Assembly (NCBI GenBank): GCA_905221085.1
Contig: CAJNBT010000001.1
Span: forward strand, 124,001 to 188,000
Length of the DNA stretch: 64,000 bases
From: a bacterium
GTDB taxonomy: Bacteria; Bacillota; Bacilli; Lactobacillales; Streptococcaceae
Direction of reading: 5' to 3'
The notes beneath the pieces were generated by a model. It was not told the origin of the DNA. It made no database searches and saw nothing but the letters and a program-made list of their open reading frames with translations. This document shows, piece by piece, positions 1-64,000 of the stretch (the first letter of the stretch is position 1; every line of letters starts with the position of its first letter). The position numbers were made by a program, and so were the translations under genes.

Positions 1-868
1 CCTCAATACACTTGCCCAAGTTGAGGTTAATATCGACTATCCTGAGTATGACGATGTTGAGGAAGCCACTACTGCTGTTGTCCGAGAGAAGACAATGGAG
101 TTTGAACAATTACTAACCAATCTCCTTAGAACAGCCCGTCGCGGTAAAATCCTTCGTGAAGGCATTTCAACAGCTATCATCGGTCGTCCCAACGTTGGGA
201 AATCAAGCCTTCTCAACAACCTCTTGCGTGAAGACAAGGCTATAGTCACTGATATCGCTGGTACTACACGTGATGTCATCGAAGAATACGTCAACATCAA
301 TGGTGTTCCTCTCAAATTGATTGATACAGCTGGTATCCGTGAAACGGATGACATCGTGGAACAAATAGGTGTTGAGCGTTCGAAAAAAGCCCTCAAGGAA
401 GCTGACTTGGTTCTACTGGTGCTAAATGCCAGTGAACCACTAACCGCCCAAGACCGCCAACTCCTAGAAATCAGTCAGGAGACTAATCGCATTATTCTTC
501 TTAACAAAACTGACCTGCCTGAAGCGATTGAAACTTCAGAACTACCTGAAGACGTCATCCGTATTTCCGTCCTTAAAAACCAAAACATCAATAAGATTGA
601 AGAGCGCATTAACAACCTCTTCTTTGAAAATGCTGGTTTGATTGAGCAAGACGCTACTTACTTGTCTAACGCACGTCACATTTCCCTAATTGAGAAGGCC
701 GTTGAAAGCCTACAAGCTGTTAATGAAGGTCTTGAACTAGGTATGCCAGTTGATTTACTTCAAGTGGATTTAACTCGTACTTGGGAAATCCTCGGTGAAA
801 TCACTGGAGATGCTGCTCCTGATGAACTCATAACCCAGCTCTTTAGCCAATTCTGTTTAGGAAAATAA
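1..868 (+). CDS. mnmE: tRNA modification GTPase MnmE, 5' truncated by window edge
   Basis: MnmE works with MnmG to put the (carboxymethyl)aminomethyl group on U34 of certain tRNAs. The frame is open from base 2 to the stop, so the start and most of the N-terminal folate-binding domain lie outside the window. Visible motifs are the inserted G domain (G1 [13 protein letters not shown]2 DIAGTTRD, G3 DTAGI, G4 NKTD) and the C-terminal FCLGK, the family signature whose Cys is needed for the modification. It is followed directly by a bidirectional hairpin and then by the convergent dapA. The internal ATG at 95 is not the start, because homology-like coding continues upstream of it. Confidence 0.97.
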
Positions 869-870
869 GT

Positions 871-904
871 AAAATCCATGATCGTTCTTGCGGTCATGGA
901 TTTT
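871..904. terminator. Bidirectional terminator between mnmE and dapA
   Basis: An 11-bp perfect inverted repeat (AAAATCCATGA / TCATGGATTTT) with a 12-nt loop. T-rich sequence follows on the plus strand, and the A/T ends also serve the convergent dapA transcript. Confidence 0.85.
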
Positions 905-914
905 ATTGTCTTTA

Positions 915-1850
915 TTAGTAATCTGGTCTTAAGACACCTGTTACAGTTGCCTTGGTCGCTTCGTAGTCGCCATCTACAACAACCTTGATAATGCGTTTGG
1001 CATCTTCTTCTGGTGCTGGAACAAGAGGTAGACGAGTTGGTCCAGCTTCAAATCCCATATAGTTCAGAACTGCCTTAACTGGAGCAGGACTTGGATAAGA
1101 GAAGAGGGCATTGACTTTAGGAATGAACTTACGTTGAATAGCTGCGGCTTTCTTCATATCGCTTTCTGCAATGGCAGTAAACATCTCGTGCATTTCATCC
1201 CCATTTGTATGAGAGGCAACAGAAATAACCCCGTCAGCACCAAGGTTCATTGCATGGAAGGCATCACCATCCTCACCAGTATAGACCAAGAACTCTTCTG
1301 GCTTGTGCTCAATCAAGTAAGCCATATTGGCCAAGCTAGTACATTCTTTGACACCGATAATATTTGGATGGTCAGCCAAACGAAGCATGGTTTCTGGAGT
1401 CAATTCGACAACCACACGCCCTGGAATGTTATAGATAATAATTGGTAGGTCAGAAGCATCTGCAATAGCCTTAAAGTGCTGATACATTCCTTCTTGAGAA
1501 GGTTTGTTGTAGTAAGGTACGATAGCAAGTCCAGCAGCAAAACCACCAAATTCTGCTACTTCTTTGACAAACTCGATAGAGTCACGCGTATCATTGGTAC
1601 CCACACCCGCAATCAAAGGAACACGTCCATTGACAACTTTTTGTACAGCCGCAAAGAGCTCCAACTCTTCATCGTGAGTCAATGTCGGACTCTCAGCAGT
1701 GGTACCTGCGAGAAGAATTCCATCCGTATGATGGTCCAATAAATGCTCAATCAAGGCTGGAATGGCATCAAAGTTGATGGAACCATCCTCGTGGAAGGGG
1801 GTAATAAAGGCTGTGATGATTTTACACTCTTTTAAATCTTGATAAGACAT
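915..1850 (-). CDS. dapA: 4-hydroxy-tetrahydrodipicolinate synthase
   Basis: DapA condenses pyruvate with aspartate semialdehyde in the lysine/diaminopimelate pathway (cytoplasm). The 311-aa protein shows the GTTAES motif near residue 50, the YNIPGR motif and the Schiff-base lysine context IIGVKECTS, as in the aldolase class I family. A GTG nine bases upstream is in frame. The ATG at 1850 is preferred because AGAGAGG lies 8 nt before it. It is downstream of asd on the same strand with a 56-nt gap, so asd-dapA is probably one operon supplying lysine for the peptidoglycan stem peptide. Confidence 0.96.
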
Positions 1851-1906
1851 GAGAAACACCTCTCTATTTCAAAGAAGGAGTTCATCTGAACTCCTAAATT
1901 ATATGA

Positions 1907-2983
1907 CTATTTTAATTCAAATTTCAATTCTGCTGTTGGACTAACCAAGCCACGTTCGTGAAGAGTTTCTGCAATCTGAACTGAGTTCCAAGCAGCACCT
2001 TTGAGAAGGTTATCTGAAACAACCCACATGTGAATTCCTTTTTCAGCATCCAAGTCTTTACGGATACGACCAACAAAGGTATCACGTGAACCCACGGCAT
2101 TGATGGCTTGCGGATAGATTTGATGAGCGACATCATCCTCAAGAACAGCACCTGGGAAGGCTGCGATAGCTGCTTTCACTTCTTCGATTGGAGCCACTTC
2201 TTTTGTTTCGATGTAAACAGACTCAGAGTGAGCTGACAAGACTGGAATGCGCACACATGTTGCAGATACTGCGATGCTATCATCTTCCATGATTTTCTTA
2301 GTTTCCTTAGTCATCTTCATCTCTTCGTAAGTGTAATCATTGTCAGTGAAGACATCGATTTGTGGAAGAGCATTAAAAGCGATAGGATAATGTTTCTTAT
2401 CACCACCTGAAGGCAAGATTTCCGCATGCAAATCACGTGGGTTTACACCATCATTCAAGACTTCACGAAGTTCACGTTGTGTCTCAAGAATTGCTCCCAT
2501 ACCAGCACCTGAAACAGCTTGGTAAGTTGAAACAATGATACGGTCTAAGCCCCATTTTTGGCGAACTGGCTCAAGAGCCACCATCATTTGGATTGTTGAA
2601 CAGTTAGGGCAAGCAATAATCCCGTTGTGGGCATCAAGTGCGTGAGCATTGACCTCTGGAACAACCAAAGGAACATCTGGATTTTGACGGAAGTAAGATG
2701 TATTATCAACTACTACCGCTCCAGCTTTAACTGCGTATGGTGCATACTTAGCTGATGTAGAACCACCTGCTGAAAAGAGAGCAATATCAACTCCTTCAAA
2801 AGCTGTTTCAGTCGTTTCTTCAATCGTAATATCTTGATCTTTAAATTTCAAAGTCTTGCCTGCTGAACGTGCAGAAGCAAGTAAACGAATTTTATCGATT
2901 GGAAGTGTTGATTCTTCCAACATTTTTATCATCTGAGCACCGACAGCACCTGTCGCGCCGACTACAGCAACTGTATATCCCAT
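1907..2983 (-). CDS. asd: Aspartate-semialdehyde dehydrogenase
   Basis: Asd reduces aspartyl-phosphate to aspartate semialdehyde, the branch point to lysine, threonine and methionine. The 358-aa length is normal. The N-terminal NADP-binding loop reads [12 protein letters not shown], and the catalytic cysteine lies in [10 protein letters not shown] near residue 127-133. It is the first gene of the asd-dapA unit and has its own promoter about 50 bp upstream. The independent asd RNA gene lies just further upstream on the same strand, the usual arrangement in streptococci. Confidence 0.97.
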
Positions 2984-3028
2984 AAGTAACCTCTTTCGGA
3001 ATTTTCTAAAAATTTCTATAATAGATGT

Positions 3029-3056
3029 ATTATACTACTTTTTCCATGAATTGCAA
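3029..3056 (-). promoter_or_regulatory. Promoter of asd-dapA
   Basis: On the minus strand TTGCAA (3051-3056), 16 bp, TATAAT (3029-3034). It lies between the asd RNA terminator and the asd start, so asd can be transcribed independently of the RNA. Confidence 0.7.
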
Positions 3057-3082
3057 AGCTTTTTCATCATTTTTTGGAAAAT

Positions 3083-3225
3083 AAAAATCCCCAGTCGCTA
3101 GACTAGGGACTAAGAGGCATCTTCATGTGATGAGCAGGTTCACACAACTCATCAAGGTCCGCTCCTGCGTTATGACCTCCTTATGCTCAATAGTAGCCCG
3201 AAGACTACCTATCGACTCATCGCGT
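3083..3225 (-). ncRNA. asd RNA (small RNA upstream of asd)
   Basis: This is a complete small transcription unit on the minus strand. It has TTGACA (3254-3259), a 17-bp spacer, TAATAT (3231-3236), about 140 nt of structured sequence, and a terminator made of an 8-bp hairpin (3089-3108, loop TAGC) followed by TTTTTA. Position, size and the built-in terminator match the asd RNA motif known from lactic acid bacteria, which was seen as a separate RNA of about 170 nt in S. pyogenes. Its function is not established. The hairpin ends about 100 nt before the asd ATG. Confidence 0.8.
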
Positions 3226-3362
3226 CTATTATATTACTAGAAATAAGTGGTTTTGTCAATAAGAAATTTTTGCAGGATGACTTTTATTATACAAAAGCCA
3301 GAATTTTTTCTCGCGGGCATGAGAAAAAACTCTTGTGTTCAAGAATCTCCCTGTAAATATTA

Positions 3363-3435
3363 TGCTAATTGCCGGGATTGAACCGGCGACCTCATCCTTA
3401 CCATGGATGCGCTCTGCCAACTGAGCTAAATCAGC
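3363..3435 (-). tRNA. tRNA-Thr (anticodon GGT)
   Basis: A 73-nt cloverleaf can be drawn. The acceptor stem is GCTGATT/AATTAGC with one G-T pair, the D arm is GCTCAGTTGGCAGAGC, and the anticodon stem is CATCC/GGATG with loop ATGGTAA (anticodon GGT). The T arm is GCCGG-TTCAATC-CCGGC and the discriminator is A. CCA is not encoded. It stands alone between queT and the asd RNA. Confidence 0.95.
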
Positions 3436-3502
3436 TTACTTAAAAAGTATACTATAGTTAGAAAATCTTGTCAAGTTTCCTTAGAAATTTTCCATAAGAA
3501 AA

Positions 3503-3525
3503 AGCCAGGTAAGAGCTACCTAGCT
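3503..3525 (-). terminator. Terminator of queT
   Basis: On the minus strand a 9-bp stem (AGCTAGGTA / TTACCTGGCT region) is followed by TTTTTCTTAT, starting about 10 nt after the queT stop codon. Confidence 0.85.
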
Positions 3526-3534
3526 TATCTTCTT

Positions 3535-4044
3535 CTATTTGCTTAAATCAATTCGACGACCAATTTTACCAATGATAATCGCTCCAATAATCAATGAGGC
3601 AAATTCACCAATTCCTGTTGTGAACCAAGTAAGGAAGAATGGTAATTGCGCTACGATATTCAACTCGGCAGCAATGGTAAACATGGAAATTGAAAAGAGG
3701 ATTGAAAAGAAGAAATGATCTTTTCGAATCAATCCATTAAAGAGGTAATCCTTGCTATATTTTGCAAAAAGCCAAACACCTAGACTGAGGAATACCAAGG
3801 TTGAACCACCACCAACAAAGACATCTAGCAGTCCGAAGCTAAAGAAATTAGCAATCATACAACCGATGGTAACTCCGATGATGTACTTAGGATTGTAAAA
3901 AGCCATAAAGTTCATCATTTCTGAAATACGAAACTGATAAGCGCCATAGCTAATGGCATTTAGGGGCGGTGTAACAGTCAAAACGACATAGATAGCAGCA
4001 ACGATTGCAATATCTGCAACATCACGAATAGTTAATTTTTTCAT
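3535..4044 (-). CDS. queT: Queuosine-precursor ECF transporter S component QueT
   Basis: QueT is the substrate-binding membrane subunit of an energy-coupling-factor transporter for queuosine precursors (preQ1/preQ0). The 169-aa protein is very hydrophobic, with about five or six membrane segments. It carries the family-typical N-terminus (IRDVADIAIVAAIYVVLT) and an ISYGAYQFRISE motif. The start is set at 4044 rather than 4116. The upstream codons lie inside the preQ1-II riboswitch, and AAAGGAG precedes the ATG at 4044. No ECF ATPase or T component is nearby, so it presumably shares the housekeeping ECF module. Confidence 0.9.
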   Translation of the reverse strand: MKKLTIRDVADIAIVAAIYVVLTVTPPLNAISYGAYQFRISEMMNFMAFYNPKYIIGVTIGCMIANFFSFGLLDVFVGGGSTLVFLSLGVWLFAKYSKDYLFNGLIRKDHFFFSILFSISMFTIAAELNIVAQLPFFLTWFTTGIGEFASLIIGAIIIGKIGRRIDLSK

Positions 4045-4049
4045 CTTTT

Positions 4050-4105
4050 CTCCTTTGGCGGTTTCCCGCGTATAATATGCTTGGTGAAAGAAGCTAAGCA
4101 CCAAG
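4050..4105 (-). promoter_or_regulatory. preQ1-II riboswitch controlling queT
   Basis: The leader between a TATACT -10 box and the queT ATG contains a P2 helix (CTTGGTG / CACCAAG), an AT-rich linker, GCGGGAAACCGC and CCAAAGGAG. This is the order of the preQ1-II (COG4708) class found in Streptococcaceae. The Shine-Dalgarno AAAGGAG (4050-4056) is inside the 3' pseudoknot region. That fits translational repression of queT when preQ1 is bound. Confidence 0.93.
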
Positions 4106-4166
4106 GGTTGATTCATTCAACCTTACCAGTATAGCACAATAACTTGCTTTATGCTATACTAAAAGC

Positions 4167-4607
4167 ATGAAAAAACGCATTCAAAGTCTCTTCATGAATG
4201 AGCTCTTAGCCTATCTTTTTTTTGGAATAGCAACTACTCTTGTTTCCATTCTATCCAGATTAGTCATTTATCAATTAACCCATAAAGAACTCCTTGCTAC
4301 TGCCCTAGCAAATATTATTGGTATCCTCTTTGCCTTTATCACAAATGATACAATCGTGTTTAAGCAAACAAGGAAGAATCGACTTATCCGTTTATTGAAA
4401 TTTTCTCTTGCTCGCCTTTCTACTTTTCTGTTAGATTTGCTCTTTACTTTTCTGTTTGTGACTCAATTCCCTCATATCATAGGGCAATTTGTAAATGAAA
4501 ATCTTGATAAGATAAATGCAATTGAAACGATCATTGCACAATTTTTGATAATTATTCTTAATTACATTTTTAGTAAGGTATTTATTTTTAAAAATAAAAA
4601 AATTTAA
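4167..4607 (+). CDS. GtrA family small membrane protein
   Basis: A 146-aa protein with four predicted membrane helices and the GtrA-type N-terminus (residues about 12-45, with YLFFGIATTLVSILSRLVIY) and a second conserved block near the C-terminus (IIAQFLIIILNYIFSKVFIF). GtrA-like proteins are thought to help flip polyprenyl-linked sugars for teichoic acid or polysaccharide decoration. The substrate here is unknown. It is divergent from queT and followed by mscL on the same strand after a 65-nt gap. Confidence 0.8.
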   Translation: MKKRIQSLFMNELLAYLFFGIATTLVSILSRLVIYQLTHKELLATALANIIGILFAFITNDTIVFKQTRKNRLIRLLKFSLARLSTFLLDLLFTFLFVTQFPHIIGQFVNENLDKINAIETIIAQFLIIILNYIFSKVFIFKNKKI

Positions 4608-4678
4608 GCATATAGCTTGCAAGCATTTCTTAATTAATATATAATAAAGAGTAAAAACTTTGGAAAGGAATTATGAAA

Positions 4679-5059
4679 ATGTTAAAAGATCTTAAAGCAT
4701 TTTTGCTCCGCGGTAATGTCGTAGACCTTGCTGTCGGTGTGATCATTGCCTCTGCTTTTGGTGCTATCGTTACTTCATTTGTTAATGATATCATCACTCC
4801 ACTCCTATTGAACCCAGCCTTGGAAGCTGCGAAAGTACAAAACATCGCTGAACTTGCATGGAATGGTGTTACATATGGTAAATTCTTGAGTGCTATTATC
4901 AACTTCCTTGTTGTGGGTACTGTTCTCTTCTTCGTTATTAAAGCTATGGAAAAAGCTCAAAGCCTTACTAAAAAAGAAGAAGCTGCTGAGGAAGCTCCAG
5001 CTGCTCCAACTGAATTGGAAGTACTTCAAGAAATCAAAGCGCTTCTTGAGAAAAAATAA
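4679..5059 (+). CDS. mscL: Large-conductance mechanosensitive channel
   Basis: MscL is a pentameric tension-gated channel that releases solutes on osmotic downshock. The N-terminal amphipathic helix and TM1 (LKAFLLRGNVVDLAVGVIIA) and TM2 (ILAIINFLVVGTVLFFVIKA-like segment) are clear, followed by a charged C-terminal helical bundle with a run rich in E, A and P. Two ATGs are possible. The one at 4679 (126 aa) has AAAGGA at a better distance than the one at 4673, which is almost on top of it. It is closed by a bidirectional terminator shared with hemH. Confidence 0.95.
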   Translation: MLKDLKAFLLRGNVVDLAVGVIIASAFGAIVTSFVNDIITPLLLNPALEAAKVQNIAELAWNGVTYGKFLSAIINFLVVGTVLFFVIKAMEKAQSLTKKEEAAEEAPAAPTELEVLQEIKALLEKK

Positions 5060-5066
5060 TCGTTTA

Positions 5067-5095
5067 AAAGGATCTAGCAAAAAGCTAAATCCTTT
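5067..5095. terminator. Bidirectional terminator mscL / hemH
   Basis: Inverted repeat AAAGGATcTAGC / GCTAaATCCTTT with a 5-nt loop followed by TTTCTTT, lying between two convergent genes. Confidence 0.88.
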
Positions 5096-5099
5096 TTCT

Positions 5100-6194
5100 T
5101 TACTCTTTCGGCAACTTACCTGCTTTCTCTAGCATTTTCTTGATCAAATATGGCATCTTAACATTTTCACGACCTTTTTTCTCAATCAGTTTTTTCACAA
5201 ATTCTGGCATTTGTAAATCTTGAGATTCATCTAAAATATTTTTAGTTTCATCCGAAGGGACTAACTCATCAAAGGTTTCTTCTTCTGGGAGAAATTCCTT
5301 AAACTCTTGATGTTCATTAGCTCTGACTGTATTAACCAAGGCATCAATCAAACGAGAATCCGTATTGGGCATTGGTGGACGATGGTAAGTCACATCCAAT
5401 TCCTGACACAAGTCATAACATTCCACATCGTTGTCAAACAAGACTTCAATATGCTCGCTAATGAAGCTGATAGGAACAAAAATATAATGGTCTGGATGTT
5501 CTGTCTGTTCTCTGAGATACTCCAAAACATCTGGTTTAATCCATGGAATACCGATATCGCTCTCACTCTGCCAGGTGTTAGTATATTGTTCTGAACTCAA
5601 TCCTAGTTTTTCAGCGACTAGCTTGCTATTTTCAAAAATTTGGTCAATATAAGGGTCACCAAAATCCAAGGCAAAAATGGGCACACTATGGGCTGAAAAG
5701 ATGACTTTAAAGCTATCCTGCTTTACTTCTTCTTTTAAAATATTAGCAATTTCATCTGCCCAATAGTTTAGCAAGGCCTCTTCTTGATACCAGTCCTTAA
5801 TGATCAAAAATTGAATTTGCTTACTTTCTAAAAATTTCTCATAACCCATGACAGAGTAAAAAGAATAATGGGGCTCCAAAATCAGGCAAATACACTGCTC
5901 GATTCCATCTGCTTCCATCTGACCAATCACATCTGGAATAAAAGGTTTGGAAAATTTATTGGCAAAATAGACACTATACTCATTCCCCAGTCTAGCTTCT
6001 ACTAAGGCAACTTCTTCACGGGTAATTCTTTGCAGAGGCGTACCTCCAATAAGTACATAATTATCATAGAGTGTTTGAATCTCGTGGTCTTGAGGTCTCA
6101 CTCCGCGACGAATATTTGTGAAAAAATCAGCTACACCTTCAAAGGTAATCTCTTCTGGCGAACCGAAAGTCATCATTAAAATTGCTTTTTTCAT
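5100..6194 (-). CDS. hemH: Ferrochelatase (HemH/CpfC family)
   Basis: Inserts Fe(II) into a porphyrin, or acts on coproporphyrin in Gram-positive forms. The 364-aa protein has the N-terminal LMMTFGSPE motif, the catalytic histidine context IFSAHSVP near residue 180, and a glutamate-rich region ([17 protein letters not shown]) near residue 265. The C-terminal tail of about 50 residues is charged. No other haem-pathway gene is visible, which is usual for mitis-group streptococci and makes its physiological substrate uncertain. AAGGAAG precedes the ATG. Confidence 0.9.
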
Positions 6195-6347
6195 AACTGC
6201 TTCCTTGTGATGTTTTTATCAAGTTTATTTTATCATGAATTCACCAATAAGTAAACGCTAACATAGAAAATTTTCCCAACTTCCGTCTTTTGTTTTTCTC
6301 TTCTTTCTATGATACAATGGAAAAAATGAATTTAAAAGGAGTTTTTT

Positions 6348-7571
6348 ATGACTTACCCAAATCTCTTGGACCGTTTCTTAACCTACGTTAAGGTCAACAC
6401 GCGCTCTGATGAACACTCTACTACTACTCCAAGTACGCAGAGTCAGGTTGACTTCGCTACAAATGTCCTAATTCCTGAAATGAAACGTGTTGGATTACAA
6501 AATGTTTATTATCTACCAAATGGTTTTGCTATTGGAACTTTGCCAGCCAATGATCCATCTTTAACACGTAAAATTGGTTTTATATCGCACATGGATACTG
6601 CTGATTTTAATGCCGAAGGAGTCAATCCACAGGTAATTGAAAACTACGATGGTGGTGTGATTGAACTAGGAAATTCTGGTTTCAAACTCGATCCAGCTGA
6701 CTTCAAGAGTCTTGAGAAATATCCAGGACAAACGCTCATCACAACAGATGGAACAACCTTGCTAGGTGCCGATGACAAGTCAGGAATTGCTGAAATTATG
6801 ACAGCCATTGAATATCTAAATGCTCATCCTGAAATCAAACATTGTGAGATTCGTGTTGGTTTTGGTCCAGATGAAGAAATCGGTGTTGGGGCTAATAAAT
6901 TTGATGCAGAAGATTTTGATGTGGACTTTGCCTATACTGTTGATGGAGGACCACTAGGGGAACTTCAGTACGAGACTTTCTCAGCAGCGGGTGCTGAATT
7001 GCATTTCCAAGGACGCAATGTCCACCCTGGTACAGCAAAAGGGCAAATGGTCAACGCCCTTCAGCTAGCAATTGATTTTCATAATCAACTTCCAGAGAAT
7101 GACCGACCTGAGTTAACAGAAGGTTACCAAGGCTTCTACCATCTAATGGATGTGACAGGTAGTGTCGAAGAGGCGCGTGCTAGCTACATCATTCGTGATT
7201 TTGAAAAAGATGCCTTTGAAGCTCGTAAAGCAGCAATGCAGTCTATCACTGATAAGATGAATCAAGAACTTGGTAGCGACCGTGTCACTCTCAACTTGAC
7301 AGACCAGTACTACAATATGAAAGAAGTCATTGAAAAAGATATGACTCCAATTACCATTGCTAAAGCCGTTATGGAAGATTTGGGGATCACTCCTATAATC
7401 GAACCAATCCGTGGAGGGACAGACGGCTCTAAGATTTCCTTTATGGGAATCCCAACTCCTAATATCTTTGCAGGAGGAGAAAATATGCACGGACGTTTTG
7501 AATACGTCAGCCTTCAGACCATGGAACGTGCAGTTGATACCATCATTGGTATCGTCGCTTATAGAGACTAA
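6348..7571 (+). CDS. pepT: Peptidase T (tripeptidase)
   Basis: A cytoplasmic M20B zinc aminotripeptidase that recycles peptides. The 407-aa length is standard. Metal-ligand motifs are [10 protein letters not shown] (about residue 77), LLGADDKSG (about 141), GFGPDEEIG with the catalytic Glu pair (about 174), [10 protein letters not shown] (about 198) and the terminal [13 protein letters not shown] (about 378). AAAAGGAG precedes the ATG. The gene stands alone and is convergent with the pht region. Confidence 0.96.
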
Positions 7572-7602
7572 AAAGACGAGGTAGCTCAGCTACTTCGCCT
7601 TT
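7572..7602. terminator. Bidirectional terminator pepT / first pht gene
   Basis: A long inverted repeat (AAAGACGAGGTAGCT / AGCTACTTCGCCTTT, one mismatch and one G-T) followed by TCTTTTTAT on the plus strand. Confidence 0.85.
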
Positions 7603-7606
7603 CTTT

Positions 7607-10600
7607 TTATTCTGCTGGTTTTTCTTGATTTCCAGTACTTGTTGTAGATTCTGTTGTTTCCTTTTCTGAAGCTGATTCAGCAGGTTTAGAGTCTGTTGTA
7701 TTGCTTGCTTTGTTTTCGTCGCTAGCAGTTTCACTGTTAGATTCTGCAACTACGTTTGGTCGGTTCTCAGCACTGGTCTTATCACCATTTGCTTCTTCAC
7801 TTGCGCTTGATTTTGACTTGATTTCTTGATTCAAGACTAGAATAGCTTTTGTCAATTCAAGTAAAGCAGCTTTATCCTTACTCTTAGCAGAAAGTTGATC
7901 TAGTAATGCATCCACCTTATCAAAGTCTGCATCAGAACCCTTATTGTTTTCTAAATAAGCATGAAGCGACATAAGAATATCGTAGAGTTTTTGATAGAGT
8001 ACAAGTGTCTGAGGATCTTGCTCAGCATTTTCCTTTTCTTGTTGAAGGGCGCTAGCGATACGAGTCAAGACATCTTTCACCTGACTGTTTACTTCATCCA
8101 AGTCTGCATCAGCCTTGTTTGTGGCAGCTTTTAGATTTTCTACTTCTTCTGCTAAGGATTGTCTGATTCCTTCTTCTTGGATTTGTTCCAAGAGTTGAGT
8201 TGCCTTGTTCAAAAGACTTTCTACTTCTTCCTTGCTGACATGATTGACATGTTCTTCAGGCATAAAGTCTCCGTACAATTCTTTCAAGAAGCCATAAATA
8301 GCTGTCTTGGCAGTTTGATTATCTACTTTTTCAGTATCTAGAACTGTCTTAGTTGATTTCGCAGTAGTTGGCTGAGCTTTCAAAGCTTCTTCTACTTCTT
8401 GTTTTGCCTGATAGATATTTGGGAATAATTTGTTCAATTCTGCTGCCTTAAGGAAGGATTGAGATTGATACAAGGTCCAAGTCAACTGAGCTACTTTGTT
8501 TCGAAGTTCATCACTCAAACGACCGTCATTTACGTGTTCGTAGAAATACTTGATGTATTCTACAGTTGTAACACCTGTTCGATCATTAAAGTCTTGCAAG
8601 GCTTGAAGTTGTGATTCAACCGCTGCTAAAGCAGCCTCATCTTTTGCCAACTTAGCTTCCTGGAGTCGAACGAGAAGGTCTTTCTTAGGAAGTCCATAAG
8701 AGTCTGTATCCAGTGTATTGATTTTATCAATCAAAGCTTGATATTTCTTATCTAGAGCGCTCGTTTTAACAGGCTTGACACTTTCATCAATATGGATATA
8801 TTGCTTATCAAAGAGATCCAGTGTTGCAAGATAACCTGCTGTAGAGTTAGTTGCCAGTTTCTTCATGTTTTCAGTAAACTGACCTAAAGCTAATTCAATC
8901 TGTCTTTGTTCGATAGGCTTGTCTTTATAGATGTTTCTGCTTTCAGCTAGAAGTTGATCTACTTTTGCCAAGACTGCCTTCTCATCAAAAGCTCCAGGTT
9001 GGTAGTTAGATTGAAGAGCTGGAATTTTATTTTTCAAAGCTACTTCATAGCCCTTGGTTTGAACCTTGATGTAGTGATTGTGGTCGCCATGAGGGATCAC
9101 AAAACTACCATTTTCTACCTGCAAACTATAAGGAGACACACCATCACGTAAGGCAGTGGTATAGAGTTCATTTAGGAAATCAAGTTCTGGATTTCCAGTT
9201 TGAAGAGGAATCCGAACGTGTTCCTTACGAACAGCGTAAGGATGAATATGAGTTGGATCGTAAGCTTGGTCTGGATTTCCAAAGACAAAGAATCCGTTTG
9301 AAATCCTAATAGCTTCAAGTGGAACTCCGTATGTTTTAGAAATATAAGCAATTTTTTCTTCATCACTAGCATCTCTTGAGAAAGACTCTACCGTTTTAGC
9401 AAGAGGTTTTACAGGCTCTGCATCATGATGTGTTTTCAAATGATCCTGAGCTGCCTTAATTTGCTCTGCTGTCAAATCTTTCTTGAAGAAATAATGATTG
9501 TGGTCTCCGTGACTCATGACAAAACCTTGCTCATCCTCACTGATGACACGATCGGCATCAAAGCCATGATCATGGCCTTCATCATGATGGTGTCCATGAT
9601 GATCTTCGTCGTGATCGTCATCATGTGCTGGTGTTGTTGTATTTACCCCTTTCAAGTGGTCTTGCGCAGCCTTAATTTGGTCTGCTGTCAAATCTTTCTT
9701 GAAGAAGTAATGATTGTGGTCGCCGTGACTCATGATAAAACCTTGCTCATCTTCAGCAATAATACGATTAGCGTCAAAGCCGTGACCATCTTTTTCATGT
9801 TCCTCATGTGAAGTTCCTGGATTGATTGGAAGTGATGGCGAAGGTGTTGCTAGACCGTTGCTCGGAAGAGTCGGTTGACCAATTTGATTCGCCTTAAGGA
9901 TGTAATGGAAATGGTCACCATGTCTTACAATATAAGCTGTAGCCGTTTCTTCAACGATATCTTTTGGATTAAAAATATAACCATCAGATGCTGAAGAGAG
10001 TTCCTTACTTATCGTTGAAGAAGAAGGATTGCTTGAAAGACTTCCTAGACTAGACTCTACTTTATTAGGTTTTTCATTTGTAGAAACTGTAGAACCATTT
10101 CCACCGATAGGCACCATTCTAGCAATCTTTTCTTCTAAAGCAGAGAGCTTGCTGTAAGGAATAAAATGATAATGGTCGCCATGCGGAATCGCAACTCCAT
10201 TTGGTGTACGACTGATAATCTTAGCAGGATCAAAGACCAGACCATCTGATTCACTGTAACGTTGGTCGCTAGGTAAATCATAGAGTTCTTTCAATAGACT
10301 TTGGAGATTGTCAACTTTGCTTTCTAGCTTGCTAGTTGATTCTTTTCCTATAGCTTGATTAGTATTATCACTTGCTGTTGAAGAATAGCTTAACTGGCTC
10401 GGTTGCGTATTTTTGCCTGCTAGATGAGCTTTTGCTGCTGCTAACTCACTGGCAGATAAATCACTTTTTGGAATGTAGTGATAGTGACCTCCATGAGGAA
10501 CGATATAAGCATCACCAGTATCTTCAATAATGTCAGCTGGATTAAAGACATAACCATCATCTGTTGTATAGCGTCCCTGAGACCTTGCTACAGCAACATC

Positions 10601-11107
10601 AGAGCTGACCTTCTCCTTATCTTTGACATGTTCTTGTTTTTGACGATTGATTTCATCCTTAGTTCGAACATTATCAGCATGAGCTACGTCTTTCAAATAG
10701 ACATAATATTTTCCATCGACCTTGATGATATAGCCACCCTTGACCTCATTGACAATATCAGCATCTTTAAGTTGATAGTTTGGATCCTTCATCAGAAGTT
10801 CTTCACTAAAGAGGGCATCATAAGGAACTTTCCCATTATAGTAATGATAGTGATCGCCGTGTGATGTAACATAACCCTGATCTGAAATCTTGATGACAAT
10901 TTGCTCAGCCTGAATCCCTTCTTTTTGGCTAACCTGATCTGGTGTCAGGTTTTCAGTTTTCTGACTGGACTGGCTGCCATCCACATAAGAGACCCGATTA
11001 TTGTCCTTATTTTCCTGCGAGCGATGCTGATTTAGCGCATAAGCGCAAAGACTCAAGGATACGATAACAGCTGATCCAGCTGCTATATATTTTTTACTGA
11101 ATTTCAT
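7607..11107 (-). CDS. Histidine triad surface protein (PhtE-like N-terminus), 1166 aa, seven triads
   Basis: Pht proteins are surface zinc-binding proteins that feed zinc to AdcAII and affect factor-H binding. A hydrophobic N-terminus with an LSLC box (residues 18-21) suggests export. HxxHxH motifs sit at residues 83, 205, 309, 396, 461, 533 and 673. The blocks around 441-486 and 513-558 are near-identical tandem copies, joined by a His/Asp-rich linker (about 495-514). Residues 700-1090 are helical and coiled-coil-like. The tail (about 1090-1166) is rich in Ser, Glu and Thr, with no LPXTG. The N-terminal half resembles pneumococcal PhtE but the C-terminal half does not match the PhtE I remember. 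GAGGG precedes the ATG. Confidence 0.9.
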   Translation of the reverse strand: MKFSKKYIAAGSAVIVSLSLCAYALNQHRSQENKDNNRVSYVDGSQSSQKTENLTPDQVSQKEGIQAEQIVIKISDQGYVTSHGDHYHYYNGKVPYDALFSEELLMKDPNYQLKDADIVNEVKGGYIIKVDGKYYVYLKDVAHADNVRTKDEINRQKQEHVKDKEKVSSDVAVARSQGRYTTDDGYVFNPADIIEDTGDAYIVPHGGHYHYIPKSDLSASELAAAKAHLAGKNTQPSQLSYSSTASDNTNQAIGKESTSKLESKVDNLQSLLKELYDLPSDQRYSESDGLVFDPAKIISRTPNGVAIPHGDHYHFIPYSKLSALEEKIARMVPIGGNGSTVSTNEKPNKVESSLGSLSSNPSSSTISKELSSASDGYIFNPKDIVEETATAYIVRHGDHFHYILKANQIGQPTLPSNGLATPSPSLPINPGTSHEEHEKDGHGFDANRIIAEDEQGFIMSHGDHNHYFFKKDLTADQIKAAQDHLKGVNTTTPAHDDDHDEDHHGHHHDEGHDHGFDADRVISEDEQGFVMSHGDHNHYFFKKDLTAEQIKAAQDHLKTHHDAEPVKPLAKTVESFSRDASDEEKIAYISKTYGVPLEAIRISNGFFVFGNPDQAYDPTHIHPYAVRKEHVRIPLQTGNPELDFLNELYTTALRDGVSPYSLQVENGSFVIPHGDHNHYIKVQTKGYEVALKNKIPALQSNYQPGAFDEKAVLAKVDQLLAESRNIYKDKPIEQRQIELALGQFTENMKKLATNSTAGYLATLDLFDKQYIHIDESVKPVKTSALDKKYQALIDKINTLDTDSYGLPKKDLLVRLQEAKLAKDEAALAAVESQLQALQDFNDRTGVTTVEYIKYFYEHVNDGRLSDELRNKVAQLTWTLYQSQSFLKAAELNKLFPNIYQAKQEVEEALKAQPTTAKSTKTVLDTEKVDNQTAKTAIYGFLKELYGDFMPEEHVNHVSKEEVESLLNKATQLLEQIQEEGIRQSLAEEVENLKAATNKADADLDEVNSQVKDVLTRIASALQQEKENAEQDPQTLVLYQKLYDILMSLHAYLENNKGSDADFDKVDALLDQLSAKSKDKAALLELTKAILVLNQEIKSKSSASEEANGDKTSAENRPNVVAESNSETASDENKASNTTDSKPAESASEKETTESTTSTGNQEKPAE

Positions 11108-11173
11108 AAATCCCTCATTTCAATAAGTGATGAAGCTTTTTTAACTTCTTTTGCTTGGTTAAACAGTTTTTTC

Positions 11174-11239
11174 TAAACTGGTTATTTAACCATTTAATTA
11201 ACCAGTAAATAGTTTACCTTTTTTAAGCTTATCTGTCAA
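11174..11239 (-). promoter_or_regulatory. Promoter with AdcR operator upstream of the PhtE-like gene
   Basis: Minus strand: TTGACA (11234-11239), 17 bp, TAAACT (11211-11216). Immediately downstream is TTAACCAGTAAA (read on the plus strand, 11198-11209), which fits the AdcR consensus TTAACNNGTTAA with one change. A weaker second half-match, TAAACTGGTTAT, is at 11174-11185. An operator abutting the -10 fits zinc-dependent repression by AdcR. Confidence 0.85.
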
Positions 11240-11267
11240 GATTTTTATAATATTTTAAAAAATAAAA

Positions 11268-11285
11268 GCCAGTATTGCTACTGAC
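11268..11285 (-). terminator. Terminator downstream of the middle pht gene
   Basis: Minus strand GTCAGTAgcaaTACTGGC followed by TTTTATTTTTT. It lies between the middle pht gene (stop at 11348) and the promoter of the next one. Confidence 0.8.
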
Positions 11286-11347
11286 TCTTACATCATTTTG
11301 ATTTAATAGGATAAACTTATGCTTCTGGTTTCGTCGTTACTGACTCA

Positions 11348-14300
11348 CTACCTTTTTAACAAAGCAAGTAATTTTTCTGCTTCTGCCATGATACCATTAT
11401 TATCCATGGTTTGGAGACTCAAATTATTTCGTAAACCAGATAGGCTCTCTGTCACATTGTCTTTCAAACTAGCATCTGTTACTTTAGCAAGTAGAGCTTC
11501 TACTTCTTTGAGTTTGGCTTCTACTTTTTCGGTTTCTACTTGAGGTACTTCAGCTTCGTCTGTTGTATCTTTAGATACTTCTTCTGTCTCGTCTTCATCA
11601 GTGCTCGGTTTATAAAGATTATCTACTGAAGGGGTTGAACCTGTATGATTTTCTTTTTCATTGGATTCCGGACGGGTTGACTCGTCTGATTCATGATGAT
11701 TTTCCTTATCTTCATCAGATTTACTGTCTTTGTCTGCCTTATTTTTACGAACATGGTCGCTGGCATTTCCCCAGCCATTATCTGAGTGAGGACGTTCTTC
11801 AGGATGTTCAACATAATATTTTACAGTCGCAAAGAGATCCTCAAGGCTATAACCCTTAGGTGCTTCATAGAGTCCTTCATCAAACCAACCAAATTTAATG
11901 TTATGGTAATGGTCGTAATGAGGTATAATTAAGCTACCATTTTTAACTTCAACAGTATGTTGTAGATTGTAAGGAATATGATCAAGTGGGACCTTCTTAG
12001 CTGCTTTCACTTTATTATAGATTGCTTCTACTCCTTTAACCTCAGTATTTCCTGAACCCTGATTCTCTGTTGAAGGAGGTGTCAAACCTTTCTCTTTAGC
12101 ATAAGCCTGAGCTGCCACTCTTTCAGCTTCAGACAAACTCTCTTTCTTAATCCAATGACTATGGGTCATATGCGGAGTTACATAAGCATCTCCCTCATCA
12201 CTGGTAATATCACGAATGTCAAAGATATATCCATCTTCTGTTGTATACTTACCTGCTAATTTCGCTAATTTAATTTCATCGTCTGTATAAGCAATTTGAG
12301 CATTTGGTTTTCCAAGTCGCTCAGGATGGGTAATTGGTGCTAGGAATGCCAATAAATCATCTACTAATTTTCCTTTATTAGCAGATTCATCATTCAAGCG
12401 TTCTGCTAATTTGTCTAAGGCTTGGAAATCAGAAGTACGACCCTTATTTTCAGACAAGGCTTTATGAGCCTCGGTCAACAATTTATATGCTTTATCATAA
12501 AATTCTTTATCACGAGGAGCGACATTTTCTTTCTTCGCAACTAGGGTATGCGTCTCTTGAGTTTTCTTAGACAAAAGATTTTCAATAGCATCAATCTTAT
12601 CCTTGGTCAAATCTTTAGCTAGAACATAACGACTGACTCCCTTATCCTCAAAAATATAACCGTCGCCAACTTTTCTAACAACCTGGTTGACATCAAGTTC
12701 AGTCTGTTTATTTTCCACTGGTGCCAGAGGTTTGGTAGTAGGGGCTGACTTCAGAGGAGTAACACTTGGCAAGACACTGTCATTTTGTCCCTTGATAGCT
12801 ATCATACGAGCCAATTTTTCTTCCAAAGGGGACATTTGTGAATAAGGAATAAAGTGATAATGGTCTCCGTGAGGCACAGCGACACCGTTAGCTGTACGTT
12901 TGATGATTTGTGCCGGATCAAAGACGAGTCCATCAGATTCTACATGTCGTTCTGACAAAGGTTTGGCATACAATTCACGTAAAAGTGCTGGAATATCTTC
13001 CCCTTGATCCTGATGATAAGTTGGAGTGACAGTCAAATTAGGAGTCTCTGTCAAACTTGGTTGGGCTGGTTTTGTATCATTGCTATTTGGTTTACTTGAG
13101 CTTGTAGAAGAATGAGAACCCTGTTTACCATTCCAATAAGCTTGAGCAGCAGCCAGTTCTCCTGCTGACAAATCACTCTTAGGAATATAGTGGAAGTGAT
13201 TGCCATGGGGAACAACAAAAGCATCTCCTGTATCTTCAATCACATCTGTCGGACTAAAGACATACCCATCATCTGTTGTATAGGCTCCTCCAGTTCCTCG
13301 ATTTGTTGCCGGCTTATTGAGATTAAAGTTTGGTTTAATGGTTGAGCTTGGTGTTGAACTTGGTTTCTCAGGACTACTTGGTTTCGTACTGTCAGAATGA
13401 CCTTGAACTGGCTGATCTCCAATTGGCAGATTTCGAGCCAATTTTTCTTCCAGCGGTGACATTTGTGAATAAGGAATGAAATGGAAATGATCTCCGTGAG
13501 GAACTGCCACACCATTGGCAGTACGTTTTGTAATCTGTGCTGGGTCAAATACTAATCCATCAGACTCCACATGACGTTGGCTAAGTGGCAAAGCGTACAA
13601 TTCTTGAAGGAGACTAGCTAAATCCTCATTTTGACTCTCAGGAGCTGTTGCAGGATTTTGAGGAGCCTCAGATTGACTCGTTCTCACACTAGATCTTGTT
13701 TCTCCCCTGCTTGAACGGTATTCAACCGTACTTAATTGGCCACCTTTTCCAGATAAGAAGGCTTGGGCAGCAGCTAATTCACTGGCAGACAAATCACTCT
13801 TAGGAATATAGTGGAAGTGATTGCCATGAGGAACGATATAGGCATCACCCGTATCTTCGATGATATCAGATGCATTAAAAATATAACCATCATCCGTTGT
13901 ATAACGTCCCTGAGCTCTGGCTGCAACAACTGCCTGATCGTTAGAACCGCCACCGTGATTACTACTGTGTTCCTGCTTCTGACGTTTAATCTCTTCTTTT
14001 GTCCGAATATTATCCGCGTGGGCAGCATCCTTGAGGTAAACATAGTATTTCCCGTCTACTTTAATCACATAGCCACCCTTGATTTCATTGACAATGTCTG
14101 CATCCTTCAACTGATAATTCGGATCTTTCATCAGCAGTTCTTCACTGATGATAGCATCATAAGGAACCTTACCATTATAGTAATGATAATGGTCTCCATG
14201 AGAGGTTACATAACCTTGATCAGTGATCTTGATAACGATTTGTTCGGCGTTGATTCCCTCTCTCTTACTGACTTCATCTGGTGTCAAGTTCTCTGCCTTT

Positions 14301-14443
14301 TGGCTTGGTTGGTTGCCATCGATGTATGAAACACGGTTATTTTCTTTTACAGTTTGAGCTTGATGCAAACCTAGTTCATACGCACAGACACTTAAAACAA
14401 GTGCAGCTGTTGACCCAGCTAGATATTTTTTATTGATTTTCAT
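11348..14443 (-). CDS. Histidine triad surface protein, PhtD/PhtB-like, 1031 aa, seven triads
   Basis: Surface zinc-binding protein of the Pht family. The start is set at 14443, where AAGAGG lies 5 nt upstream, rather than at 14476. The N-terminus has a hydrophobic export segment. Five triads are of the HGDHYH / HGNHFH type in the first 560 residues, followed by the divergent HMTHSH and HYDHYH. Two tandem copies of a unit of roughly 165 aa (GRYTTDDGY or GAYTTDDGY ... HVESDGLVFDPAQI ... IPYSQMSPLEEKLAR) are obvious. The C-terminus (KYYVEHPEERPHSDNGWG, then an acidic stretch and LLALLKR) is typical of PhtB/PhtD. It has its own AdcR-type promoter. Confidence 0.92.
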   Translation of the reverse strand: MKINKKYLAGSTAALVLSVCAYELGLHQAQTVKENNRVSYIDGNQPSQKAENLTPDEVSKREGINAEQIVIKITDQGYVTSHGDHYHYYNGKVPYDAIISEELLMKDPNYQLKDADIVNEIKGGYVIKVDGKYYVYLKDAAHADNIRTKEEIKRQKQEHSSNHGGGSNDQAVVAARAQGRYTTDDGYIFNASDIIEDTGDAYIVPHGNHFHYIPKSDLSASELAAAQAFLSGKGGQLSTVEYRSSRGETRSSVRTSQSEAPQNPATAPESQNEDLASLLQELYALPLSQRHVESDGLVFDPAQITKRTANGVAVPHGDHFHFIPYSQMSPLEEKLARNLPIGDQPVQGHSDSTKPSSPEKPSSTPSSTIKPNFNLNKPATNRGTGGAYTTDDGYVFSPTDVIEDTGDAFVVPHGNHFHYIPKSDLSAGELAAAQAYWNGKQGSHSSTSSSKPNSNDTKPAQPSLTETPNLTVTPTYHQDQGEDIPALLRELYAKPLSERHVESDGLVFDPAQIIKRTANGVAVPHGDHYHFIPYSQMSPLEEKLARMIAIKGQNDSVLPSVTPLKSAPTTKPLAPVENKQTELDVNQVVRKVGDGYIFEDKGVSRYVLAKDLTKDKIDAIENLLSKKTQETHTLVAKKENVAPRDKEFYDKAYKLLTEAHKALSENKGRTSDFQALDKLAERLNDESANKGKLVDDLLAFLAPITHPERLGKPNAQIAYTDDEIKLAKLAGKYTTEDGYIFDIRDITSDEGDAYVTPHMTHSHWIKKESLSEAERVAAQAYAKEKGLTPPSTENQGSGNTEVKGVEAIYNKVKAAKKVPLDHIPYNLQHTVEVKNGSLIIPHYDHYHNIKFGWFDEGLYEAPKGYSLEDLFATVKYYVEHPEERPHSDNGWGNASDHVRKNKADKDSKSDEDKENHHESDESTRPESNEKENHTGSTPSVDNLYKPSTDEDETEEVSKDTTDEAEVPQVETEKVEAKLKEVEALLAKVTDASLKDNVTESLSGLRNNLSLQTMDNNGIMAEAEKLLALLKR
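12782..14443 (-). repeat. Long near-identical repeat, copy 1 (5' part of middle pht gene)
   Basis: About 1.65 kb of coding sequence that is nearly the same, with scattered substitutions, as 16274-17932 in the next pht gene, in direct orientation. Both encode the first 550 or so residues, including five histidine triads. Confidence 0.85.
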
Positions 14444-14486
14444 TCTTGCCTCTTTTCTTAACGCTATTTGATTCACTATAAAATAA

Positions 14487-14540
14487 TAAACCAGTTAATT
14501 AACTAGTTAATAGTTTACTCTTTTTAGTATTGCTTGTCAA
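14487..14540 (-). promoter_or_regulatory. Promoter with perfect AdcR operator upstream of the middle pht gene
   Basis: Minus strand: TTGACA (14535-14540), 17 bp, TAAACT (14512-14517). TTAACTAGTTAA at 14499-14510 is a perfect palindrome fitting the AdcR consensus, and an overlapping near-match TAAACCAGTTAA is at 14487-14498. The spacing to the -10 box is the same as at the other two units. Confidence 0.92.
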
Positions 14541-14647
14541 GAATTTTTCGTATAAATAGTGAAATGAAATAAAAACCAAACAAATTGATTAGGGAATTAT
14601 CATAGATTGAGATAAGATGTGACCAAATTTATTAGGAAACTCAAATT

Positions 14648-14729
14648 AATTTCTAGAAATGTTTTAGTAATTACTACGTACTTTTGTAGATTCAATCTAT
14701 TATAAAACCAATTTCTAACAATGTTTTAG
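14648..14729. repeat. Pair of 20-bp direct repeats in the pht intergenic region
   Basis: AATTTCTAgaAATGTTTTAG at 14648-14667 and AATTTCTAacAATGTTTTAG at 14710-14729 (18 of 20 identical) lie 62 bp apart in otherwise featureless AT-rich DNA between two pht genes. No promoter clearly uses them. No gene is seen in 14541-14774. Confidence 0.6.
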
Positions 14730-14774
14730 AAAACAAAATGTAGCATTCTAACTTCAATTCGATATACAGAATAA

Positions 14775-14814
14775 AAAGGACGTTATTCTATCCAAAAATA
14801 GAACAATGTCCTTT
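14775..14814 (-). terminator. Terminator of the adcAII-pht operon
   Basis: AAAGGAC (14775-14781) pairs with GTCCTTT (14808-14814), with an inner ATTCTAT/ATAGAA stem. T-rich sequence follows on the minus strand. It lies just after the stop of the distal pht gene. Confidence 0.82.
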
Positions 14815-14842
14815 CAAGTAGATTATTATTAGTCAAAATATT

Positions 14843-17800
14843 CTAAGGTTTTATTTGCTTAAGAGTTTTAATATCATAGGTTACTAAATCCCCATTCTTA
14901 TTATAAAACTGAACTCCTTCTGATGAAAAAATAAGGTATTTAGAATCAATTTGAGCAATTTGTGCTATTTGGTTTATATGATTTTTTAAAGTATCCTTAT
15001 CTAATCCATAATCTGGTATATCATCATAATCATTTTCTTTATTTTCTGTATGTGATTTTTCTTCTTCACCAACTTTTTCGACTGAAGGATTGCTGCTAGT
15101 CGCATCTGCCTCATTTTGATATTTATTATCCTTTGGTTGTTCATCAACCTTATTTGAATCCGTTGCATCTTTCTTTGTTTCCGATTTCTTATCTGAAGAA
15201 ACTAGATGTGAATCAGAAGAACCATTTGTTGTTTCTTTTCCTTCATTTCTTTTAGCTATCAACTCTTGAGCTTGTTTCCACTCTTTCTCTGATAAGTCAG
15301 ACTGAGTGATACTTCTCAACGAGCCACCGCTAGCTTTTGGAATACTGAAAGATTTATCTGCCCAAATATAGGTTCCCTTTGCCAATACATCCTGAGGATC
15401 AAAAATATATCCATCAGGTGTTGCAAACTTGCCTTCTTTAAGTGCTTTCTGAACTTCTTCCGCAGAATGGATAATTTGCCAGTTCTGCATTCCAGGACGT
15501 TTTTCAAGAGGAGTTACATTAGCAATAACAGATCCAGCATCATCATGACCTGGTTTTGACCAAACTTCAGGACGCACATCAGGATGTTGCATTACATATT
15601 TTATAGTTGCTATTTGCTCACTATTTAACCAAGAATAAGGTACGACGTGAATGTGATCGATATGCGGAATAATGAAAGAAGTTCCAGTATCATACGTAGT
15701 ATTGGCTGCATGCATAGGCAAGCTAGATACATCAACAGCTAATCTTGGTTTAATTTCTGTCTCTACAATGTCATAACGATAATTATCTTTATCTTTAAGC
15801 ATTAGTTCCTGCTCAGAAAAAGCTATTTGAGTAAGATCGAGCTCTTCACGTGAATAAAAATAATCTTTACCACCTTCATTAATTATATAACCAACTTTAC
15901 TATTTCTAGAAATTTTATTAGTTACTTTTTTATAATCAAACTTTGGTCTTTCCTTCTCATCTGAGTGAACTAAAGAAACGATGTCATCTGGATTTTTACC
16001 AGTTTCTTGAATCCATTTAGCAACTTCATCCAATTCGAATTGTTCTAATTCACCATATCCCATATAATGGAAATGATCTCCGTGTTTGGCAATAACACCT
16101 GATTTATCAACAGAATCGATTGAATCTTTGGTAAATATGTATCCATCACTCGTATCATAAGGTTTACCATCTAAACCTTTTCCATAAGCTTTGATTGGTT
16201 GTCCTAAGAACTTATGAACTACTTCTTTTGATACTAAAGGTTTAATATCTTTACCAATTTGATTTAATCCATTTTGCCCTTTTAACGGAATAATTCTAGC
16301 AATCTTCTGCTCTAAATCAGACATTTGCGAATAAGGGATAAAGTGATAATGGTCTCCATGAGGCACAGCAACACCGTTAGCTGTACGTTTGATGATTTGT
16401 GCTGGATCAAAGATTAATCCATCAGATTCTACATGGCGTTCCGACAAAGGTTTGGCATATAATTCATGTAAGAGTGTTGAAATGTCTTCCCCATGATTTT
16501 GATGATATGTTGGGGTGACAGTCAGGTTTGGAGTCTCTGTCAAACTTGGTTGGGCTGGTTTAGCATTATCACTACTTGGTTTACTTGAACTTGTAGCAGC
16601 ATGTGAGCTCTGCTTCCCATTCCAATAAGCTTGAGCCGCAGCCAATTCTCCTGCAGACAAATCACTCTTAGGAATATAGTGGAAATGATTGCCGTGGGGA
16701 ACAACAAAAGCATCTCCTGTATCTTCAATCACATCTGTCGGACTAAAGACATACCCATCATCTGTTGTATAGGCTCCTCCAGTTCCTCGATTTGTTGCCG
16801 GCTTATTGAGATTAAAGCTTGGTTTAATCGTTGAACTTGATGTTAAACTTGGTTTCTCAGGACTGCTTGGTTTCGTATTATCAGTATGACCTTGAACTGG
16901 CTGACCTCCAATTGGCAGATTTCGAGCCAATTTTTCTTCCAAGGCAGACATTTGTGAATAAGGAATGAAATGGAAATGATCTCCATGAGGAACTGCCACA
17001 CCATTGGCAGTACGTTTTGTAATCTGTGCTGGGTCAAATACTAATCCATCAGACTCCACATGACGTTGGCTAAGTGGCAAGGCGTACAATTCTTGAAGGA
17101 GACTAGCTAAATCCTCATTTTGACTCTCAGGAGCTGTTGCAGGATTTTGAGAAGGCTCAGATTGACTCGTTCTCACACTAGATCTTGTTTCAGCTCTGCT
17201 TGAACGGTATTCAACCGTACTTAATTGGCCACCTTTCCCAGATAAGAAGGCTTGGGCGGCAGCTAATTCACTGGCAGACAAATCACTCTTCGGAATATAG
17301 TGGAAGTGATTGCCGTGAGGAACAATATAGGCATCACCCGTGTCCTCAATGATATCAGAGGCATTGAAGATATAACCATCATCCGTTGTATAGCGTCCCT
17401 GCGCTCTGGCTGCAGCAACAGCATTATCTGTACTTGTATTATGATTATGACTGTGTTCCTGCTTCTGACGTTTAATCTCTTCTTTTGTCCGAATATTGTC
17501 CGCATGAGCCGCATCTTTAAGGTAAACATAGTATTTCCCGTCTACCTTAATCACATAGCCACCCTTGATTTCATTGACAATGTCTGAATCCTTCAACTGA
17601 TAATTCGGATCTTTCATGAGGAGCTCTTCACTGATGATAGCATCATAAGGAACCTTGCCATTATAGTAATGATAATGGTCTCCATGAGAGGTCACATAAC
17701 CTTGATCCGTAATCTTAATGACGATTTGCTCAGCATTGATCCCCTCTCTCTTACTGACTTCATCTGGTGTTAAATTTTCTGCCTTTTGACCAGCCTGATC

Positions 17801-17932
17801 ACCATCTATATAAGCAACTCGATTAGACTCTTTCTTAACTTGACCAGCTTGATAACGACCAAGTTCATAGGAACAAACACTTAGGGCAAGAACTGCCACT
17901 GAACCTGCTAGATATTTTTTATTTATTTTCAT
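14843..17932 (-). CDS. Histidine triad surface protein with divergent C-terminus, 1029 aa
   Basis: Second gene of the adcAII operon: the ATG is 7 nt after the adcAII stop, behind GAGGAAAG, so translation is probably coupled. Residues 1-550 are nearly the same as in the neighbouring pht gene (five triads, same internal repeats). Downstream of LKGQNG the protein changes completely. It has another HGDHFH, a second DGYIF-type block, the variant HIDHIH, then a Lys/Asp/Ser-rich stretch and a short C-terminal domain (YLIFSSEGVQFYN). This tail is unlike PhtD and recalls the longer Htp-type proteins of other streptococci. Its function is inferred as zinc scavenging for AdcAII. Confidence 0.9.
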   Translation of the reverse strand: MKINKKYLAGSVAVLALSVCSYELGRYQAGQVKKESNRVAYIDGDQAGQKAENLTPDEVSKREGINAEQIVIKITDQGYVTSHGDHYHYYNGKVPYDAIISEELLMKDPNYQLKDSDIVNEIKGGYVIKVDGKYYVYLKDAAHADNIRTKEEIKRQKQEHSHNHNTSTDNAVAAARAQGRYTTDDGYIFNASDIIEDTGDAYIVPHGNHFHYIPKSDLSASELAAAQAFLSGKGGQLSTVEYRSSRAETRSSVRTSQSEPSQNPATAPESQNEDLASLLQELYALPLSQRHVESDGLVFDPAQITKRTANGVAVPHGDHFHFIPYSQMSALEEKLARNLPIGGQPVQGHTDNTKPSSPEKPSLTSSSTIKPSFNLNKPATNRGTGGAYTTDDGYVFSPTDVIEDTGDAFVVPHGNHFHYIPKSDLSAGELAAAQAYWNGKQSSHAATSSSKPSSDNAKPAQPSLTETPNLTVTPTYHQNHGEDISTLLHELYAKPLSERHVESDGLIFDPAQIIKRTANGVAVPHGDHYHFIPYSQMSDLEQKIARIIPLKGQNGLNQIGKDIKPLVSKEVVHKFLGQPIKAYGKGLDGKPYDTSDGYIFTKDSIDSVDKSGVIAKHGDHFHYMGYGELEQFELDEVAKWIQETGKNPDDIVSLVHSDEKERPKFDYKKVTNKISRNSKVGYIINEGGKDYFYSREELDLTQIAFSEQELMLKDKDNYRYDIVETEIKPRLAVDVSSLPMHAANTTYDTGTSFIIPHIDHIHVVPYSWLNSEQIATIKYVMQHPDVRPEVWSKPGHDDAGSVIANVTPLEKRPGMQNWQIIHSAEEVQKALKEGKFATPDGYIFDPQDVLAKGTYIWADKSFSIPKASGGSLRSITQSDLSEKEWKQAQELIAKRNEGKETTNGSSDSHLVSSDKKSETKKDATDSNKVDEQPKDNKYQNEADATSSNPSVEKVGEEEKSHTENKENDYDDIPDYGLDKDTLKNHINQIAQIAQIDSKYLIFSSEGVQFYNKNGDLVTYDIKTLKQIKP
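16274..17932 (-). repeat. Long near-identical repeat, copy 2 (5' part of adcAII-linked pht gene)
   Basis: Partner of 12782-14443. The similarity runs from the start codon to the IPYSQMS segment after the fifth triad and then stops abruptly. Confidence 0.85.
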
Positions 17933-17939
17933 TCTTTCC

Positions 17940-18857
17940 TCATTTCAATTCTTCCGCTAGAACACTCATATTTTCTTCAAGGTTTTCTAGATAAGTCTTG
18001 TCATTTTGTGGGTCTGCTTCTAAAGGATTTAGAGTTTTAAGACCCACACCTGTTGATTTGACAAGAGTTTCAGCTACTTTTGAAGAAGCGTTACTTTCTG
18101 TAAAAATCGTTTTAACTTTATAGGTTTTAACGAATTCCTGAATTTCTGTTAGTTGTCTTGGACTTGGTTCTTGTTCAGGAGAGATGCCTGCAATACCAAG
18201 TTGATTAAGTCCAAATCTCTTCGCTAGATAAGAAAAGGCTGTATGTTGTGTTACAAATGTTTTCTGAGTCGCTTTTTCAAATTTAGGCTGGAATTTCTTA
18301 GTCAATTCTTGAGCTTTTTTGATAAAGGCCTGCGCATTTTTCTGGTAAGTTTCTTTGTGCTCACTATCAACCTCTGAAAGTTTATCAGCAATAATCTGAG
18401 CTTCTTCACCAGCTTTTTCAGGATCTAGCCAAGTGTGAGGATCATAGAGCGTTTTTTCATCAACTCCATCCCCTGCTTCCACATCTTCTAGCCCTGGGAC
18501 GCGGTCTAAAGTCATTCCCTCTGAAGCCTCTAAAACCTTAACTTTAGATTTTTTTAGATTGGGATCTAGACTTCCTGCCCAAGATTCGAGCGTATGAGAA
18601 TGATAAACAAAGACATCTGCATCATAGATGGCCGCGATGTCATTTGCTGAAGGTTCAAAGGAGTGAATTCCGCTACTTGACTGAATCATTCGAACATCAT
18701 TCAAGTCACCAGATACTTCCTTGACCATAGCATAGATAGGATAAAAACTGGTCACAATTTTCATCCCTTTCCCTGTCTGGCTTTCCTTTTGACCACAAGC
18801 ACCTAAACACAAAAGAAAGATACTTAACAATACTAAAAATAAACTTTGTTTCTTCAT
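17940..18857 (-). CDS. adcAII: Zinc-binding lipoprotein AdcAII (Lmb family)
   Basis: Substrate-binding lipoprotein that delivers zinc to the Adc ABC importer. It has a signal peptide with lipobox LGAC (about residues 18-21). Zinc ligands are recognisable as His in SGIHSFEPS, His in VYHSHTLESWAG, His in VTQHTAFSYL and Glu in FTESNASS, the cluster A-I metal-binding pattern. The long His-rich loop of AdcA is absent, as expected for AdcAII. First gene of an operon with a pht gene. Its promoter carries an AdcR operator. Confidence 0.95.
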   Translation of the reverse strand: MKKQSLFLVLLSIFLLCLGACGQKESQTGKGMKIVTSFYPIYAMVKEVSGDLNDVRMIQSSSGIHSFEPSANDIAAIYDADVFVYHSHTLESWAGSLDPNLKKSKVKVLEASEGMTLDRVPGLEDVEAGDGVDEKTLYDPHTWLDPEKAGEEAQIIADKLSEVDSEHKETYQKNAQAFIKKAQELTKKFQPKFEKATQKTFVTQHTAFSYLAKRFGLNQLGIAGISPEQEPSPRQLTEIQEFVKTYKVKTIFTESNASSKVAETLVKSTGVGLKTLNPLEADPQNDKTYLENLEENMSVLAEELK

Positions 18858-18866
18858 GGATAACCC

Positions 18867-18921
18867 CTTAACTATTTAATTAACTGGTAAACATTCTACT
18901 CCTAAAAACTTAATCTGTCAA
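18867..18921 (-). promoter_or_regulatory. Promoter with AdcR operator upstream of adcAII
   Basis: Minus strand: TTGACA (18916-18921), 17 bp, TAGAAT (18893-18898). TTAACTGGTAAA at 18880-18891 abuts the -10 and fits AdcR. A further partial site TTAACTATTTAA is at 18868-18879. The geometry is the same as upstream of the other two pht units. Confidence 0.9.
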
Positions 18922-19004
18922 GCTATTTTAAGAAAAAAATTGAAATTTCTTTCACATATAAAAATCTGCTAAGTTTTAACAACTCAACAGATTCTCAATT
19001 TATA

Positions 19005-19153
19005 TACTCAATGAAAATCAAAGAGTAAATTAGGAAGCTAGCCGTAGGTTGCTCAAAACACTGTTTTGAGGTTGTAGATAAGACTGACGAAGTCAGCCAC
19101 ATATATACGGCAAGGCGAAGCTGACGTGGTTTGAAGAGATTTTCGAAGAGTAT
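19005..19153 (-). repeat. BOX element (boxA-boxB-boxC, one of each)
   Basis: On the minus strand it starts ATACTCTTCGAAAATCTC, contains the boxA core matching the BOX-PCR primer region (ACGTCAGC..CGCCTTGCCGTA), then a boxB-like part (GACTTCGTCAGT ... CAAAACAGTGTTTTGAG), and ends with boxC (GATTTTCATTGAGTATA). The right end touches the stop codon of the permease gene. Confidence 0.92.
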
Positions 19154-20544
19154 TATTCTTCTATGGTAGAATGCTTATAACCATAAGTAAAGTAAATAAT
19201 ACTTCCTATCAACAAAGCAACTAGGAAAGCAACCCAGGTTTCCACATTATACTGCAACATGAAGGATAAACAAATGATGATTGATAAAATTGGTAACAGG
19301 GGTACCAAAGGTGTTTTAAATTCCCCAGCTTTGGGCATTCCTTTTTCTTTCCGTAAGCTAATCAAGCCATAAGCAAGCATAATCAAGTAGGCCAGAGTAC
19401 AAATATTTAAGAAAGCTGCAATACTAGCTAGTGGGAACATTCCTGCTGCTACTGCTGAAGCTAGACCCGTCAAGATAGTAGCATTTTTTGGTACCTTGCT
19501 AGTCTTCGTTAGTTCTTTAAAGGCAGCAGGCATCAATCCATCACGCGCTAAACTGTAAATCATACGCGATAGGGCATAAGTCATTGAGATACAAACCGTA
19601 ATCAAGGTCAAGATAGCCACCAATGACACATAGTTGGCTGCCCAACTAATCCCAACGCTACGAAGGGCAAAGGCAACGGCATCATCAACATTTAGATGAC
19701 TATAGTGAACCACACCAGTCAAGACAAGTGTCACCAAGGCATAGAGAATAGTTACGATAGAAAGCGATAAGACAATCCCTCTAGGAATATTTTTTTGAGG
19801 CGTCTTGACTTCATCTACAGCCATAGAGATGGATTCAAATCCTAAAAAACCGAAGAACATCAAGGATGCACCAGCCATAATACCAGTACTAGCACCATAG
19901 ATTTGTCCAAAACCATAAGGAGCAAAATTGCTCCAATTATCAAGCTTAATATTCCAAATTCCTACTAAAACAAAGAGAGCTAAAGCGGAAAATTTCAAAA
20001 TAACCAAAATAGAATTAAAGCGTAAAGCTGCCTTGGCATTTAGTAAAACAAGCGATGTCACCAAGACCAAGACAATAATAGGCAATAAATCAACAAATGT
20101 ACCTGCTTGAGGATTAAAGGTACCATTTAAAGCCTGAGGAAGGGCTATCCCGTATTGAAAGAGCAAGCCTTTAAAATAAGCTGCCCAACCCGAAGCCACA
20201 CCAGATATGGCTGTCATGAATTCCATCATGGTTAACCAGCCAGCCAACCAAGCTGGAAATTCTCCTAAAATAGCATAGAGATAACTGTAGGCACCACCTG
20301 TAGCAGGTACTCGCGAAGCAAATTCTGCAAAAAAGAGGGCTGATAATCCCACACACAAGGCAGAAATCACGATTGAAATCACTAGGGCTGGACCAGCTAG
20401 AGTTGAGGCTGCAGTACCTGTTATTGTAAAGACGCCTGTCCCTACCATGGCTCCGATACCCAGCAAAATCAAATCCCATAACTTCAAATGTCTGTGCATC
20501 TCCGTTTTATCCAAACTTACATTCTTTGTTCTAAATATATTCAT
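19153..20544 (-). CDS. APC family amino acid permease
   Basis: A 463-aa membrane protein with 12 or so predicted helices. The N-terminal motif LLGIGAMVGTGVFTITGTAA is the APC superfamily consensus, and residues about 230-250 carry FFGFLGFESISMAVDEVKTP. It resembles the YfnA/cationic amino acid transporter group; the substrate cannot be told from sequence. It is monocistronic by position, between adcAII and the etrx2 operon. A BOX element begins exactly at its stop codon and may alter its mRNA 3' end. Confidence 0.9.
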   Translation of the reverse strand: MNIFRTKNVSLDKTEMHRHLKLWDLILLGIGAMVGTGVFTITGTAASTLAGPALVISIVISALCVGLSALFFAEFASRVPATGGAYSYLYAILGEFPAWLAGWLTMMEFMTAISGVASGWAAYFKGLLFQYGIALPQALNGTFNPQAGTFVDLLPIIVLVLVTSLVLLNAKAALRFNSILVILKFSALALFVLVGIWNIKLDNWSNFAPYGFGQIYGASTGIMAGASLMFFGFLGFESISMAVDEVKTPQKNIPRGIVLSLSIVTILYALVTLVLTGVVHYSHLNVDDAVAFALRSVGISWAANYVSLVAILTLITVCISMTYALSRMIYSLARDGLMPAAFKELTKTSKVPKNATILTGLASAVAAGMFPLASIAAFLNICTLAYLIMLAYGLISLRKEKGMPKAGEFKTPLVPLLPILSIIICLSFMLQYNVETWVAFLVALLIGSIIYFTYGYKHSTIEE

Positions 20545-20629
20545 ATTTCTTCTCCAAATAAAATGATGATTCTATTTTACCATAAATATAGGATATTTGT
20601 GAATATTTATAAAATAATTTTCTAAAAAA

Positions 20630-20654
20630 ATCTGACTACATATTGTAATCAGAT
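20630..20654. terminator. Terminator of the ccdA2-etrx2 unit
   Basis: TCTGACTACA / TAATCAGA inverted repeat with T-rich flanks on both strands, just downstream of the etrx2 stop. Confidence 0.7.
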
Positions 20655-20665
20655 TTTTATCTATT

Positions 20666-21232
20666 CTAGTTCATTTCTTTAAAGGCTGCTTCTGCATCCG
20701 CGTTGCTGATAACACCAAATTGAATCTTTCCAATCTTTCCTTGGCTATCAATTAAATATTCTGTAGGAATGCTTCGAATTTGATAAGCTTGAAAGGTGGT
20801 TGCTTTGGTATCATACAGAACTGGGATATCCTTATAACCTTGATCTTGGAACCACTGTGGGAATTGCTCAACAGTTTTTTCACCTTGAATTCCTGGTGCA
20901 ATGACACTAAGAATTTCAAAATCTCGATCTGGTTTTGCAGCCAATTCCATCAACTCAGGCATACTTTTCTTACATGGACCACACCAGGAAGCCCAAAACT
21001 TCAAGTAGACTTTTTTACCCTTATAATCAGATAACTTAACTTCTTTACCATCCATGGATTGCAAGGTGAAGTCTGGAGCATCTTTTCCAACAGCAATTTG
21101 TTGTACGGACGTTTGTTGTTGCTGTTTTGGAGATTGTTGTGGAGCTTGAGTTTTTTTAGTTTCTTCCTCACCACAGGCCATCAATACAACTAATGACAAA
21201 AGGCTTAAACCAGCAAACATTATTTTTTTCAT
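20666..21232 (-). CDS. etrx2: Extracellular thioredoxin-family lipoprotein Etrx2 (TlpA-like)
   Basis: A surface thiol-disulfide reductase. The 188-aa protein has a lipobox LMAC near residues 17-20, a Gln/Lys-rich linker, and then a TlpA/ResA-like thioredoxin domain with the redox motif WASWCGPCKKSMPE. In pneumococcus Etrx2 with CcdA2 keeps surface methionine sulfoxide reductase reduced. The ccdA2 gene lies 11 nt upstream on the same strand, which supports that role. Confidence 0.88.
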   Translation of the reverse strand: MKKIMFAGLSLLSLVVLMACGEEETKKTQAPQQSPKQQQQTSVQQIAVGKDAPDFTLQSMDGKEVKLSDYKGKKVYLKFWASWCGPCKKSMPELMELAAKPDRDFEILSVIAPGIQGEKTVEQFPQWFQDQGYKDIPVLYDTKATTFQAYQIRSIPTEYLIDSQGKIGKIQFGVISNADAEAAFKEMN

Positions 21233-21243
21233 CTTTTTCTCCT

Positions 21244-21951
21244 TTATTCAAAAATTCCAGCTAGAACATTTACTTGTCCTAATAGTAACAAAATTCCCAT
21301 TAAAATAATAAGGAAACCACCAATTTTCTTTAGTAGCATCATATGACGTTTGATTTTACTAAAATAAGGCATTACTACACCTGAAGCTAGAGCCAAAACC
21401 AAGAAAGGAATGGCCATCCCCAGAGTGTAAATAAGAGTATAGATAGCTCCTTGCCAAGCACCATTGCCTCCAGAAGCCGCAAGCGCTAAAACAGAACTTA
21501 AAACCGGACCAATACAAGGCGTCCAACCAAAGCTAAAGGTAATACCAAGTAAAAATGCTGACCAATAACGATTGGATTCTGATTTCTTAAAAGTAAAGCT
21601 TTTTTGAACCTCTAATTTCTTAAAATGAAAAATTTCCATCTGGTGAAGTCCCAAAATGATAATAATTGTTCCCATAACATATCGAAACCAATTTGCATAG
21701 AGAATATTACCAAAGTAACCTGCACCAAATCCTAGAATAAAGAAAATGAGAGAGATACCTGCGATAAAGCAAAGTGTTCGAATCAAACCTGACCAGAGAA
21801 CCTTTCTCCCAAACAAAGAAAAACTTTTTGCGCTTTCCTGATCATCCAATAAAATCCCAGCATAAACTGGCAAAAGAGGAAAAATACAGGGAGAAAAGAA
21901 GGACAAGACCCCTGCTAAAAAAACGGAGATTGAAAATATTATCGTTTCCAA
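21244..21951 (-). CDS. ccdA2: Cytochrome c biogenesis-type thiol transporter CcdA2
   Basis: A six-helix membrane protein (235 aa) that passes electrons from cytoplasmic thioredoxin to extracellular thioredoxin-like proteins. The paired redox cysteines lie in FFSPCIFPLLPVY (TM1) and GWTPCIGPVLSSVL (TM4), as in the CcdA/DsbD family. It is cotranscribed with etrx2. Confidence 0.92.
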   Translation of the reverse strand: METIIFSISVFLAGVLSFFSPCIFPLLPVYAGILLDDQESAKSFSLFGRKVLWSGLIRTLCFIAGISLIFFILGFGAGYFGNILYANWFRYVMGTIIIILGLHQMEIFHFKKLEVQKSFTFKKSESNRYWSAFLLGITFSFGWTPCIGPVLSSVLALAASGGNGAWQGAIYTLIYTLGMAIPFLVLALASGVVMPYFSKIKRHMMLLKKIGGFLIILMGILLLLGQVNVLAGIFE

Positions 21952-22075
21952 TAAAGAACCAACTTTCTTAATAATTCATATCCTATTTTACTATAATCAA
22001 TTTAATTTGTATGATTTCTGCTACGCAAATTAAATTAGCCTGTATTTGAAAGATTTGTTCCGGTATTAGTTCATT

Positions 22076-22165
22076 CAGATTCTGCCCCCAAAATGCCCCC
22101 TATACACAAAAAAAGCCTACTGACCAAGCTAGAAAGCTTGATACAATAGGCTTTTTAAAGGCTAA
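22076..22165 (-). terminator. Terminator of hup with GGGGGCA repeats beyond it
   Basis: AAAGCCT (22112-22118) pairs with AGGCTTT (22148-22154) around an inner AAGCT/AGCTT stem, with a T run on the minus strand. Beyond it are two GGGGGCA boxes (22085-22101, minus strand). These look like the arm-type repeats found beside phage attachment sites. The rest of the 214-bp gap holds nothing I recognise. Confidence 0.75.
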
Positions 22166-22441
22166 TTATTTAACAGCGTCTTTAAGAGCTTTACCAGCTT
22201 TGAATGCTGGAACTTTAGAAGCTGCAATTGTGATTTCTTTACCAGTTTGTGGGTTGCGACCTTTACGTGCAGCACGCTCACGAACTTCAAAGTTACCAAA
22301 ACCGATCAATTGAACTTTTTCACCAGCTGCAAGGTAATCAGTTACTGCTGCGAATACAGCTTCAACTGCTGCTGCTGAGTCTTTCTTAGTCAATTCTGTA
22401 GCTTCTGCTACTTTAGCGATCAAATCTTGTTTGTTTGCCAT
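22166..22441 (-). CDS. hup: Histone-like DNA-binding protein HU
   Basis: A 91-aa nucleoid protein with the full HU signature: N-terminal [20 protein letters not shown], the core [20 protein letters not shown] and the beta-arm region, ending in [10 protein letters not shown]. It binds and bends DNA and is essential in streptococci. GGAGGAA precedes the ATG. Confidence 0.98.
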
Positions 22442-22548
22442 GTTAATGATTCCTCCAAATTAATTTCTAATTAACAAATATAATCATATCCTAAAATCCC
22501 TTATAGGTCAAGTTAAAAACGCTGTTTATTCGCATTTTCTTTATTTTT

Positions 22549-23388
22549 TTAGGAATGGTAACGTACCAAAATAGCCCATGCATTCTCGCCTGTATGAGTC
22601 TGAATAATAGAACCTGTTTCTAAAACAGAAATTGGCTTTTCAACATAAGCTTGTAAGCTTTCTTTCATCTCTTTTGCCCAATCAGCACTACCAGAATATG
22701 AAATTCCAATCTCTGCTACAGAACGTTCAGAGAGAGATGTTGTCAACTCATCTAACCATTTTTTAAAGGTTTTAGCTCCACGACCTTTGACAATTGGTTG
22801 CAATTCATGGTCCTTCATCTGCATGACAACACGGATATTGAGAAGGGAGCTCAACAATCCAGTTACACGGCCAATTCGTCCACCTTTTACTAGGTTTTCT
22901 AGAGTAGAAACACCAATATAGAGCTCCGTATGGTTTTTTACCTCTTCAACGTGAGATAAAATTTCCGCCATATCTTTGCCTTCTTGTGCTAATTTCGCAG
23001 CCTCAACAACTTGGAATTTCAAGGCTTGGTCAGTGAAGGAACTATCGATAACTGTCACATCGGCAGTAGACAGGCTGGCACCTTGACGCGCTGCTTCTAC
23101 AGTCCCTGAAAGAGCATGGGACATATGAATAGCAAGAATCTGGCTACCATCCTTGCATAGGTCTTCAAATACTTCAGCAAAGACACCTACAGGGGGCTGA
23201 CTTGTTTTCGGAAGGTTCTTACTTGCTTGCATCAACTGAAGAAATTTACCCTCTTCTTTCAAATCAGCATCAGAATAAACAACATTATCAATCATTACAG
23301 ATAATGGAACAATTGTAATATCTAATTGTTTTACGAGTTCTGGTTCAATAGTAACAGATGAATCGGTTACAATCTTAATTTTTGTCAT
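22549..23388 (-). CDS. DegV family fatty-acid-binding protein
   Basis: A 279-aa DegV/FakB-type protein. The N-terminal motif [14 protein letters not shown] and the TSQPPVGVF and GRIGRV segments place it in the family, whose members hold a fatty acid and, as FakB, present it to the FakA kinase. No FakA is nearby, so assignment to a particular FakB class is not made. Confidence 0.9.
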
Positions 23389-23529
23389 AGTATCAATCTT
23401 TCTATTTTAGGATTCAGATTGGTTTTCTTACTTTTAATTATATCAAAAAAAGATTAAAAATCCTAATGGAGTCAATCAAATTTTCCGTAAAAATTTGATA
23501 TAATCTACTTATAAGAAAAGAGGTGCCCT

Positions 23530-24378
23530 ATGATTAAAAAAATTTACCCCATTTTAACCATTTTACTAGGTGCTGCTATTTATGCTTTTGGCCTGACTTA
23601 TTTTGTAGTTCCCCATCATCTCTTTGAAGGAGGGGCGACAGGTATTACCCTCATCACCTTTTATCTTTTTAAAATTCCTGTTTCCCTCATGAACCTGCTG
23701 ATTAACATTCCCCTTTTCATCCTAGCTTGGAAAATATTTGGAGCAAAATCTCTCTATTCTAGTTTGCTTGGAACCTTAGCCTTGTCCGCCTGGTTAGCTT
23801 TTTTTGAGCGTATTCCCCTTCATATCGATCTTCAAGGTGATTTACTAATCACTGCCCTTATAGCTGGGATTCTATTGGGAATTGGCCTCGGAATTATCTT
23901 TAATGCTGGTGGTACAACTGGCGGAACTGATATTCTAGCTCGCATTATCAACAAATACACTCATATATCCATGGGGAAGCTGCTCTTTATCTTAGATTTT
24001 TGTATTCTCATGCTCATTCTCCTAATCTTCAAGGATTTGAGATTGGTTTCCTACACGCTTTTGTTTGATTTTATTGTTTCTCGTGTCATTGATTTAATTG
24101 GCGAAGGTGGCTATGCTGGTAAAGGCTTCATGATTATCACAAAACGTCCTGACCACCTTGCTAAGGCAATCAATGATGACCTAGGAAGAGGTGTTACTTT
24201 CATCTCGGGTCAAGGCTACTATAGTCAAAAAGATTTGAAGATTATCTACTGTATTGTCGGCAGAAATGAGATTGTGAAAATGAAGGAAATGATTCATCGA
24301 ATTGATCCTCAAGCCTTTATAACTATTACAGAAGCCCATGAAATTCTAGGAGAAGGATTCACCTTTGAAAAAGAATAA
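23530..24378 (+). CDS. YitT family membrane protein
   Basis: A 282-aa protein with five or six N-terminal membrane helices (residues about 8-200, with GLTYFVVPHHLFEGGATGIT and NAGGTTGGTDILARI) and a cytoplasmic C-terminal DUF2179 domain (from about residue 215). The transport role is unproven. It is divergent from degV and convergent with ribF. AGAGGTG lies upstream of the ATG. Confidence 0.9.
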   Translation: MIKKIYPILTILLGAAIYAFGLTYFVVPHHLFEGGATGITLITFYLFKIPVSLMNLLINIPLFILAWKIFGAKSLYSSLLGTLALSAWLAFFERIPLHIDLQGDLLITALIAGILLGIGLGIIFNAGGTTGGTDILARIINKYTHISMGKLLFILDFCILMLILLIFKDLRLVSYTLLFDFIVSRVIDLIGEGGYAGKGFMIITKRPDHLAKAINDDLGRGVTFISGQGYYSQKDLKIIYCIVGRNEIVKMKEMIHRIDPQAFITITEAHEILGEGFTFEKE

Positions 24379-24450
24379 AAAGAGGTAGTGTAGTGACCTC
24401 AAAAGTTAGACTAAATCATCTATCTTTTGGGTTACAGACAACCTCTTTTT
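24377..24450. terminator. Long-loop bidirectional terminator yitT / ribF
   Basis: AAAAAGAGGT (24377-24386) is perfectly complementary to ACCTCTTTTT (24441-24450). The 54-nt loop has an inner AAAAG/CTTTT pairing. It sits between convergent genes. Confidence 0.6.
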
Positions 24451-24465
24451 CAATTACTCAAACTC

Positions 24466-25383
24466 TTAAGACCAATTCCGTGCAACTTCTTCATCTGCCT
24501 TTAACTGATCCACTAATTGGTCAACTGAGTCAAATTTGGTCATATCTCGAATGCGATCAAGCCAATAAACCATGACGGTTTCCCCATAAATATCTTGATT
24601 AAAATCAAAAATATTGACTTCAAAACGTGCTTCTTCTCCATCAAAGGTCACATTTTTCCCGACACTAGCCATAGCACGATACTTCTGTCTTTGAATCTCA
24701 ACATCAACGACATAAACGCCATCTGCTGGCATATAAGTGCGGTCTAAAAGCACCAAATTAGCTGTTGGATAACCAATCGTACGACCACGAGCATTACCAT
24801 GGACAACCATACCTCTCGATGGAAGCGGTGCCCCCAAAAGTTCTCCTGCTTCTTTCACATTTCCATCTACAATAGCTTGACGGATACGAGTTGAACTAAT
24901 CTTTCCTTTCTCATCTTCTACAGGTGGAACAATGATAACTTCTCCATCAAAGTAATCCTTTAAATCTTCTGCTGTTTTTTTGTCAGAACCAAATGTATAA
25001 TCAAAACCTGCAACAATAATTTTGGCATTCATAGCCTTGATATAAGTTGCAAAAAATTCTTCTGCCGTGAGACTAGCGAATCGGCTACTAAAATCAAGGA
25101 GATATAATTCTTCTACGCCTTCACGCTTTAATTTCCTCTCACGTTCAGCAGGGTTCAAAATATGTAAAAACAGATCAGGATGATAAGGCTCTAAAGCAAT
25201 CTTTGGAGATTCATTAAAGGTCATAACGACGATAGGTAATAAATCTTTTCTCGCAGCCTTATTGGCAATGCGAAATAATTCTTGATGCCCCTTGTGTATA
25301 CCATCAAAATAGCCGAGAACAACGACTGAATCAGATGGTGTGCCAATATCTTTTTGGTTTTTTATAGGAATAGTAATAATCAT
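24466..25383 (-). CDS. ribF: Bifunctional riboflavin kinase / FAD synthetase
   Basis: Makes FMN and FAD from riboflavin. The 305-aa protein has the N-terminal nucleotidyltransferase motif VLGYFDGIHKGHQELF (about residues 22-37), the ISSTRIR motif and the kinase-domain PTANL motif (about residue 200). The length is standard. No riboswitch is seen upstream, where the gap to map holds a BOX element instead. Confidence 0.95.
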   Translation of the reverse strand: MIITIPIKNQKDIGTPSDSVVVLGYFDGIHKGHQELFRIANKAARKDLLPIVVMTFNESPKIALEPYHPDLFLHILNPAERERKLKREGVEELYLLDFSSRFASLTAEEFFATYIKAMNAKIIVAGFDYTFGSDKKTAEDLKDYFDGEVIIVPPVEDEKGKISSTRIRQAIVDGNVKEAGELLGAPLPSRGMVVHGNARGRTIGYPTANLVLLDRTYMPADGVYVVDVEIQRQKYRAMASVGKNVTFDGEEARFEVNIFDFNQDIYGETVMVYWLDRIRDMTKFDSVDQLVDQLKADEEVARNWS

Positions 25384-25484
25384 AAGATAATTATATCATA
25401 GCGATAGCTATTTCTGAACCAGAAAATCTGAAATGTCGTTTTTTTAACCTGAAGTATATCATTTTAGAAGAATTTTATTTTTGA

Positions 25485-25587
25485 TACTCTTCGAAAATCT
25501 CTTCAAACCACGTCAGCGTCGCCTTACCGTACTCAAGTACAGCTTGCAGCTAGCTTCCTAGTTTGCTCTTTGATTTTCATTGAGTAT
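25485..25587 (+). repeat. BOX element lacking boxB (boxA-boxC)
   Basis: Begins ATACTCTTCGAAAATCTC and contains CACGTCAGCGTCGCCTTACC (the boxA core). It then goes through CTCAAGTACAG directly to boxC (GCTAGCTTCCTAGTTTGCTC ... TTTTCATTGAGTAT). It lies in the ribF-map gap. The rest of 25384-25731 holds only the map terminator. Confidence 0.92.
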
Positions 25588-25682
25588 GAAATCATAATAA
25601 AGAATTAAGAATCTTAAAATCAGAAAAACACATCATATCAGCTGCTTAAAACTTGATACAATGCATTTTATTATGAAAAAAT

Positions 25683-25716
25683 CTACTGGATTTTTATCAA
25701 AATAAACTTCCAGTAG
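25683..25716 (-). terminator. Terminator of map
   Basis: CTACTGGA / TCCAGTAG stem, followed on the minus strand by ATTTTTTC, just after the map stop codon. Confidence 0.82.
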
Positions 25717-25731
25717 GCTTTTCACTTTTTA

Positions 25732-26592
25732 TTAATAAGTTCCTTCTTCACCTTGACTAGTCAAGATAACAGGTCCATCTTTCGTAATGACAAATTGGTG
25801 TTCATATTGACAAGATAGACCACCGTCGATGGTCTTATGCGCCCAACCAGTTTTCATATCTGTATCAATTTCCCAGTCACCTGTATTGATCATTGGTTCA
25901 ATGGTTAAGACCATTCCTTCACGGAGACGAAGCCCACGACCAGCAATACCATAGTTAGGAACCATTGGTTCTTCGTGCATAGTTGGGCCAACACCATGAC
26001 CAACCAAATCTCGAACTACACCGTAACCACGGCTTTCAGCGTATTCTTGAATAGCCGCACCGATATCACCGATACGATTTCCAACAACAGCTTGCTCAAT
26101 ACCCTTGTACATAGCTTCTTTGGTTACATCCATCAAGTTTTTCACTTCTTCGGACGGTGTACCTACAGCATAAGCCCAACAAGAGTCTGCTAGACCACCA
26201 GAGTAGCTCTGGGTGTATTTTTTCATTTGCTCAACATTGTTGAAGTTTAATTTTGAGACATTTAGGTCAGATTTAGAAATAGGGCCTCCCAAAACCATAT
26301 CAACCTTGAGCAAATCACCATCTTTCAAGATATAATGACGAGGGAAAGCGTGAGCCACTTCATCGTTAAGAGAGCAGCAGGTAGCATAAGGGTAGTCCAT
26401 AAGAGCACCGTCAACCCCAATCTGAAGCGGAAGAAAATTTTCTTCCTTACAACGACGGCGGACATACTCTTCAACTTCCCACATATCTAGGCCAGGCTTA
26501 ATCAAATCACGTAAGCCGATATGAATACTTGCTAGAAAATCACCAGCCTTGTCCATAGCTTCGATTTCACGAGCTGATTTTAATGTTATCAT
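25732..26592 (-). CDS. map: Methionine aminopeptidase
   Basis: Removes initiator methionine. A 286-aa M24 family enzyme. Metal ligands are visible in LKVDMVLGG (Asp), in the LVGHGVGPTMHEEP motif (His) and in the C-terminal Glu contexts TIEPM and CQYEHQFVI. The segment SKLNFNNVEQMKKYTQS is an insertion typical of the longer streptococcal form. It lies directly downstream of spxR with a 15-nt gap, so the two are probably cotranscribed. Confidence 0.95.
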   Translation of the reverse strand: MITLKSAREIEAMDKAGDFLASIHIGLRDLIKPGLDMWEVEEYVRRRCKEENFLPLQIGVDGALMDYPYATCCSLNDEVAHAFPRHYILKDGDLLKVDMVLGGPISKSDLNVSKLNFNNVEQMKKYTQSYSGGLADSCWAYAVGTPSEEVKNLMDVTKEAMYKGIEQAVVGNRIGDIGAAIQEYAESRGYGVVRDLVGHGVGPTMHEEPMVPNYGIAGRGLRLREGMVLTIEPMINTGDWEIDTDMKTGWAHKTIDGGLSCQYEHQFVITKDGPVILTSQGEEGTY

Positions 26593-26607
26593 TTTTTCTC
26601 CTAGTTT

Positions 26608-27885
26608 CTAATTAATTTTAACAGTCACATTTGCTTTTGAAACAATCTGATGACCATGATAAATATCGTAATCAATAATAGCTGATCGTCTAGTATGGTG
26701 GATAATGCGTGCTTGAATGCGCAGTATATCATCTATCTGAACAGCCTGCAAAAAGTAGATTAGCATCTGCTCGATGATGAGATTGCGCCCACTATTAACA
26801 ACTAAATCTTGGGTCATATGGGTCAGAATTTCTGCCAAAACACCATTAGCCAAAACACCATTTTTCTCTAGCATAAAGGGCTCAACTGTAATGACTACTT
26901 CATCATGGTGATAAGAAAGTTTTTGACCAATCTGCTCTGAAAAAGTTGGTAAGGTAGAAACTTGAGAACGGCTCATCTTTTCCATGACATCTCGTCTGGT
27001 TACAACGCCAAGCAAAGTTTGATTACTTCGAACAACTGGTACCATTTCAAAGTCTTCTGCTATCATTCGTTGACTTACATTGGCAATATTGGTCGCTAAC
27101 CCTGTTACGAAGATACTGCGCGTCATCACCTTGTCAATCGTCGTGCTGGGAGACTTGTCTCCTGCGTCACGCATAGTAACAAGCCCAACAACCACTTGGT
27201 GTTGATTAACGACTGGAAAACGACTGCTTCGATTCTTACGTACCAAGTCCAAATAATCTTTAACGGTGTCGGTCTCTCTCAGAAAACCATACTCATGACT
27301 CGGACGGTAAAGTTTCTCAACTGTCAAAATATCTGTTTTGATTTGGACATTTGACAAGGCTTTGTTTATCATGGTCGCAACAGTGAAAGTATCATGCTTA
27401 CTTCTTAAAACAGGAATCCCTTTTTGATTTGCCAGTTTAAGCACATCATCATGAACATGAAAACCGCCTGTCACAAGAACTGCATTTTCATTTTCCAAGG
27501 CTAACAACTGAATACGGGTTCGGTCTCCGACAATCAAGAGCCCACCATCATGAAGGTAAGACAAGATATTTTGCTCAGTCATGGCACCGATTGAGAACTT
27601 ACTAAATTCTCTCTCTAAACCTTCTTGCCCAGCCAGAACCTCAGAAGAAGTCACTTCTGCAATTTCTGCAAATGTTAATCTTTCGATAGCAACTTTCTGA
27701 GATTTAACACGAATAGTACCACTTCTTGGTCGAGTCTCCACAATTCCACGATTTTCAGCTTCCTTGATAGCGCGATAGGCCGTTCCATCACTGACTCCCA
27801 GATGGTTGGAAATGCTACGAACACTAACCCTCTTTCCGACAGGTAATTCTTCCAAATAGCTTAGAATTTCCTGATGCTTACTCAT
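26608..27885 (-). CDS. spxR: CBS-HotDog transcription regulator SpxR
   Basis: A 425-aa regulator. Domain order: a winged-helix HTH (residues about 1-60, with GVSDGTAYRAIKEAE), a DRTGG domain (about 70-180), a CBS pair (about 195-310, with FPVVNQHQVVVGLVTMRDAG and VPVVRSNQTLLGVVTRRDVM) and a C-terminal HotDog fold (about 315-425). This exact architecture is SpxR, which raises expression of pyruvate oxidase spxB in pneumococcus and is thought to sense adenyl or CoA-type ligands. Its start overlaps the acetyltransferase stop by 8 bp. Confidence 0.85.
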   Translation of the reverse strand: MSKHQEILSYLEELPVGKRVSVRSISNHLGVSDGTAYRAIKEAENRGIVETRPRSGTIRVKSQKVAIERLTFAEIAEVTSSEVLAGQEGLEREFSKFSIGAMTEQNILSYLHDGGLLIVGDRTRIQLLALENENAVLVTGGFHVHDDVLKLANQKGIPVLRSKHDTFTVATMINKALSNVQIKTDILTVEKLYRPSHEYGFLRETDTVKDYLDLVRKNRSSRFPVVNQHQVVVGLVTMRDAGDKSPSTTIDKVMTRSIFVTGLATNIANVSQRMIAEDFEMVPVVRSNQTLLGVVTRRDVMEKMSRSQVSTLPTFSEQIGQKLSYHHDEVVITVEPFMLEKNGVLANGVLAEILTHMTQDLVVNSGRNLIIEQMLIYFLQAVQIDDILRIQARIIHHTRRSAIIDYDIYHGHQIVSKANVTVKIN

Positions 27886-28429
27886 TGAATTCTCCTTTTA
27901 CATACCGAAATTCAAGATAATCCCGCATTTTTCTTGTGTAGCGATCACTTCCCTTAAACTGACGAATCAAACGGAATCCAGACTTAAGGGCAACCTTTTG
28001 ACTTGCTTCATTTTCGAGGTGGGTTATAATGGATAATTGTTTTAAATCAAATTCTTCAAAAGAAAGTTGGCAAAGTTTTCTTACAACTTCTGTCATAAAT
28101 CCTTTTGACCAAGCATCTTTTCTCAAAAAATAGCCAAGCTCTGCTTCTTTTTTGATTTCATCTAACTTCTCAAATTTAATAGAACCAATCATTTGTTGAT
28201 TTTTCTGGTCACAAATTGCCCACACTCCTAAAGGAGCCTTCATAAAGTAATTGGCCAGTGCATATTGACTTTCTTCCAGACTTGCCTGAGTTGGGAAAAT
28301 GAATTGTAAATTTTCAGGATTTGAGGCTATCTGGTGGAAGTCTTGACTATCACTAAAAAAGAAAGGACGCAAATACAAGCGATCCGTTTCAAAAAAAGAA
28401 AACATTGCTAATTTGGTCCAAATATTCAT
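27878..28429 (-). CDS. GNAT family N-acetyltransferase (RimJ/RimL type)
   Basis: A 183-aa acetyltransferase. The N-terminal ETDRLYLRPFF motif and the LGYFLRKDAWSKGFMTEVV segment (acetyl-CoA-binding loop region) fit the RimJ/RimL group; the substrate is unknown. The ATG at 28429 is chosen because GAGG lies 5 nt upstream; a GTG six bases earlier is in frame. It is sandwiched between murA (9-nt coding gap to the longest frame) and spxR (8-bp overlap). Confidence 0.85.
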   Translation of the reverse strand: MNIWTKLAMFSFFETDRLYLRPFFFSDSQDFHQIASNPENLQFIFPTQASLEESQYALANYFMKAPLGVWAICDQKNQQMIGSIKFEKLDEIKKEAELGYFLRKDAWSKGFMTEVVRKLCQLSFEEFDLKQLSIITHLENEASQKVALKSGFRLIRQFKGSDRYTRKMRDYLEFRYVKGEFNE

Positions 28430-28444
28430 AAACACCTCTACGGT

Positions 28445-29704
28445 TTAATCCTCAACAAGTGTAATATCCGCTCCTAGATTACGTAATTTTTCAATAATAT
28501 CAGAATAACCACGTAAGATAAACTCGATATTTGTAATTTCAGTTTTACCTTCAGCCATGAGCCCAGCAATGACTAGTGCAGCCCCAGCTCTTAAGTCAGT
28601 CGCTTTAACACTTGCCCCACGCAAATCACGTCCACCTGTGTACAAAATATGACCATTTGTTGTCGAAATGTCCGCATCCATCTTTGCTAGTTCAAAAACA
28701 TGATTTACACGTTTTTCGTAAATCGTATCGACAATTGTACCACGACCATTCGCTCTTAGTAAAAGTGGGGTAATAGGTTGTTGCAAATCAGTTGCAAAGC
28801 CTGGGTAAGGAGCTGTCTTAATATTGATTGCTTTCAAATTAGACTGCTCTTCGACAAAAATGCTGTCTTCAGATACAGTCATTCTCACTCCCATTTCTTC
28901 CAGCTTAGCAATGAATCCTTCTAAGTGCTCGTATAGTACATTATTTATACGAATTCCCTTACCAACTGCAGCAGCTAAAGATATATATGTTCCAGCTTCA
29001 ATACGATCTGGAATCACCTGATGACGCGTTCCATGTAATCTTTCAACACCATCAATAATGATAATATTAGTTCCTGCCCCACGGATATGGGCACCCATAT
29101 TATTCAAGAGAGTTGCAACATCAATAATCTCAGGTTCACGGGCTGCATTTTCAATAATAGTACGACCATTCGCTTTAACCGCAGCAATCATCGTATTAAT
29201 CGTCGCACCGACACTAACTGTATCCATGTAAATACTTGCACCATGGAGTCCTGTATCTTTAGCAGATAACTTCATGTTATCTCCCTCGTAGCTAACAGTA
29301 GCCCCCATAGCTTCAAAAGCCTTAAGGTGTAGGTCAATCGGGCGAGGACCAAGGTCACACCCTCCAGGCAAGCCAACTGTGGCTTCACCAAAGCGACCTA
29401 AAAGACTTCCATAAAAATAATAAGATGCACGAAGGCTATTGATTTTCCCATAAGGCATTGGAATATTTTGAACACCTCTTGGATCAATCTCCAAGACATC
29501 GTCATAACGCTTAACAGTAGCTCCCATCAATTCCATAATTTCGACAAGACTGGCTACATCCGAAATATCTGGAACACAATCCAAAGTCACCACATCATCA
29601 GCCAATATAATAGCTGGAATTAAGGCCACAACGCTATTTTTAGCACCACTAATAGTGATTTCACCTTGTAGTGGTAATCCACCATTGATAACAATTTTTC
29701 TCAT
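28445..29704 (-). CDS. murA: UDP-N-acetylglucosamine 1-carboxyvinyltransferase
   Basis: First committed step of peptidoglycan synthesis: transfers enolpyruvate from PEP to UDP-GlcNAc. The 419-aa protein has the catalytic lysine in SGAKNS (about residue 23) and the fosfomycin-target cysteine in [15 protein letters not shown] (about residue 117). C-terminal [16 protein letters not shown] is present. Streptococci carry two MurA paralogues; which one this is cannot be fixed without comparison. Before island insertion it would have lain directly downstream of eno. Confidence 0.95.
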
Positions 29705-29874
29705 TCTAAGTTTTTAATACTCTTTCAAGATTTCTAATAAGGTCTTTAAAATAAATTATATCATAAATGAAACCTTTTTTCCATCATTTTCAATTATATT
29801 AGCTGAATCGGATTTGTGGTTAACTGTCATTTTTTAAAAAGTTATGTCCCTTTTTTGCCCCCTAAATACAAAAA

Positions 29875-29903
29875 TAGCCCTTCGGATAAAATCCGAGGGG
29901 CTA
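29875..29903 (-). terminator. Probable original terminator of eno, now stranded at the left end of the island
   Basis: TAGCCCTTCGGAT / ATCCGAGGGGCTA, a strong near-perfect hairpin with an AAA loop, followed on the minus strand by TTTTTG. It lies 20 bp beyond the left att repeat, on the murA side. That is where the eno 3' flank would be in an island-free chromosome. Confidence 0.75.
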
Positions 29904-29922
29904 GAAACGTTGTTAAATCAAC

Positions 29923-29939
29923 GATTATTTTTTAAGGTT
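29923..29939. other. Left attachment site (attL) of the island
   Basis: The 17-bp sequence GATTATTTTTTAAGGTT is identical to 41846-41862, which is the last codons and stop of eno. The two copies bound all the phage-like genes, including the integrase. Confidence 0.88.
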
Positions 29940-30090
29940 ATCTTCCTATTATTAGATACTAAAAAATAGGCCTAAGCCTACTCTAAATCTAACTTGATTT
30001 CTGCAAAAACAACTATTTTTGAATAAGTTGAGAAAACATAAAGGGTAACAAAAAGGAACTTAAAATGATGAGTTCAGCAGGCAAGAAACT

Positions 30091-30114
30091 AGCACGGTCA
30101 AACGTGCTTTTTTT
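30091..30114 (+). terminator. Plus-strand terminator near attL
   Basis: AGCACG / CGTGCT with a 6-nt loop and a run of seven Ts. A 26-codon frame (ATG at 30065) runs through it and is probably not a gene, although GGA-type ribosome-binding sequence precedes it. Confidence 0.65.
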
Positions 30115-30165
30115 ATTGCTGATTGCTGATAGGTTCTTTATATGACGTAGAAAATAACTCATATC

Positions 30166-30274
30166 AAAAAGCACTTAGATTTCTCTAGGTGCTGGAATAG
30201 GCGGGACGGGAATTCCCCGCTTTTCAGATACCCCAAGGGTGCGTAGTTCCCGATATTTCTCTACTTCTATTCTT
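30166..30274 (-). ncRNA. Candidate pseudoknotted small RNA beside attL
   Basis: A complete minus-strand unit. TTGAAA (30304-30309), 16 bp and TATAAT (30282-30287) form the promoter. The terminator is AGCACCTAGA / TCTAAGTGCT with T5 (30166-30193). Inside, GCGGG (30216-30220) pairs with CCCGC (30201-30205). The loop sequence TTCCCG (30207-30212) is complementary to upstream CGGGAA (30247-30252), an H-type pseudoknot. A small ACCC/GGGT hairpin (30230-30240) lies between. No reading frame of note. Function unknown. Confidence 0.65.
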
Positions 30275-30318
30275 TATCTATATTATACACCTTTTCTAAC
30301 ACTTTTCAACCACAAAAA

Positions 30319-30340
30319 CCCTTAGATTCGTTTCTAAGGG
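30319..30340 (-). terminator. Terminator at the end of the leftward island operon
   Basis: Perfect 8-bp CCCTTAGA / TCTAAGGG stem with a 6-nt loop and TTTTTG on the minus strand. It follows the small frame ending at 30348 by 7 nt. Confidence 0.8.
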
Positions 30341-30347
30341 CTTTTAA

Positions 30348-30434
30348 CTAGGTCTGTGATATGTTTTGTTCATATACCAACAAAACACCATCACGATAGC
30401 TTTTTAGCTTCTTTTCTACTTCATCAGTGGTTAT
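30348..30434 (-). pseudogene. Short terminal frame with ribosome-binding site but ATA in place of ATG (28 aa)
   Basis: AAAGGAG overlaps the stop of the preceding gene and is followed, 7 nt later, by ATA and 27 further codons (TTDEVEKKLKSYRDGVLLVY...) ending just before a strong terminator. The helical, charged sequence looks coding. Either ATA is used as a rare start, or an ATG has mutated and the gene is dead. I do not recognise the protein. Confidence 0.35.
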
Positions 30435-30446
30435 GCTGGCACTCCT

Positions 30447-30680
30447 TTATTGAGGTGGTATATCCCAAACAATACAAGCCCCTACTGTGGTCTCTATGTA
30501 ATTACAAGCCTCTTTCTCACTCTTAAAGGTCATTACTACTTCTTTATTGCCTTTCCTATATTCTGGAACTCTTACTTCATATTCCCCACTCTCAAGCAAG
30601 ATCAGCCATATAATCGGTGTTATATCTTTAATAGTGTGTTCTTCCAATTTTTGCAGTCTTATCTTTAAACTTCTAACCAT
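30447..30680 (-). CDS. Small island protein, 77 aa, unknown
   Basis: The ATG at 30680 is preferred because GAGGT lies 6 nt before it; the ATG at 30686 is immediately against the GAGGT. The N-terminus (SLKIRLQKLEEHT) resembles the N-termini of the two other small island proteins at 31938 and 32454 (KVKRLEE, RVARLEE). This suggests a shared short helical tag. The rest (VVMTFKSEKEACNYIETTVG) looks like a compact alpha/beta fold. Function unknown. Confidence 0.7.
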   Translation of the reverse strand: MVRSLKIRLQKLEEHTIKDITPIIWLILLESGEYEVRVPEYRKGNKEVVMTFKSEKEACNYIETTVGACIVWDIPPQ

Positions 30681-30747
30681 TCTCATACCTCGTGTATCAT
30701 TCTGTCTGACTTATCTAAAAAAGGGGATTGCTCCCCCTTATCAGATT

Positions 30748-31368
30748 TTAATATTGTGCTTCCATATTCTCATCAAGAAAATCTGAGTTTAAGAATACAA
30801 TCAACGCATCTACTCTTGCTTTTACAAATTTATCATCATCCATTAATCGTTGGTAATTGATTGCATCAACCCCACGGCTAAACTTAGCCAACAAATCTTT
30901 AGTACGCTCACGGTTATCAATTGGAATATATTGGGCGATTTCAACGTTTTTAGGGTTGCCATCTCCCCAGATATCCCCCACGGTACTTCTAATAAGTGAC
31001 AAAGCTGTCCAATCATCTTTATAGTGGTCTATCAACGCTTTAGCAGTTGAAACTTCTAGCGCTCCACTCTCAAACAGTTTTAAATTATTTTGTAGAACCG
31101 CTTGATAGCCTGGATCAGTCAATTTTTTAACTTCATCTTCAGCACGATTTCCTTCGACACTAGACAATAGGTTGTCTGCGATTGTTTTTAACTCATTGTA
31201 GTAAGCCCCGTACCAGTTTTCATACTGGTATTTAAGTTCTTCTAACTCGTATGTCTTGCCCTCTACACTCAAATAATTGTTATTTCGGATTTTTTCAATT
31301 TTCTCAGAAAGGTTATAAATAGCCCCTTTTAGCGATTCTGTTTTGGCTAATACTGTACTTTTTTTCAT
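30748..31368 (-). CDS. Island protein of unknown function, 206 aa, predicted mostly helical
   Basis: Residues about 5-75 are charged and heptad-like (ESLKGAIYNLSEKIEKIRNN ...). The middle contains IDHYKDDWTALSLIRSTVGD. No motif I can name. Its position beside the TerS-like gene is where PICIs often carry capsid-redirecting or packaging genes, so a morphogenesis role is possible, but this is inference from position only. No signal peptide or membrane segment. Confidence 0.75.
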   Translation of the reverse strand: MKKSTVLAKTESLKGAIYNLSEKIEKIRNNNYLSVEGKTYELEELKYQYENWYGAYYNELKTIADNLLSSVEGNRAEDEVKKLTDPGYQAVLQNNLKLFESGALEVSTAKALIDHYKDDWTALSLIRSTVGDIWGDGNPKNVEIAQYIPIDNRERTKDLLAKFSRGVDAINYQRLMDDDKFVKARVDALIVFLNSDFLDENMEAQY

Positions 31369-31386
31369 CTATTCAGCTCCTTCTAC

Positions 31387-31554
31387 TTACTTATATAACA
31401 CCATTACACCAGTGATTGCTTCTGTGTTATTGGTAGCCTCTGAATATTTCACGTCCACCACTTGGACAGTTGCCATAAAGTCGTTAATCTTTTTTTCAAA
31501 TTCTTCTAGTGTAGTAGAGTCCCATCGGTAATAATAAAATAATTTAATTTTCAT
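31387..31554 (-). CDS. Small Cse60-like protein, 55 aa
   Basis: Its ATG overlaps the stop of the TerS-like gene as ATGA, so it is translationally coupled. The pattern is a beta strand, then DSTTLEEFEKKINDFMATV, then VVDVKYSEA. It resembles the small Cse60 (sporulation-associated) family, which also occurs in phages as a protein of unknown role. No membrane segment. Confidence 0.7.
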   Translation of the reverse strand: MKIKLFYYYRWDSTTLEEFEKKINDFMATVQVVDVKYSEATNNTEAITGVMVLYK

Positions 31555-31916
31555 AGTTCCATTCCTTGTTCTAATCTTTCTATCCGTGTTTGCAAGTCTT
31601 CTAATTCCATGCCACGGTATGCCATTTCTAATATTGTTTTAGCTGCCTGTACCCTTGCGTAGGGGCTTTTTTCTGGATCATCTGCCACCTCATACAAGAC
31701 TTCAACTGCACGCCCACTGGCCTGTAATAATAGGCTTGTCGTTCGTCCTATCATGTCTTGTCTTAGCTTTTGATATTCGCTGAAAAAATTCCTATCTTTA
31801 AGATACCTATACGCCGTATTTTTGGCGATTCCAGATTTTTCAATAGCTTTTGTAATGCTCGGTTCACTAATCAAAGCCATCAAAAAGTATTCTTGTTTTG
31901 GTTTTAATTTTGCAAT
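31551..31916 (-). CDS. TerS-like helix-turn-helix protein (phBC6A51 type), probable ATT start
   Basis: DNA-binding protein of the kind that acts as a small terminase subunit in phages and PICIs. The HTH is ITKAIEKSGIAKNTAYRYLKD, followed by a helical dimerisation part and a C-terminal RIERLEQ coiled coil. The frame from the first ATG or TTG (31880/31883) lacks a ribosome-binding site and cuts off the conserved KLKPKQEYF start of the family. An AGGAGGT (31925-31931) lies 8 nt before an in-frame ATT at 31916, giving AKLKPKQEYF... at the N-terminus (121 aa). An in-frame TAG lies just upstream of the ATT. Confidence 0.75.
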   Translation of the reverse strand: MAKLKPKQEYFLMALISEPSITKAIEKSGIAKNTAYRYLKDRNFFSEYQKLRQDMIGRTTSLLLQASGRAVEVLYEVADDPEKSPYARVQAAKTILEMAYRGMELEDLQTRIERLEQGMEL

Positions 31917-31937
31917 AGCTTTCTACCTCCTGTTAGT

Positions 31938-32129
31938 TTAAATGCTCACATCATCGATAAAGAAAATAGGATTGATACCTTGTGCTTTATACTCTTCTGT
32001 AAGTCTAGCAATGTATTCATCGCATTCTGTTGAATCCTTAAAATCCCCACTATTGATAAATACAACCTTGTTACGTTCTCTATTCTTTTGAAATTCTTCC
32101 AGACGTTTTACTTTACTTCCTAATCTCAT
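31938..32129 (-). CDS. Small island protein, 63 aa, unknown
   Basis: Begins MRLGSKVKRLEEFQKNRER, a charged helix like those of the neighbouring small proteins, followed by a strand-helix-strand part (KVVFINSGDF ... INPIFFIDDVSI). GGAG precedes the ATG. Function unknown; probably cotranscribed with the TerS-like gene, 21 nt away. Confidence 0.65.
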   Translation of the reverse strand: MRLGSKVKRLEEFQKNRERNKVVFINSGDFKDSTECDEYIARLTEEYKAQGINPIFFIDDVSI

Positions 32130-32212
32130 ATCCGTTCTCCTTCTGCCAAAACAAAAAAGGACACCGAAAAGCCATTCAGCTTATTCAGTGCCCTCGGTTG
32201 TTCCGATAGACT

Positions 32213-32368
32213 CTATTTCTTTGTTTCAGTTCGCACCAAGTGGGAAAATCTACCATCTTGAAAATGCAAGGTCACACTCCCAAAAGTTGGGGGGGATTCT
32301 ACTTCTATTCTACCACTTTTTTGGTATAAAATAAACCCTTTTTGTATCAATTCATCTAATTTATCCAT
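32213..32368 (-). CDS. Small DUF3954-like phage protein, 51 aa
   Basis: MDKLDELIQKGFILYQKSGR, then a VESPPTFGSVTLHFQDG motif resembling the DUF3954 group (proline-proline, FG, then a W/F-Q-G turn) common in Gram-positive phages. AGAAAGAGGG lies upstream of the ATG. No known activity. Confidence 0.65.
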   Translation of the reverse strand: MDKLDELIQKGFILYQKSGRIEVESPPTFGSVTLHFQDGRFSHLVRTETKK

Positions 32369-32453
32369 GTTGTTTTCCCTCTTTCTGTTTTAAGGGTGTC
32401 ACTAGTAGTTACACCATTGCAAGGGGGTCGGTACTATCTACCCCATTTTGTTT

Positions 32454-32651
32454 TTAGTGTTTGTCAGATACTGCTTTTAGTTCGTCAAGTTCTCCAAAGA
32501 CCTGCTCAAACTTTTCCGCTATTTTAATCACGTTCACATTATTCACCGATGAATTATAGTTCGCATTCTCAATAAATCCATCTAGTACCTCACTGATCCG
32601 CTCAATGCTTTCTTCTAATCTAGCCACTCTTTTACAAATGTTCATCGCCAT
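32454..32651 (-). CDS. Small helical island protein, 65 aa, unknown
   Basis: An almost entirely helical, heptad-rich protein (RVARLEESIERISEVLDGFI ... KIAEKFEQVFGELDEL), probably a coiled-coil dimer. GGAG lies 8 nt before the first ATG (32651); a second ATG six bases on is less well placed. It is the first gene downstream of the replication region. Confidence 0.65.
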   Translation of the reverse strand: MAMNICKRVARLEESIERISEVLDGFIENANYNSSVNNVNVIKIAEKFEQVFGELDELKAVSDKH

Positions 32652-32703
32652 CTGATTTGCTCCTTTATTCTATTTTCCTTTTCTATTTTAGGTTTTGGGC
32701 AAA

Positions 32704-33000
32704 GTGTAGCCGTTTTTTGAATATCTATCGGCTACGCGTTCCACCTTACAGTCCCAAGGGTTTTCGTCTTGTGTAGCCGTGTAGCCGTTTCATCTCAAAA
32801 AAAATATATAAATAACGCATTAGGTATTTAATTATATATACTTTTATAAAATATATATTTTGGCTACATTTATATTAAAAAGTCAGTAATAGCAAGGGTT
32901 TAGGGGTGTAGCCGTTTTTTTCGTCTTGTCTACACCTCTTTGAAACCCTTACAGTATCAAAGGTTTTCAGCGTAGCCATTTTTTTATCTTTGGGCTACAC
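32704..33000. other. Candidate replication origin of the island (GTAGCC iterons around an AT-rich core)
   Basis: GTGTAGCCGTTTTTT-type boxes occur at 32704, 32771, 32779, 32906 and 32970, with inverse copies (GGCTAC) at 32730, 32872 and 32994. A longer unit (CTTACAGT..CAA.GGTTTTC...GTAGCC) is seen at about 32754-32785 and 32948-32976. They flank a strongly AT-rich block of 70 bp (about 32796-32870). The region lies directly after the VapE-type helicase gene, as in staphylococcal islands whose origin follows rep. No gene is present here. Confidence 0.75.
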
Positions 33001-33010
33001 TGTCTACACT

Positions 33011-34465
33011 TTATTTTTTTATTTTAGCAAATCCACGCTTGACGCTTTTACCGAATCTCAGCGAATCCCTCGATTCCCAACCGTCTTTGTTTTGCATGAA
33101 TTTCTTAACCTTGTTTTTATCTTTAGGGTTGGGGGAATTGTTCAAATAAACCTCGGAAAAGAATATATTTACTGCCAACTTGTCCCTTTCCACCAGTTCC
33201 CCATACTTTTCAGTATCTAGGGGAATCTCTACACCATTAGCGCCCATATGGTAGCTGTGGTTCATCATGTCGTGGATGTAATAGTATCTAGTCCTGTCTG
33301 TTGCTGGGAATTGATACATATTTTTAGGGTAAGGAGTATCTAAATAGCGCTCAACATCCTCAAAGATTTCATCTACAAACTTGTAACGGCTTCTAACCTC
33401 GTTTACTAGCTTTTCTTGCTCGTCTGTCAGGTTCAAGACTCGGTTAGCCCTCCAAGCTACCACCATAGCACCCCAAAAGGCTCTACGGTCTTTCTCTGTC
33501 CACTTCCTGCCCTTATAGGCGGTATCCTTGTGGACTTCTGCAACCAGAAAGCGCCTTTCTCCTGTCAGGTCGTTCAAATAATCATGGTCATTGGTTGCCC
33601 TCACTATAATAAAACTCTTAGGGAGTCGCCTATCACTGGAAGCGTAAGGCGGTCTAAACTCTAGCTTGGTTTCTGTGATGAATTTCTTCAATTCTGAAAA
33701 ACTAGCCTTTTTACTGGCCACCATTTCATCATCAAATACACACCAGTTTCTCACCATTCTGGCCTTGTCGTCTTTGTCTGTGAAAGTCTCAACGGTTGTA
33801 AAATACTTGTGAGTGAATAGCCCCTCAAAAAATTGGGTCTTTCCTACTCCCTGCCTTCCAGTCAAGTCCAGCACAAAGTCAAACTTGATGGTAGGGTCAA
33901 ACACCTTGGCAACCGCTCCACGGAAAAACAAGTCCATGATAATACGGTTATATCCATCATCCTTAATATTGAGATAATGCCTTAAAATATCAAAGGGATC
34001 ACGCTGATTCACTAACTCTTTATACTCGCTTTCACAAGATTCCAGATAGTCTTTTAAGGGATTGTAGCTGTGTTCTCCAGCTACCACTTCTAAGATATCC
34101 GCTATGTCCGACTTTTTATAGTCCAGCTTATACTTGGTAGCAATATAAGCCCTAATCTCTCTGATGATCAGGTCATCGATTGCACCGCTCAGGATTCTAC
34201 CGTTTAGCTTCATTGGTCTAGTCACGTCAATTTCATAAGTAAAGACGTTGTATTGTATAGCCCCTTTTAGCTTGCTATCTCCATTCAAAATCTTCTTGAG
34301 ATTGTCCAAGTTGACTGCAAAGCCATCGCCTCTTGCTTTCTTTGCCAAGTTCAGGCTATTATGTTCCTCGTCGGTCTCCCTTGCTTGGGTCAAGTCCACC
34401 ACTTCAGGCGGTACTTTCTGCTTATCTTCTTCAATGATTTTATCTACAATGTCATTGCTATTCAA
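33011..34465 (-). CDS. VapE/VirE-type replication helicase (Rep) of the island
   Basis: A 484-aa virulence-associated-E family protein, the usual replication initiator/helicase of PICIs. The N-terminal 150 residues are a linker/primase-associated part. The ATPase core has Walker A GRQGVGKT (residues 203-210), Walker B in NWCVFDDEM (about 240) and the family motif ITETKLEFRPPYASSDRRLP with RATNDHDYLNDLTGERRF (sensor/arginine region). It overlaps the upstream gene by 8 bp. Candidate origin iterons begin 10 bp after its stop codon. Confidence 0.9.
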   Translation of the reverse strand: MNSNDIVDKIIEEDKQKVPPEVVDLTQARETDEEHNSLNLAKKARGDGFAVNLDNLKKILNGDSKLKGAIQYNVFTYEIDVTRPMKLNGRILSGAIDDLIIREIRAYIATKYKLDYKKSDIADILEVVAGEHSYNPLKDYLESCESEYKELVNQRDPFDILRHYLNIKDDGYNRIIMDLFFRGAVAKVFDPTIKFDFVLDLTGRQGVGKTQFFEGLFTHKYFTTVETFTDKDDKARMVRNWCVFDDEMVASKKASFSELKKFITETKLEFRPPYASSDRRLPKSFIIVRATNDHDYLNDLTGERRFLVAEVHKDTAYKGRKWTEKDRRAFWGAMVVAWRANRVLNLTDEQEKLVNEVRSRYKFVDEIFEDVERYLDTPYPKNMYQFPATDRTRYYYIHDMMNHSYHMGANGVEIPLDTEKYGELVERDKLAVNIFFSEVYLNNSPNPKDKNKVKKFMQNKDGWESRDSLRFGKSVKRGFAKIKK

Positions 34466-34973
34466 AAGCCACCTCCTTATAGAATTTTGTCGCTACTTCT
34501 AGAAAGTAGCTTGCTAAGTCTTTCCGTTTAACGATTGCTGAAAACAAGTCCACTAATTGGCCAAAACTGTACCCATTCACAAATAGCAGTCGGACAAAAA
34601 GTGAAGTCTCATACCTGGTATAAATGCCATTACAAATCAGGTCAAAAACCCAGCCTTTTAACTCCACTCCAAGCCCCTGCCGTTGCTCTGTCAATTTGTT
34701 TACCTCTAAATCTTTCAGGATCGTCAGCAAGTCAGGACTGGCCAAACCTATTTCTAAATCTCTGGTCAGTTCCCAACCCTCTACTTCCTCACTTTCGTCT
34801 TTAACTGCCACATACAAACCTTTGTAGTGAAAAGCCGTCAAGCCCTCGCCTATTGGCTCAAAGTAGATAAATTTGTAGTGATTGCCATTCTTCCATACTT
34901 GAGTAGGATTTGACTTGAGAAAGCCAAATAGGGGCATTTTCTCAACGGATATAGTCAACTCTATTATTCTCAT
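34458..34973 (-). CDS. Replication-associated island protein, 171 aa, unknown
   Basis: Overlaps the start of the helicase gene by 8 bp, so the two are coupled. Its N-terminal half is beta-rich (VWKNGNHYKFIYFEPIGE ... HYKGLYVAVKDE) and its C-terminal half helical. I do not recognise the family. Its position fits a primase-type or accessory replication gene of PICIs. GGAGGTGC precedes the ATG. Confidence 0.75.
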   Translation of the reverse strand: MRIIELTISVEKMPLFGFLKSNPTQVWKNGNHYKFIYFEPIGEGLTAFHYKGLYVAVKDESEEVEGWELTRDLEIGLASPDLLTILKDLEVNKLTEQRQGLGVELKGWVFDLICNGIYTRYETSLFVRLLFVNGYSFGQLVDLFSAIVKRKDLASYFLEVATKFYKEVAFE

Positions 34974-34981
34974 TGCACCTC

Positions 34982-35248
34982 CTAATCTACTGCAAGAAAA
35001 TTGTAAATATCACTCTTACGGTAATAGATTTTCTTACTGTTTTCAAAAGGCGACTGGAACGATTTTAGACCATGCTCCTGCCAATTATTTAACGTGGTTC
35101 CACTAATACCTAACTTCTCTAATACCTCAGGCCTAGAAATCAAGTCCCAGTTGTCATCACGTTGCTTTTCCAGTTCCATCCTTTTAGCTAAGTGATCTCC
35201 CACTTTCTCCAGTAATTCAAGTTCTGCTTCTCTTGATAATAGTTGCAT
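34982..35248 (-). CDS. MerR/excisionase-like helix-turn-helix protein, 88 aa
   Basis: The C-terminal half has a winged HTH (ISRPEVLEKLGISGTTLNNW followed by KKIYYRKSDIYNFL), the pattern of excisionase/MerR-type DNA-binding proteins. The start is set at 35248, where AAAGGAG lies 6 nt upstream, rather than at 35284. It could be the island excisionase (Xis) or a replication regulator. Confidence 0.75.
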   Translation of the reverse strand: MQLLSREAELELLEKVGDHLAKRMELEKQRDDNWDLISRPEVLEKLGISGTTLNNWQEHGLKSFQSPFENSKKIYYRKSDIYNFLAVD

Positions 35249-35261
35249 ATTACACTCCTTT

Positions 35262-35465
35262 CTAGTTATGAATCTTACCTGCAAGCTGGATATAACGGCC
35301 GTAGTAAGGGTTTAAATCCTCGCTAGGTGTTTCTATCGTCTGTTGGTTTTCTCGCTCAAATTGGGCGCTTTTTTTGCGGTCTAGGTGGTTTAGATAAAGC
35401 AGTAAGCCAATCAATACCATCATAAAGACAACCGCTTGTGTATTGGTCAAATCTAATTCATTCAT
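35262..35465 (-). CDS. Small single-span membrane protein, 67 aa, unknown
   Basis: A hydrophobic helix at residues about 10-28 (AVVFMMVLIGLLLYL) is followed by a charged tail. No family recognised. It starts 1 nt after the stop of the gene at 35467, so it is part of the leftward operon. Confidence 0.65.
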   Translation of the reverse strand: MNELDLTNTQAVVFMMVLIGLLLYLNHLDRKKSAQFERENQQTIETPSEDLNPYYGRYIQLAGKIHN

Positions 35466-35466
35466 C

Positions 35467-35667
35467 TTATGCCCTCGCTTTGTAATTCTTGATATAGTCC
35501 ACTTGATCAGTTCGCTCCATCTTCAAAAACTCATCTACCTCTTTGGGTGTTACCTTTCTATCTAAAAAATCAGTGATGAACTGGAAGAGGTTCGGATTTC
35601 TATCCTTGATTTCAGCAACTGCTTCATCAAATTCTGCTTGTGTCATGTTGTCTAAGTCTAGTGTCAT
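35467..35667 (-). CDS. Small acidic island protein, 66 aa, unknown
   Basis: Acidic and helical (MTQAEFDEAVAEIKDRNPNL ... VDEFLKMERTDQVDYI). Its ATG overlaps the stop of the upstream gene by 4 bp (ATGA). No recognised motif. Confidence 0.7.
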   Translation of the reverse strand: MTLDLDNMTQAEFDEAVAEIKDRNPNLFQFITDFLDRKVTPKEVDEFLKMERTDQVDYIKNYKARA

Positions 35668-36116
35668 TGCATTGCCTCCTCAAACTTCTCTATAAGACAA
35701 CTTTTATTTGCTTTCTGAGTTCCATTTTTAGAGTTAAAAAGAATATCTTTTAAGGTTACAGTAGCCCCTAAATATTCCTTTTCAGCATGTTCTATATACG
35801 CCTGTTGGTCTGCTTCGTTGTCAAAAAAGTGCTTAGCTTGGCGTTTAAAGAATGCTTGTCGCATAGCGTCCATTTCAAAAATACCAGGGTTGAAAAACAT
35901 TCTAGTAGTGCTTTTAGAGACCGCTTTGATTTTATGGCTGTCATTCAATTCAGGAAGTTCAATCCAAAGTAAGCGGTGTAAATTTTCTTTGATAGATGTT
36001 AATTGTCCTGATAAGAGTCCTATTCTGAAAAAATCATTGTTTTCGTCTGCTTGGTGTAATTCCATACTAATTCTATCCAAGCTTTTAGCGATAATATCGT
36101 ATGTTGTTTCTGTCAT
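35664..36116 (-). CDS. Island protein, 150 aa, unknown
   Basis: Soluble, helix-rich, with no motif I can name (DIIAKSLDRISMELHQADEN ... FFKRQAKHFFDNEADQQAYI). It is preceded by GAGGT at 12 nt and by a stretch of three hairpins (36191-36367). Coupled to the next gene by an ATGA overlap. Confidence 0.7.
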   Translation of the reverse strand: MTETTYDIIAKSLDRISMELHQADENNDFFRIGLLSGQLTSIKENLHRLLWIELPELNDSHKIKAVSKSTTRMFFNPGIFEMDAMRQAFFKRQAKHFFDNEADQQAYIEHAEKEYLGATVTLKDILFNSKNGTQKANKSCLIEKFEEAMQ

Positions 36117-36190
36117 GTTTTTTACCTCTGTTTCTATGTTGTGTAATTGCCCTAAGGGCTTTTAATGCCTTTTACTATCCAGGATATCCT

Positions 36191-36367
36191 CACACTCAAA
36201 GTTGGGCGATGGAGAGTGCGGGGATTTTGAATGGTTGTTTCTTATACAGTTTTTCTTGCAATGAAGTTCCTCACGCTCAGAAGTTTGCCGACCGAGAGCG
36301 TGGGGCTTTTTGAGTTGTTTCTTATAGACGATATCTTCACGCTCAGAGTCGCCAAATTGAAAGCGTG
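36191..36367. repeat. Three imperfect tandem hairpin repeats
   Basis: Units begin at 36191, 36272 and 36338 (spacings 81 and 66 bp). Each has CTCACRCTC, about 16-20 nt that includes a TTGSCG-like core, then GAGYGTG. TTGTTTCTTATA follows units 1 and 2. The stems differ by compensating changes (CACACTC/GAGTG, CACGCTC/GAGCGTG). They lie between two leftward genes, in 36117-36565, which has no other convincing gene. A 64-codon minus-strand frame (36242-36436) spans two of the units but looks like a by-product of them. Confidence 0.7.
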
Positions 36368-36404
36368 AGAAAGTACCAGTTTAAAGAGTTGGCGCTCTAT
36401 GCTT

Positions 36405-36434
36405 TTCAAAACCTTTTCTAATTGCTTGCCTGCC
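36405..36434. repeat. Dispersed 30-bp repeat, copy 1
   Basis: Matches 40486-40515 at 27 of 30 positions (core CTAATTGCTTGCCTGC). A shorter related string (TCAGCAGGCAAG..A.TAG) occurs on the opposite strand near 30074. Confidence 0.8.
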
Positions 36435-36480
36435 ATTAGTTGTTATTGATTGAATAGTTGATTTTTGTTATAATTGAGAT

Positions 36481-36553
36481 ATAGAAAAAATATCTATATT
36501 CTTGATCCAGTCGCTTGCTTCTGTCGCCAAACGTTCAGCAAGTGACTTTTTTT
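36481..36553 (+). ncRNA. Candidate small RNA, convergent with the gene at 36566
   Basis: The promoter TTGATT (36446-36451), 17 bp, TATAAT (36469-36474) is followed by a weak GATATAG/CTATATT hairpin. A very strong terminator comes next: AGTCGCTTGCT (36509-36519) / AGCAAGTGACT (36537-36547) with TTTTTT. About 73 nt, no coding potential. It reads against the leftward operon, so it could act on that mRNA or simply block read-through. Confidence 0.65.
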
Positions 36554-36565
36554 GTTGTCTTTTTT

Positions 36566-37033
36566 TTAATTTTCATGTCTAGGTTTTCTATAAATCAGTT
36601 GACGATTTTCCACTAATTCAGCAATAAAAGCTAGATTATTAGCTGTCTTTTCTATCAAGTCGTCAAGCACCCCTTTATTTTCAGGTAATGCCATAGCTTC
36701 CGCCACACTCACGGCATCATCTAGCCATGTTTTAAATTCTTTAAAGTTCATTTCTTTAGCAGTAAAACCTTCTGGTTTTGATTCCAAATCATCCTCCAAT
36801 ACTTTAAAATGTAAGAATGGTTTTGTTTCGTAGCTTTCGCCTTTTTCGTAAAGTGATTTAATACGGTCAAATAGTTTTGTCAATGCAACGTCACTGGTGT
36901 ACTCAACAATGATTTCACCATGTCCATTGTAATTTGTCTCTTCAACATCGGTAATCATGCGAATTTCTTCGCCCAATGCTCTAGCGATACCGTGGTTAGT
37001 TGTTTGTGCTTGATATACTTGTGTGTTGTTCAT
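36566..37033 (-). CDS. Island early protein, 155 aa, unknown
   Basis: The start is set at 37033, where AAGGAG lies 9 nt upstream; the longer frame to 37174 runs into the Cro-like gene. A soluble alpha/beta protein (MITDVEETNYNGHGEIIVEY ... FKTWLDDAVSVAEAMALPEN) with no motif I can name. It follows the Cro-like gene after a 120-nt leader that contains short inverted repeats (GTGGT/ACCAC, TCGGA/TCCGA), so control at the RNA level is possible. Confidence 0.75.
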   Translation of the reverse strand: MNNTQVYQAQTTNHGIARALGEEIRMITDVEETNYNGHGEIIVEYTSDVALTKLFDRIKSLYEKGESYETKPFLHFKVLEDDLESKPEGFTAKEMNFKEFKTWLDDAVSVAEAMALPENKGVLDDLIEKTANNLAFIAELVENRQLIYRKPRHEN

Positions 37034-37154
37034 GTTGTTTTCTCCTTTATGTTCTAGGTCGGATATTTCTTCCGAGCAGGTCAATCCCCAGTGGTAAAGC
37101 ACCACATGAGAAATCTGTAAATGTAAAATAGTATTGCGATTGGGTCGCTCCTTT

Positions 37155-37355
37155 CTAACTATAAAATAGTTCATCTATGGTTATATCTGGTTTGATTTCT
37201 GCAACCATTGACTTAATCACTAGACGTTCTTTGTCATTAAAAGCCGTCTTTTTTGTCTCTTTGTTATTATAAGACTGCAAAGAAATATCTAGCTTATCTG
37301 CCATCTGTTGCTGAGTTAGTCCAAGCATAACCCGATAGCCTTTTAATTTGCTCAT
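37155..37355 (-). CDS. Cro-like XRE family regulator, 66 aa
   Basis: A small helix-turn-helix protein (YRVMLGLTQQQMADKLDISLQSYNNKE) that opens the leftward operon, divergent from the repressor. Probably the counterpart of Cro in the lysogeny-type switch of the island. A GGAGGAAA ribosome-binding site precedes the ATG. Confidence 0.88.
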   Translation of the reverse strand: MSKLKGYRVMLGLTQQQMADKLDISLQSYNNKETKKTAFNDKERLVIKSMVAEIKPDITIDELFYS

Positions 37356-37426
37356 AGGTTTCCTCCCTTCTAAAAATGTCCCTCCATGAATAGATTGAAA
37401 GTGTGAAAGGTCGGAGGGTTTGTATC

Positions 37427-37535
37427 CGATTTGGATAACTACGCGTTTATTATATATCCATTTCTGTTACTTGTCAACTATTTTTTTGATTTTTTTGTAA
37501 CATTTATTGATACTTTTCTAAAAATTAGATATAAT
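37427..37535. promoter_or_regulatory. Divergent promoters and operators of the island switch
   Basis: Leftward promoter: TTGACA (37472-37477), 17 bp, TATAAT (37449-37454) on the minus strand. Rightward promoter: TTGATA (37507-37512), 17 bp, TATAAT (37530-37535). Between and beside them are the palindrome TATCCgatttGGATA (near 37428-37442), a further TATCCATTT and the pair GTTAC/GTAAC flanking the leftward -35. These are likely repressor operators. Confidence 0.8.
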
Positions 37536-37558
37536 CATCTATGAAAGGTGTGATAAAC

Positions 37559-38149
37559 ATGAATAGACTGAAAGAATTAAGAAAACAAAAAGGACTAACC
37601 CAACAGGAATTAGCTGATGAAATATCTGTATCAAAAATCACCATCTTAAGATGGGAGAATGAAGAACGTCAAATAAAAACAGAAAAAGCCCAGCAACTAG
37701 CTGACTACTTCGGGGTAAGCGTTGGGTATCTGTTGGGATTTAGTAACGATGTAGAAAAACACCCTTTTGAATGGGATGAAATTTCGGAAATTTCTAAACC
37801 ATATTTGGTAAAAGAACTAAAAAAACGGAGGCAAGAAAGAAGAGAAGAACTAAGAGTTTTAAGAGATTTTGCAAAAAATAATGATTTAACTGAAAATATC
37901 AATAATGTAACTCAAAAATTAGGAGATATTGTAATACCTTATCTTGATTTAAATGCGCAATTAAAAGCGAAACAAAAGTTCTCAGATAGTGAGAAGAAAG
38001 CATTGGGATACCTTGAAAATCAAGTTTTAAACTTAAACTCAGCATTTTCTCAAACACTCTTGACAATTTTTAAAGGTACGCAATCTATAGATGAGTATAA
38101 AAATATGCAAAATGTATTGGATTTCCTTAGAGAATCTGAAGGCAAATAA
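37559..38149 (+). CDS. XRE family repressor of the island, 196 aa
   Basis: N-terminal Cro/CI helix-turn-helix (LKELRKQKGLTQQELADEIS ... ILRWENEERQ, residues 3-60) followed by a charged helical C-terminal part, with no LexA-type peptidase motif. The lack of a self-cleavage domain fits a PICI master repressor relieved by a phage protein rather than by RecA. The start is set at 37559 (AAAGGTG upstream), not 37541. Confidence 0.88.
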   Translation: MNRLKELRKQKGLTQQELADEISVSKITILRWENEERQIKTEKAQQLADYFGVSVGYLLGFSNDVEKHPFEWDEISEISKPYLVKELKKRRQERREELRVLRDFAKNNDLTENINNVTQKLGDIVIPYLDLNAQLKAKQKFSDSEKKALGYLENQVLNLNSAFSQTLLTIFKGTQSIDEYKNMQNVLDFLRESEGK

Positions 38150-38218
38150 ATCACGCACTAAATATAATCATGGTCAAAGTCGTGGGCATATATAGAGAAA
38201 AGTAAAAAAGGGGGTTAA

Positions 38219-38983
38219 ATGACAATACAAAACAAACAGATTTTAAAGGCTTTAAAAAACTTTGAAAAAGTTCATTCTACATTTCCAAAAAATAACAAAT
38301 TCCGCTTTTTGCCTAATTGGCTAGAAAAAGAATCTAATCTATTCTTATCAGAAACACAAAATACTAGCAAGAGTTACAATGTTCTAAAGCGTGGTTCTTT
38401 AATCTTTGTAGATTTTGGAATTAACATCGGATCTGAATTATCAAATAGACATTGGGCTGTAGTCTTAAATAAAAATGATTCCCCAAAATCCAGAAATTTG
38501 ACTGTACTTCCAATTAGTTCAAAAGAGAAAAAGTTTTCCGTTAAGATTGATGAAGTTATTGAAAGTAAATCAACCCCTTTTCTAATCTCTGTTTTCGCAA
38601 AACTTGATTTTGACTATTTTTCAATAATTCACTATATATTGACTGAGATAACCCCTTTTGATTTAGGGGAATCCGAAGATAGATATAAAGAGTTATTAGA
38701 GGAATACAAAGATTTCTACAACCCTGAAAAAGCCAAAGAAATGTTTAACGATGGTACAGGTATGGAAGTTTTATCAGCTGCAATAAAAAAATTAAAAAAT
38801 CTATTTAATCATTATGAAAAATTCAACAAAGTTTCCTACGCAAAATGTGACCAAATAAGAACAATAAGTAAAGATAGAATCATCTATTTAAACGATTTAG
38901 ATCCTTGTGGAAAAATCAGGGTTAGTAATGAAACTTTAGATAGAATTGACGAAAAATTAAAAGAATTGTACTTAAAAGATTGA
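38219..38983 (+). CDS. PemK/MazF-like protein with a long insertion, 254 aa
   Basis: Residues about 60-130 carry a PemK/MazF-like barrel start (LKRGSLIFVDFG ... GSELSNRHWAVVLNKND ... LTVLPISSKEK). The typical final strand (KCDQIRTISKDRIIY) comes only after an insertion of about 80 residues. Such proteins cleave mRNA or, in phage-related forms, are predicted regulators. No separate antitoxin gene is adjacent; the repressor upstream is 69 nt away. Its stop codon overlaps the -35 box of the next small RNA. Confidence 0.75.
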   Translation: MTIQNKQILKALKNFEKVHSTFPKNNKFRFLPNWLEKESNLFLSETQNTSKSYNVLKRGSLIFVDFGINIGSELSNRHWAVVLNKNDSPKSRNLTVLPISSKEKKFSVKIDEVIESKSTPFLISVFAKLDFDYFSIIHYILTEITPFDLGESEDRYKELLEEYKDFYNPEKAKEMFNDGTGMEVLSAAIKKLKNLFNHYEKFNKVSYAKCDQIRTISKDRIIYLNDLDPCGKIRVSNETLDRIDEKLKELYLKD

Positions 38984-39014
38984 CAGTAATAAAAGTTTAC
39001 TCTATAATTAAGTT

Positions 39015-39095
39015 ACTTAGAGGTTTACCCTCATATTTTTAAACTTTGAGCCTTTGCGCTCCAGGGAAGTAGCTTAATTGTTACTTCCCTTTTTT
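39015..39095 (+). ncRNA. Candidate small RNA 1 upstream of the Abi gene
   Basis: Consensus promoter TTGACA (38980-38985), 17 bp, TATAAT (39003-39008). The transcript would hold a hairpin AGGTTTA/TAAACTT, a GAGC/GCTC hairpin, and a terminator AGGGAAGTA/TACTTCCCT (39063-39090) with T6. CCC in the first loop can meet GGG of the terminator stem. About 80 nt, no reading frame. Unknown; its 5' end (GTTACTTAGAG) resembles that of the next RNA (GGTACTTAAGAG). Confidence 0.7.
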
Positions 39096-39331
39096 GAGTT
39101 GTAAATGCTTGAAATAAACAAAACTCTCCATATTCACCAATAGCACCCCTCTATCCATGGTCTAAAGTGCAAAAACAGGGGAAATTGAAGAATAGAAAGC
39201 CGATTTGACAGACTAAAACTAATATCTAAAAGATATAATTCATTAACTTTAAACAAAAAGAAGCGAAAGAAAAATCAATTATTTTGAACAAAAGTGTTGA
39301 CTAACATTTAAAATTATCATACAATGAAGGT

Positions 39332-39417
39332 ACTTAAGAGAATAGCGCCCGATAATTCTCAGTGAAACGGGATAGCGAAAAAAGCGCCTTCTATGTATTT
39401 AGGAGGTGCCTTTTTTT
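39332..39417 (+). ncRNA. abiF-type pseudoknot RNA directly upstream of the Abi gene
   Basis: Promoter TTGACT (39297-39302), 17 bp, TACAAT (39320-39325). The hairpin GAGAAT/ATTCTC has a loop whose CCCG can pair with CGGG downstream (H-type pseudoknot). Then an A-rich linker and a 9-bp terminator GCGCCTTCT/AGGAGGTGC (39384-39409) with T7. The 3' arm of the terminator is the Shine-Dalgarno of the Abi gene and the T run ends in its TTG start. Position and structure suggest the abiF RNA motif described next to abiF genes; I cannot confirm the family match. Confidence 0.75.
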
Positions 39418-40372
39418 GTCCAAACCATTCAAGACTATACAAGAACAAATAGAGTTATTACATAAACGGGGGCTTGTAATATCTGACTATTCCAAAACAA
39501 AAAAGTACCTACTAACAAATAACTACTACAGTATTATCAATGGTTACAGTAAATATTTTACTGATCAACACAATGATTATATACAAGGTGCTAATTTCTC
39601 GGAAATTACTTATACATACTTTTATGATAAGGAAATCAAATACACCTTCCTAAAAGCTATCTTAGAAGCTGAGAAACACATAAAATCTATATTAGCTTAT
39701 GTTTTTTCCGAGGCTTACCCTACTACTCCTTATTTTTACTTAGATTACCAAAACTACGACTACAAGAAAAACAAGAGAACTGTCCCTTTTGTGATTCGTC
39801 AAATCGTAAACATCATTGATAAACATAAATCAAGCCGAAAAAGCAATAGCATACAACACTATTTCAATAAACATGATGACGTCCCTTTCTGGGTAATCGT
39901 GGATTACTTGACTTTTGGAGATATACTCGCAATATTGAAGAGTTTGCCACTCTCCCTACAAGATAGAATTGCAAAGAAGTCTTACAGTTTTATTAGTGAA
40001 CACTGCACTATTAAGAAAACTTTTACTAGGGATATGCTAATTTCCTTTGTTGAAAACCTAGCAGAAACTAGAAATGTTTGCGCTCACGATAACCGCTTAT
40101 ATGGTTTCAAGTGTAGAAATAGCTTGAAATATTATCCTGATTTACACGACAAACACAATATAAAGAATACAGACGCAAAAAGTAGTCCTTACCATACCAT
40201 GATTGCATTACAATGTTTCTTAAGCGCTAATGAGTATGCTAAACTACATAATACGCTCCTATCACGATTTAAAGACTTCTCTAAACATTTGCATACACTC
40301 TCTATTGATTTCTTTTTAAACGAACTGGGCTTTCCTCCTAATTGGCAACAATCAAATAAACTCGTTCATTAA
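39416..40372 (+). CDS. Abi family (AbiD/F, Abi_2) protein with HEPN motif, TTG start
   Basis: A 318-aa protein of the Abi_2 family, linked to abortive phage infection. The N-terminal KPFKTIQEQIELLHKRGL and YYSIINGYSKYF blocks are typical. Residues 219-224 (RNVCAH) followed by DNRLY form the R-x4-H HEPN ribonuclease motif. The start is placed at TTG 39416, with AGGAGGTG 7 nt upstream; the longer GTG frame would lie inside the RNA. Because the ribosome-binding site is inside the terminator hairpin of the RNA, read-through transcripts would be poorly translated. Confidence 0.85.
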   Translation: MSKPFKTIQEQIELLHKRGLVISDYSKTKKYLLTNNYYSIINGYSKYFTDQHNDYIQGANFSEITYTYFYDKEIKYTFLKAILEAEKHIKSILAYVFSEAYPTTPYFYLDYQNYDYKKNKRTVPFVIRQIVNIIDKHKSSRKSNSIQHYFNKHDDVPFWVIVDYLTFGDILAILKSLPLSLQDRIAKKSYSFISEHCTIKKTFTRDMLISFVENLAETRNVCAHDNRLYGFKCRNSLKYYPDLHDKHNIKNTDAKSSPYHTMIALQCFLSANEYAKLHNTLLSRFKDFSKHLHTLSIDFFLNELGFPPNWQQSNKLVH

Positions 40373-40485
40373 ACAAGCCCATATAAGCCCCATATCCGCC
40401 TTGTTTATCACTCTGGTATTATTTACCGTCTGACTGCTTAAAATCGAAAATAAGGGGGTTCTCGTAGCCCCTCGCATGGTATAAC

Positions 40486-40515
40486 TTCAAAATCTTTCCT
40501 AATTGCTTGCCTGCT
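40486..40515. repeat. Dispersed 30-bp repeat, copy 2, upstream of the integrase
   Basis: Matches 36405-36434 at 27 of 30 positions. Just before it (about 40449-40473) is a GGGG/CCCC hairpin. The 162-bp gap 40373-40534 holds nothing else I recognise. Confidence 0.8.
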
Positions 40516-40534
40516 GATGGAAAAGGAGTAAACC

Positions 40535-41698
40535 ATGAATATTACAGAATACAAAAAGAAAAACGGAACTATCGTATACCGAGCAAGCGTGTATCTTGGA
40601 GTTGATAAACTTACAGGGAAAAAGGCTAGAACCACGGTCACGGCCAATACTAAAAAGGGGATTAAAATCAAAGCAAGAGAGGCTGTCAGTGCTTTTGCTT
40701 CAAACGGATATACAGTTAAAGATAAACCAACAATCACAACATATGAAGAACTGGTAAAAGTTTGGTGGGATAGTTACAAGAATACAGTTAAACCCAATAC
40801 TCGCCAGTCTATGGATGGATTGGTTAGAGTGCATTTATTGCCCGTATTTGGCGATTATAAGCTAGACAAACTAACTACGCCTATTCTTCAACAGCAAGTA
40901 AATAAGTGGGCTGACAAGGCCAATAAGGGCGAAAAAGGGGCGTTTGCTAACTACTCCTTACTCCACAACATGAATAAGCGTATTTTGAAATATGGCGTAG
41001 CTATTCAGGTAATACAATACAATCCAGCTAACGATGTCATCGTTCCACGCAAACAGCAAAAAGAAAAGTCTACTGTAAAATACTTGGACAACAAAGAATT
41101 AAAACAGTTTCTGAATTATTTAGATACTCTGGATCAATCAAATTATGAAAACCTATTTGATGTTGTCCTGTATAAAACTTTATTGGCCACTGGTTGCCGT
41201 ATTAGTGAGGCTCTGGCTCTTGAATGGTCTGATATTGACCTAGAAAACGGTGTTATCAGTATCAATAAAACACTAAACCTCTATCAAGAAATAAATTCGC
41301 CTAAATCAAGCGCTGGTTATCGTGATATACCAATAGACAATGCCACCCTACTTTTACTTAAACAATACAAGAATCGTCAACAAATTCAGTCTTGGAAATT
41401 AGGCCGAACTGAAACAGTTGTATTCTCAGTATTTACAGAAAAATATGCTTATGCTTGCAACTTACGCAAACGCCTAAATAAGCATTTTGAGAATGCTGGT
41501 GTAACGAATGTATCATTCCACGGTTTCCGCCATACACATACCACTATGATGTTATACGCTCAGACTAGCCCTAAAGATGTCCAATACAGATTGGGACACT
41601 CTAACTTATTAGTGACTGAAAATGTTTACTGGCATACAAACCAAGAAAACGCAAAAAAAGCTGTCTCAAATTATGAAACAGCCATCAATAATTTATAA
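40535..41698 (+). CDS. int: Tyrosine-type site-specific integrase of the island
   Basis: A 387-aa phage-type integrase. The N-terminal arm-binding domain (YKKKNGTIVYRASVYLGVD) is followed by a SAM-like core-binding domain (about 70-170) and the catalytic domain with Arg222 (TGCRISEALAL), His329/Arg332 (HGFRHTHTT), His355 (RLGHSN) and nucleophile Tyr365 (TENVYWHTN). AAAAGGAG precedes the ATG. It lies 150 bp from attR in eno, the usual place for the enzyme that integrates at that site. Confidence 0.95.
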   Translation: MNITEYKKKNGTIVYRASVYLGVDKLTGKKARTTVTANTKKGIKIKAREAVSAFASNGYTVKDKPTITTYEELVKVWWDSYKNTVKPNTRQSMDGLVRVHLLPVFGDYKLDKLTTPILQQQVNKWADKANKGEKGAFANYSLLHNMNKRILKYGVAIQVIQYNPANDVIVPRKQQKEKSTVKYLDNKELKQFLNYLDTLDQSNYENLFDVVLYKTLLATGCRISEALALEWSDIDLENGVISINKTLNLYQEINSPKSSAGYRDIPIDNATLLLLKQYKNRQQIQSWKLGRTETVVFSVFTEKYAYACNLRKRLNKHFENAGVTNVSFHGFRHTHTTMMLYAQTSPKDVQYRLGHSNLLVTENVYWHTNQENAKKAVSNYETAINNL

Positions 41699-41780
41699 AG
41701 GGTGTCACGATTAGTGACTACCCTCTTACTATACTTAAAATTACTATCGGGTAACTAAAAGGGTAGTAAAACAAGAAAAA

Positions 41781-41808
41781 GCACTAAGGGAAAGCGCCCC
41801 AAAGTGCT
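41781..41808. terminator. Bidirectional terminator int / eno, carried by the island
   Basis: GCACTaaGGG / CCCCaaAGTGC inverted repeat with T-rich flank on both sides (TTTTTC on the minus strand). It lies inside the island, 38 bp beyond the attR repeat, and serves both int and eno. Confidence 0.8.
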
Positions 41809-41845
41809 TATTTCAAAGGCTTTATAGCCCCTCATCTCATAAAGA

Positions 41846-43155
<1,310 letters not shown>

Positions 43156-43190
43156 TTACTCTCCTTATGAGTTAAATTTTTTACACCTCT

Positions 43191-43219
43191 ATAATACCTT
43201 AAAAACCCTCCTTTTTCAA
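43191..43219 (-). promoter_or_regulatory. Promoter of eno
   Basis: Minus strand TTGAAA (43214-43219), 17 bp, TATTAT (43191-43196), about 40 bp before the ATG, which is preceded by AAGGAGAG. Confidence 0.8.
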
Positions 43220-43315
43220 GAAAAAACGTTATCTTTGTGCAAATTTTCCTTAACTTTATAAAGTAATCGCTTTCTTTTGTCTGTTTTATTCCAACTTTTA
43301 TGATATACTATTTTC

Positions 43316-43762
43316 ATGACAGATTTATCAAAACAGCTACTTGAAAAAGCTCATGGTGGAGCAAAATTAAATCCGGATGAGCAAAGACGCTATCTTGGTA
43401 CTTTTGAGGAAAGAGTTCTTGGATATGCAGATATTGATACAGCAAATAGCCCTCAGTTAGAAAAAGGCTTTTTATCTATTTTAGAAAACCTTCAGGAAAA
43501 AGCAGAACCACTATTTGTGAAGATTTCACCAACTATCGAATTTGACAAACAAGTTTTCTACTTAAAAGAAGCAAAAGAAACTGATAGTCAAGCTACCATT
43601 GTATCTGAAGAACATACTTCTTCTCCTTTTGGCCTGATTATCCATAGCAATGCACCAGTTCAAGTAGAAGAAAAGAACCTTCGACTTGCTTTTGCAAAAC
43701 TTTGGGAAGTTAAAAAGGAAGAACCATCCAAAACATCCATCTGGAAGAAATGGTTTGGCTAA
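43316..43762 (+). CDS. YueI family protein (DUF1694)
   Basis: A 148-aa soluble protein with the family-typical [14 protein letters not shown] segment and a C-terminal KKWFG. Function unknown. It is divergent from eno, overlaps the end of the glycerate kinase gene by 4 bp, and is convergent with it. Confidence 0.82.
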
Positions 43763-44874
43763 ATCTTACTCAGACTTAATAAACGCCCAATATTGGCAGC
43801 CGTGTGCTCCAGATAGAGACTGGTATTTTTCAAACTATCTTCTAAAGGTTCACTTTTCTCTAAAATAGAAAAGGCAGCTTGGATATTTTCAAATGGTAGG
43901 GAAGGTAAATCTTCAGCAAGACTACCACAAATAGCAATGACCGGAACTCCGACAGGGGTTCTTTTTGCAACACCAATAGGCGCTTTACCTGCTAGGCTTT
44001 GACGATCTAGCCTTCCTTCTCCTACAACAACCAAGTCAGCATGTAAAACTTTCTTATCAAAGTTGATTAAGTTCAAGCAGGTATCAATTCCAGACACGAT
44101 ATTTGCCTGAGCAAAGGCACATAAACCGCCAGCAAGGCCTCCACCAGCTCCTGCTCCTTTAATTTCCAATGTTGCAGGTGAGAATTTTTCATAAAAATCT
44201 TGGATTGCCTGATCTACGACTGCAAACATAGTAGGATCTAGGCCTTTTTGTTTGCCAAAAATATAGGTCGCACCTTGAGGACCACATAAGGGACTGACGA
44301 CATCTGCTAAAATACGAATTTGTACATCTTCAGGAATTTCATAGCAATTTTCTGTTGACATAGAAGCTAAGTTTAATAAGGACTGCCCGCAAGCGGGCAA
44401 GACATTTCCATCCCTATCATAAAATCGATAACCTAAACCAGCAGCGATCCCAATTCCTCCGTCATTACTGGCCGTGCCACCAACGCCGATATAGATTTCT
44501 TTAATCCCTTGAGCAATGAGATGACGAATCAACTCTCCAATACCACAAGTTTGGATTTGAAGTGGATTTCGTTTCTCTAGCGGAATTTTTCCAAGGCCAA
44601 CCAAGTCGGCAACTTCAAATAGTGCCAGTTGACTTTTTTGAAAATAGCGCATGGATTCTTTTTGTCCAAAAGGTCCTGTCACTTGGATCCATTTTTCTTC
44701 AAGGTCAAGAGAATGTCGAATGGAATCTACTGTACCTTCGCCACCATCACCAACAGGGCAGAGGAGGCATTCTACATCTGCTATTGATTGTTGGAAGCCT
44801 CTTTTTATTGCTTCAGCTACCTGTTGTGCGGACAAGCTTTCTTTAAATGAATCTGGTGCAATTACAATCTTCAT
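43759..44874 (-). CDS. glxK: Glycerate kinase
   Basis: A 371-aa glycerate kinase of the GlxK/GarK family that phosphorylates glycerate for entry into lower glycolysis. The N-terminus [15 protein letters not shown] and the [25 protein letters not shown] and [12 protein letters not shown] motifs are diagnostic. The start is set at 44874 (GAGGGA upstream) instead of an in-frame ATG at 44886 that overlaps serB. Cotranscribed with serB. Confidence 0.93.
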
Positions 44875-44882
44875 ATTTTCCC

Positions 44883-45527
44883 TCATTCTAAAAAGTCAAT
44901 CAAAGGAAGTACTTCTAAAAAATCCCTCTTGTCAACATGATTCGGTATTTCTTTTTTGAGTACTTCTTTGGCACAAAAGGCGATTCCTAGTCCCGCCGAC
45001 TTCAACATTAATAAATCATTGGCCCCATCACCGATTGCAACTGTTCTATCTTTAGGAAGTTTCAGTTCCTTTCTCCATTTTTCCATAGTCTCTTTTTTAA
45101 CCTCGGGGCTGATAATTTGTCCAACTAATTTCCCTGTTAGAAGACTATCTTTGACTTCAAGTTGATTGGCAGAGAAATAGGTAATGCCGAGGGATTTTGC
45201 TAATCTATCAACTATTGGTGTAAAACCACCGGACACCAGACCGACAAGGATATCATTCTTTTGGAGAATAGAGATGAATTCTTGGGCATTTGGCGATAGA
45301 TGAATAGTGTTAAAGACTTTATCAAAGACCGAAACAGGAAGACCTTCCAACAAGGACACTCTTTTTCTTAAACTGCTTTCAAAGTCTAACTCCCCTCTCA
45401 TTGCCCAACTTGTAATCTGCGAAATTTCCTCCTCACGACCTGCCTCTCTACCCAACAAATCAATCACTTCTTCTAGGATTAAGGTTCCATCAACATCCAT
45501 AACACACAAGCCTTTTACTTGAGACAT
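44883..45527 (-). CDS. serB: Phosphoserine phosphatase
   Basis: Last step of serine synthesis. A 214-aa HAD hydrolase with motif I DVDGTLI, motif [10 protein letters not shown] and motif [22 protein letters not shown]. No N-terminal regulatory domain, as in the short SerB forms. The glycerate kinase gene starts 8 nt after its stop. Confidence 0.92.
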
Positions 45528-45585
45528 CAGTTCTCCTATCTAAACAGCCTAAAAATCGTATGAAGCCATCATACGATTTTATCTA

Positions 45586-47019
45586 TTAATTAACTAAACT
45601 ATGGTACAAGTCAAGGTATGATCTGCAGGCTGTATCCCATGAAAAATCACATTCCATAGCTTGTTTTTGTAGATTTCTCCAAACATCAGGATGGTTTCTA
45701 TACAAGTCCAAAGCTGTTTGGAAAGTCCAATTTAACCAATAAGGAGATAGATTGTCAAAGCTAAAGCCAGTACCTCTTCCCTCGATTGGATTGAAAGAGC
45801 GAACGGTATCTCGCAAGCCACCAACTTCATGGACCAATGGCAAGGTTCCGTAACGCATAGCCATCATTTGAGACAAGCCACATGGTTCAAAACGACTCGG
45901 CATGAGGAAGAGGTCACAAGCGGCGTAGATTTCTTGAGCTAGTTTGACATCAAAAGTGATATTTGCTGATAACTTGTCAGGATAAATCTGAGCAAACCAT
46001 GAGAAAGCTCCTTCAAAGGCAGGATCGCCAGTTCCCAAAAGAACAATCTGAACATCTTCTTGCAAGATATGGTGCAAACTTTCCACCACTACATCAAAAC
46101 CTTTTTGACGTGTCAAACGAGAAACAATTCCCACCAATGGAACGTCAGCTCTAACTGGCAAACCAACTCTCTCTTGTAATTTTGCCTTATTCTGGGCTTT
46201 TCCAGACAAATCTTCCTGACTAAAATGATAGTCTAAAAGGACATCCGTCTGAGGATTATACAAATCAGCATCAATCCCATTCACGATACCAGAAACCTTA
46301 CCAGACTCCATTCGAAGAATCTGATCCAAGTTACATCCAAACTGACTGGTCATAATTTCATGAGCATAGCTAGGTGAAACGGTTGACACACGGTCTGCGT
46401 AAAGAATACCTGCCTTCATCCAGTTCAGACAGTTGTTCCAGCGAAGGGTACCGTCAGCATAACGCTCAAAGCCAACTCCAAACAAATCCCCTAACATTCC
46501 TTCTGAAAATTGTCCTTGGAATTCCAAATTATGAATGGTTAAAACAGTTTTTATTCCTTGATAGGCTTGAATCCAACGGTATTTTTCCTTCAACAAGAAA
46601 GGAATCATTGCTGTATGGTAGTCATGAACATGGAGAAGGTCAGGAATAAAGTCAATTCTTTCCATAGCCTCAATGGCAGCCAGTTGGAAAAAGGCAAAGC
46701 GTTCTCCGTCATCAAAATCACCGTAAACATGACCACGGAAGAAATAATATTGGTTGTCAATAAAGTAGAAGGTTACACCGTTTAAGACTGTTTTCTTAAT
46801 CCCACAATACTGTCTGCGCCAACCAACACTCACCTCAAAATGAAGAACATCTTCAATCTGATTGCCAAATTTAGCCTCTACCATGTCATAGTAGGGTAAA
46901 ATCACTGCAACGTCATGTCCCGGTTTCACTAGTGATTTGGGAAGAGCGCCAATAACGTCTCCCAAACCACCTGTTTTTGAAAAGGGTGCACCCTCAGCTG
47001 CTACAAATAAAATTTTCAT
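45586..47019 (-). CDS. glgA: Glycogen synthase
   Basis: Transfers glucose from ADP-glucose to growing glycogen. A 477-aa GT5 enzyme with the N-terminal ADP-glucose motif KTGGLGD and the C-terminal [22 protein letters not shown] and GTGFSF segments. Last gene of the glgBCDA operon, overlapping glgD by 4 bp. Confidence 0.97.
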
Positions 47020-48155
47020 GAATGAATATCCTCTGTTACTTTGCTACCTTTCTTAACCACAACTGGATGTTCTGCAGTACCACGAATCACAACGCCATCC
47101 GCAACTTCCACACCCTTGTCCAAGATAGCATATTCGACCTGAGCACCTTCTCCAATCACAACACGAGGGAATAGTAAGCTATCTTTAACCAAGCTATCCT
47201 TGTGAACATGAATGTTACGTGATAAGACAGAATTAGCCACTTGACCTTCAATGATACTACCAGAAGCAAACTGAGAAGTGCTTACCTTAGATGTGTTAGC
47301 GTAGTAAGTTGGTTCTTCGTTCTTAACCTTTGTATAAATCTTTTGGTTTGGAGTAAAGAGAGAGTAGAATTTTTGAGATTCAAGCATATCTTTGTTAGCT
47401 TGGTAATAAGACTCTACAGAATGAATATTTGCCAGATAACCTGTGTACTCGTAGGCAAAAGCCCCTTCTTTTGCAGCCAAATCTCGTAAAACATAGCGTA
47501 ATTTCTCTGGATGTTCTTTTTTAGCTTCTTCTTCTAAACGTTCAATCAACCAAGGTGTATCAACGACAAAGATATCTGTGGACATATTGTAAACTTCATC
47601 TGATGATTTGCTATCAAAGAGTTTATGAGAACGGACACGGTCTGTTTCATCCACTTCCAAGATTGCATTTACTTCTGAAATATCTTTCTTAGGAAGTTTC
47701 TTATAAACTACAGTGATTGGCTCTTTAGTTGCGTTATGTAGGTGGAATACTTGATTCAGATCAATATTAATCAAAACATCACAGTTGAGTGACACTGTTT
47801 GGTTTGAGCCAGAACGTTTCAAATAAGTAAGAAGCTGTTGGTAGTATTCTTTCCCAACTGTACTACTTTCCACACGGGTATTGTAAATACCTAGATAGTA
47901 GTGGCTAAGAAGAGTTGACAAGCCCCACTCACGTCCTGAACGAATATGGTCAAAGACTGAGCTAATATTATCTTGTTGGAAAATACCAAAAATACTACGA
48001 ACACCAGCGTTAGCAAGGCTTGAAAGCGGGAAGTCAATCAAGCGATATTTACCACCAAATGGCAAACTAGCTACTGGACGATGGTCTGTCAGTGTTGACA
48101 TATCATGAAAACCAACTGTGTTTCCTAAAATGGCAGAATATTTATCAATCTTCAT
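47016..48155 (-). CDS. glgD: ADP-glucose pyrophosphorylase regulatory-type subunit GlgD
   Basis: A 379-aa paralogue of GlgC. The N-terminal nucleotide-binding region is degenerate: the GGxGTRL loop is replaced by [11 protein letters not shown]. That is the normal feature of GlgD, which pairs with GlgC in Firmicutes and modulates it. The C-terminal left-handed beta-helix repeats ([18 protein letters not shown]) are intact. Overlaps glgC by 11 bp. Confidence 0.95.
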
Positions 48156-49287
48156 CTGTTGCTACCCCCACTACTTCATCATATCCTACGACTTGTACTT
48201 CTTCTGTTCCATCAATTTCGACGCCATCAGAAATAACTGCACCTTCACCAATAATGGCACGTTTAATTTTAGCTCCCTGACCAACAATTGCACCACTCAT
48301 GATAACTGAATCTACTACTTCTGCCCCTGCTCTAACTTGTGCTCCTGTTGAAAGGATAGAATGTTTAACAGTCCCATCAACGAAACATCCATCTACAACT
48401 AAGGAATCTTCCACATGAGCGTTTGCCCCAAGGAAGTTTGGTGGTGAAATTAAGTTTCTTGAGTAAATCTTCCATTGACGATTACGACTATCCAAGGCAT
48501 TTTCTGGAGAAATGTACTCCATGTTCGCTTCCCAAAGTGACTCAATAGTACCAACGTCTTTCCAGTAACCATTAAATTCATAAGCATAGACACTTTCACC
48601 AGACTCAAGGTAATTTGGAATGACATTCTTACCAAAGTCTGACATATCGACATTGCTCTTTTCAGCAGCAACAAGCATATTTCGGAGACGCTGCCAATCA
48701 AAGATATAAATACCCATAGAGGCTTTAGTAGATTTAGGTTGAGCTGGTTTTTCTTCAAATTCAACAATGCGGTTATTTGCATCTGTATTCATGATACCAA
48801 AACGGCTTGCTTCTTTAAGAGGGACATCTAGAACAGCTACTGTCAAACTGGCATTATTATCCTTGTGAGACTGGAGCATATCATCATAGTCCATTTTGTA
48901 GATGTGGTCCCCAGATAGAATCAAAACATACTCAGGATTAACACTGTCGATATAGTCGATATTTTGGTAAATAGCGTGGCTAGTCCCTTCGAACCAACGA
49001 TTTCCTTCACTTGCAGAATAAGGTTGAAGAATAGAGACACCAGAATTGATACCATCTAGACCCCAACTTGAACCATTCCCAATATGGTTGTTAAGAGCAA
49101 GTGGTTGATACTGTGTGATGACTCCAACATTGTGAATGCCTGAGTTGGCACAGTTTGAGAGAGCAAAGTCAATGATACGGTAGCGCCCACCAAATTGCAC
49201 AGCTGGTTTTGCGATGCTTTGAGTGAGTTTACCGAGACGAGTTCCTTGCCCACCAGCAAGAATCAAAGCTAACATTTCATTCTTCAT
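48145..49287 (-). CDS. glgC: Glucose-1-phosphate adenylyltransferase
   Basis: Makes ADP-glucose, the committed step of glycogen synthesis. A 380-aa protein with the intact [11 protein letters not shown] loop, the [11 protein letters not shown] segment, [25 protein letters not shown] and a C-terminal beta-helix. The catalytic residues that GlgD lacks are present. Overlaps glgB by 11 bp. Confidence 0.97.
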
Positions 49288-51205
49288 TTTCTACTCCTTT
49301 TTGGTTTTTACTTGTGACAATTTTAGTAGGTTTCAAGCGACGCTTGATTTTCCATACACTTGCTCCCATAGCCGGTAGGGTAAATGTCAAGGTTTGCTCA
49401 TAATCTTTCCATAGTCCTTCTTGCGTTTGAACAGTTTGATTATGCTCCTTCCAGACGCCTCCCCACTCTTCTAACTCAGTATTCCAAACTTCTTCGTAAA
49501 TCCCTGCAACAGGAAGTCCGATTGTAAAATCTTTTCGTTCAACTGGTGCCATATTAAAGACACAGACTAACATATCATCCTTTTTACCCTTACGGATGAA
49601 GGAAAGAACACTCTGGTCTCGATTATCCGCATCAATGATTTCAATCCCATCATAGCTGGTATCGATTTCCCACAGACAGCGATGGTCTTTGTAAAACTGA
49701 TTTAGCTGAGAAGTGAAATACTTCATCTTAGCATTCATTGGGTCTTCTAGATTAGACCATTCTAGCTGTTCTTCAGATTTCCATTCCAGGAATTGACCAT
49801 ATTCGCTACCCATGAAGAGCAATTTCTTACCTGGGTGACAAATTTGGTAAGTGTAGAGATTACGCAAACCTGCGAATTGATTATAACGATCTCCCCACAT
49901 CTTGTGCATCATACTCTTCTTGCCATGAACCACTTCATCGTGCGAGAATGGTAAGAGATAATTCTCCTTGAAGACATACATAAAGCTGAAGGTCACCAGA
50001 TTAAAGTCGTATTTACGATAGATCGGATCTTCTTCGTAGAATCGGAGGATATCATTCATCCAGCCCATATTCCACTTATAATCAAATCCTAGACCATCTG
50101 AATCCTTGGTGTCAGTAATCTGAGTAGCTGATGAACTTTCCTCAGCTATCATCATAACGTCTGGATGAGCTTGTTTAATCACATCATTCAAGCGTTGAAG
50201 GAAATAATAGCCCTCGTAGTTGAGATTTCCGCCATCTTTATTAGGCGTCCATGGCGCATCATCATAATCAAGATAGAGCATGTTGCTAACCGCATCCACT
50301 CGAATACCGTCCAAATGGTAAAATTCAATCCAATGTTTGATACTTGAAATCAAGAAGGACTGGACTTCATTCTTTCCAAGGTCAAAATTGAGAGCACCCC
50401 AACCGTAGTTATGAGCCTTATTATGGTCTTGGTATTCAAAAGTCGGTGTCCCGTCATAATAAGCTAAGGCATCATCATTAATGGTGAAATGACCAGGTAC
50501 CCAGTCAACAATAACGCCTATATTGTTTAAATGGCATTCCTCAACAAAATCTTGAAACTCTTCAGGACGACCATAGGCATGCTCTAGAGCAAAGTAACCC
50601 ATAAGCTGATAGCCCCAACTCAAACCGAGTGGGTGAGACATCAAGGGCATAAACTCAATGTGAGTATAGTTCATCTCAACCAAGTAAGGAATGAGTTCAT
50701 CTTTCAATTGAGCAAAACTATAGGGGCTGCCATCAGGATTTCTCTTCCAAGAGCCAGCATGAGCCTCGTAAATATTGACAGGACGCTCTTCAAAGCTCAA
50801 GCGTTTTCTACGGGCTAGCCAGAGGCCATCCTTCCATTTTTTTTCTGGAATATCTGTTAAAATAGCACCAGTCCCAGGTCGTGCCTCATACCTTACAGCC
50901 AAAGGATCAATCTTCATCAGCTGATGACCATTTGCACGTGTAATATTGTACTTATAAATTTGGCCTTCTTGAGCAAAACTGGTGAAAACTTCCCAAACAC
51001 CAAATTCATTCCGTTCCATCGGAATTTGATTTTCAACCCAATTGGTGAAATCCCCTACCAAGTGAACTGCCTGAGCATTGGGTGCCCACACACGAAAAGT
51101 ATAGCCATACTCTCCATTTTTTTCTTCCCTATGTGCTCCCAGATAATGCTGGAGGTGAAAATTTTCACCTGTCATAAAGGTTTCTAAAGCTTGTTTCTTA
51201 TCCAT
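49277..51205 (-). CDS. glgB: 1,4-alpha-glucan branching enzyme
   Basis: Introduces alpha-1,6 branches into glycogen. A 642-aa protein: N-terminal CBM48 (about 25-115), GH13 barrel with nucleophile Asp in [11 protein letters not shown], acid Glu in MIAEESSS and [12 protein letters not shown], and a C-terminal beta domain. First gene of the operon; GGAGGGTG precedes the ATG. A cre-like site lies in its leader. Confidence 0.97.
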
Positions 51206-51220
51206 ACACCCTCCTATTTC

Positions 51221-51271
51221 TGTAAGCGTTTTCTATAGATTTATTATACTACCTTTTTAGAGAAGATTCAA
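51221..51271 (-). promoter_or_regulatory. Promoter of the glg operon with cre-like site
   Basis: Minus strand TTGAAT (51266-51271), 17 bp, TATAAT (51243-51248). TGTAAGCGTTTTCT (51221-51234, plus strand) fits the CcpA cre consensus except for its last base. It lies just downstream of the -10, where CcpA binding would repress. The rest of 51206-51526 is AT-rich with only the pulA terminator. Confidence 0.75.
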
Positions 51272-51451
51272 GTAAATTACGGAATTTGCTAAAAATTCTT
51301 TTGAAAGCCTTCAATAAATTCACTGATTTATCCACTTGTAAATCAAGAAAATTTTCAGAAATTATTTGAAAACGAATTGTTTTTTTAATAATATTATCAT
51401 AAAGTTCGTTATTTAGCTAACAAAAATATAATTTTAAGTAAAAAAATAAAC

Positions 51452-51469
51452 CAGGAAATGAATTTCCTG
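51452..51469 (-). terminator. Terminator of pulA
   Basis: Perfect CAGGAAAT / ATTTCCTG stem, followed on the minus strand by GGTTTATTTTTTT, about 60 nt after the pulA stop. Confidence 0.78.
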
Positions 51470-51526
51470 ATTTTATTGTTTTTAAGAGATAAAGTACTGC
51501 AAATGAATTTAAATTGTAACTCTATT

Positions 51527-53806
51527 CTACAAAACTTTAAAGACGCTGGCACTGACGCCACCAACCATGTCTTTATCACTTAAATGGCTATTGGTCACCA
51601 ATAGTTCTAGATTTCCTGCATTTTCAAACTGGAAGTCTTGCCCTTTAGTATTAAATACAACCAGTAAATGTTCTTCCCCTTGAATCTCATAGACAATCAA
51701 ACCACTATGTTCGTTGGCTGAATGAACAAAAACATGATGGTAAATCTCATCATAAGTTGGGTAAGAAAAGGCACTGCTTTCTGTCTTCAATCGAATCATC
51801 TGACGGATAAACGCAATACTATCTTGACGCTCATTGATCAAATCCCAGTTGACTTGATTCACGCTATCAGGAGCATTATAGCTATTCATAGCACGTTCTC
51901 TATCATCATGGGTCAGCTCACCATTTTCACCAGTCGCAACCAGTTTGGTACGACCAAATTCTTGGCCGATTTCCATAAAGGCCATCCCCTGCATGAGTAG
52001 GTTCATAGCTATGGCTGTCTCAACCTTGCGCATGATTTGCTCTGAACTTTGGTCTGGATGTAGGGTTGCCAACAAATCGTGAAGATTGTAATTGTCATGG
52101 GCCTCTACATAGTTAAGCACTTGGTTTGGATGTGTATAGGTACCTAATTCACGACTGCCTAGAATTGCTTTGGCTAGAATTGGCTCTGTCGCAGCACCGC
52201 TGACAAAACCTGATTTAATTGCACCATAAACTTCTCCACCTTTGACAGCATCACGCTGATTGTCATTAAAGAAACCGATATTTGGCATCTGGTAGGCATT
52301 GTCTTTCTTAGCCTTATCATAAGGTGCAAGACCTGTTCCCATATCCCATCCTTCTCCATAAAGGATAATGTTAGGGTCGATTTCATCCAAACTCTGACGA
52401 ATCATCTGCATGGTCTTAACATCATGAATACCCATCAAGTCAAAACGGAAGCCGTCAATATTGTATTCCTGAACCCAGTATAGAAGAGAATCAATCATAT
52501 ACTTGCGGAACATTTCATGTTCACTGGCTGTTTCATTTCCAACACCCGTTCCATTCTGGAAAGTACCGTCTGGATTCATACGATAATAGTAATCAGGGAC
52601 TGTTGTTTGGAAAGGTGCATCAACAACTGAGAAGGTATGATTATAGACCACATCCATAATGACACCAATACCCGCATCATGATAAGCTTGAACCATGGTC
52701 TTCAAATCACGAATGACCTGAGCTGGATCATCTGGATTGGTTGAAAGGCTCGTTTCTGGTGCATTATAGTTTTGTGGGTCATAACCCCAGTTGTAGGTCA
52801 CATTCCCATCCTCATCGTATTCTTTGTGACGATCTGCAATTGGTTGCAACTGAACATAATTGTAGCCTATCTTCTTGATGTAGTCAAAAGCAGTTGACTG
52901 GCCATATTGGTTAACCGTTCCAGTCTGCGCAGCACCCAAGAAAGTTCCTCGAAGATGTTCATCCACACCTGAGGTCGGTGATTTGGTCAAATCACGAATG
53001 TGCATTTCACAAATAACTGCCTTACATGGATTTGCCAAGCGCCAAGTAGCATCAGAACCGTGCTTAACCTCAAAGTTTTCAATTTGCTTTTCTTCATGAC
53101 TCAGGATAGCAGAACGTTTGCCATCAGGACTGGTTGCGATAGTGTATGGGTCGCGAGTAAGACTTTGGTGATGGGGGAATTGAACTTGATACTGATAAGC
53201 CTTACCAGTCAAATCTTCCTCAACATCCAAACTCCAGACACCAATAGTATTGTCCTTATGATTATAGGAGTAGCTATTGCCTCTCTCCATATCAAAAGTT
53301 TTCCAAACTGGTGCATCATTAGCAGCTGATTCATAAACAACAACCTGCACTTCTGTAGCTGTAGGAGCCCAAAGGGCAAAATGAGCCTGATTGTCCTCTA
53401 CACGGCACCCCAATTCTCCTTGGTAGCCCCAATGGTGATCAAAACTAGCACTATTGATAGCCTTGTCAAAGGCAAATGGATTTTGATTTTTATAGAAAGG
53501 ACTGGCAATAGCAGGATTTTCAGAATAATAAATTCTGTCATCACCTTCCAAAATCCAGACCTCTGTTAAGAGGGGATAGTGATTAAAACGGATAGCATAT
53601 TCTTTACTGGTTTGGCCTGTATGAACCACAAAATTCAAGCTTTCTAAGGCATGAGAACTTGGGTGTTCAAAACTAAATAAGGCACCAAAATAATCTTCTT
53701 GGTAAGTAAGCAAATCAATCCGCTGATCCTGACTTTTTACAAAAGAGCAAGTGTCGTATTCTCCATTCTTACGATGGTAATGAATGCGCATAGGGTAGTT
53801 ATACAT
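51527..53806 (-). CDS. pulA: Type I pullulanase (cytoplasmic)
   Basis: Cleaves alpha-1,6 bonds of pullulan and branched dextrins. The 759-aa protein has no signal peptide or LPXTG, so it is the intracellular form rather than the surface SpuA. A CBM48 region (about 120-220) precedes a GH13 barrel with the pullulanase signature YNWGYDPQNYNAPE (about residue 345), nucleophile in GFRFDLMG and acid Glu in LYGEGWDMG. It lies upstream of glgBCDA on the same strand but has its own terminator. Probably works in glycogen or maltodextrin turnover. Confidence 0.93.
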   Translation of the reverse strand: MYNYPMRIHYHRKNGEYDTCSFVKSQDQRIDLLTYQEDYFGALFSFEHPSSHALESLNFVVHTGQTSKEYAIRFNHYPLLTEVWILEGDDRIYYSENPAIASPFYKNQNPFAFDKAINSASFDHHWGYQGELGCRVEDNQAHFALWAPTATEVQVVVYESAANDAPVWKTFDMERGNSYSYNHKDNTIGVWSLDVEEDLTGKAYQYQVQFPHHQSLTRDPYTIATSPDGKRSAILSHEEKQIENFEVKHGSDATWRLANPCKAVICEMHIRDLTKSPTSGVDEHLRGTFLGAAQTGTVNQYGQSTAFDYIKKIGYNYVQLQPIADRHKEYDEDGNVTYNWGYDPQNYNAPETSLSTNPDDPAQVIRDLKTMVQAYHDAGIGVIMDVVYNHTFSVVDAPFQTTVPDYYYRMNPDGTFQNGTGVGNETASEHEMFRKYMIDSLLYWVQEYNIDGFRFDLMGIHDVKTMQMIRQSLDEIDPNIILYGEGWDMGTGLAPYDKAKKDNAYQMPNIGFFNDNQRDAVKGGEVYGAIKSGFVSGAATEPILAKAILGSRELGTYTHPNQVLNYVEAHDNYNLHDLLATLHPDQSSEQIMRKVETAIAMNLLMQGMAFMEIGQEFGRTKLVATGENGELTHDDRERAMNSYNAPDSVNQVNWDLINERQDSIAFIRQMIRLKTESSAFSYPTYDEIYHHVFVHSANEHSGLIVYEIQGEEHLLVVFNTKGQDFQFENAGNLELLVTNSHLSDKDMVGGVSASVFKVL

Positions 53807-53916
53807 TTTTTATTTTTCCTTTTTAATTTGTTTCTATTTCACTAATAAATTTTTGACTAATTTTGTCCCGATTGACAAACTAGTTATACTGTCTAAACTC
53901 TGGTTTTAAACTATCA

Positions 53917-55884
<1,968 letters not shown>

Positions 55885-55966
55885 TTACCATAAACTAAGC
55901 CCTCCTCACAAACGAGAAGGGCGGAAAAAATACTTAGATTGGAAATATTTTTGAAACTCAACAGAC

Positions 55967-57145
55967 TTATATCTCTTTTTTAAAATGAGCTCGTACATAG
56001 CCTAGAGCTAAGAAAGATAAGGCGACAACTCCAAGTCCAATAATCAAGAAAGAATAAAGATGGACACTTGGAAGCCAGGTCATTAAACCTGTTGCTATAG
56101 GCATAAATAGTATAGCTAAGGTATAAATCGAACTGAGAACTCTACCAAGATATTCACCTTCAACCTTGATTTGTACTTGAGTAAAAAAGTGAAGATTGAA
56201 AATCGTCATAAAGAGTTCACAAACGAAATTTCCTGAAAAAGCAAGATAGGAGGGGAGGGTGAATCCCATTATCATCACTCCAAGTCCAGTCAGAGCCAAT
56301 AAAAACAAAAGCATTTCCATACTGGCTTTAATCTTACTAGCTAGTAGCGCCCCAACAATAGAACCGATAGCCCCCATAGTTAAAATAGTAGCATAGGCAC
56401 CTTGAACTCCATAGAGCTGATTTGAAAAAGGAAGGAGATAATTAAAGGCTGCGAAGAAAAAATTGACACTTGAAGCCATGACTAACAAAAAGAAGATTTC
56501 CTTTTGCTTCAAAATATAGTGAACTCCCTCCTTAATATCAGAAAAAATAACTCTGAATGTGAGTTTCTTCTCACCCATAGTCTTCTCTTCTTTCTTTGGA
56601 AGCAAGGCTACCAAGCCAAAAGCGAGGAAAAAACTAAGGGCATCTAATACCAAGGTAATCCGAAGACTTGCAAATTGTAAAACCAGAAAAGAAAGTACAG
56701 GGGAACTCACACTGACAACCTGCATCACCAATTCCAAACGAGAATTGTAGAGGACCAGTTCATCTTTCTCCACCAATTCTGTGATAATTGCCTTATTTGC
56801 AGGTCTAGAAAAGGCAAAAGCAATCGCCTGAACAATGTTGGCAACAATCAAAGCCCCAATCATCCAACTGTCATTCCTTATGAAAGAAATAGCCAGACAA
56901 AGAATCCCACAAATAAGGTCTGTCGTCATTAAAATCTTACGACGAGAAAAACGGTCTGATATAACTCCACCAAAGGGATTGACTAGAATAGATGTGACGA
57001 GTTCAGAAATCTGATACATTCCTAAAACTGTCTGTCCGATAGTCCCCATGGACGCCAACCAGACACTATTTCCATAATCATAGAGCATATTCCCTATCTT
57101 GTTAACAGCTCCGCGGCTAATCAACTGTACTGCATAGCGATTCAT
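55967..57145 (-). CDS. MFS transporter (drug/efflux type)
   Basis: A 392-aa protein with about 11-12 membrane helices and the MFS loop motif GGVISDRFSRRKIL after helix 2. It resembles the MefA/enterobactin-exporter subgroup in Firmicutes; the substrate is unknown. It lies downstream of the Rgg-type regulator on the same strand, 79 nt apart, which makes it a candidate target. Confidence 0.87.
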   Translation of the reverse strand: MNRYAVQLISRGAVNKIGNMLYDYGNSVWLASMGTIGQTVLGMYQISELVTSILVNPFGGVISDRFSRRKILMTTDLICGILCLAISFIRNDSWMIGALIVANIVQAIAFAFSRPANKAIITELVEKDELVLYNSRLELVMQVVSVSSPVLSFLVLQFASLRITLVLDALSFFLAFGLVALLPKKEEKTMGEKKLTFRVIFSDIKEGVHYILKQKEIFFLLVMASSVNFFFAAFNYLLPFSNQLYGVQGAYATILTMGAIGSIVGALLASKIKASMEMLLFLLALTGLGVMIMGFTLPSYLAFSGNFVCELFMTIFNLHFFTQVQIKVEGEYLGRVLSSIYTLAILFMPIATGLMTWLPSVHLYSFLIIGLGVVALSFLALGYVRAHFKKEI

Positions 57146-57224
57146 ATAAAAACTCCTCTCAAATTTTGAAACTATTGTATCAAAACCGAAAGGAGCTTTT
57201 TTCTTTTTCCCTTATTTGGGAAAA

Positions 57225-58088
57225 TTAATTTTTGATAAATTTTTCGTAGTGTTCTTGATAGTAGGCTACTTGCTCTGGAAGACCTAGCACGTCAAAAATA
57301 TGCATGGCCTCTTGCATCTGCTTACAGCCTTCTTTACACTGTTCTTTTTGATATAAGGCAAAACCTTTGAGGTAATGTAAAATATTTCGTTCATACAGAC
57401 TAATGTTTTTACCAATAATCTTCTCTGTATAAGTCTCAAAATAACTTGCATTGTCAAAAAAAAGATGCTCTAAACAATGCTGGTAACAATTAAGGGCCAA
57501 AATCAACACTAATCTCTTATGGCGACCAATCTCTTGGTAAAATTCTTCCCTCTCCATAACTTCTCTACCAATCCGTGTGACATAGTCTACCTCGTAGAAA
57601 CTATAGAGGTTACCCAACAGAATCAATTCATACATGGTCCATTCTTCTGTCTTGAAAAGATAATCTGCTACCTTATCCAAATCATCCTGCTTCATATGAT
57701 AAGTCGAATCTCTTTGACAAATCAGACCTTGCAACAAAATCCAGTTCAGCTCAAAATAAAGGGGATTCGTCGAACTCTTAGCCTTTTCAAGTTGTTCTCT
57801 TTGAAGCTTTTGAAAACCTGCAATATCATTTGAATAGTAAAGAGGCACAATTTTTCCCATCATGGCAACATGTTCATGATTATGAAAATTCCTTGCCTTA
57901 TCCATGAAATTTTCGATTGTGACATGAATATTATTCAAAATCTCAAAGAAACGCGAGACTACTAGGTCAGACTCCCCAAGCTCAAAGCGAGATAACTGAG
58001 AGGTAGAGCAAAACTCGCCTGCTGCTTCCTTTAAAGAATAATTTCCACTTGTTCGAAATTCACGAAATACCTTTCCAAGATGTTCCAT
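57225..58088 (-). CDS. Rgg/GadR/MutR family transcription regulator
   Basis: A 287-aa regulator with an N-terminal HTH (LGKVFREFRTSGNYSLKEAA ... QLSRFELGESD) and a C-terminal helical TPR-like domain (from about residue 70) that in relatives binds short peptide pheromones. I looked for a small SHP-like peptide gene in both flanking gaps and found none, so it may be of the orphan type. It follows the ABC-F gene with a 3-nt gap. Confidence 0.87.
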   Translation of the reverse strand: MEHLGKVFREFRTSGNYSLKEAAGEFCSTSQLSRFELGESDLVVSRFFEILNNIHVTIENFMDKARNFHNHEHVAMMGKIVPLYYSNDIAGFQKLQREQLEKAKSSTNPLYFELNWILLQGLICQRDSTYHMKQDDLDKVADYLFKTEEWTMYELILLGNLYSFYEVDYVTRIGREVMEREEFYQEIGRHKRLVLILALNCYQHCLEHLFFDNASYFETYTEKIIGKNISLYERNILHYLKGFALYQKEQCKEGCKQMQEAMHIFDVLGLPEQVAYYQEHYEKFIKN

Positions 58089-58091
58089 TTT

Positions 58092-59993
58092 TTACACCTT
58101 CTCTGACAATTCTTCCCACTCAAGCATGGCTTCTTCCTGACGATGGCTGATTTTGTCCAACTCAGCCTGCAATTCCATCAGTTTGCCGGCATCGTTTGTT
58201 TCCAACATTTGTTCAGAAATAGCTTGGCTTTGACTTTCTAACTCTTCGATTTCAGCTTCTAGATTTTCGATTTGTCGCATGAGTTTGCGAACTTCTTTTT
58301 GACTTTCTTTCTGAGCTTGATAGTCATTGACTGGACTTGAGTCTTTTACTTGATTGTTAGTTGAAGCTTCCTCTATCTGACTGACTTCCATTTCAGCTTT
58401 TTTATCAACATAGTAGTCGTAGTCTCCAAGGTAGAGAGTCGAGCCATTCTCAGATAATTCCAAAACATGAGTTGCCACACGATTGATAAAGTAACGGTCG
58501 TGGCTGACGAAGAGAAGAGTTCCATCGAAGTCAATCAAGGCATTTTCTAGCACTTCCTTGCTATCAATATCCAAGTGGTTGGTTGGCTCGTCCAGAATCA
58601 AGAAGTTGTTGTTTTCCATAGACAATTTAGCCAAAAGCAAACGAGCTTTCTCGCCACCTGACAGCATGCCGACTGATTTTTTAACATCATCTCCTGAGAA
58701 AAGGAAGGCACCTAGACGGTTACGAATTTCTACCTCTGGAGTTAATTTAAAATCATTCCAAAGCTCATCTAAAACCGTATTACTTGGGGTTAGTTTGCTT
58801 TGGGTCTGATCATAGTAACCAACTTCAACATTTGCCCCAAAGCGCTTCTCACCCTTGATAAAAGGAATCTGGTCTACTATCGACTTGATAAAGGTTGATT
58901 TCCCAATACCGTTTGGTCCAACAATAGCAACAGCATGCATTTTACGAAGGTCTAAGTTGATAGGCTCTGACAGGACTTCTCCATCATAGCCAATAGCTGC
59001 ATTTTCAACAGTCAGAACAACATTGCCCGACGTTTTCTCAGACTGGAAGGTCATGTTGGCTGCTTTCTTACCAGCTTCAGGCTTGTCCAAACGTTCCATT
59101 TTTTCCAGTTGTTTACGACGAGATTGGGCACGTTTGGTCGTTGAAGCTCGGACTAGATTACGATTGACAAAGTCTTCCAGAGCAGCAATCTCCTTCTGTT
59201 GCTTTTCATAGTTTTTTGCCTCAGTAGCTAGTTTTTGCTCCTTCAACTCGACAAAACGAGAGTAGTTACCCACATAACGATCCAAAGAATGCTTGGTCAA
59301 ATCCAGCGTAATCGTCGCAACCTTGTCCAAGAAATAACGGTCGTGGCTGACGATAATGAGGGCACCGCTATAATTTACCAAGTAATTCTCTAGCCAGGCG
59401 ATAGTTTCAATATCCAAGTGGTTGGTTGGCTCGTCCAAGACCAAGAGACTGGGCTTTTCAAGAAGCATTTTGGCAAGTGCCAAACGAGTGTTTTGACCAC
59501 CCGAAAGCTCGGCAATTTTCATCTGCCACATAGACTCGTCAAACTTGAATCCATTTAAAATCGCTCGAATATCAGCTTCATAGGTAAAGCCGCCTGCTTG
59601 GCGAAAATTCTCAGATAAGCGATCGTAATCTGACATCAGTTTATCCAAATCCTCACCAGACTTTTCACCCATCTCCAACTCCATCTGACGAAGTTGTTTC
59701 TCCGTCCGACGCAAGTCATCAAAGACATGAAGCATCTCATCGTAGATGGTATTTTCAGACTCAAAACGGCTATCTTGGGCTAGGTAAGACAGAGAAATAT
59801 CTTTTTTCTTATTGATTTCTCCACTAGTCGGCTCCTCTTCTCCAACTAAAATCTTCAAAAGAGTAGACTTCCCTGCACCATTTTTCCCAACAAGGGCTAT
59901 CCGATCTCGTTCATCAACCTGTAGGTTAATATTATCAAAAAGAACCTCTCCTGCAAAAGAACGTTCAATTTTATTAGCTTGTAAAATAATCAT
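58092..59993 (-). CDS. ABC-F family ATPase
   Basis: A 633-aa soluble tandem ATPase with Walker A motifs GKNGAGKSTL and GPNGIGKSTF, two LSGGQ/LSGGE signatures, an inter-domain linker of about 80 residues and a C-terminal coiled coil (NLEAEIEELESQSQAISEQM). ABC-F proteins act on the ribosomal E site; this is a housekeeping Uup/YdiF-like member, not obviously a resistance type. The start is set at 59993; the extra 20 codons to 60053 have no ribosome-binding site. Confidence 0.9.
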   Translation of the reverse strand: MIILQANKIERSFAGEVLFDNINLQVDERDRIALVGKNGAGKSTLLKILVGEEEPTSGEINKKKDISLSYLAQDSRFESENTIYDEMLHVFDDLRRTEKQLRQMELEMGEKSGEDLDKLMSDYDRLSENFRQAGGFTYEADIRAILNGFKFDESMWQMKIAELSGGQNTRLALAKMLLEKPSLLVLDEPTNHLDIETIAWLENYLVNYSGALIIVSHDRYFLDKVATITLDLTKHSLDRYVGNYSRFVELKEQKLATEAKNYEKQQKEIAALEDFVNRNLVRASTTKRAQSRRKQLEKMERLDKPEAGKKAANMTFQSEKTSGNVVLTVENAAIGYDGEVLSEPINLDLRKMHAVAIVGPNGIGKSTFIKSIVDQIPFIKGEKRFGANVEVGYYDQTQSKLTPSNTVLDELWNDFKLTPEVEIRNRLGAFLFSGDDVKKSVGMLSGGEKARLLLAKLSMENNNFLILDEPTNHLDIDSKEVLENALIDFDGTLLFVSHDRYFINRVATHVLELSENGSTLYLGDYDYYVDKKAEMEVSQIEEASTNNQVKDSSPVNDYQAQKESQKEVRKLMRQIENLEAEIEELESQSQAISEQMLETNDAGKLMELQAELDKISHRQEEAMLEWEELSEKV

Positions 59994-60146
59994 ACAAGTA
60001 GTATAGCATGTTTCCCTAAGGCATTCAAGACTTGATAAACAGGCATATGTCACTACTTTTCTGAAAATTATGCTGCCGTTTTACTAAAACGCTAAAAAGT
60101 GCTATAATGTGAACGGTTAAAACAATTTACAAAAAGGAGAATGTTA

Positions 60147-61865
60147 ATGTCTTACCAAGAAAATTACCAGAAATGGGTTGATTTTGCGGAGCTTCCAGAC
60201 TACCTTCGTCAAGATTTGGAAAATATGGACGAAAAAACGAAGGAAGATGCCTTCTATACAAATCTTGAATTTGGTACTGCAGGTATGCGTGGCTTGATTG
60301 GTGCTGGTACAAACCGCATCAACATCTACGTTGTTCGCCAAGCTACTGAAGGATTGGCTCGTTTGATTGAATCAAAAGGTGGAAATGAAAAAGAACGTGG
60401 TGTCGCAATCGCCTACGATAGCCGTCACTTCTCACCTGAGTTTGCCTTTGAATCTGCTGCAGTCCTTGCTAAACACGGCATCAAATCTTACGTATTTGAA
60501 AGCCTTCGTCCAACTCCAGAACTCTCATTTGCAGTTCGTCACCTCAACTGTTTCGCAGGTATCATGGTCACAGCCAGCCACAACCCTGCTCCATTTAACG
60601 GTTACAAGGTTTACGGTGAAGACGGTGGGCAAATGCCTCCACACGACGCAGACGCTTTGACTACTTATATCCGTGCAATCGAAAACCCGTTTGCTGTTGA
60701 AGTTGCTGATGTGGAAGCTGAAAAAGCTTCTGGCTTGATTGAAGTCATCGGCGAAGCTGTTGACGTAGAATACCTTAAAGAAGTTAAGGACGTTAACATC
60801 AACCCAGCCTTGATTGAAGAATTCGGTAAAGACATGAAGATTGTCTACACACCACTTCATGGTACTGGTGAAATGTTGGCTCGTCGCGCTCTTGCCCAAG
60901 CAGGATTTGACTCAGTTCAAGTTGTTGAAGCGCAAGCAACTGCTGACCCAGACTTCTCAACTGTTAAATCTCCAAACCCAGAAAGCCAAGCAGCCTTTGC
61001 CCTTGCAGAAGAACTTGGTCGTCAAGTTGGTGCAGATGTTCTTGTGGCAACTGACCCTGATGCTGACCGTGTTGGTGTTGAAGTTCTTCAAAAAGATGGT
61101 AGCTACCTCAACCTTTCAGGTAACCAAATCGGTGCTATCATGGCAAAATATATCTTGGAAGCCCACAAAAACGCTGGAACTCTTCCTGAAAATGCAGCCC
61201 TATGTAAATCTATCGTATCAACTGACTTGGTAACGAAGATTGCTGAAAGCTACGGCGCAACCATGTTCAACGTCTTGACTGGTTTCAAATTTATCGCTGA
61301 AAAAATCCAAGAATTCGAAGAAAAACACAATCACACTTACATGATGGGATTTGAAGAGAGCTTCGGTTACTTGATTAAACCATTCGTACGTGATAAAGAT
61401 GCTATCCAAGCCGTTCTTGTCGTTGCTGAACTTGCTGCATACTACCGTTCACGCGGTTTGACACTTGCTGACGGTATCGAAGAAATCTACAAAGAGTATG
61501 GCTACTACGCTGAAAAGACTATCTCTGTTACCCTTTCAGGTGTCGATGGTGCTGAACAAATCAAAGCGATTATGGCTAAATTCCGTAACAATGCTCCAAA
61601 AGAATGGAACGCAACAGCTATCACTGTCGTAGAAGACTTCAAGGCACAAACTGCTACTGCTGCTGACGGCACTGTTACAAACTTGACAACTCCTCCAAGT
61701 GATGTGTTGAAATACACACTTGCTGACGGTTCATGGATTGCCGTTCGCCCTTCAGGTACAGAACCAAAAATCAAGTTCTACATTGCAGTTGTAGGTGAAA
61801 CCAACGAAGAATCACAAGCTAAAATTGCTAACATCGAAGCAGAAATCAATGCTTTTGTAAAATAA
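60147..61865 (+). CDS. pgm: Alpha-phosphoglucomutase
   Basis: Interconverts glucose-1- and glucose-6-phosphate, feeding capsule and glycogen precursors. A 572-aa protein with the phosphoserine loop VTASHNPAPFNGYK (about residue 145), the metal loop DPDADRVG (about 300), the sugar loop GFEESFGYL (about 405) and the phosphate loop RPSGTEPK (about 535). The start is set at 60147, with AAGGAG 7 nt upstream, rather than the ATG six bases before. A strong -10 (TATAAT) lies near 60101. Confidence 0.96.
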   Translation: MSYQENYQKWVDFAELPDYLRQDLENMDEKTKEDAFYTNLEFGTAGMRGLIGAGTNRINIYVVRQATEGLARLIESKGGNEKERGVAIAYDSRHFSPEFAFESAAVLAKHGIKSYVFESLRPTPELSFAVRHLNCFAGIMVTASHNPAPFNGYKVYGEDGGQMPPHDADALTTYIRAIENPFAVEVADVEAEKASGLIEVIGEAVDVEYLKEVKDVNINPALIEEFGKDMKIVYTPLHGTGEMLARRALAQAGFDSVQVVEAQATADPDFSTVKSPNPESQAAFALAEELGRQVGADVLVATDPDADRVGVEVLQKDGSYLNLSGNQIGAIMAKYILEAHKNAGTLPENAALCKSIVSTDLVTKIAESYGATMFNVLTGFKFIAEKIQEFEEKHNHTYMMGFEESFGYLIKPFVRDKDAIQAVLVVAELAAYYRSRGLTLADGIEEIYKEYGYYAEKTISVTLSGVDGAEQIKAIMAKFRNNAPKEWNATAITVVEDFKAQTATAADGTVTNLTTPPSDVLKYTLADGSWIAVRPSGTEPKIKFYIAVVGETNEESQAKIANIEAEINAFVK

Positions 61866-61874
61866 AATCCTATA

Positions 61875-61902
61875 AAAGATGAGACAAACCAATCTCATCT
61901 TT
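61875..61902 (+). terminator. Terminator of pgm
   Basis: AAAGATGAGA / TCTCATCTTT, 10-bp perfect stem, 8-nt loop, seven Ts. Confidence 0.92.
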
Positions 61903-61976
61903 TTTTCGTATCAAATCTAAGCAATTTTAGAAACTTTATGGCATACTAGACATATCAATGAAAGCGAGGTAATCTC

Positions 61977-62324
61977 ATGGAACAATTTTTAGATAATATC
62001 AAAGACCTTGAAGTCACTACAGTAGCGCGTGCGCAAGAAGCTCTTGATAAAAAAGAAACTTCAACCTTCTTTATCGGTCGCAAAACTTGCCCTTACTGCC
62101 GTAAATTTGCTGGTACATTGTCAGGTGTCGTAGCTGAAACTAAAGCTCACATCTACTTCATCAATAGTGAAGAACCAAGCCAACTCAATGAGTTACAAGC
62201 ATTCCGCTCACGCTACGGAATCCCAACTGTACCAGGCTTCGTTCACATTGCAGATGGACAAATCAATGTCCGTTGCGACTCTTCAATGTCAGCACAAGAA
62301 ATCAAAGAATTCGCAGGATTGTAA
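61977..62324 (+). CDS. bta: Thioredoxin-like protein, bacteriocin transport accessory (Bta) type
   Basis: A 115-aa thioredoxin-fold protein with the redox motif RKTCPYCRKF (CxxC near residue 38) and the cis-proline segment GIPTVPGFV. The family is called bacteriocin transport accessory protein, but no bacteriocin gene is nearby. A general thiol role is more likely. GCGAGG lies upstream of the ATG. Confidence 0.85.
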   Translation: MEQFLDNIKDLEVTTVARAQEALDKKETSTFFIGRKTCPYCRKFAGTLSGVVAETKAHIYFINSEEPSQLNELQAFRSRYGIPTVPGFVHIADGQINVRCDSSMSAQEIKEFAGL

Positions 62325-62326
62325 AA

Positions 62327-62349
62327 AAAACCACTCATCGAGTGGTTTT
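62327..62349. terminator. Bidirectional terminator bta / ion channel
   Basis: AAAACCACT / AGTGGTTTT stem with a CATCG loop, between convergent genes. Confidence 0.88.
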
Positions 62350-62362
62350 TAAATGGTCAAAA

Positions 62363-63136
62363 TTACCTTTTTTCAATCAAATCTTGTATCATTCGATGTA
62401 GTTCTTCTATCTTTTCAGATTGTTTCTCTATTAATATTCTCTGACTAGATAATTCATCTTGAAGTTTATCAAGTTTTATCTGTTCATCTGGATTATCTTT
62501 TACAAAAAAGTTTGTCAAGGCACTCGTTAACATTCCTATTGTTCCAATACCGACAAGCATTAATAAGACAGCTAACCATTTACCAAAAATTGAAGTAGGA
62601 ATAATATCCCCATAACCCACTGTCGTTACAGTTACAAGAGACCACCAAAGACTATCTGAGAAAGATTTTTCTTCAACAACGGATAAAATCGAACTCCCTA
62701 GCAATACAATAAAGAAATTGAGATAAAGAATATAAAGTAAGCCATTTGTTCGTAAGAGTTTGCTTACTTTCTTTTCCAGCTTGCCAGTTAATCCAACGAT
62801 TCTTAAAAGACGAGTCAGTTTCAGTAATTTTGTCAGCCTTGCTAGGCGAAAGATACGTCCTAATCGAAACACTGTAAAAATAGCATTTAAAGGCAGGATA
62901 GCTAGCAGATCAAAGATATTTTCAATTATGAATCGCCATTTCCCTTTACTTAAAAAGAACCGCCAACCATAATCTACCACAAACACAAACCAAAGCAGTA
63001 AGTCAATAATACTGTATGGAGGATTGTCCAAATCGACCATCTCAGCAAATCCAAGCAAGACTAGAACAACAGATATCAACGCAAGTATGATAATCGTTGT
63101 ATCATAGTAATCCTTAAATAACCATTTTCTTTTCAC
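62363..63136 (-). CDS. Voltage-gated-type potassium channel
   Basis: A 257-aa six-helix channel. The S4-like helix is arginine-rich (RLGRIFRLARLTKLLKLTRL, about residues 93-112). The pore carries the selectivity filter TVTTVGYGD (about 170-178). The C-terminal tail is a coiled coil (LDKLQDELSSQRILIEKQSE). Single gene; no RCK domain is present. Confidence 0.92.
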   Translation of the reverse strand: MKRKWLFKDYYDTTIIILALISVVLVLLGFAEMVDLDNPPYSIIDLLLWFVFVVDYGWRFFLSKGKWRFIIENIFDLLAILPLNAIFTVFRLGRIFRLARLTKLLKLTRLLRIVGLTGKLEKKVSKLLRTNGLLYILYLNFFIVLLGSSILSVVEEKSFSDSLWWSLVTVTTVGYGDIIPTSIFGKWLAVLLMLVGIGTIGMLTSALTNFFVKDNPDEQIKLDKLQDELSSQRILIEKQSEKIEELHRMIQDLIEKR

Positions 63137-63199
63137 ACTACTTCTCCTATATCATTTGTAAATATTATACCACACCAAATCTCTACTAGATATATAAAA

Positions 63200-63224
63200 A
63201 AAGAACACCTTCTCAGCGTTCTTT
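63200..63224 (-). terminator. Terminator of the vicX transcript
   Basis: AGAACGC / GTGTTCT stem (minus strand) followed by TTTTTTTA, directly after the stop codon. Confidence 0.8.
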
Positions 63225-64000
63225 CTATATATCTGTCAATGGTGTTGCGGTATCTGGTGAGGTATCATATACCTTAAAGTCTACTCCTACACCTAAATCC
63301 GCTTGTGCTAGCTGATTGACCATAGTCATATGAGCCAATTCCTTGATATTGTTTTCCTTAGATAAATGCCCAAGGTAAATCTTCTTAGTACGATTTCCTA
63401 GCGTCCGAATCATAGCTTCAGCACCGTCCTCATTAGAAAGGTGACCAAGATCTGATAGGATTCGTTGTTTGAGTCGCCAAGCGTAAGAACCTGCTCGCAA
63501 AATCTCTACATCATGATTGGACTCGATGAGATAGCCATCCGCATTCTCGACAATCCCTGCCATACGGTCACTAACATAACCTGTATCTGTCAAAAGGACA
63601 AAACTCTTATCATCCTTCATAAAGCGATAGAACTGCGGTGCGACTGCATCATGGCTCACACCAAAACTCTCGATGTCGATATCTCCAAAGGTTTTGGTTT
63701 TGCCCATTTCAAAGATATGCTTTTGCGAAGAATCCACCTTGCCAAGATACTTGCTATTTTCCATAGCCTGCCAAGTCTTTTCATTGGCATACAAATCCAT
63801 ACCATACTTGCGAGCCAAAACACCCACTCCATGGATATGGTCTGAATGCTCATGCGTAATCAAGATAGCATCCAGATCTTCTGGCTTACGATTAATTTCA
63901 GCAAGTAGGCTGGTAATTTTCTTACCAGACAATCCTGCATCCACTAAAAACTTCTTTTTTGGGGTTTCCAGATAAAATGAATTTCCACTGGAACCCGACG
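63225..64000 (-). CDS. vicX: Metallo-beta-lactamase fold protein VicX/WalJ, 5' truncated by window edge
   Basis: Third gene of the WalRK (VicRK) two-component operon in streptococci. The frame stays open to the right edge, where SSGNSFYLETPKK-type sequence continues upstream of the first internal ATG (63944), so only the first few residues are missing. The metal-binding motif THEHSDHIHG and a later SNHD are visible. It is a cytoplasmic YycJ-like hydrolase implicated in cell-wall stress and replication fidelity. vicK and vicR would lie beyond the window. Confidence 0.92.
   Translation of the reverse strand, partial: SGSSGNSFYLETPKKKFLVDAGLSGKKITSLLAEINRKPEDLDAILITHEHSDHIHGVGVLARKYGMDLYANEKTWQAMENSKYLGKVDSSQKHIFEMGKTKTFGDIDIESFGVSHDAVAPQFYRFMKDDKSFVLLTDTGYVSDRMAGIVENADGYLIESNHDVEILRAGSYAWRLKQRILSDLGHLSNEDGAEAMIRTLGNRTKKIYLGHLSKENNIKELAHMTMVNQLAQADLGVGVDFKVYDTSPDTATPLTDI

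Follow-up and report, generated by a model that had tools for sequence, protein, structure and literature searches.

In the window, by which we mean the whole 64,000-nucleotide stretch of DNA analysed here, an element of prophage-like or satellite type in a mitis-group streptococcus carries a unit of a small RNA and an Abi gene. This is probably an RNA-controlled toxin unit of the AbiD/AbiF (Abi_2 HEPN) type, whose leader would combine the roles of antitoxin RNA, terminator and translational lock. The parts of the unit, the family of its protein and an overlap of terminator and start signal conserved among relatives emerge from the sequence and from comparison with other loci. The strongest pattern, absent from the first-pass annotation of this stretch, is that the promoter of the small RNA is complementary to the 5′ arm and loop of its own terminator.

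At the level of sequence signals, a small RNA with its own promoter and terminator lies directly before the toxin gene. A sigma-A type promoter (39297..39325, forward strand) matching 10 of 12 consensus bases, with TTGACT at 39297-39302, a 17 bp spacer and TACAAT at 39320-39325, precedes a predicted RNA of about 80-87 nt (39332..39418, forward strand; predicted start at about 39332), in agreement with the earlier proposal. The intrinsic terminator (39384..39417, forward strand) consists of a hairpin, GCGCCTTCTA-TGTATT-TAGGAGGTGC (39384-39409), followed by a T7 run (39411-39417); it had been described as a 9-bp stem, of which the terminator itself stands and the pair count does not, as 10 pairs are formed when G-U is counted. 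The start signal AGGAGG (39401-39406) sits inside the 3′ arm of this terminator, and the T run provides the TT of the TTG start codon (39416-39418) of the Abi frame, which ends at 40372; both points had been claimed before and were read again. Likewise, the idea that a single element stops the RNA and masks the start signal is supported. The hairpin is far more stable than shuffled sequence: for 39380-39420 none of 200 dinucleotide shuffles was as stable (z −5.8), and the same holds for the whole RNA (39332-39420; z −3.6, 0/200). A longer frame could begin at GTG 39362 inside the RNA, with no start signal seen before this GTG. However, position 39416 is the likely start because the proteins of relatives mostly align from residue 3 and their start codons take the equivalent place behind the T run.

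The Abi gene (39416..40372, forward strand) encodes a protein of 318 aa, which matches PF07751 (Abi_2) with E 4.6e-36 and 125.3 bits (cut-off 25.6), the PADLOC AbiD model with E 1.3e-50 and PDB 8vz6 with E 2.2e-12, the last being PbAbiF together with its AbiFr RNA (PMC12737573, available in part). The HEPN motif RNxxxH is present as RNVCAH at codons 219-224 (R219, H224; 40070-40087), so that both the Abi_2 assignment and the R-x4-H motif suggested earlier hold. Abi_2 is the sole Pfam match at E ≤ 0.001, a ToxN domain being absent, and no NCBIfam model matched the protein at the same threshold. Among Streptococcus genomes, 40 of 247 contain relatives (E ≤ 1e-10); wider searches gave 18/221 and 9/105 genomes for two families (E ≤ 1e-15) and, at E ≤ 1e-25, 31 of 395 genomes at order level and 6 of 398 at phylum level. 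Genome contigs searched with the window protein alone gave 2 loci only. ToxN loci were present in 7 of 198 genomes.

Since the window protein is related to PbAbiF, the kind of system, an RNA-controlled AbiF resembling type III toxin-antitoxin pairs, is already published, and the likeness to such pairs noted at first reading, a HEPN Abi protein with an RNA upstream, is borne out. PbAbiF-AbiFr shares the protein family and the HEPN active site (R210/H215 there), and the accessible parts of PMC12737573 and PMC12373285 mention no terminator/start overlap for it. In Clostridioides difficile phi027, AbiF-Cd is described as a toxic protein which is bound and neutralised by the RNA RCd22, and deletion of RCd22 including the terminator raised abiF 17-fold (accessible parts of PMC12373285). 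As in the window, an Abi_2 HEPN toxin is encoded there in a prophage, the small RNA is made from one sigma-A promoter, the terminator precedes the gene and read-through is rare; in contrast, the ribosome-binding site AGGTGA belongs to an ATG start and the RNA has the terminator at its 3′ end, ahead of the gene, whereas in the window the ribosome-binding site is inside the terminator and the start is TTG. Furthermore, RCd22 contains two Rfam abiF motifs and the window RNA none (same partial source). ToxIN-type type III systems share the order of RNA antitoxin, terminator and toxin gene but have another toxin family, the window protein having no ToxN match, and their antitoxin consists of tandem repeats (PMC12373285, as far as accessible). 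AbiD1 of Lactococcus lactis pIL105 resembles the window unit in its short terminated RNA (50 bases, ending at the terminator), rare read-through, hidden ribosome-binding site and low toxin synthesis, the site being opened by phage Orf1; unlike in the window, it is a second hairpin after the terminator that hides the ribosome-binding site, and the start is ATG (accessible parts of PMC2661086). As a counterpoint to a terminator acting as lock, the same text reports for AbiD1, with its separate hairpin, that removal of the terminator did not raise translation.

In the reading we prefer, transcription from the unit's own promoter would mostly yield a short RNA ending at the terminator, and this RNA, by analogy with the AbiF systems studied, probably binds and restrains the toxin. 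In the rare transcripts that read through, the start signal would stay locked in the same hairpin ahead of a weak TTG start; toxin would thus be made rarely, because read-through is rare, the start signal is locked and TTG is weak. We infer that the protein is toxic, that the RNA binds it and that read-through or a phage signal would release the toxin. How AbiF-type toxins are kept off and set off is the matter at stake, and the overlap and the complementarity provide directly testable rules for it; AbiF has also been proposed as the ancestor of Cas13 (PMC12737573 and PMC12373285, both available in part).

To place the overlap among relatives, 107 loci, near-copies included, were scored for the position of the start signal, which was found in the 3′ arm of the terminator in 34, after the terminator in 62 and was unclear or unscorable in 11. 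A protein tree was computed from 66 of the 107 loci, with near-copies and short or unclear rows left out and with L092, scored as overlap by the script, moved by hand to the separate class beforehand. On this tree the overlap needs two changes (2-3 in bootstrap replicates) and marks clade A of 18 proteins, which includes the window and spans several families (support 96/99), and clade B of 5 proteins (support 92/84); it is therefore no accident. The overlap in clade B apparently has an independent origin, as judged from the tree, so that a terminator doubling as translational lock would have been kept across one clade and, apparently, evolved twice. The leader RNA of clade B (L098, L112, L114, L116, L134) looks different. 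Start codons at the 33 overlap loci, counted after L092 was moved and with near-copies included, were mostly weak ones, namely 25 TTG, 3 GTG and 2 ATT next to 3 ATG, whereas 50 of the 62 separate loci, near-copies again included, start with ATG. L034 and L053 have no ATG, GTG or TTG at the expected place, and ATT right after the T run is their apparent start; the Abi frame of L053 is broken further on.

The first-pass annotation had pointed to the abiF RNA motif and to a covariance-model search for it. The window RNA did not match Rfam RF03085 (abiF) at E ≤ 10, and no match was obtained in 18 homologous loci (E ≤ 1) or in 20 more at the gathering threshold. The model does find members elsewhere, in 11 of 249 genomes at E ≤ 0.001, 4 of them over the cut-off, and membership of the window RNA in this family was rejected. 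We compared the leaders of 22 members of the window's Abi clade, window included. The conserved fold, as deduced from the alignment, is a two-tier hairpin made up of the equivalent of CCCG/CGGG and an inner helix. For the outer helix, 15 of the 22 leaders were used (WIN, L005, L006, L017, L038, L069 and L087 were omitted, their stems being offset in the alignment or the leaders being superfluous for a clean one); in these 15, the window not among them, pairing reached 92.4% of 105 cells, and 22 cells were double-changed as against 7.5 after shuffling (0/500). The inner helix, usually closed by UACG, was paired in 95% of 60 cells, a value reached by 11 of 500 shuffles, and across all 22 leaders it beats shuffled loops with z 4.7. 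A covariance model built from the 15 relatives' leaders (model R1) did not match the window RNA at E ≤ 5 among 32 sources; of the nearest relatives it matched L006 (E 0.027), L017 (0.04) and L005 (0.47) weakly and L069 not at all. The proposed antitoxin role of the window RNA is drawn from its position and design and not from its sequence, as neither Rfam nor model R1 gave a match.

In the window itself the core hairpin (CCCG 39348-39351 with CGGG 39368-39371, inner TTC/GAA) is the best fold, and it may be a weak form of the two tiers: 0.44 of loop shuffles equal its inner UUC/GAA helix, and the 41-nt core alone (39340-39380) is not exceptional (z −0.38; 60 of 200 shuffles as stable, with pseudoknots not scored by the program). 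The pieces of the pseudoknot claimed at first reading are present, GAGAAT (39338-39343) and ATTCTC (39355-39360) forming 6 pairs. Its role as conserved fold is unsupported: across the 22 leaders this helix is better than with shuffled 5′ segments (z 3.8), but 1024 of 20000 swaps between loci were as good, 6 of the 22 leaders have at most 3 pairs, and the relatives share the two-tier hairpin instead. Covariation across homologues, which the first-pass annotation had called for, exists for the outer helix of the 15 relatives' leaders, while the pseudoknot helix hardly beats swaps. A pseudoknot in the window RNA is possible; since its ATTCTC strand shares bases with the inner helix, the RNA might also alternate between these two structures.

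The element in which the unit is embedded has the gene order HTH regulator (37541-38149), PemK/MazF-like gene (38219-38983; 254 aa, PF02452 E 2.7e-12), RNA-Abi unit and tyrosine integrase (40535..41698, forward strand; PF00589 E 7e-26), the last directly 3′ of the Abi gene. The order of a small gene or regulator, abi and integrase recurs in streptococcal satellite phages, e.g., Javan537, Javan651 and Javan754, and Streptococcus mitis BCC45 carries a copy with a 99% identical Abi protein and a near-identical leader. Relatives of the PemK/MazF-like protein occur in 102 staphylococcal and streptococcal phage records. Upstream of the Abi leader lies a second small RNA unit (38980..39098, forward strand) with a perfect promoter, TTGACA-17-TATAAT, and a strong terminator (39063-39090), an arm of which pairs with its own promoter at −14.1 kcal/mol over 13 pairs, one of them G-U (counted by eye). 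DNA similar to this unit was found in 8 phage records, and it is kept 5′ of the integrase in phage EJ-1 and in Javan433, Javan378 and Javan337. Elsewhere in the window, Rfam matches on the reverse strand were obtained for MarS sRNA (3083-3225), a preQ1-II riboswitch (4042-4138), skipping-rope RNA (30193-30274) and, beside the enolase gene, SpF01 sRNA (41767-41845).

The complementarity between promoter and terminator was first noticed by eye. In the window the segment ATACA-AT-GAAGG (39319..39330, forward strand) is complementary to CCTTC (39387-39391) and TGTAT (39394-39398) in the 5′ arm and loop of the terminator. As scored, segment and own arm form a duplex of −14.4 kcal/mol with a 2x2 internal loop; no pairing of this promoter with 50 other terminators, or of this terminator with 50 other promoters, was as strong. 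Against the bare arm the value is −12.4 kcal/mol, a level also reached by 26 of 5000 shuffles and by 9 of 794 stretches from the neighbourhood. The longest unbroken Watson-Crick run in the window is 5, which is chance level. Among relatives, the longest Watson-Crick run of each promoter with its own terminator was compared to that obtained when terminators were swapped among loci. For 51 two-part Abi leaders it measured 6.55 bases for own pairs and 4.60 for swapped ones, and 0 of 20000 permutations reached the own value. The same was seen in the first set (n=33; 6.85 versus 4.84, 0/20000) and in a later set (n=24; 5.67 versus 4.38, 0/20000), the 51 having been drawn from both sets. The first set included L053 with a misplaced promoter, which was excluded afterwards. 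The later set comprised 24 of 44 new loci (20 were dropped as near-copies, for lack of a detected terminator or for a late hit start); its sequences had been viewed before the test and were scored identically, and its single-hairpin loci L091, L100, L113, L117 and L118 were left out of the 51. Single-hairpin, abiF-like leaders gave a weak signal (z 2.7), with no run of at least 7 in 15. The complementarity is not universal, since runs of at least 7 occur in 26 of the 51 leaders and 25 fall below 7.

Several further properties characterise the match. It holds within the overlap class (n=19), within the separate class (n=28) and in a thinned set (n=16), and scanning of the upstream DNA in 20-base windows yielded a signal only around the −10 box to the start (best z 10). 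In the 30 loci with a run of at least 6, the segment stops no later than the predicted start base in 28 and overshoots it by one base in 2; in 20 of the 30 the pairing involves loop bases, for which the terminator itself offers no partner. In 35 loci the match of the promoter to the 5′ arm exceeds its likeness to the 3′ arm, in 6 the reverse holds and 10 are tied (p 2e-6). No such signal emerged from 138 other promoter-terminator pairs, taken from 400 kb of one Streptococcus (z −0.3; runs of at least 7 in 5 of 138), a control widened from 12 initial pairs by looser promoter and terminator limits that admit weaker promoters. Chance or composition as the source of the match was rejected on the swaps, the tests within classes, the thinned set and the control pairs. 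A literature search, which covered few subscription papers, found no report of promoter:terminator complementarity and none, in the AbiF family, of a terminator acting as lock on the ribosome-binding site.

What the complementarity does is a separate question. A doubtful but serious possibility is that the terminator senses the origin of transcripts: those started upstream would carry the promoter segment, block the terminator and free the start signal, whereas those started at the own promoter would stop. Pairing within upstream-started transcripts is favoured because the segment is absent from the unit's own transcript and yet adjoins the RNA, and the excess of own over swapped runs in all three sets, its persistence in both classes, the position of the segment relative to the RNA start and the preference for the 5′ arm all speak for this reading. 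Moreover, the nearest upstream open frame (the longest of at least 70 codons within 450 bases, for 50 of the 51 loci, L028 having too little upstream sequence) is co-directional in 37, in 28 of these with no terminator between, and the 37 pair better (6.97 versus 5.46, one-sided p 0.017, uncorrected for kinship). Other orientation tests were nevertheless not significant (energy, p 0.063; runs of at least 7 in 22 of 37 versus 4 of 13, p 0.11, uncorrected for kinship), and in the window the upstream terminator at 39063-39090 lies between. An excess of G-U as a sign of RNA pairing was not found, G-U and A-C being about equal near the helices (G-U 15 and A-C 13 at a distance, 7 and 12 beside the run). 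At equilibrium, only 2 of 51 full transcripts show the antiterminator above 0.3, and in L040 alone does it outcompete the terminator, so that an antiterminator winning at equilibrium was rejected; in 33 of 51 it forms (>0.3) only before the 3′ arm is made, falling from 0.51 to 0.00 in the window. As equilibrium folding opposes it, the antiterminator would need either to act while the RNA is being transcribed or to have a helper. Taken together with the preferred reading, this would make a hairpin with three jobs, which ends the antitoxin RNA, locks the toxin start and reads the origin of the transcript, the promoter being the key to its own terminator; we put this forward tentatively. If true, only transcripts started upstream, by read-through within the element or driven by a phage, would open the hairpin and make toxin, and the window would hold two origin-reading terminators in series. 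In IS10 and IS50, protection from outside transcription works through an outside-started transcript that folds differently at the start signal of the gene. Those elements silence outside transcripts, whereas the Abi leader of the window would let them through.

It is unlikely that the leader is a cis-acting lock only, without antitoxin function, on a toxin mRNA that a phage protein or cold would open, as for AbiD1 and Orf1. AbiD1 is indeed activated at translation by phage Orf1 and low temperature (accessible part of PMC2661086), and the window RNA matches no known antitoxin RNA; on the other hand, conservation with covariation among relatives extends beyond the terminator to the RNA core, neutralisation by RCd22 works in trans (PMC12373285, in the part accessible) and AbiFr restrains AbiF (PMC12737573, likewise). 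We consider it improbable that the match works at the DNA level, with the terminator arm of the free or nascent RNA pairing with the opened promoter and repressing it by feedback: the matched segment overlaps the melting part of the promoter in many loci, but the arm is itself part of a stable hairpin (in the overlap clade, about −13 to −22 kcal/mol) and in L025, L031, L095, L098 and L133 the segment lies wholly, or bar one base, upstream of the −10 box. Shared composition or common descent is a most improbable source of the complementarity, for although promoters and Shine-Dalgarno-bearing arms are compositionally biased, the loci are related and 25 of 51 have short runs, terminator swaps among the same loci keep composition, also within classes and in the thinned set, the control pairs lack the signal and the latter is confined to one stretch of upstream DNA.

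Leaders resembling those of the relatives also occur apart from Abi genes. Model R1 gave 5 matches in 178 genomes, 2 preceding Abi genes and 3 with no Abi gene in the 3 kb examined. Two pattern scans of viral contigs yielded 84 stretches, many of them near-copies (22 different cores, in a set that also contains genome loci), of which 67 are model R1 matches, their scores being favoured because the scan pattern includes the conserved loop. An Abi gene lies within 400 nt in 7 of the 84 and 6 are at a contig edge, whereas 71, each followed by over 700 nt of sequence, lack an Abi gene, 54 of them being model matches and 17 chance-like. Orphans with fully paired, differing stems are found in 12 records, among them the S. 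thermophilus phages 01205, Sfi21, SFi18, Sfi11, Sfi19 and CHPC919, that of Sfi21 (L251 2049-2121) just 3′ of the lysin gene. Phages of S. agalactiae carry an orphan form with a poorer outer stem, whose 211-base stretch is matched by 47 Streptococcus phage records, 24 of them over at least 80%. It is a guess that the phage orphan RNAs are candidate antitoxin decoys; if such copies disarm Abi toxins, they would be ready-made counter-defences. Stand-alone hairpins with outer helix, inner helix and UACG loop and no adjoining Abi gene were seen in phages and prophages, namely in L251, L242, L177, L226, L186, L163 and L252. Some orphans follow what by eye is a tRNA-like 3′ half, at which ARAGORN called no tRNA. 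In phage Javan5 (L252 438-1988), an orphan RNA and such a tRNA-like piece lie in a stretch of about 1.5 kb that precedes the HNH and portal genes and has no annotated gene.
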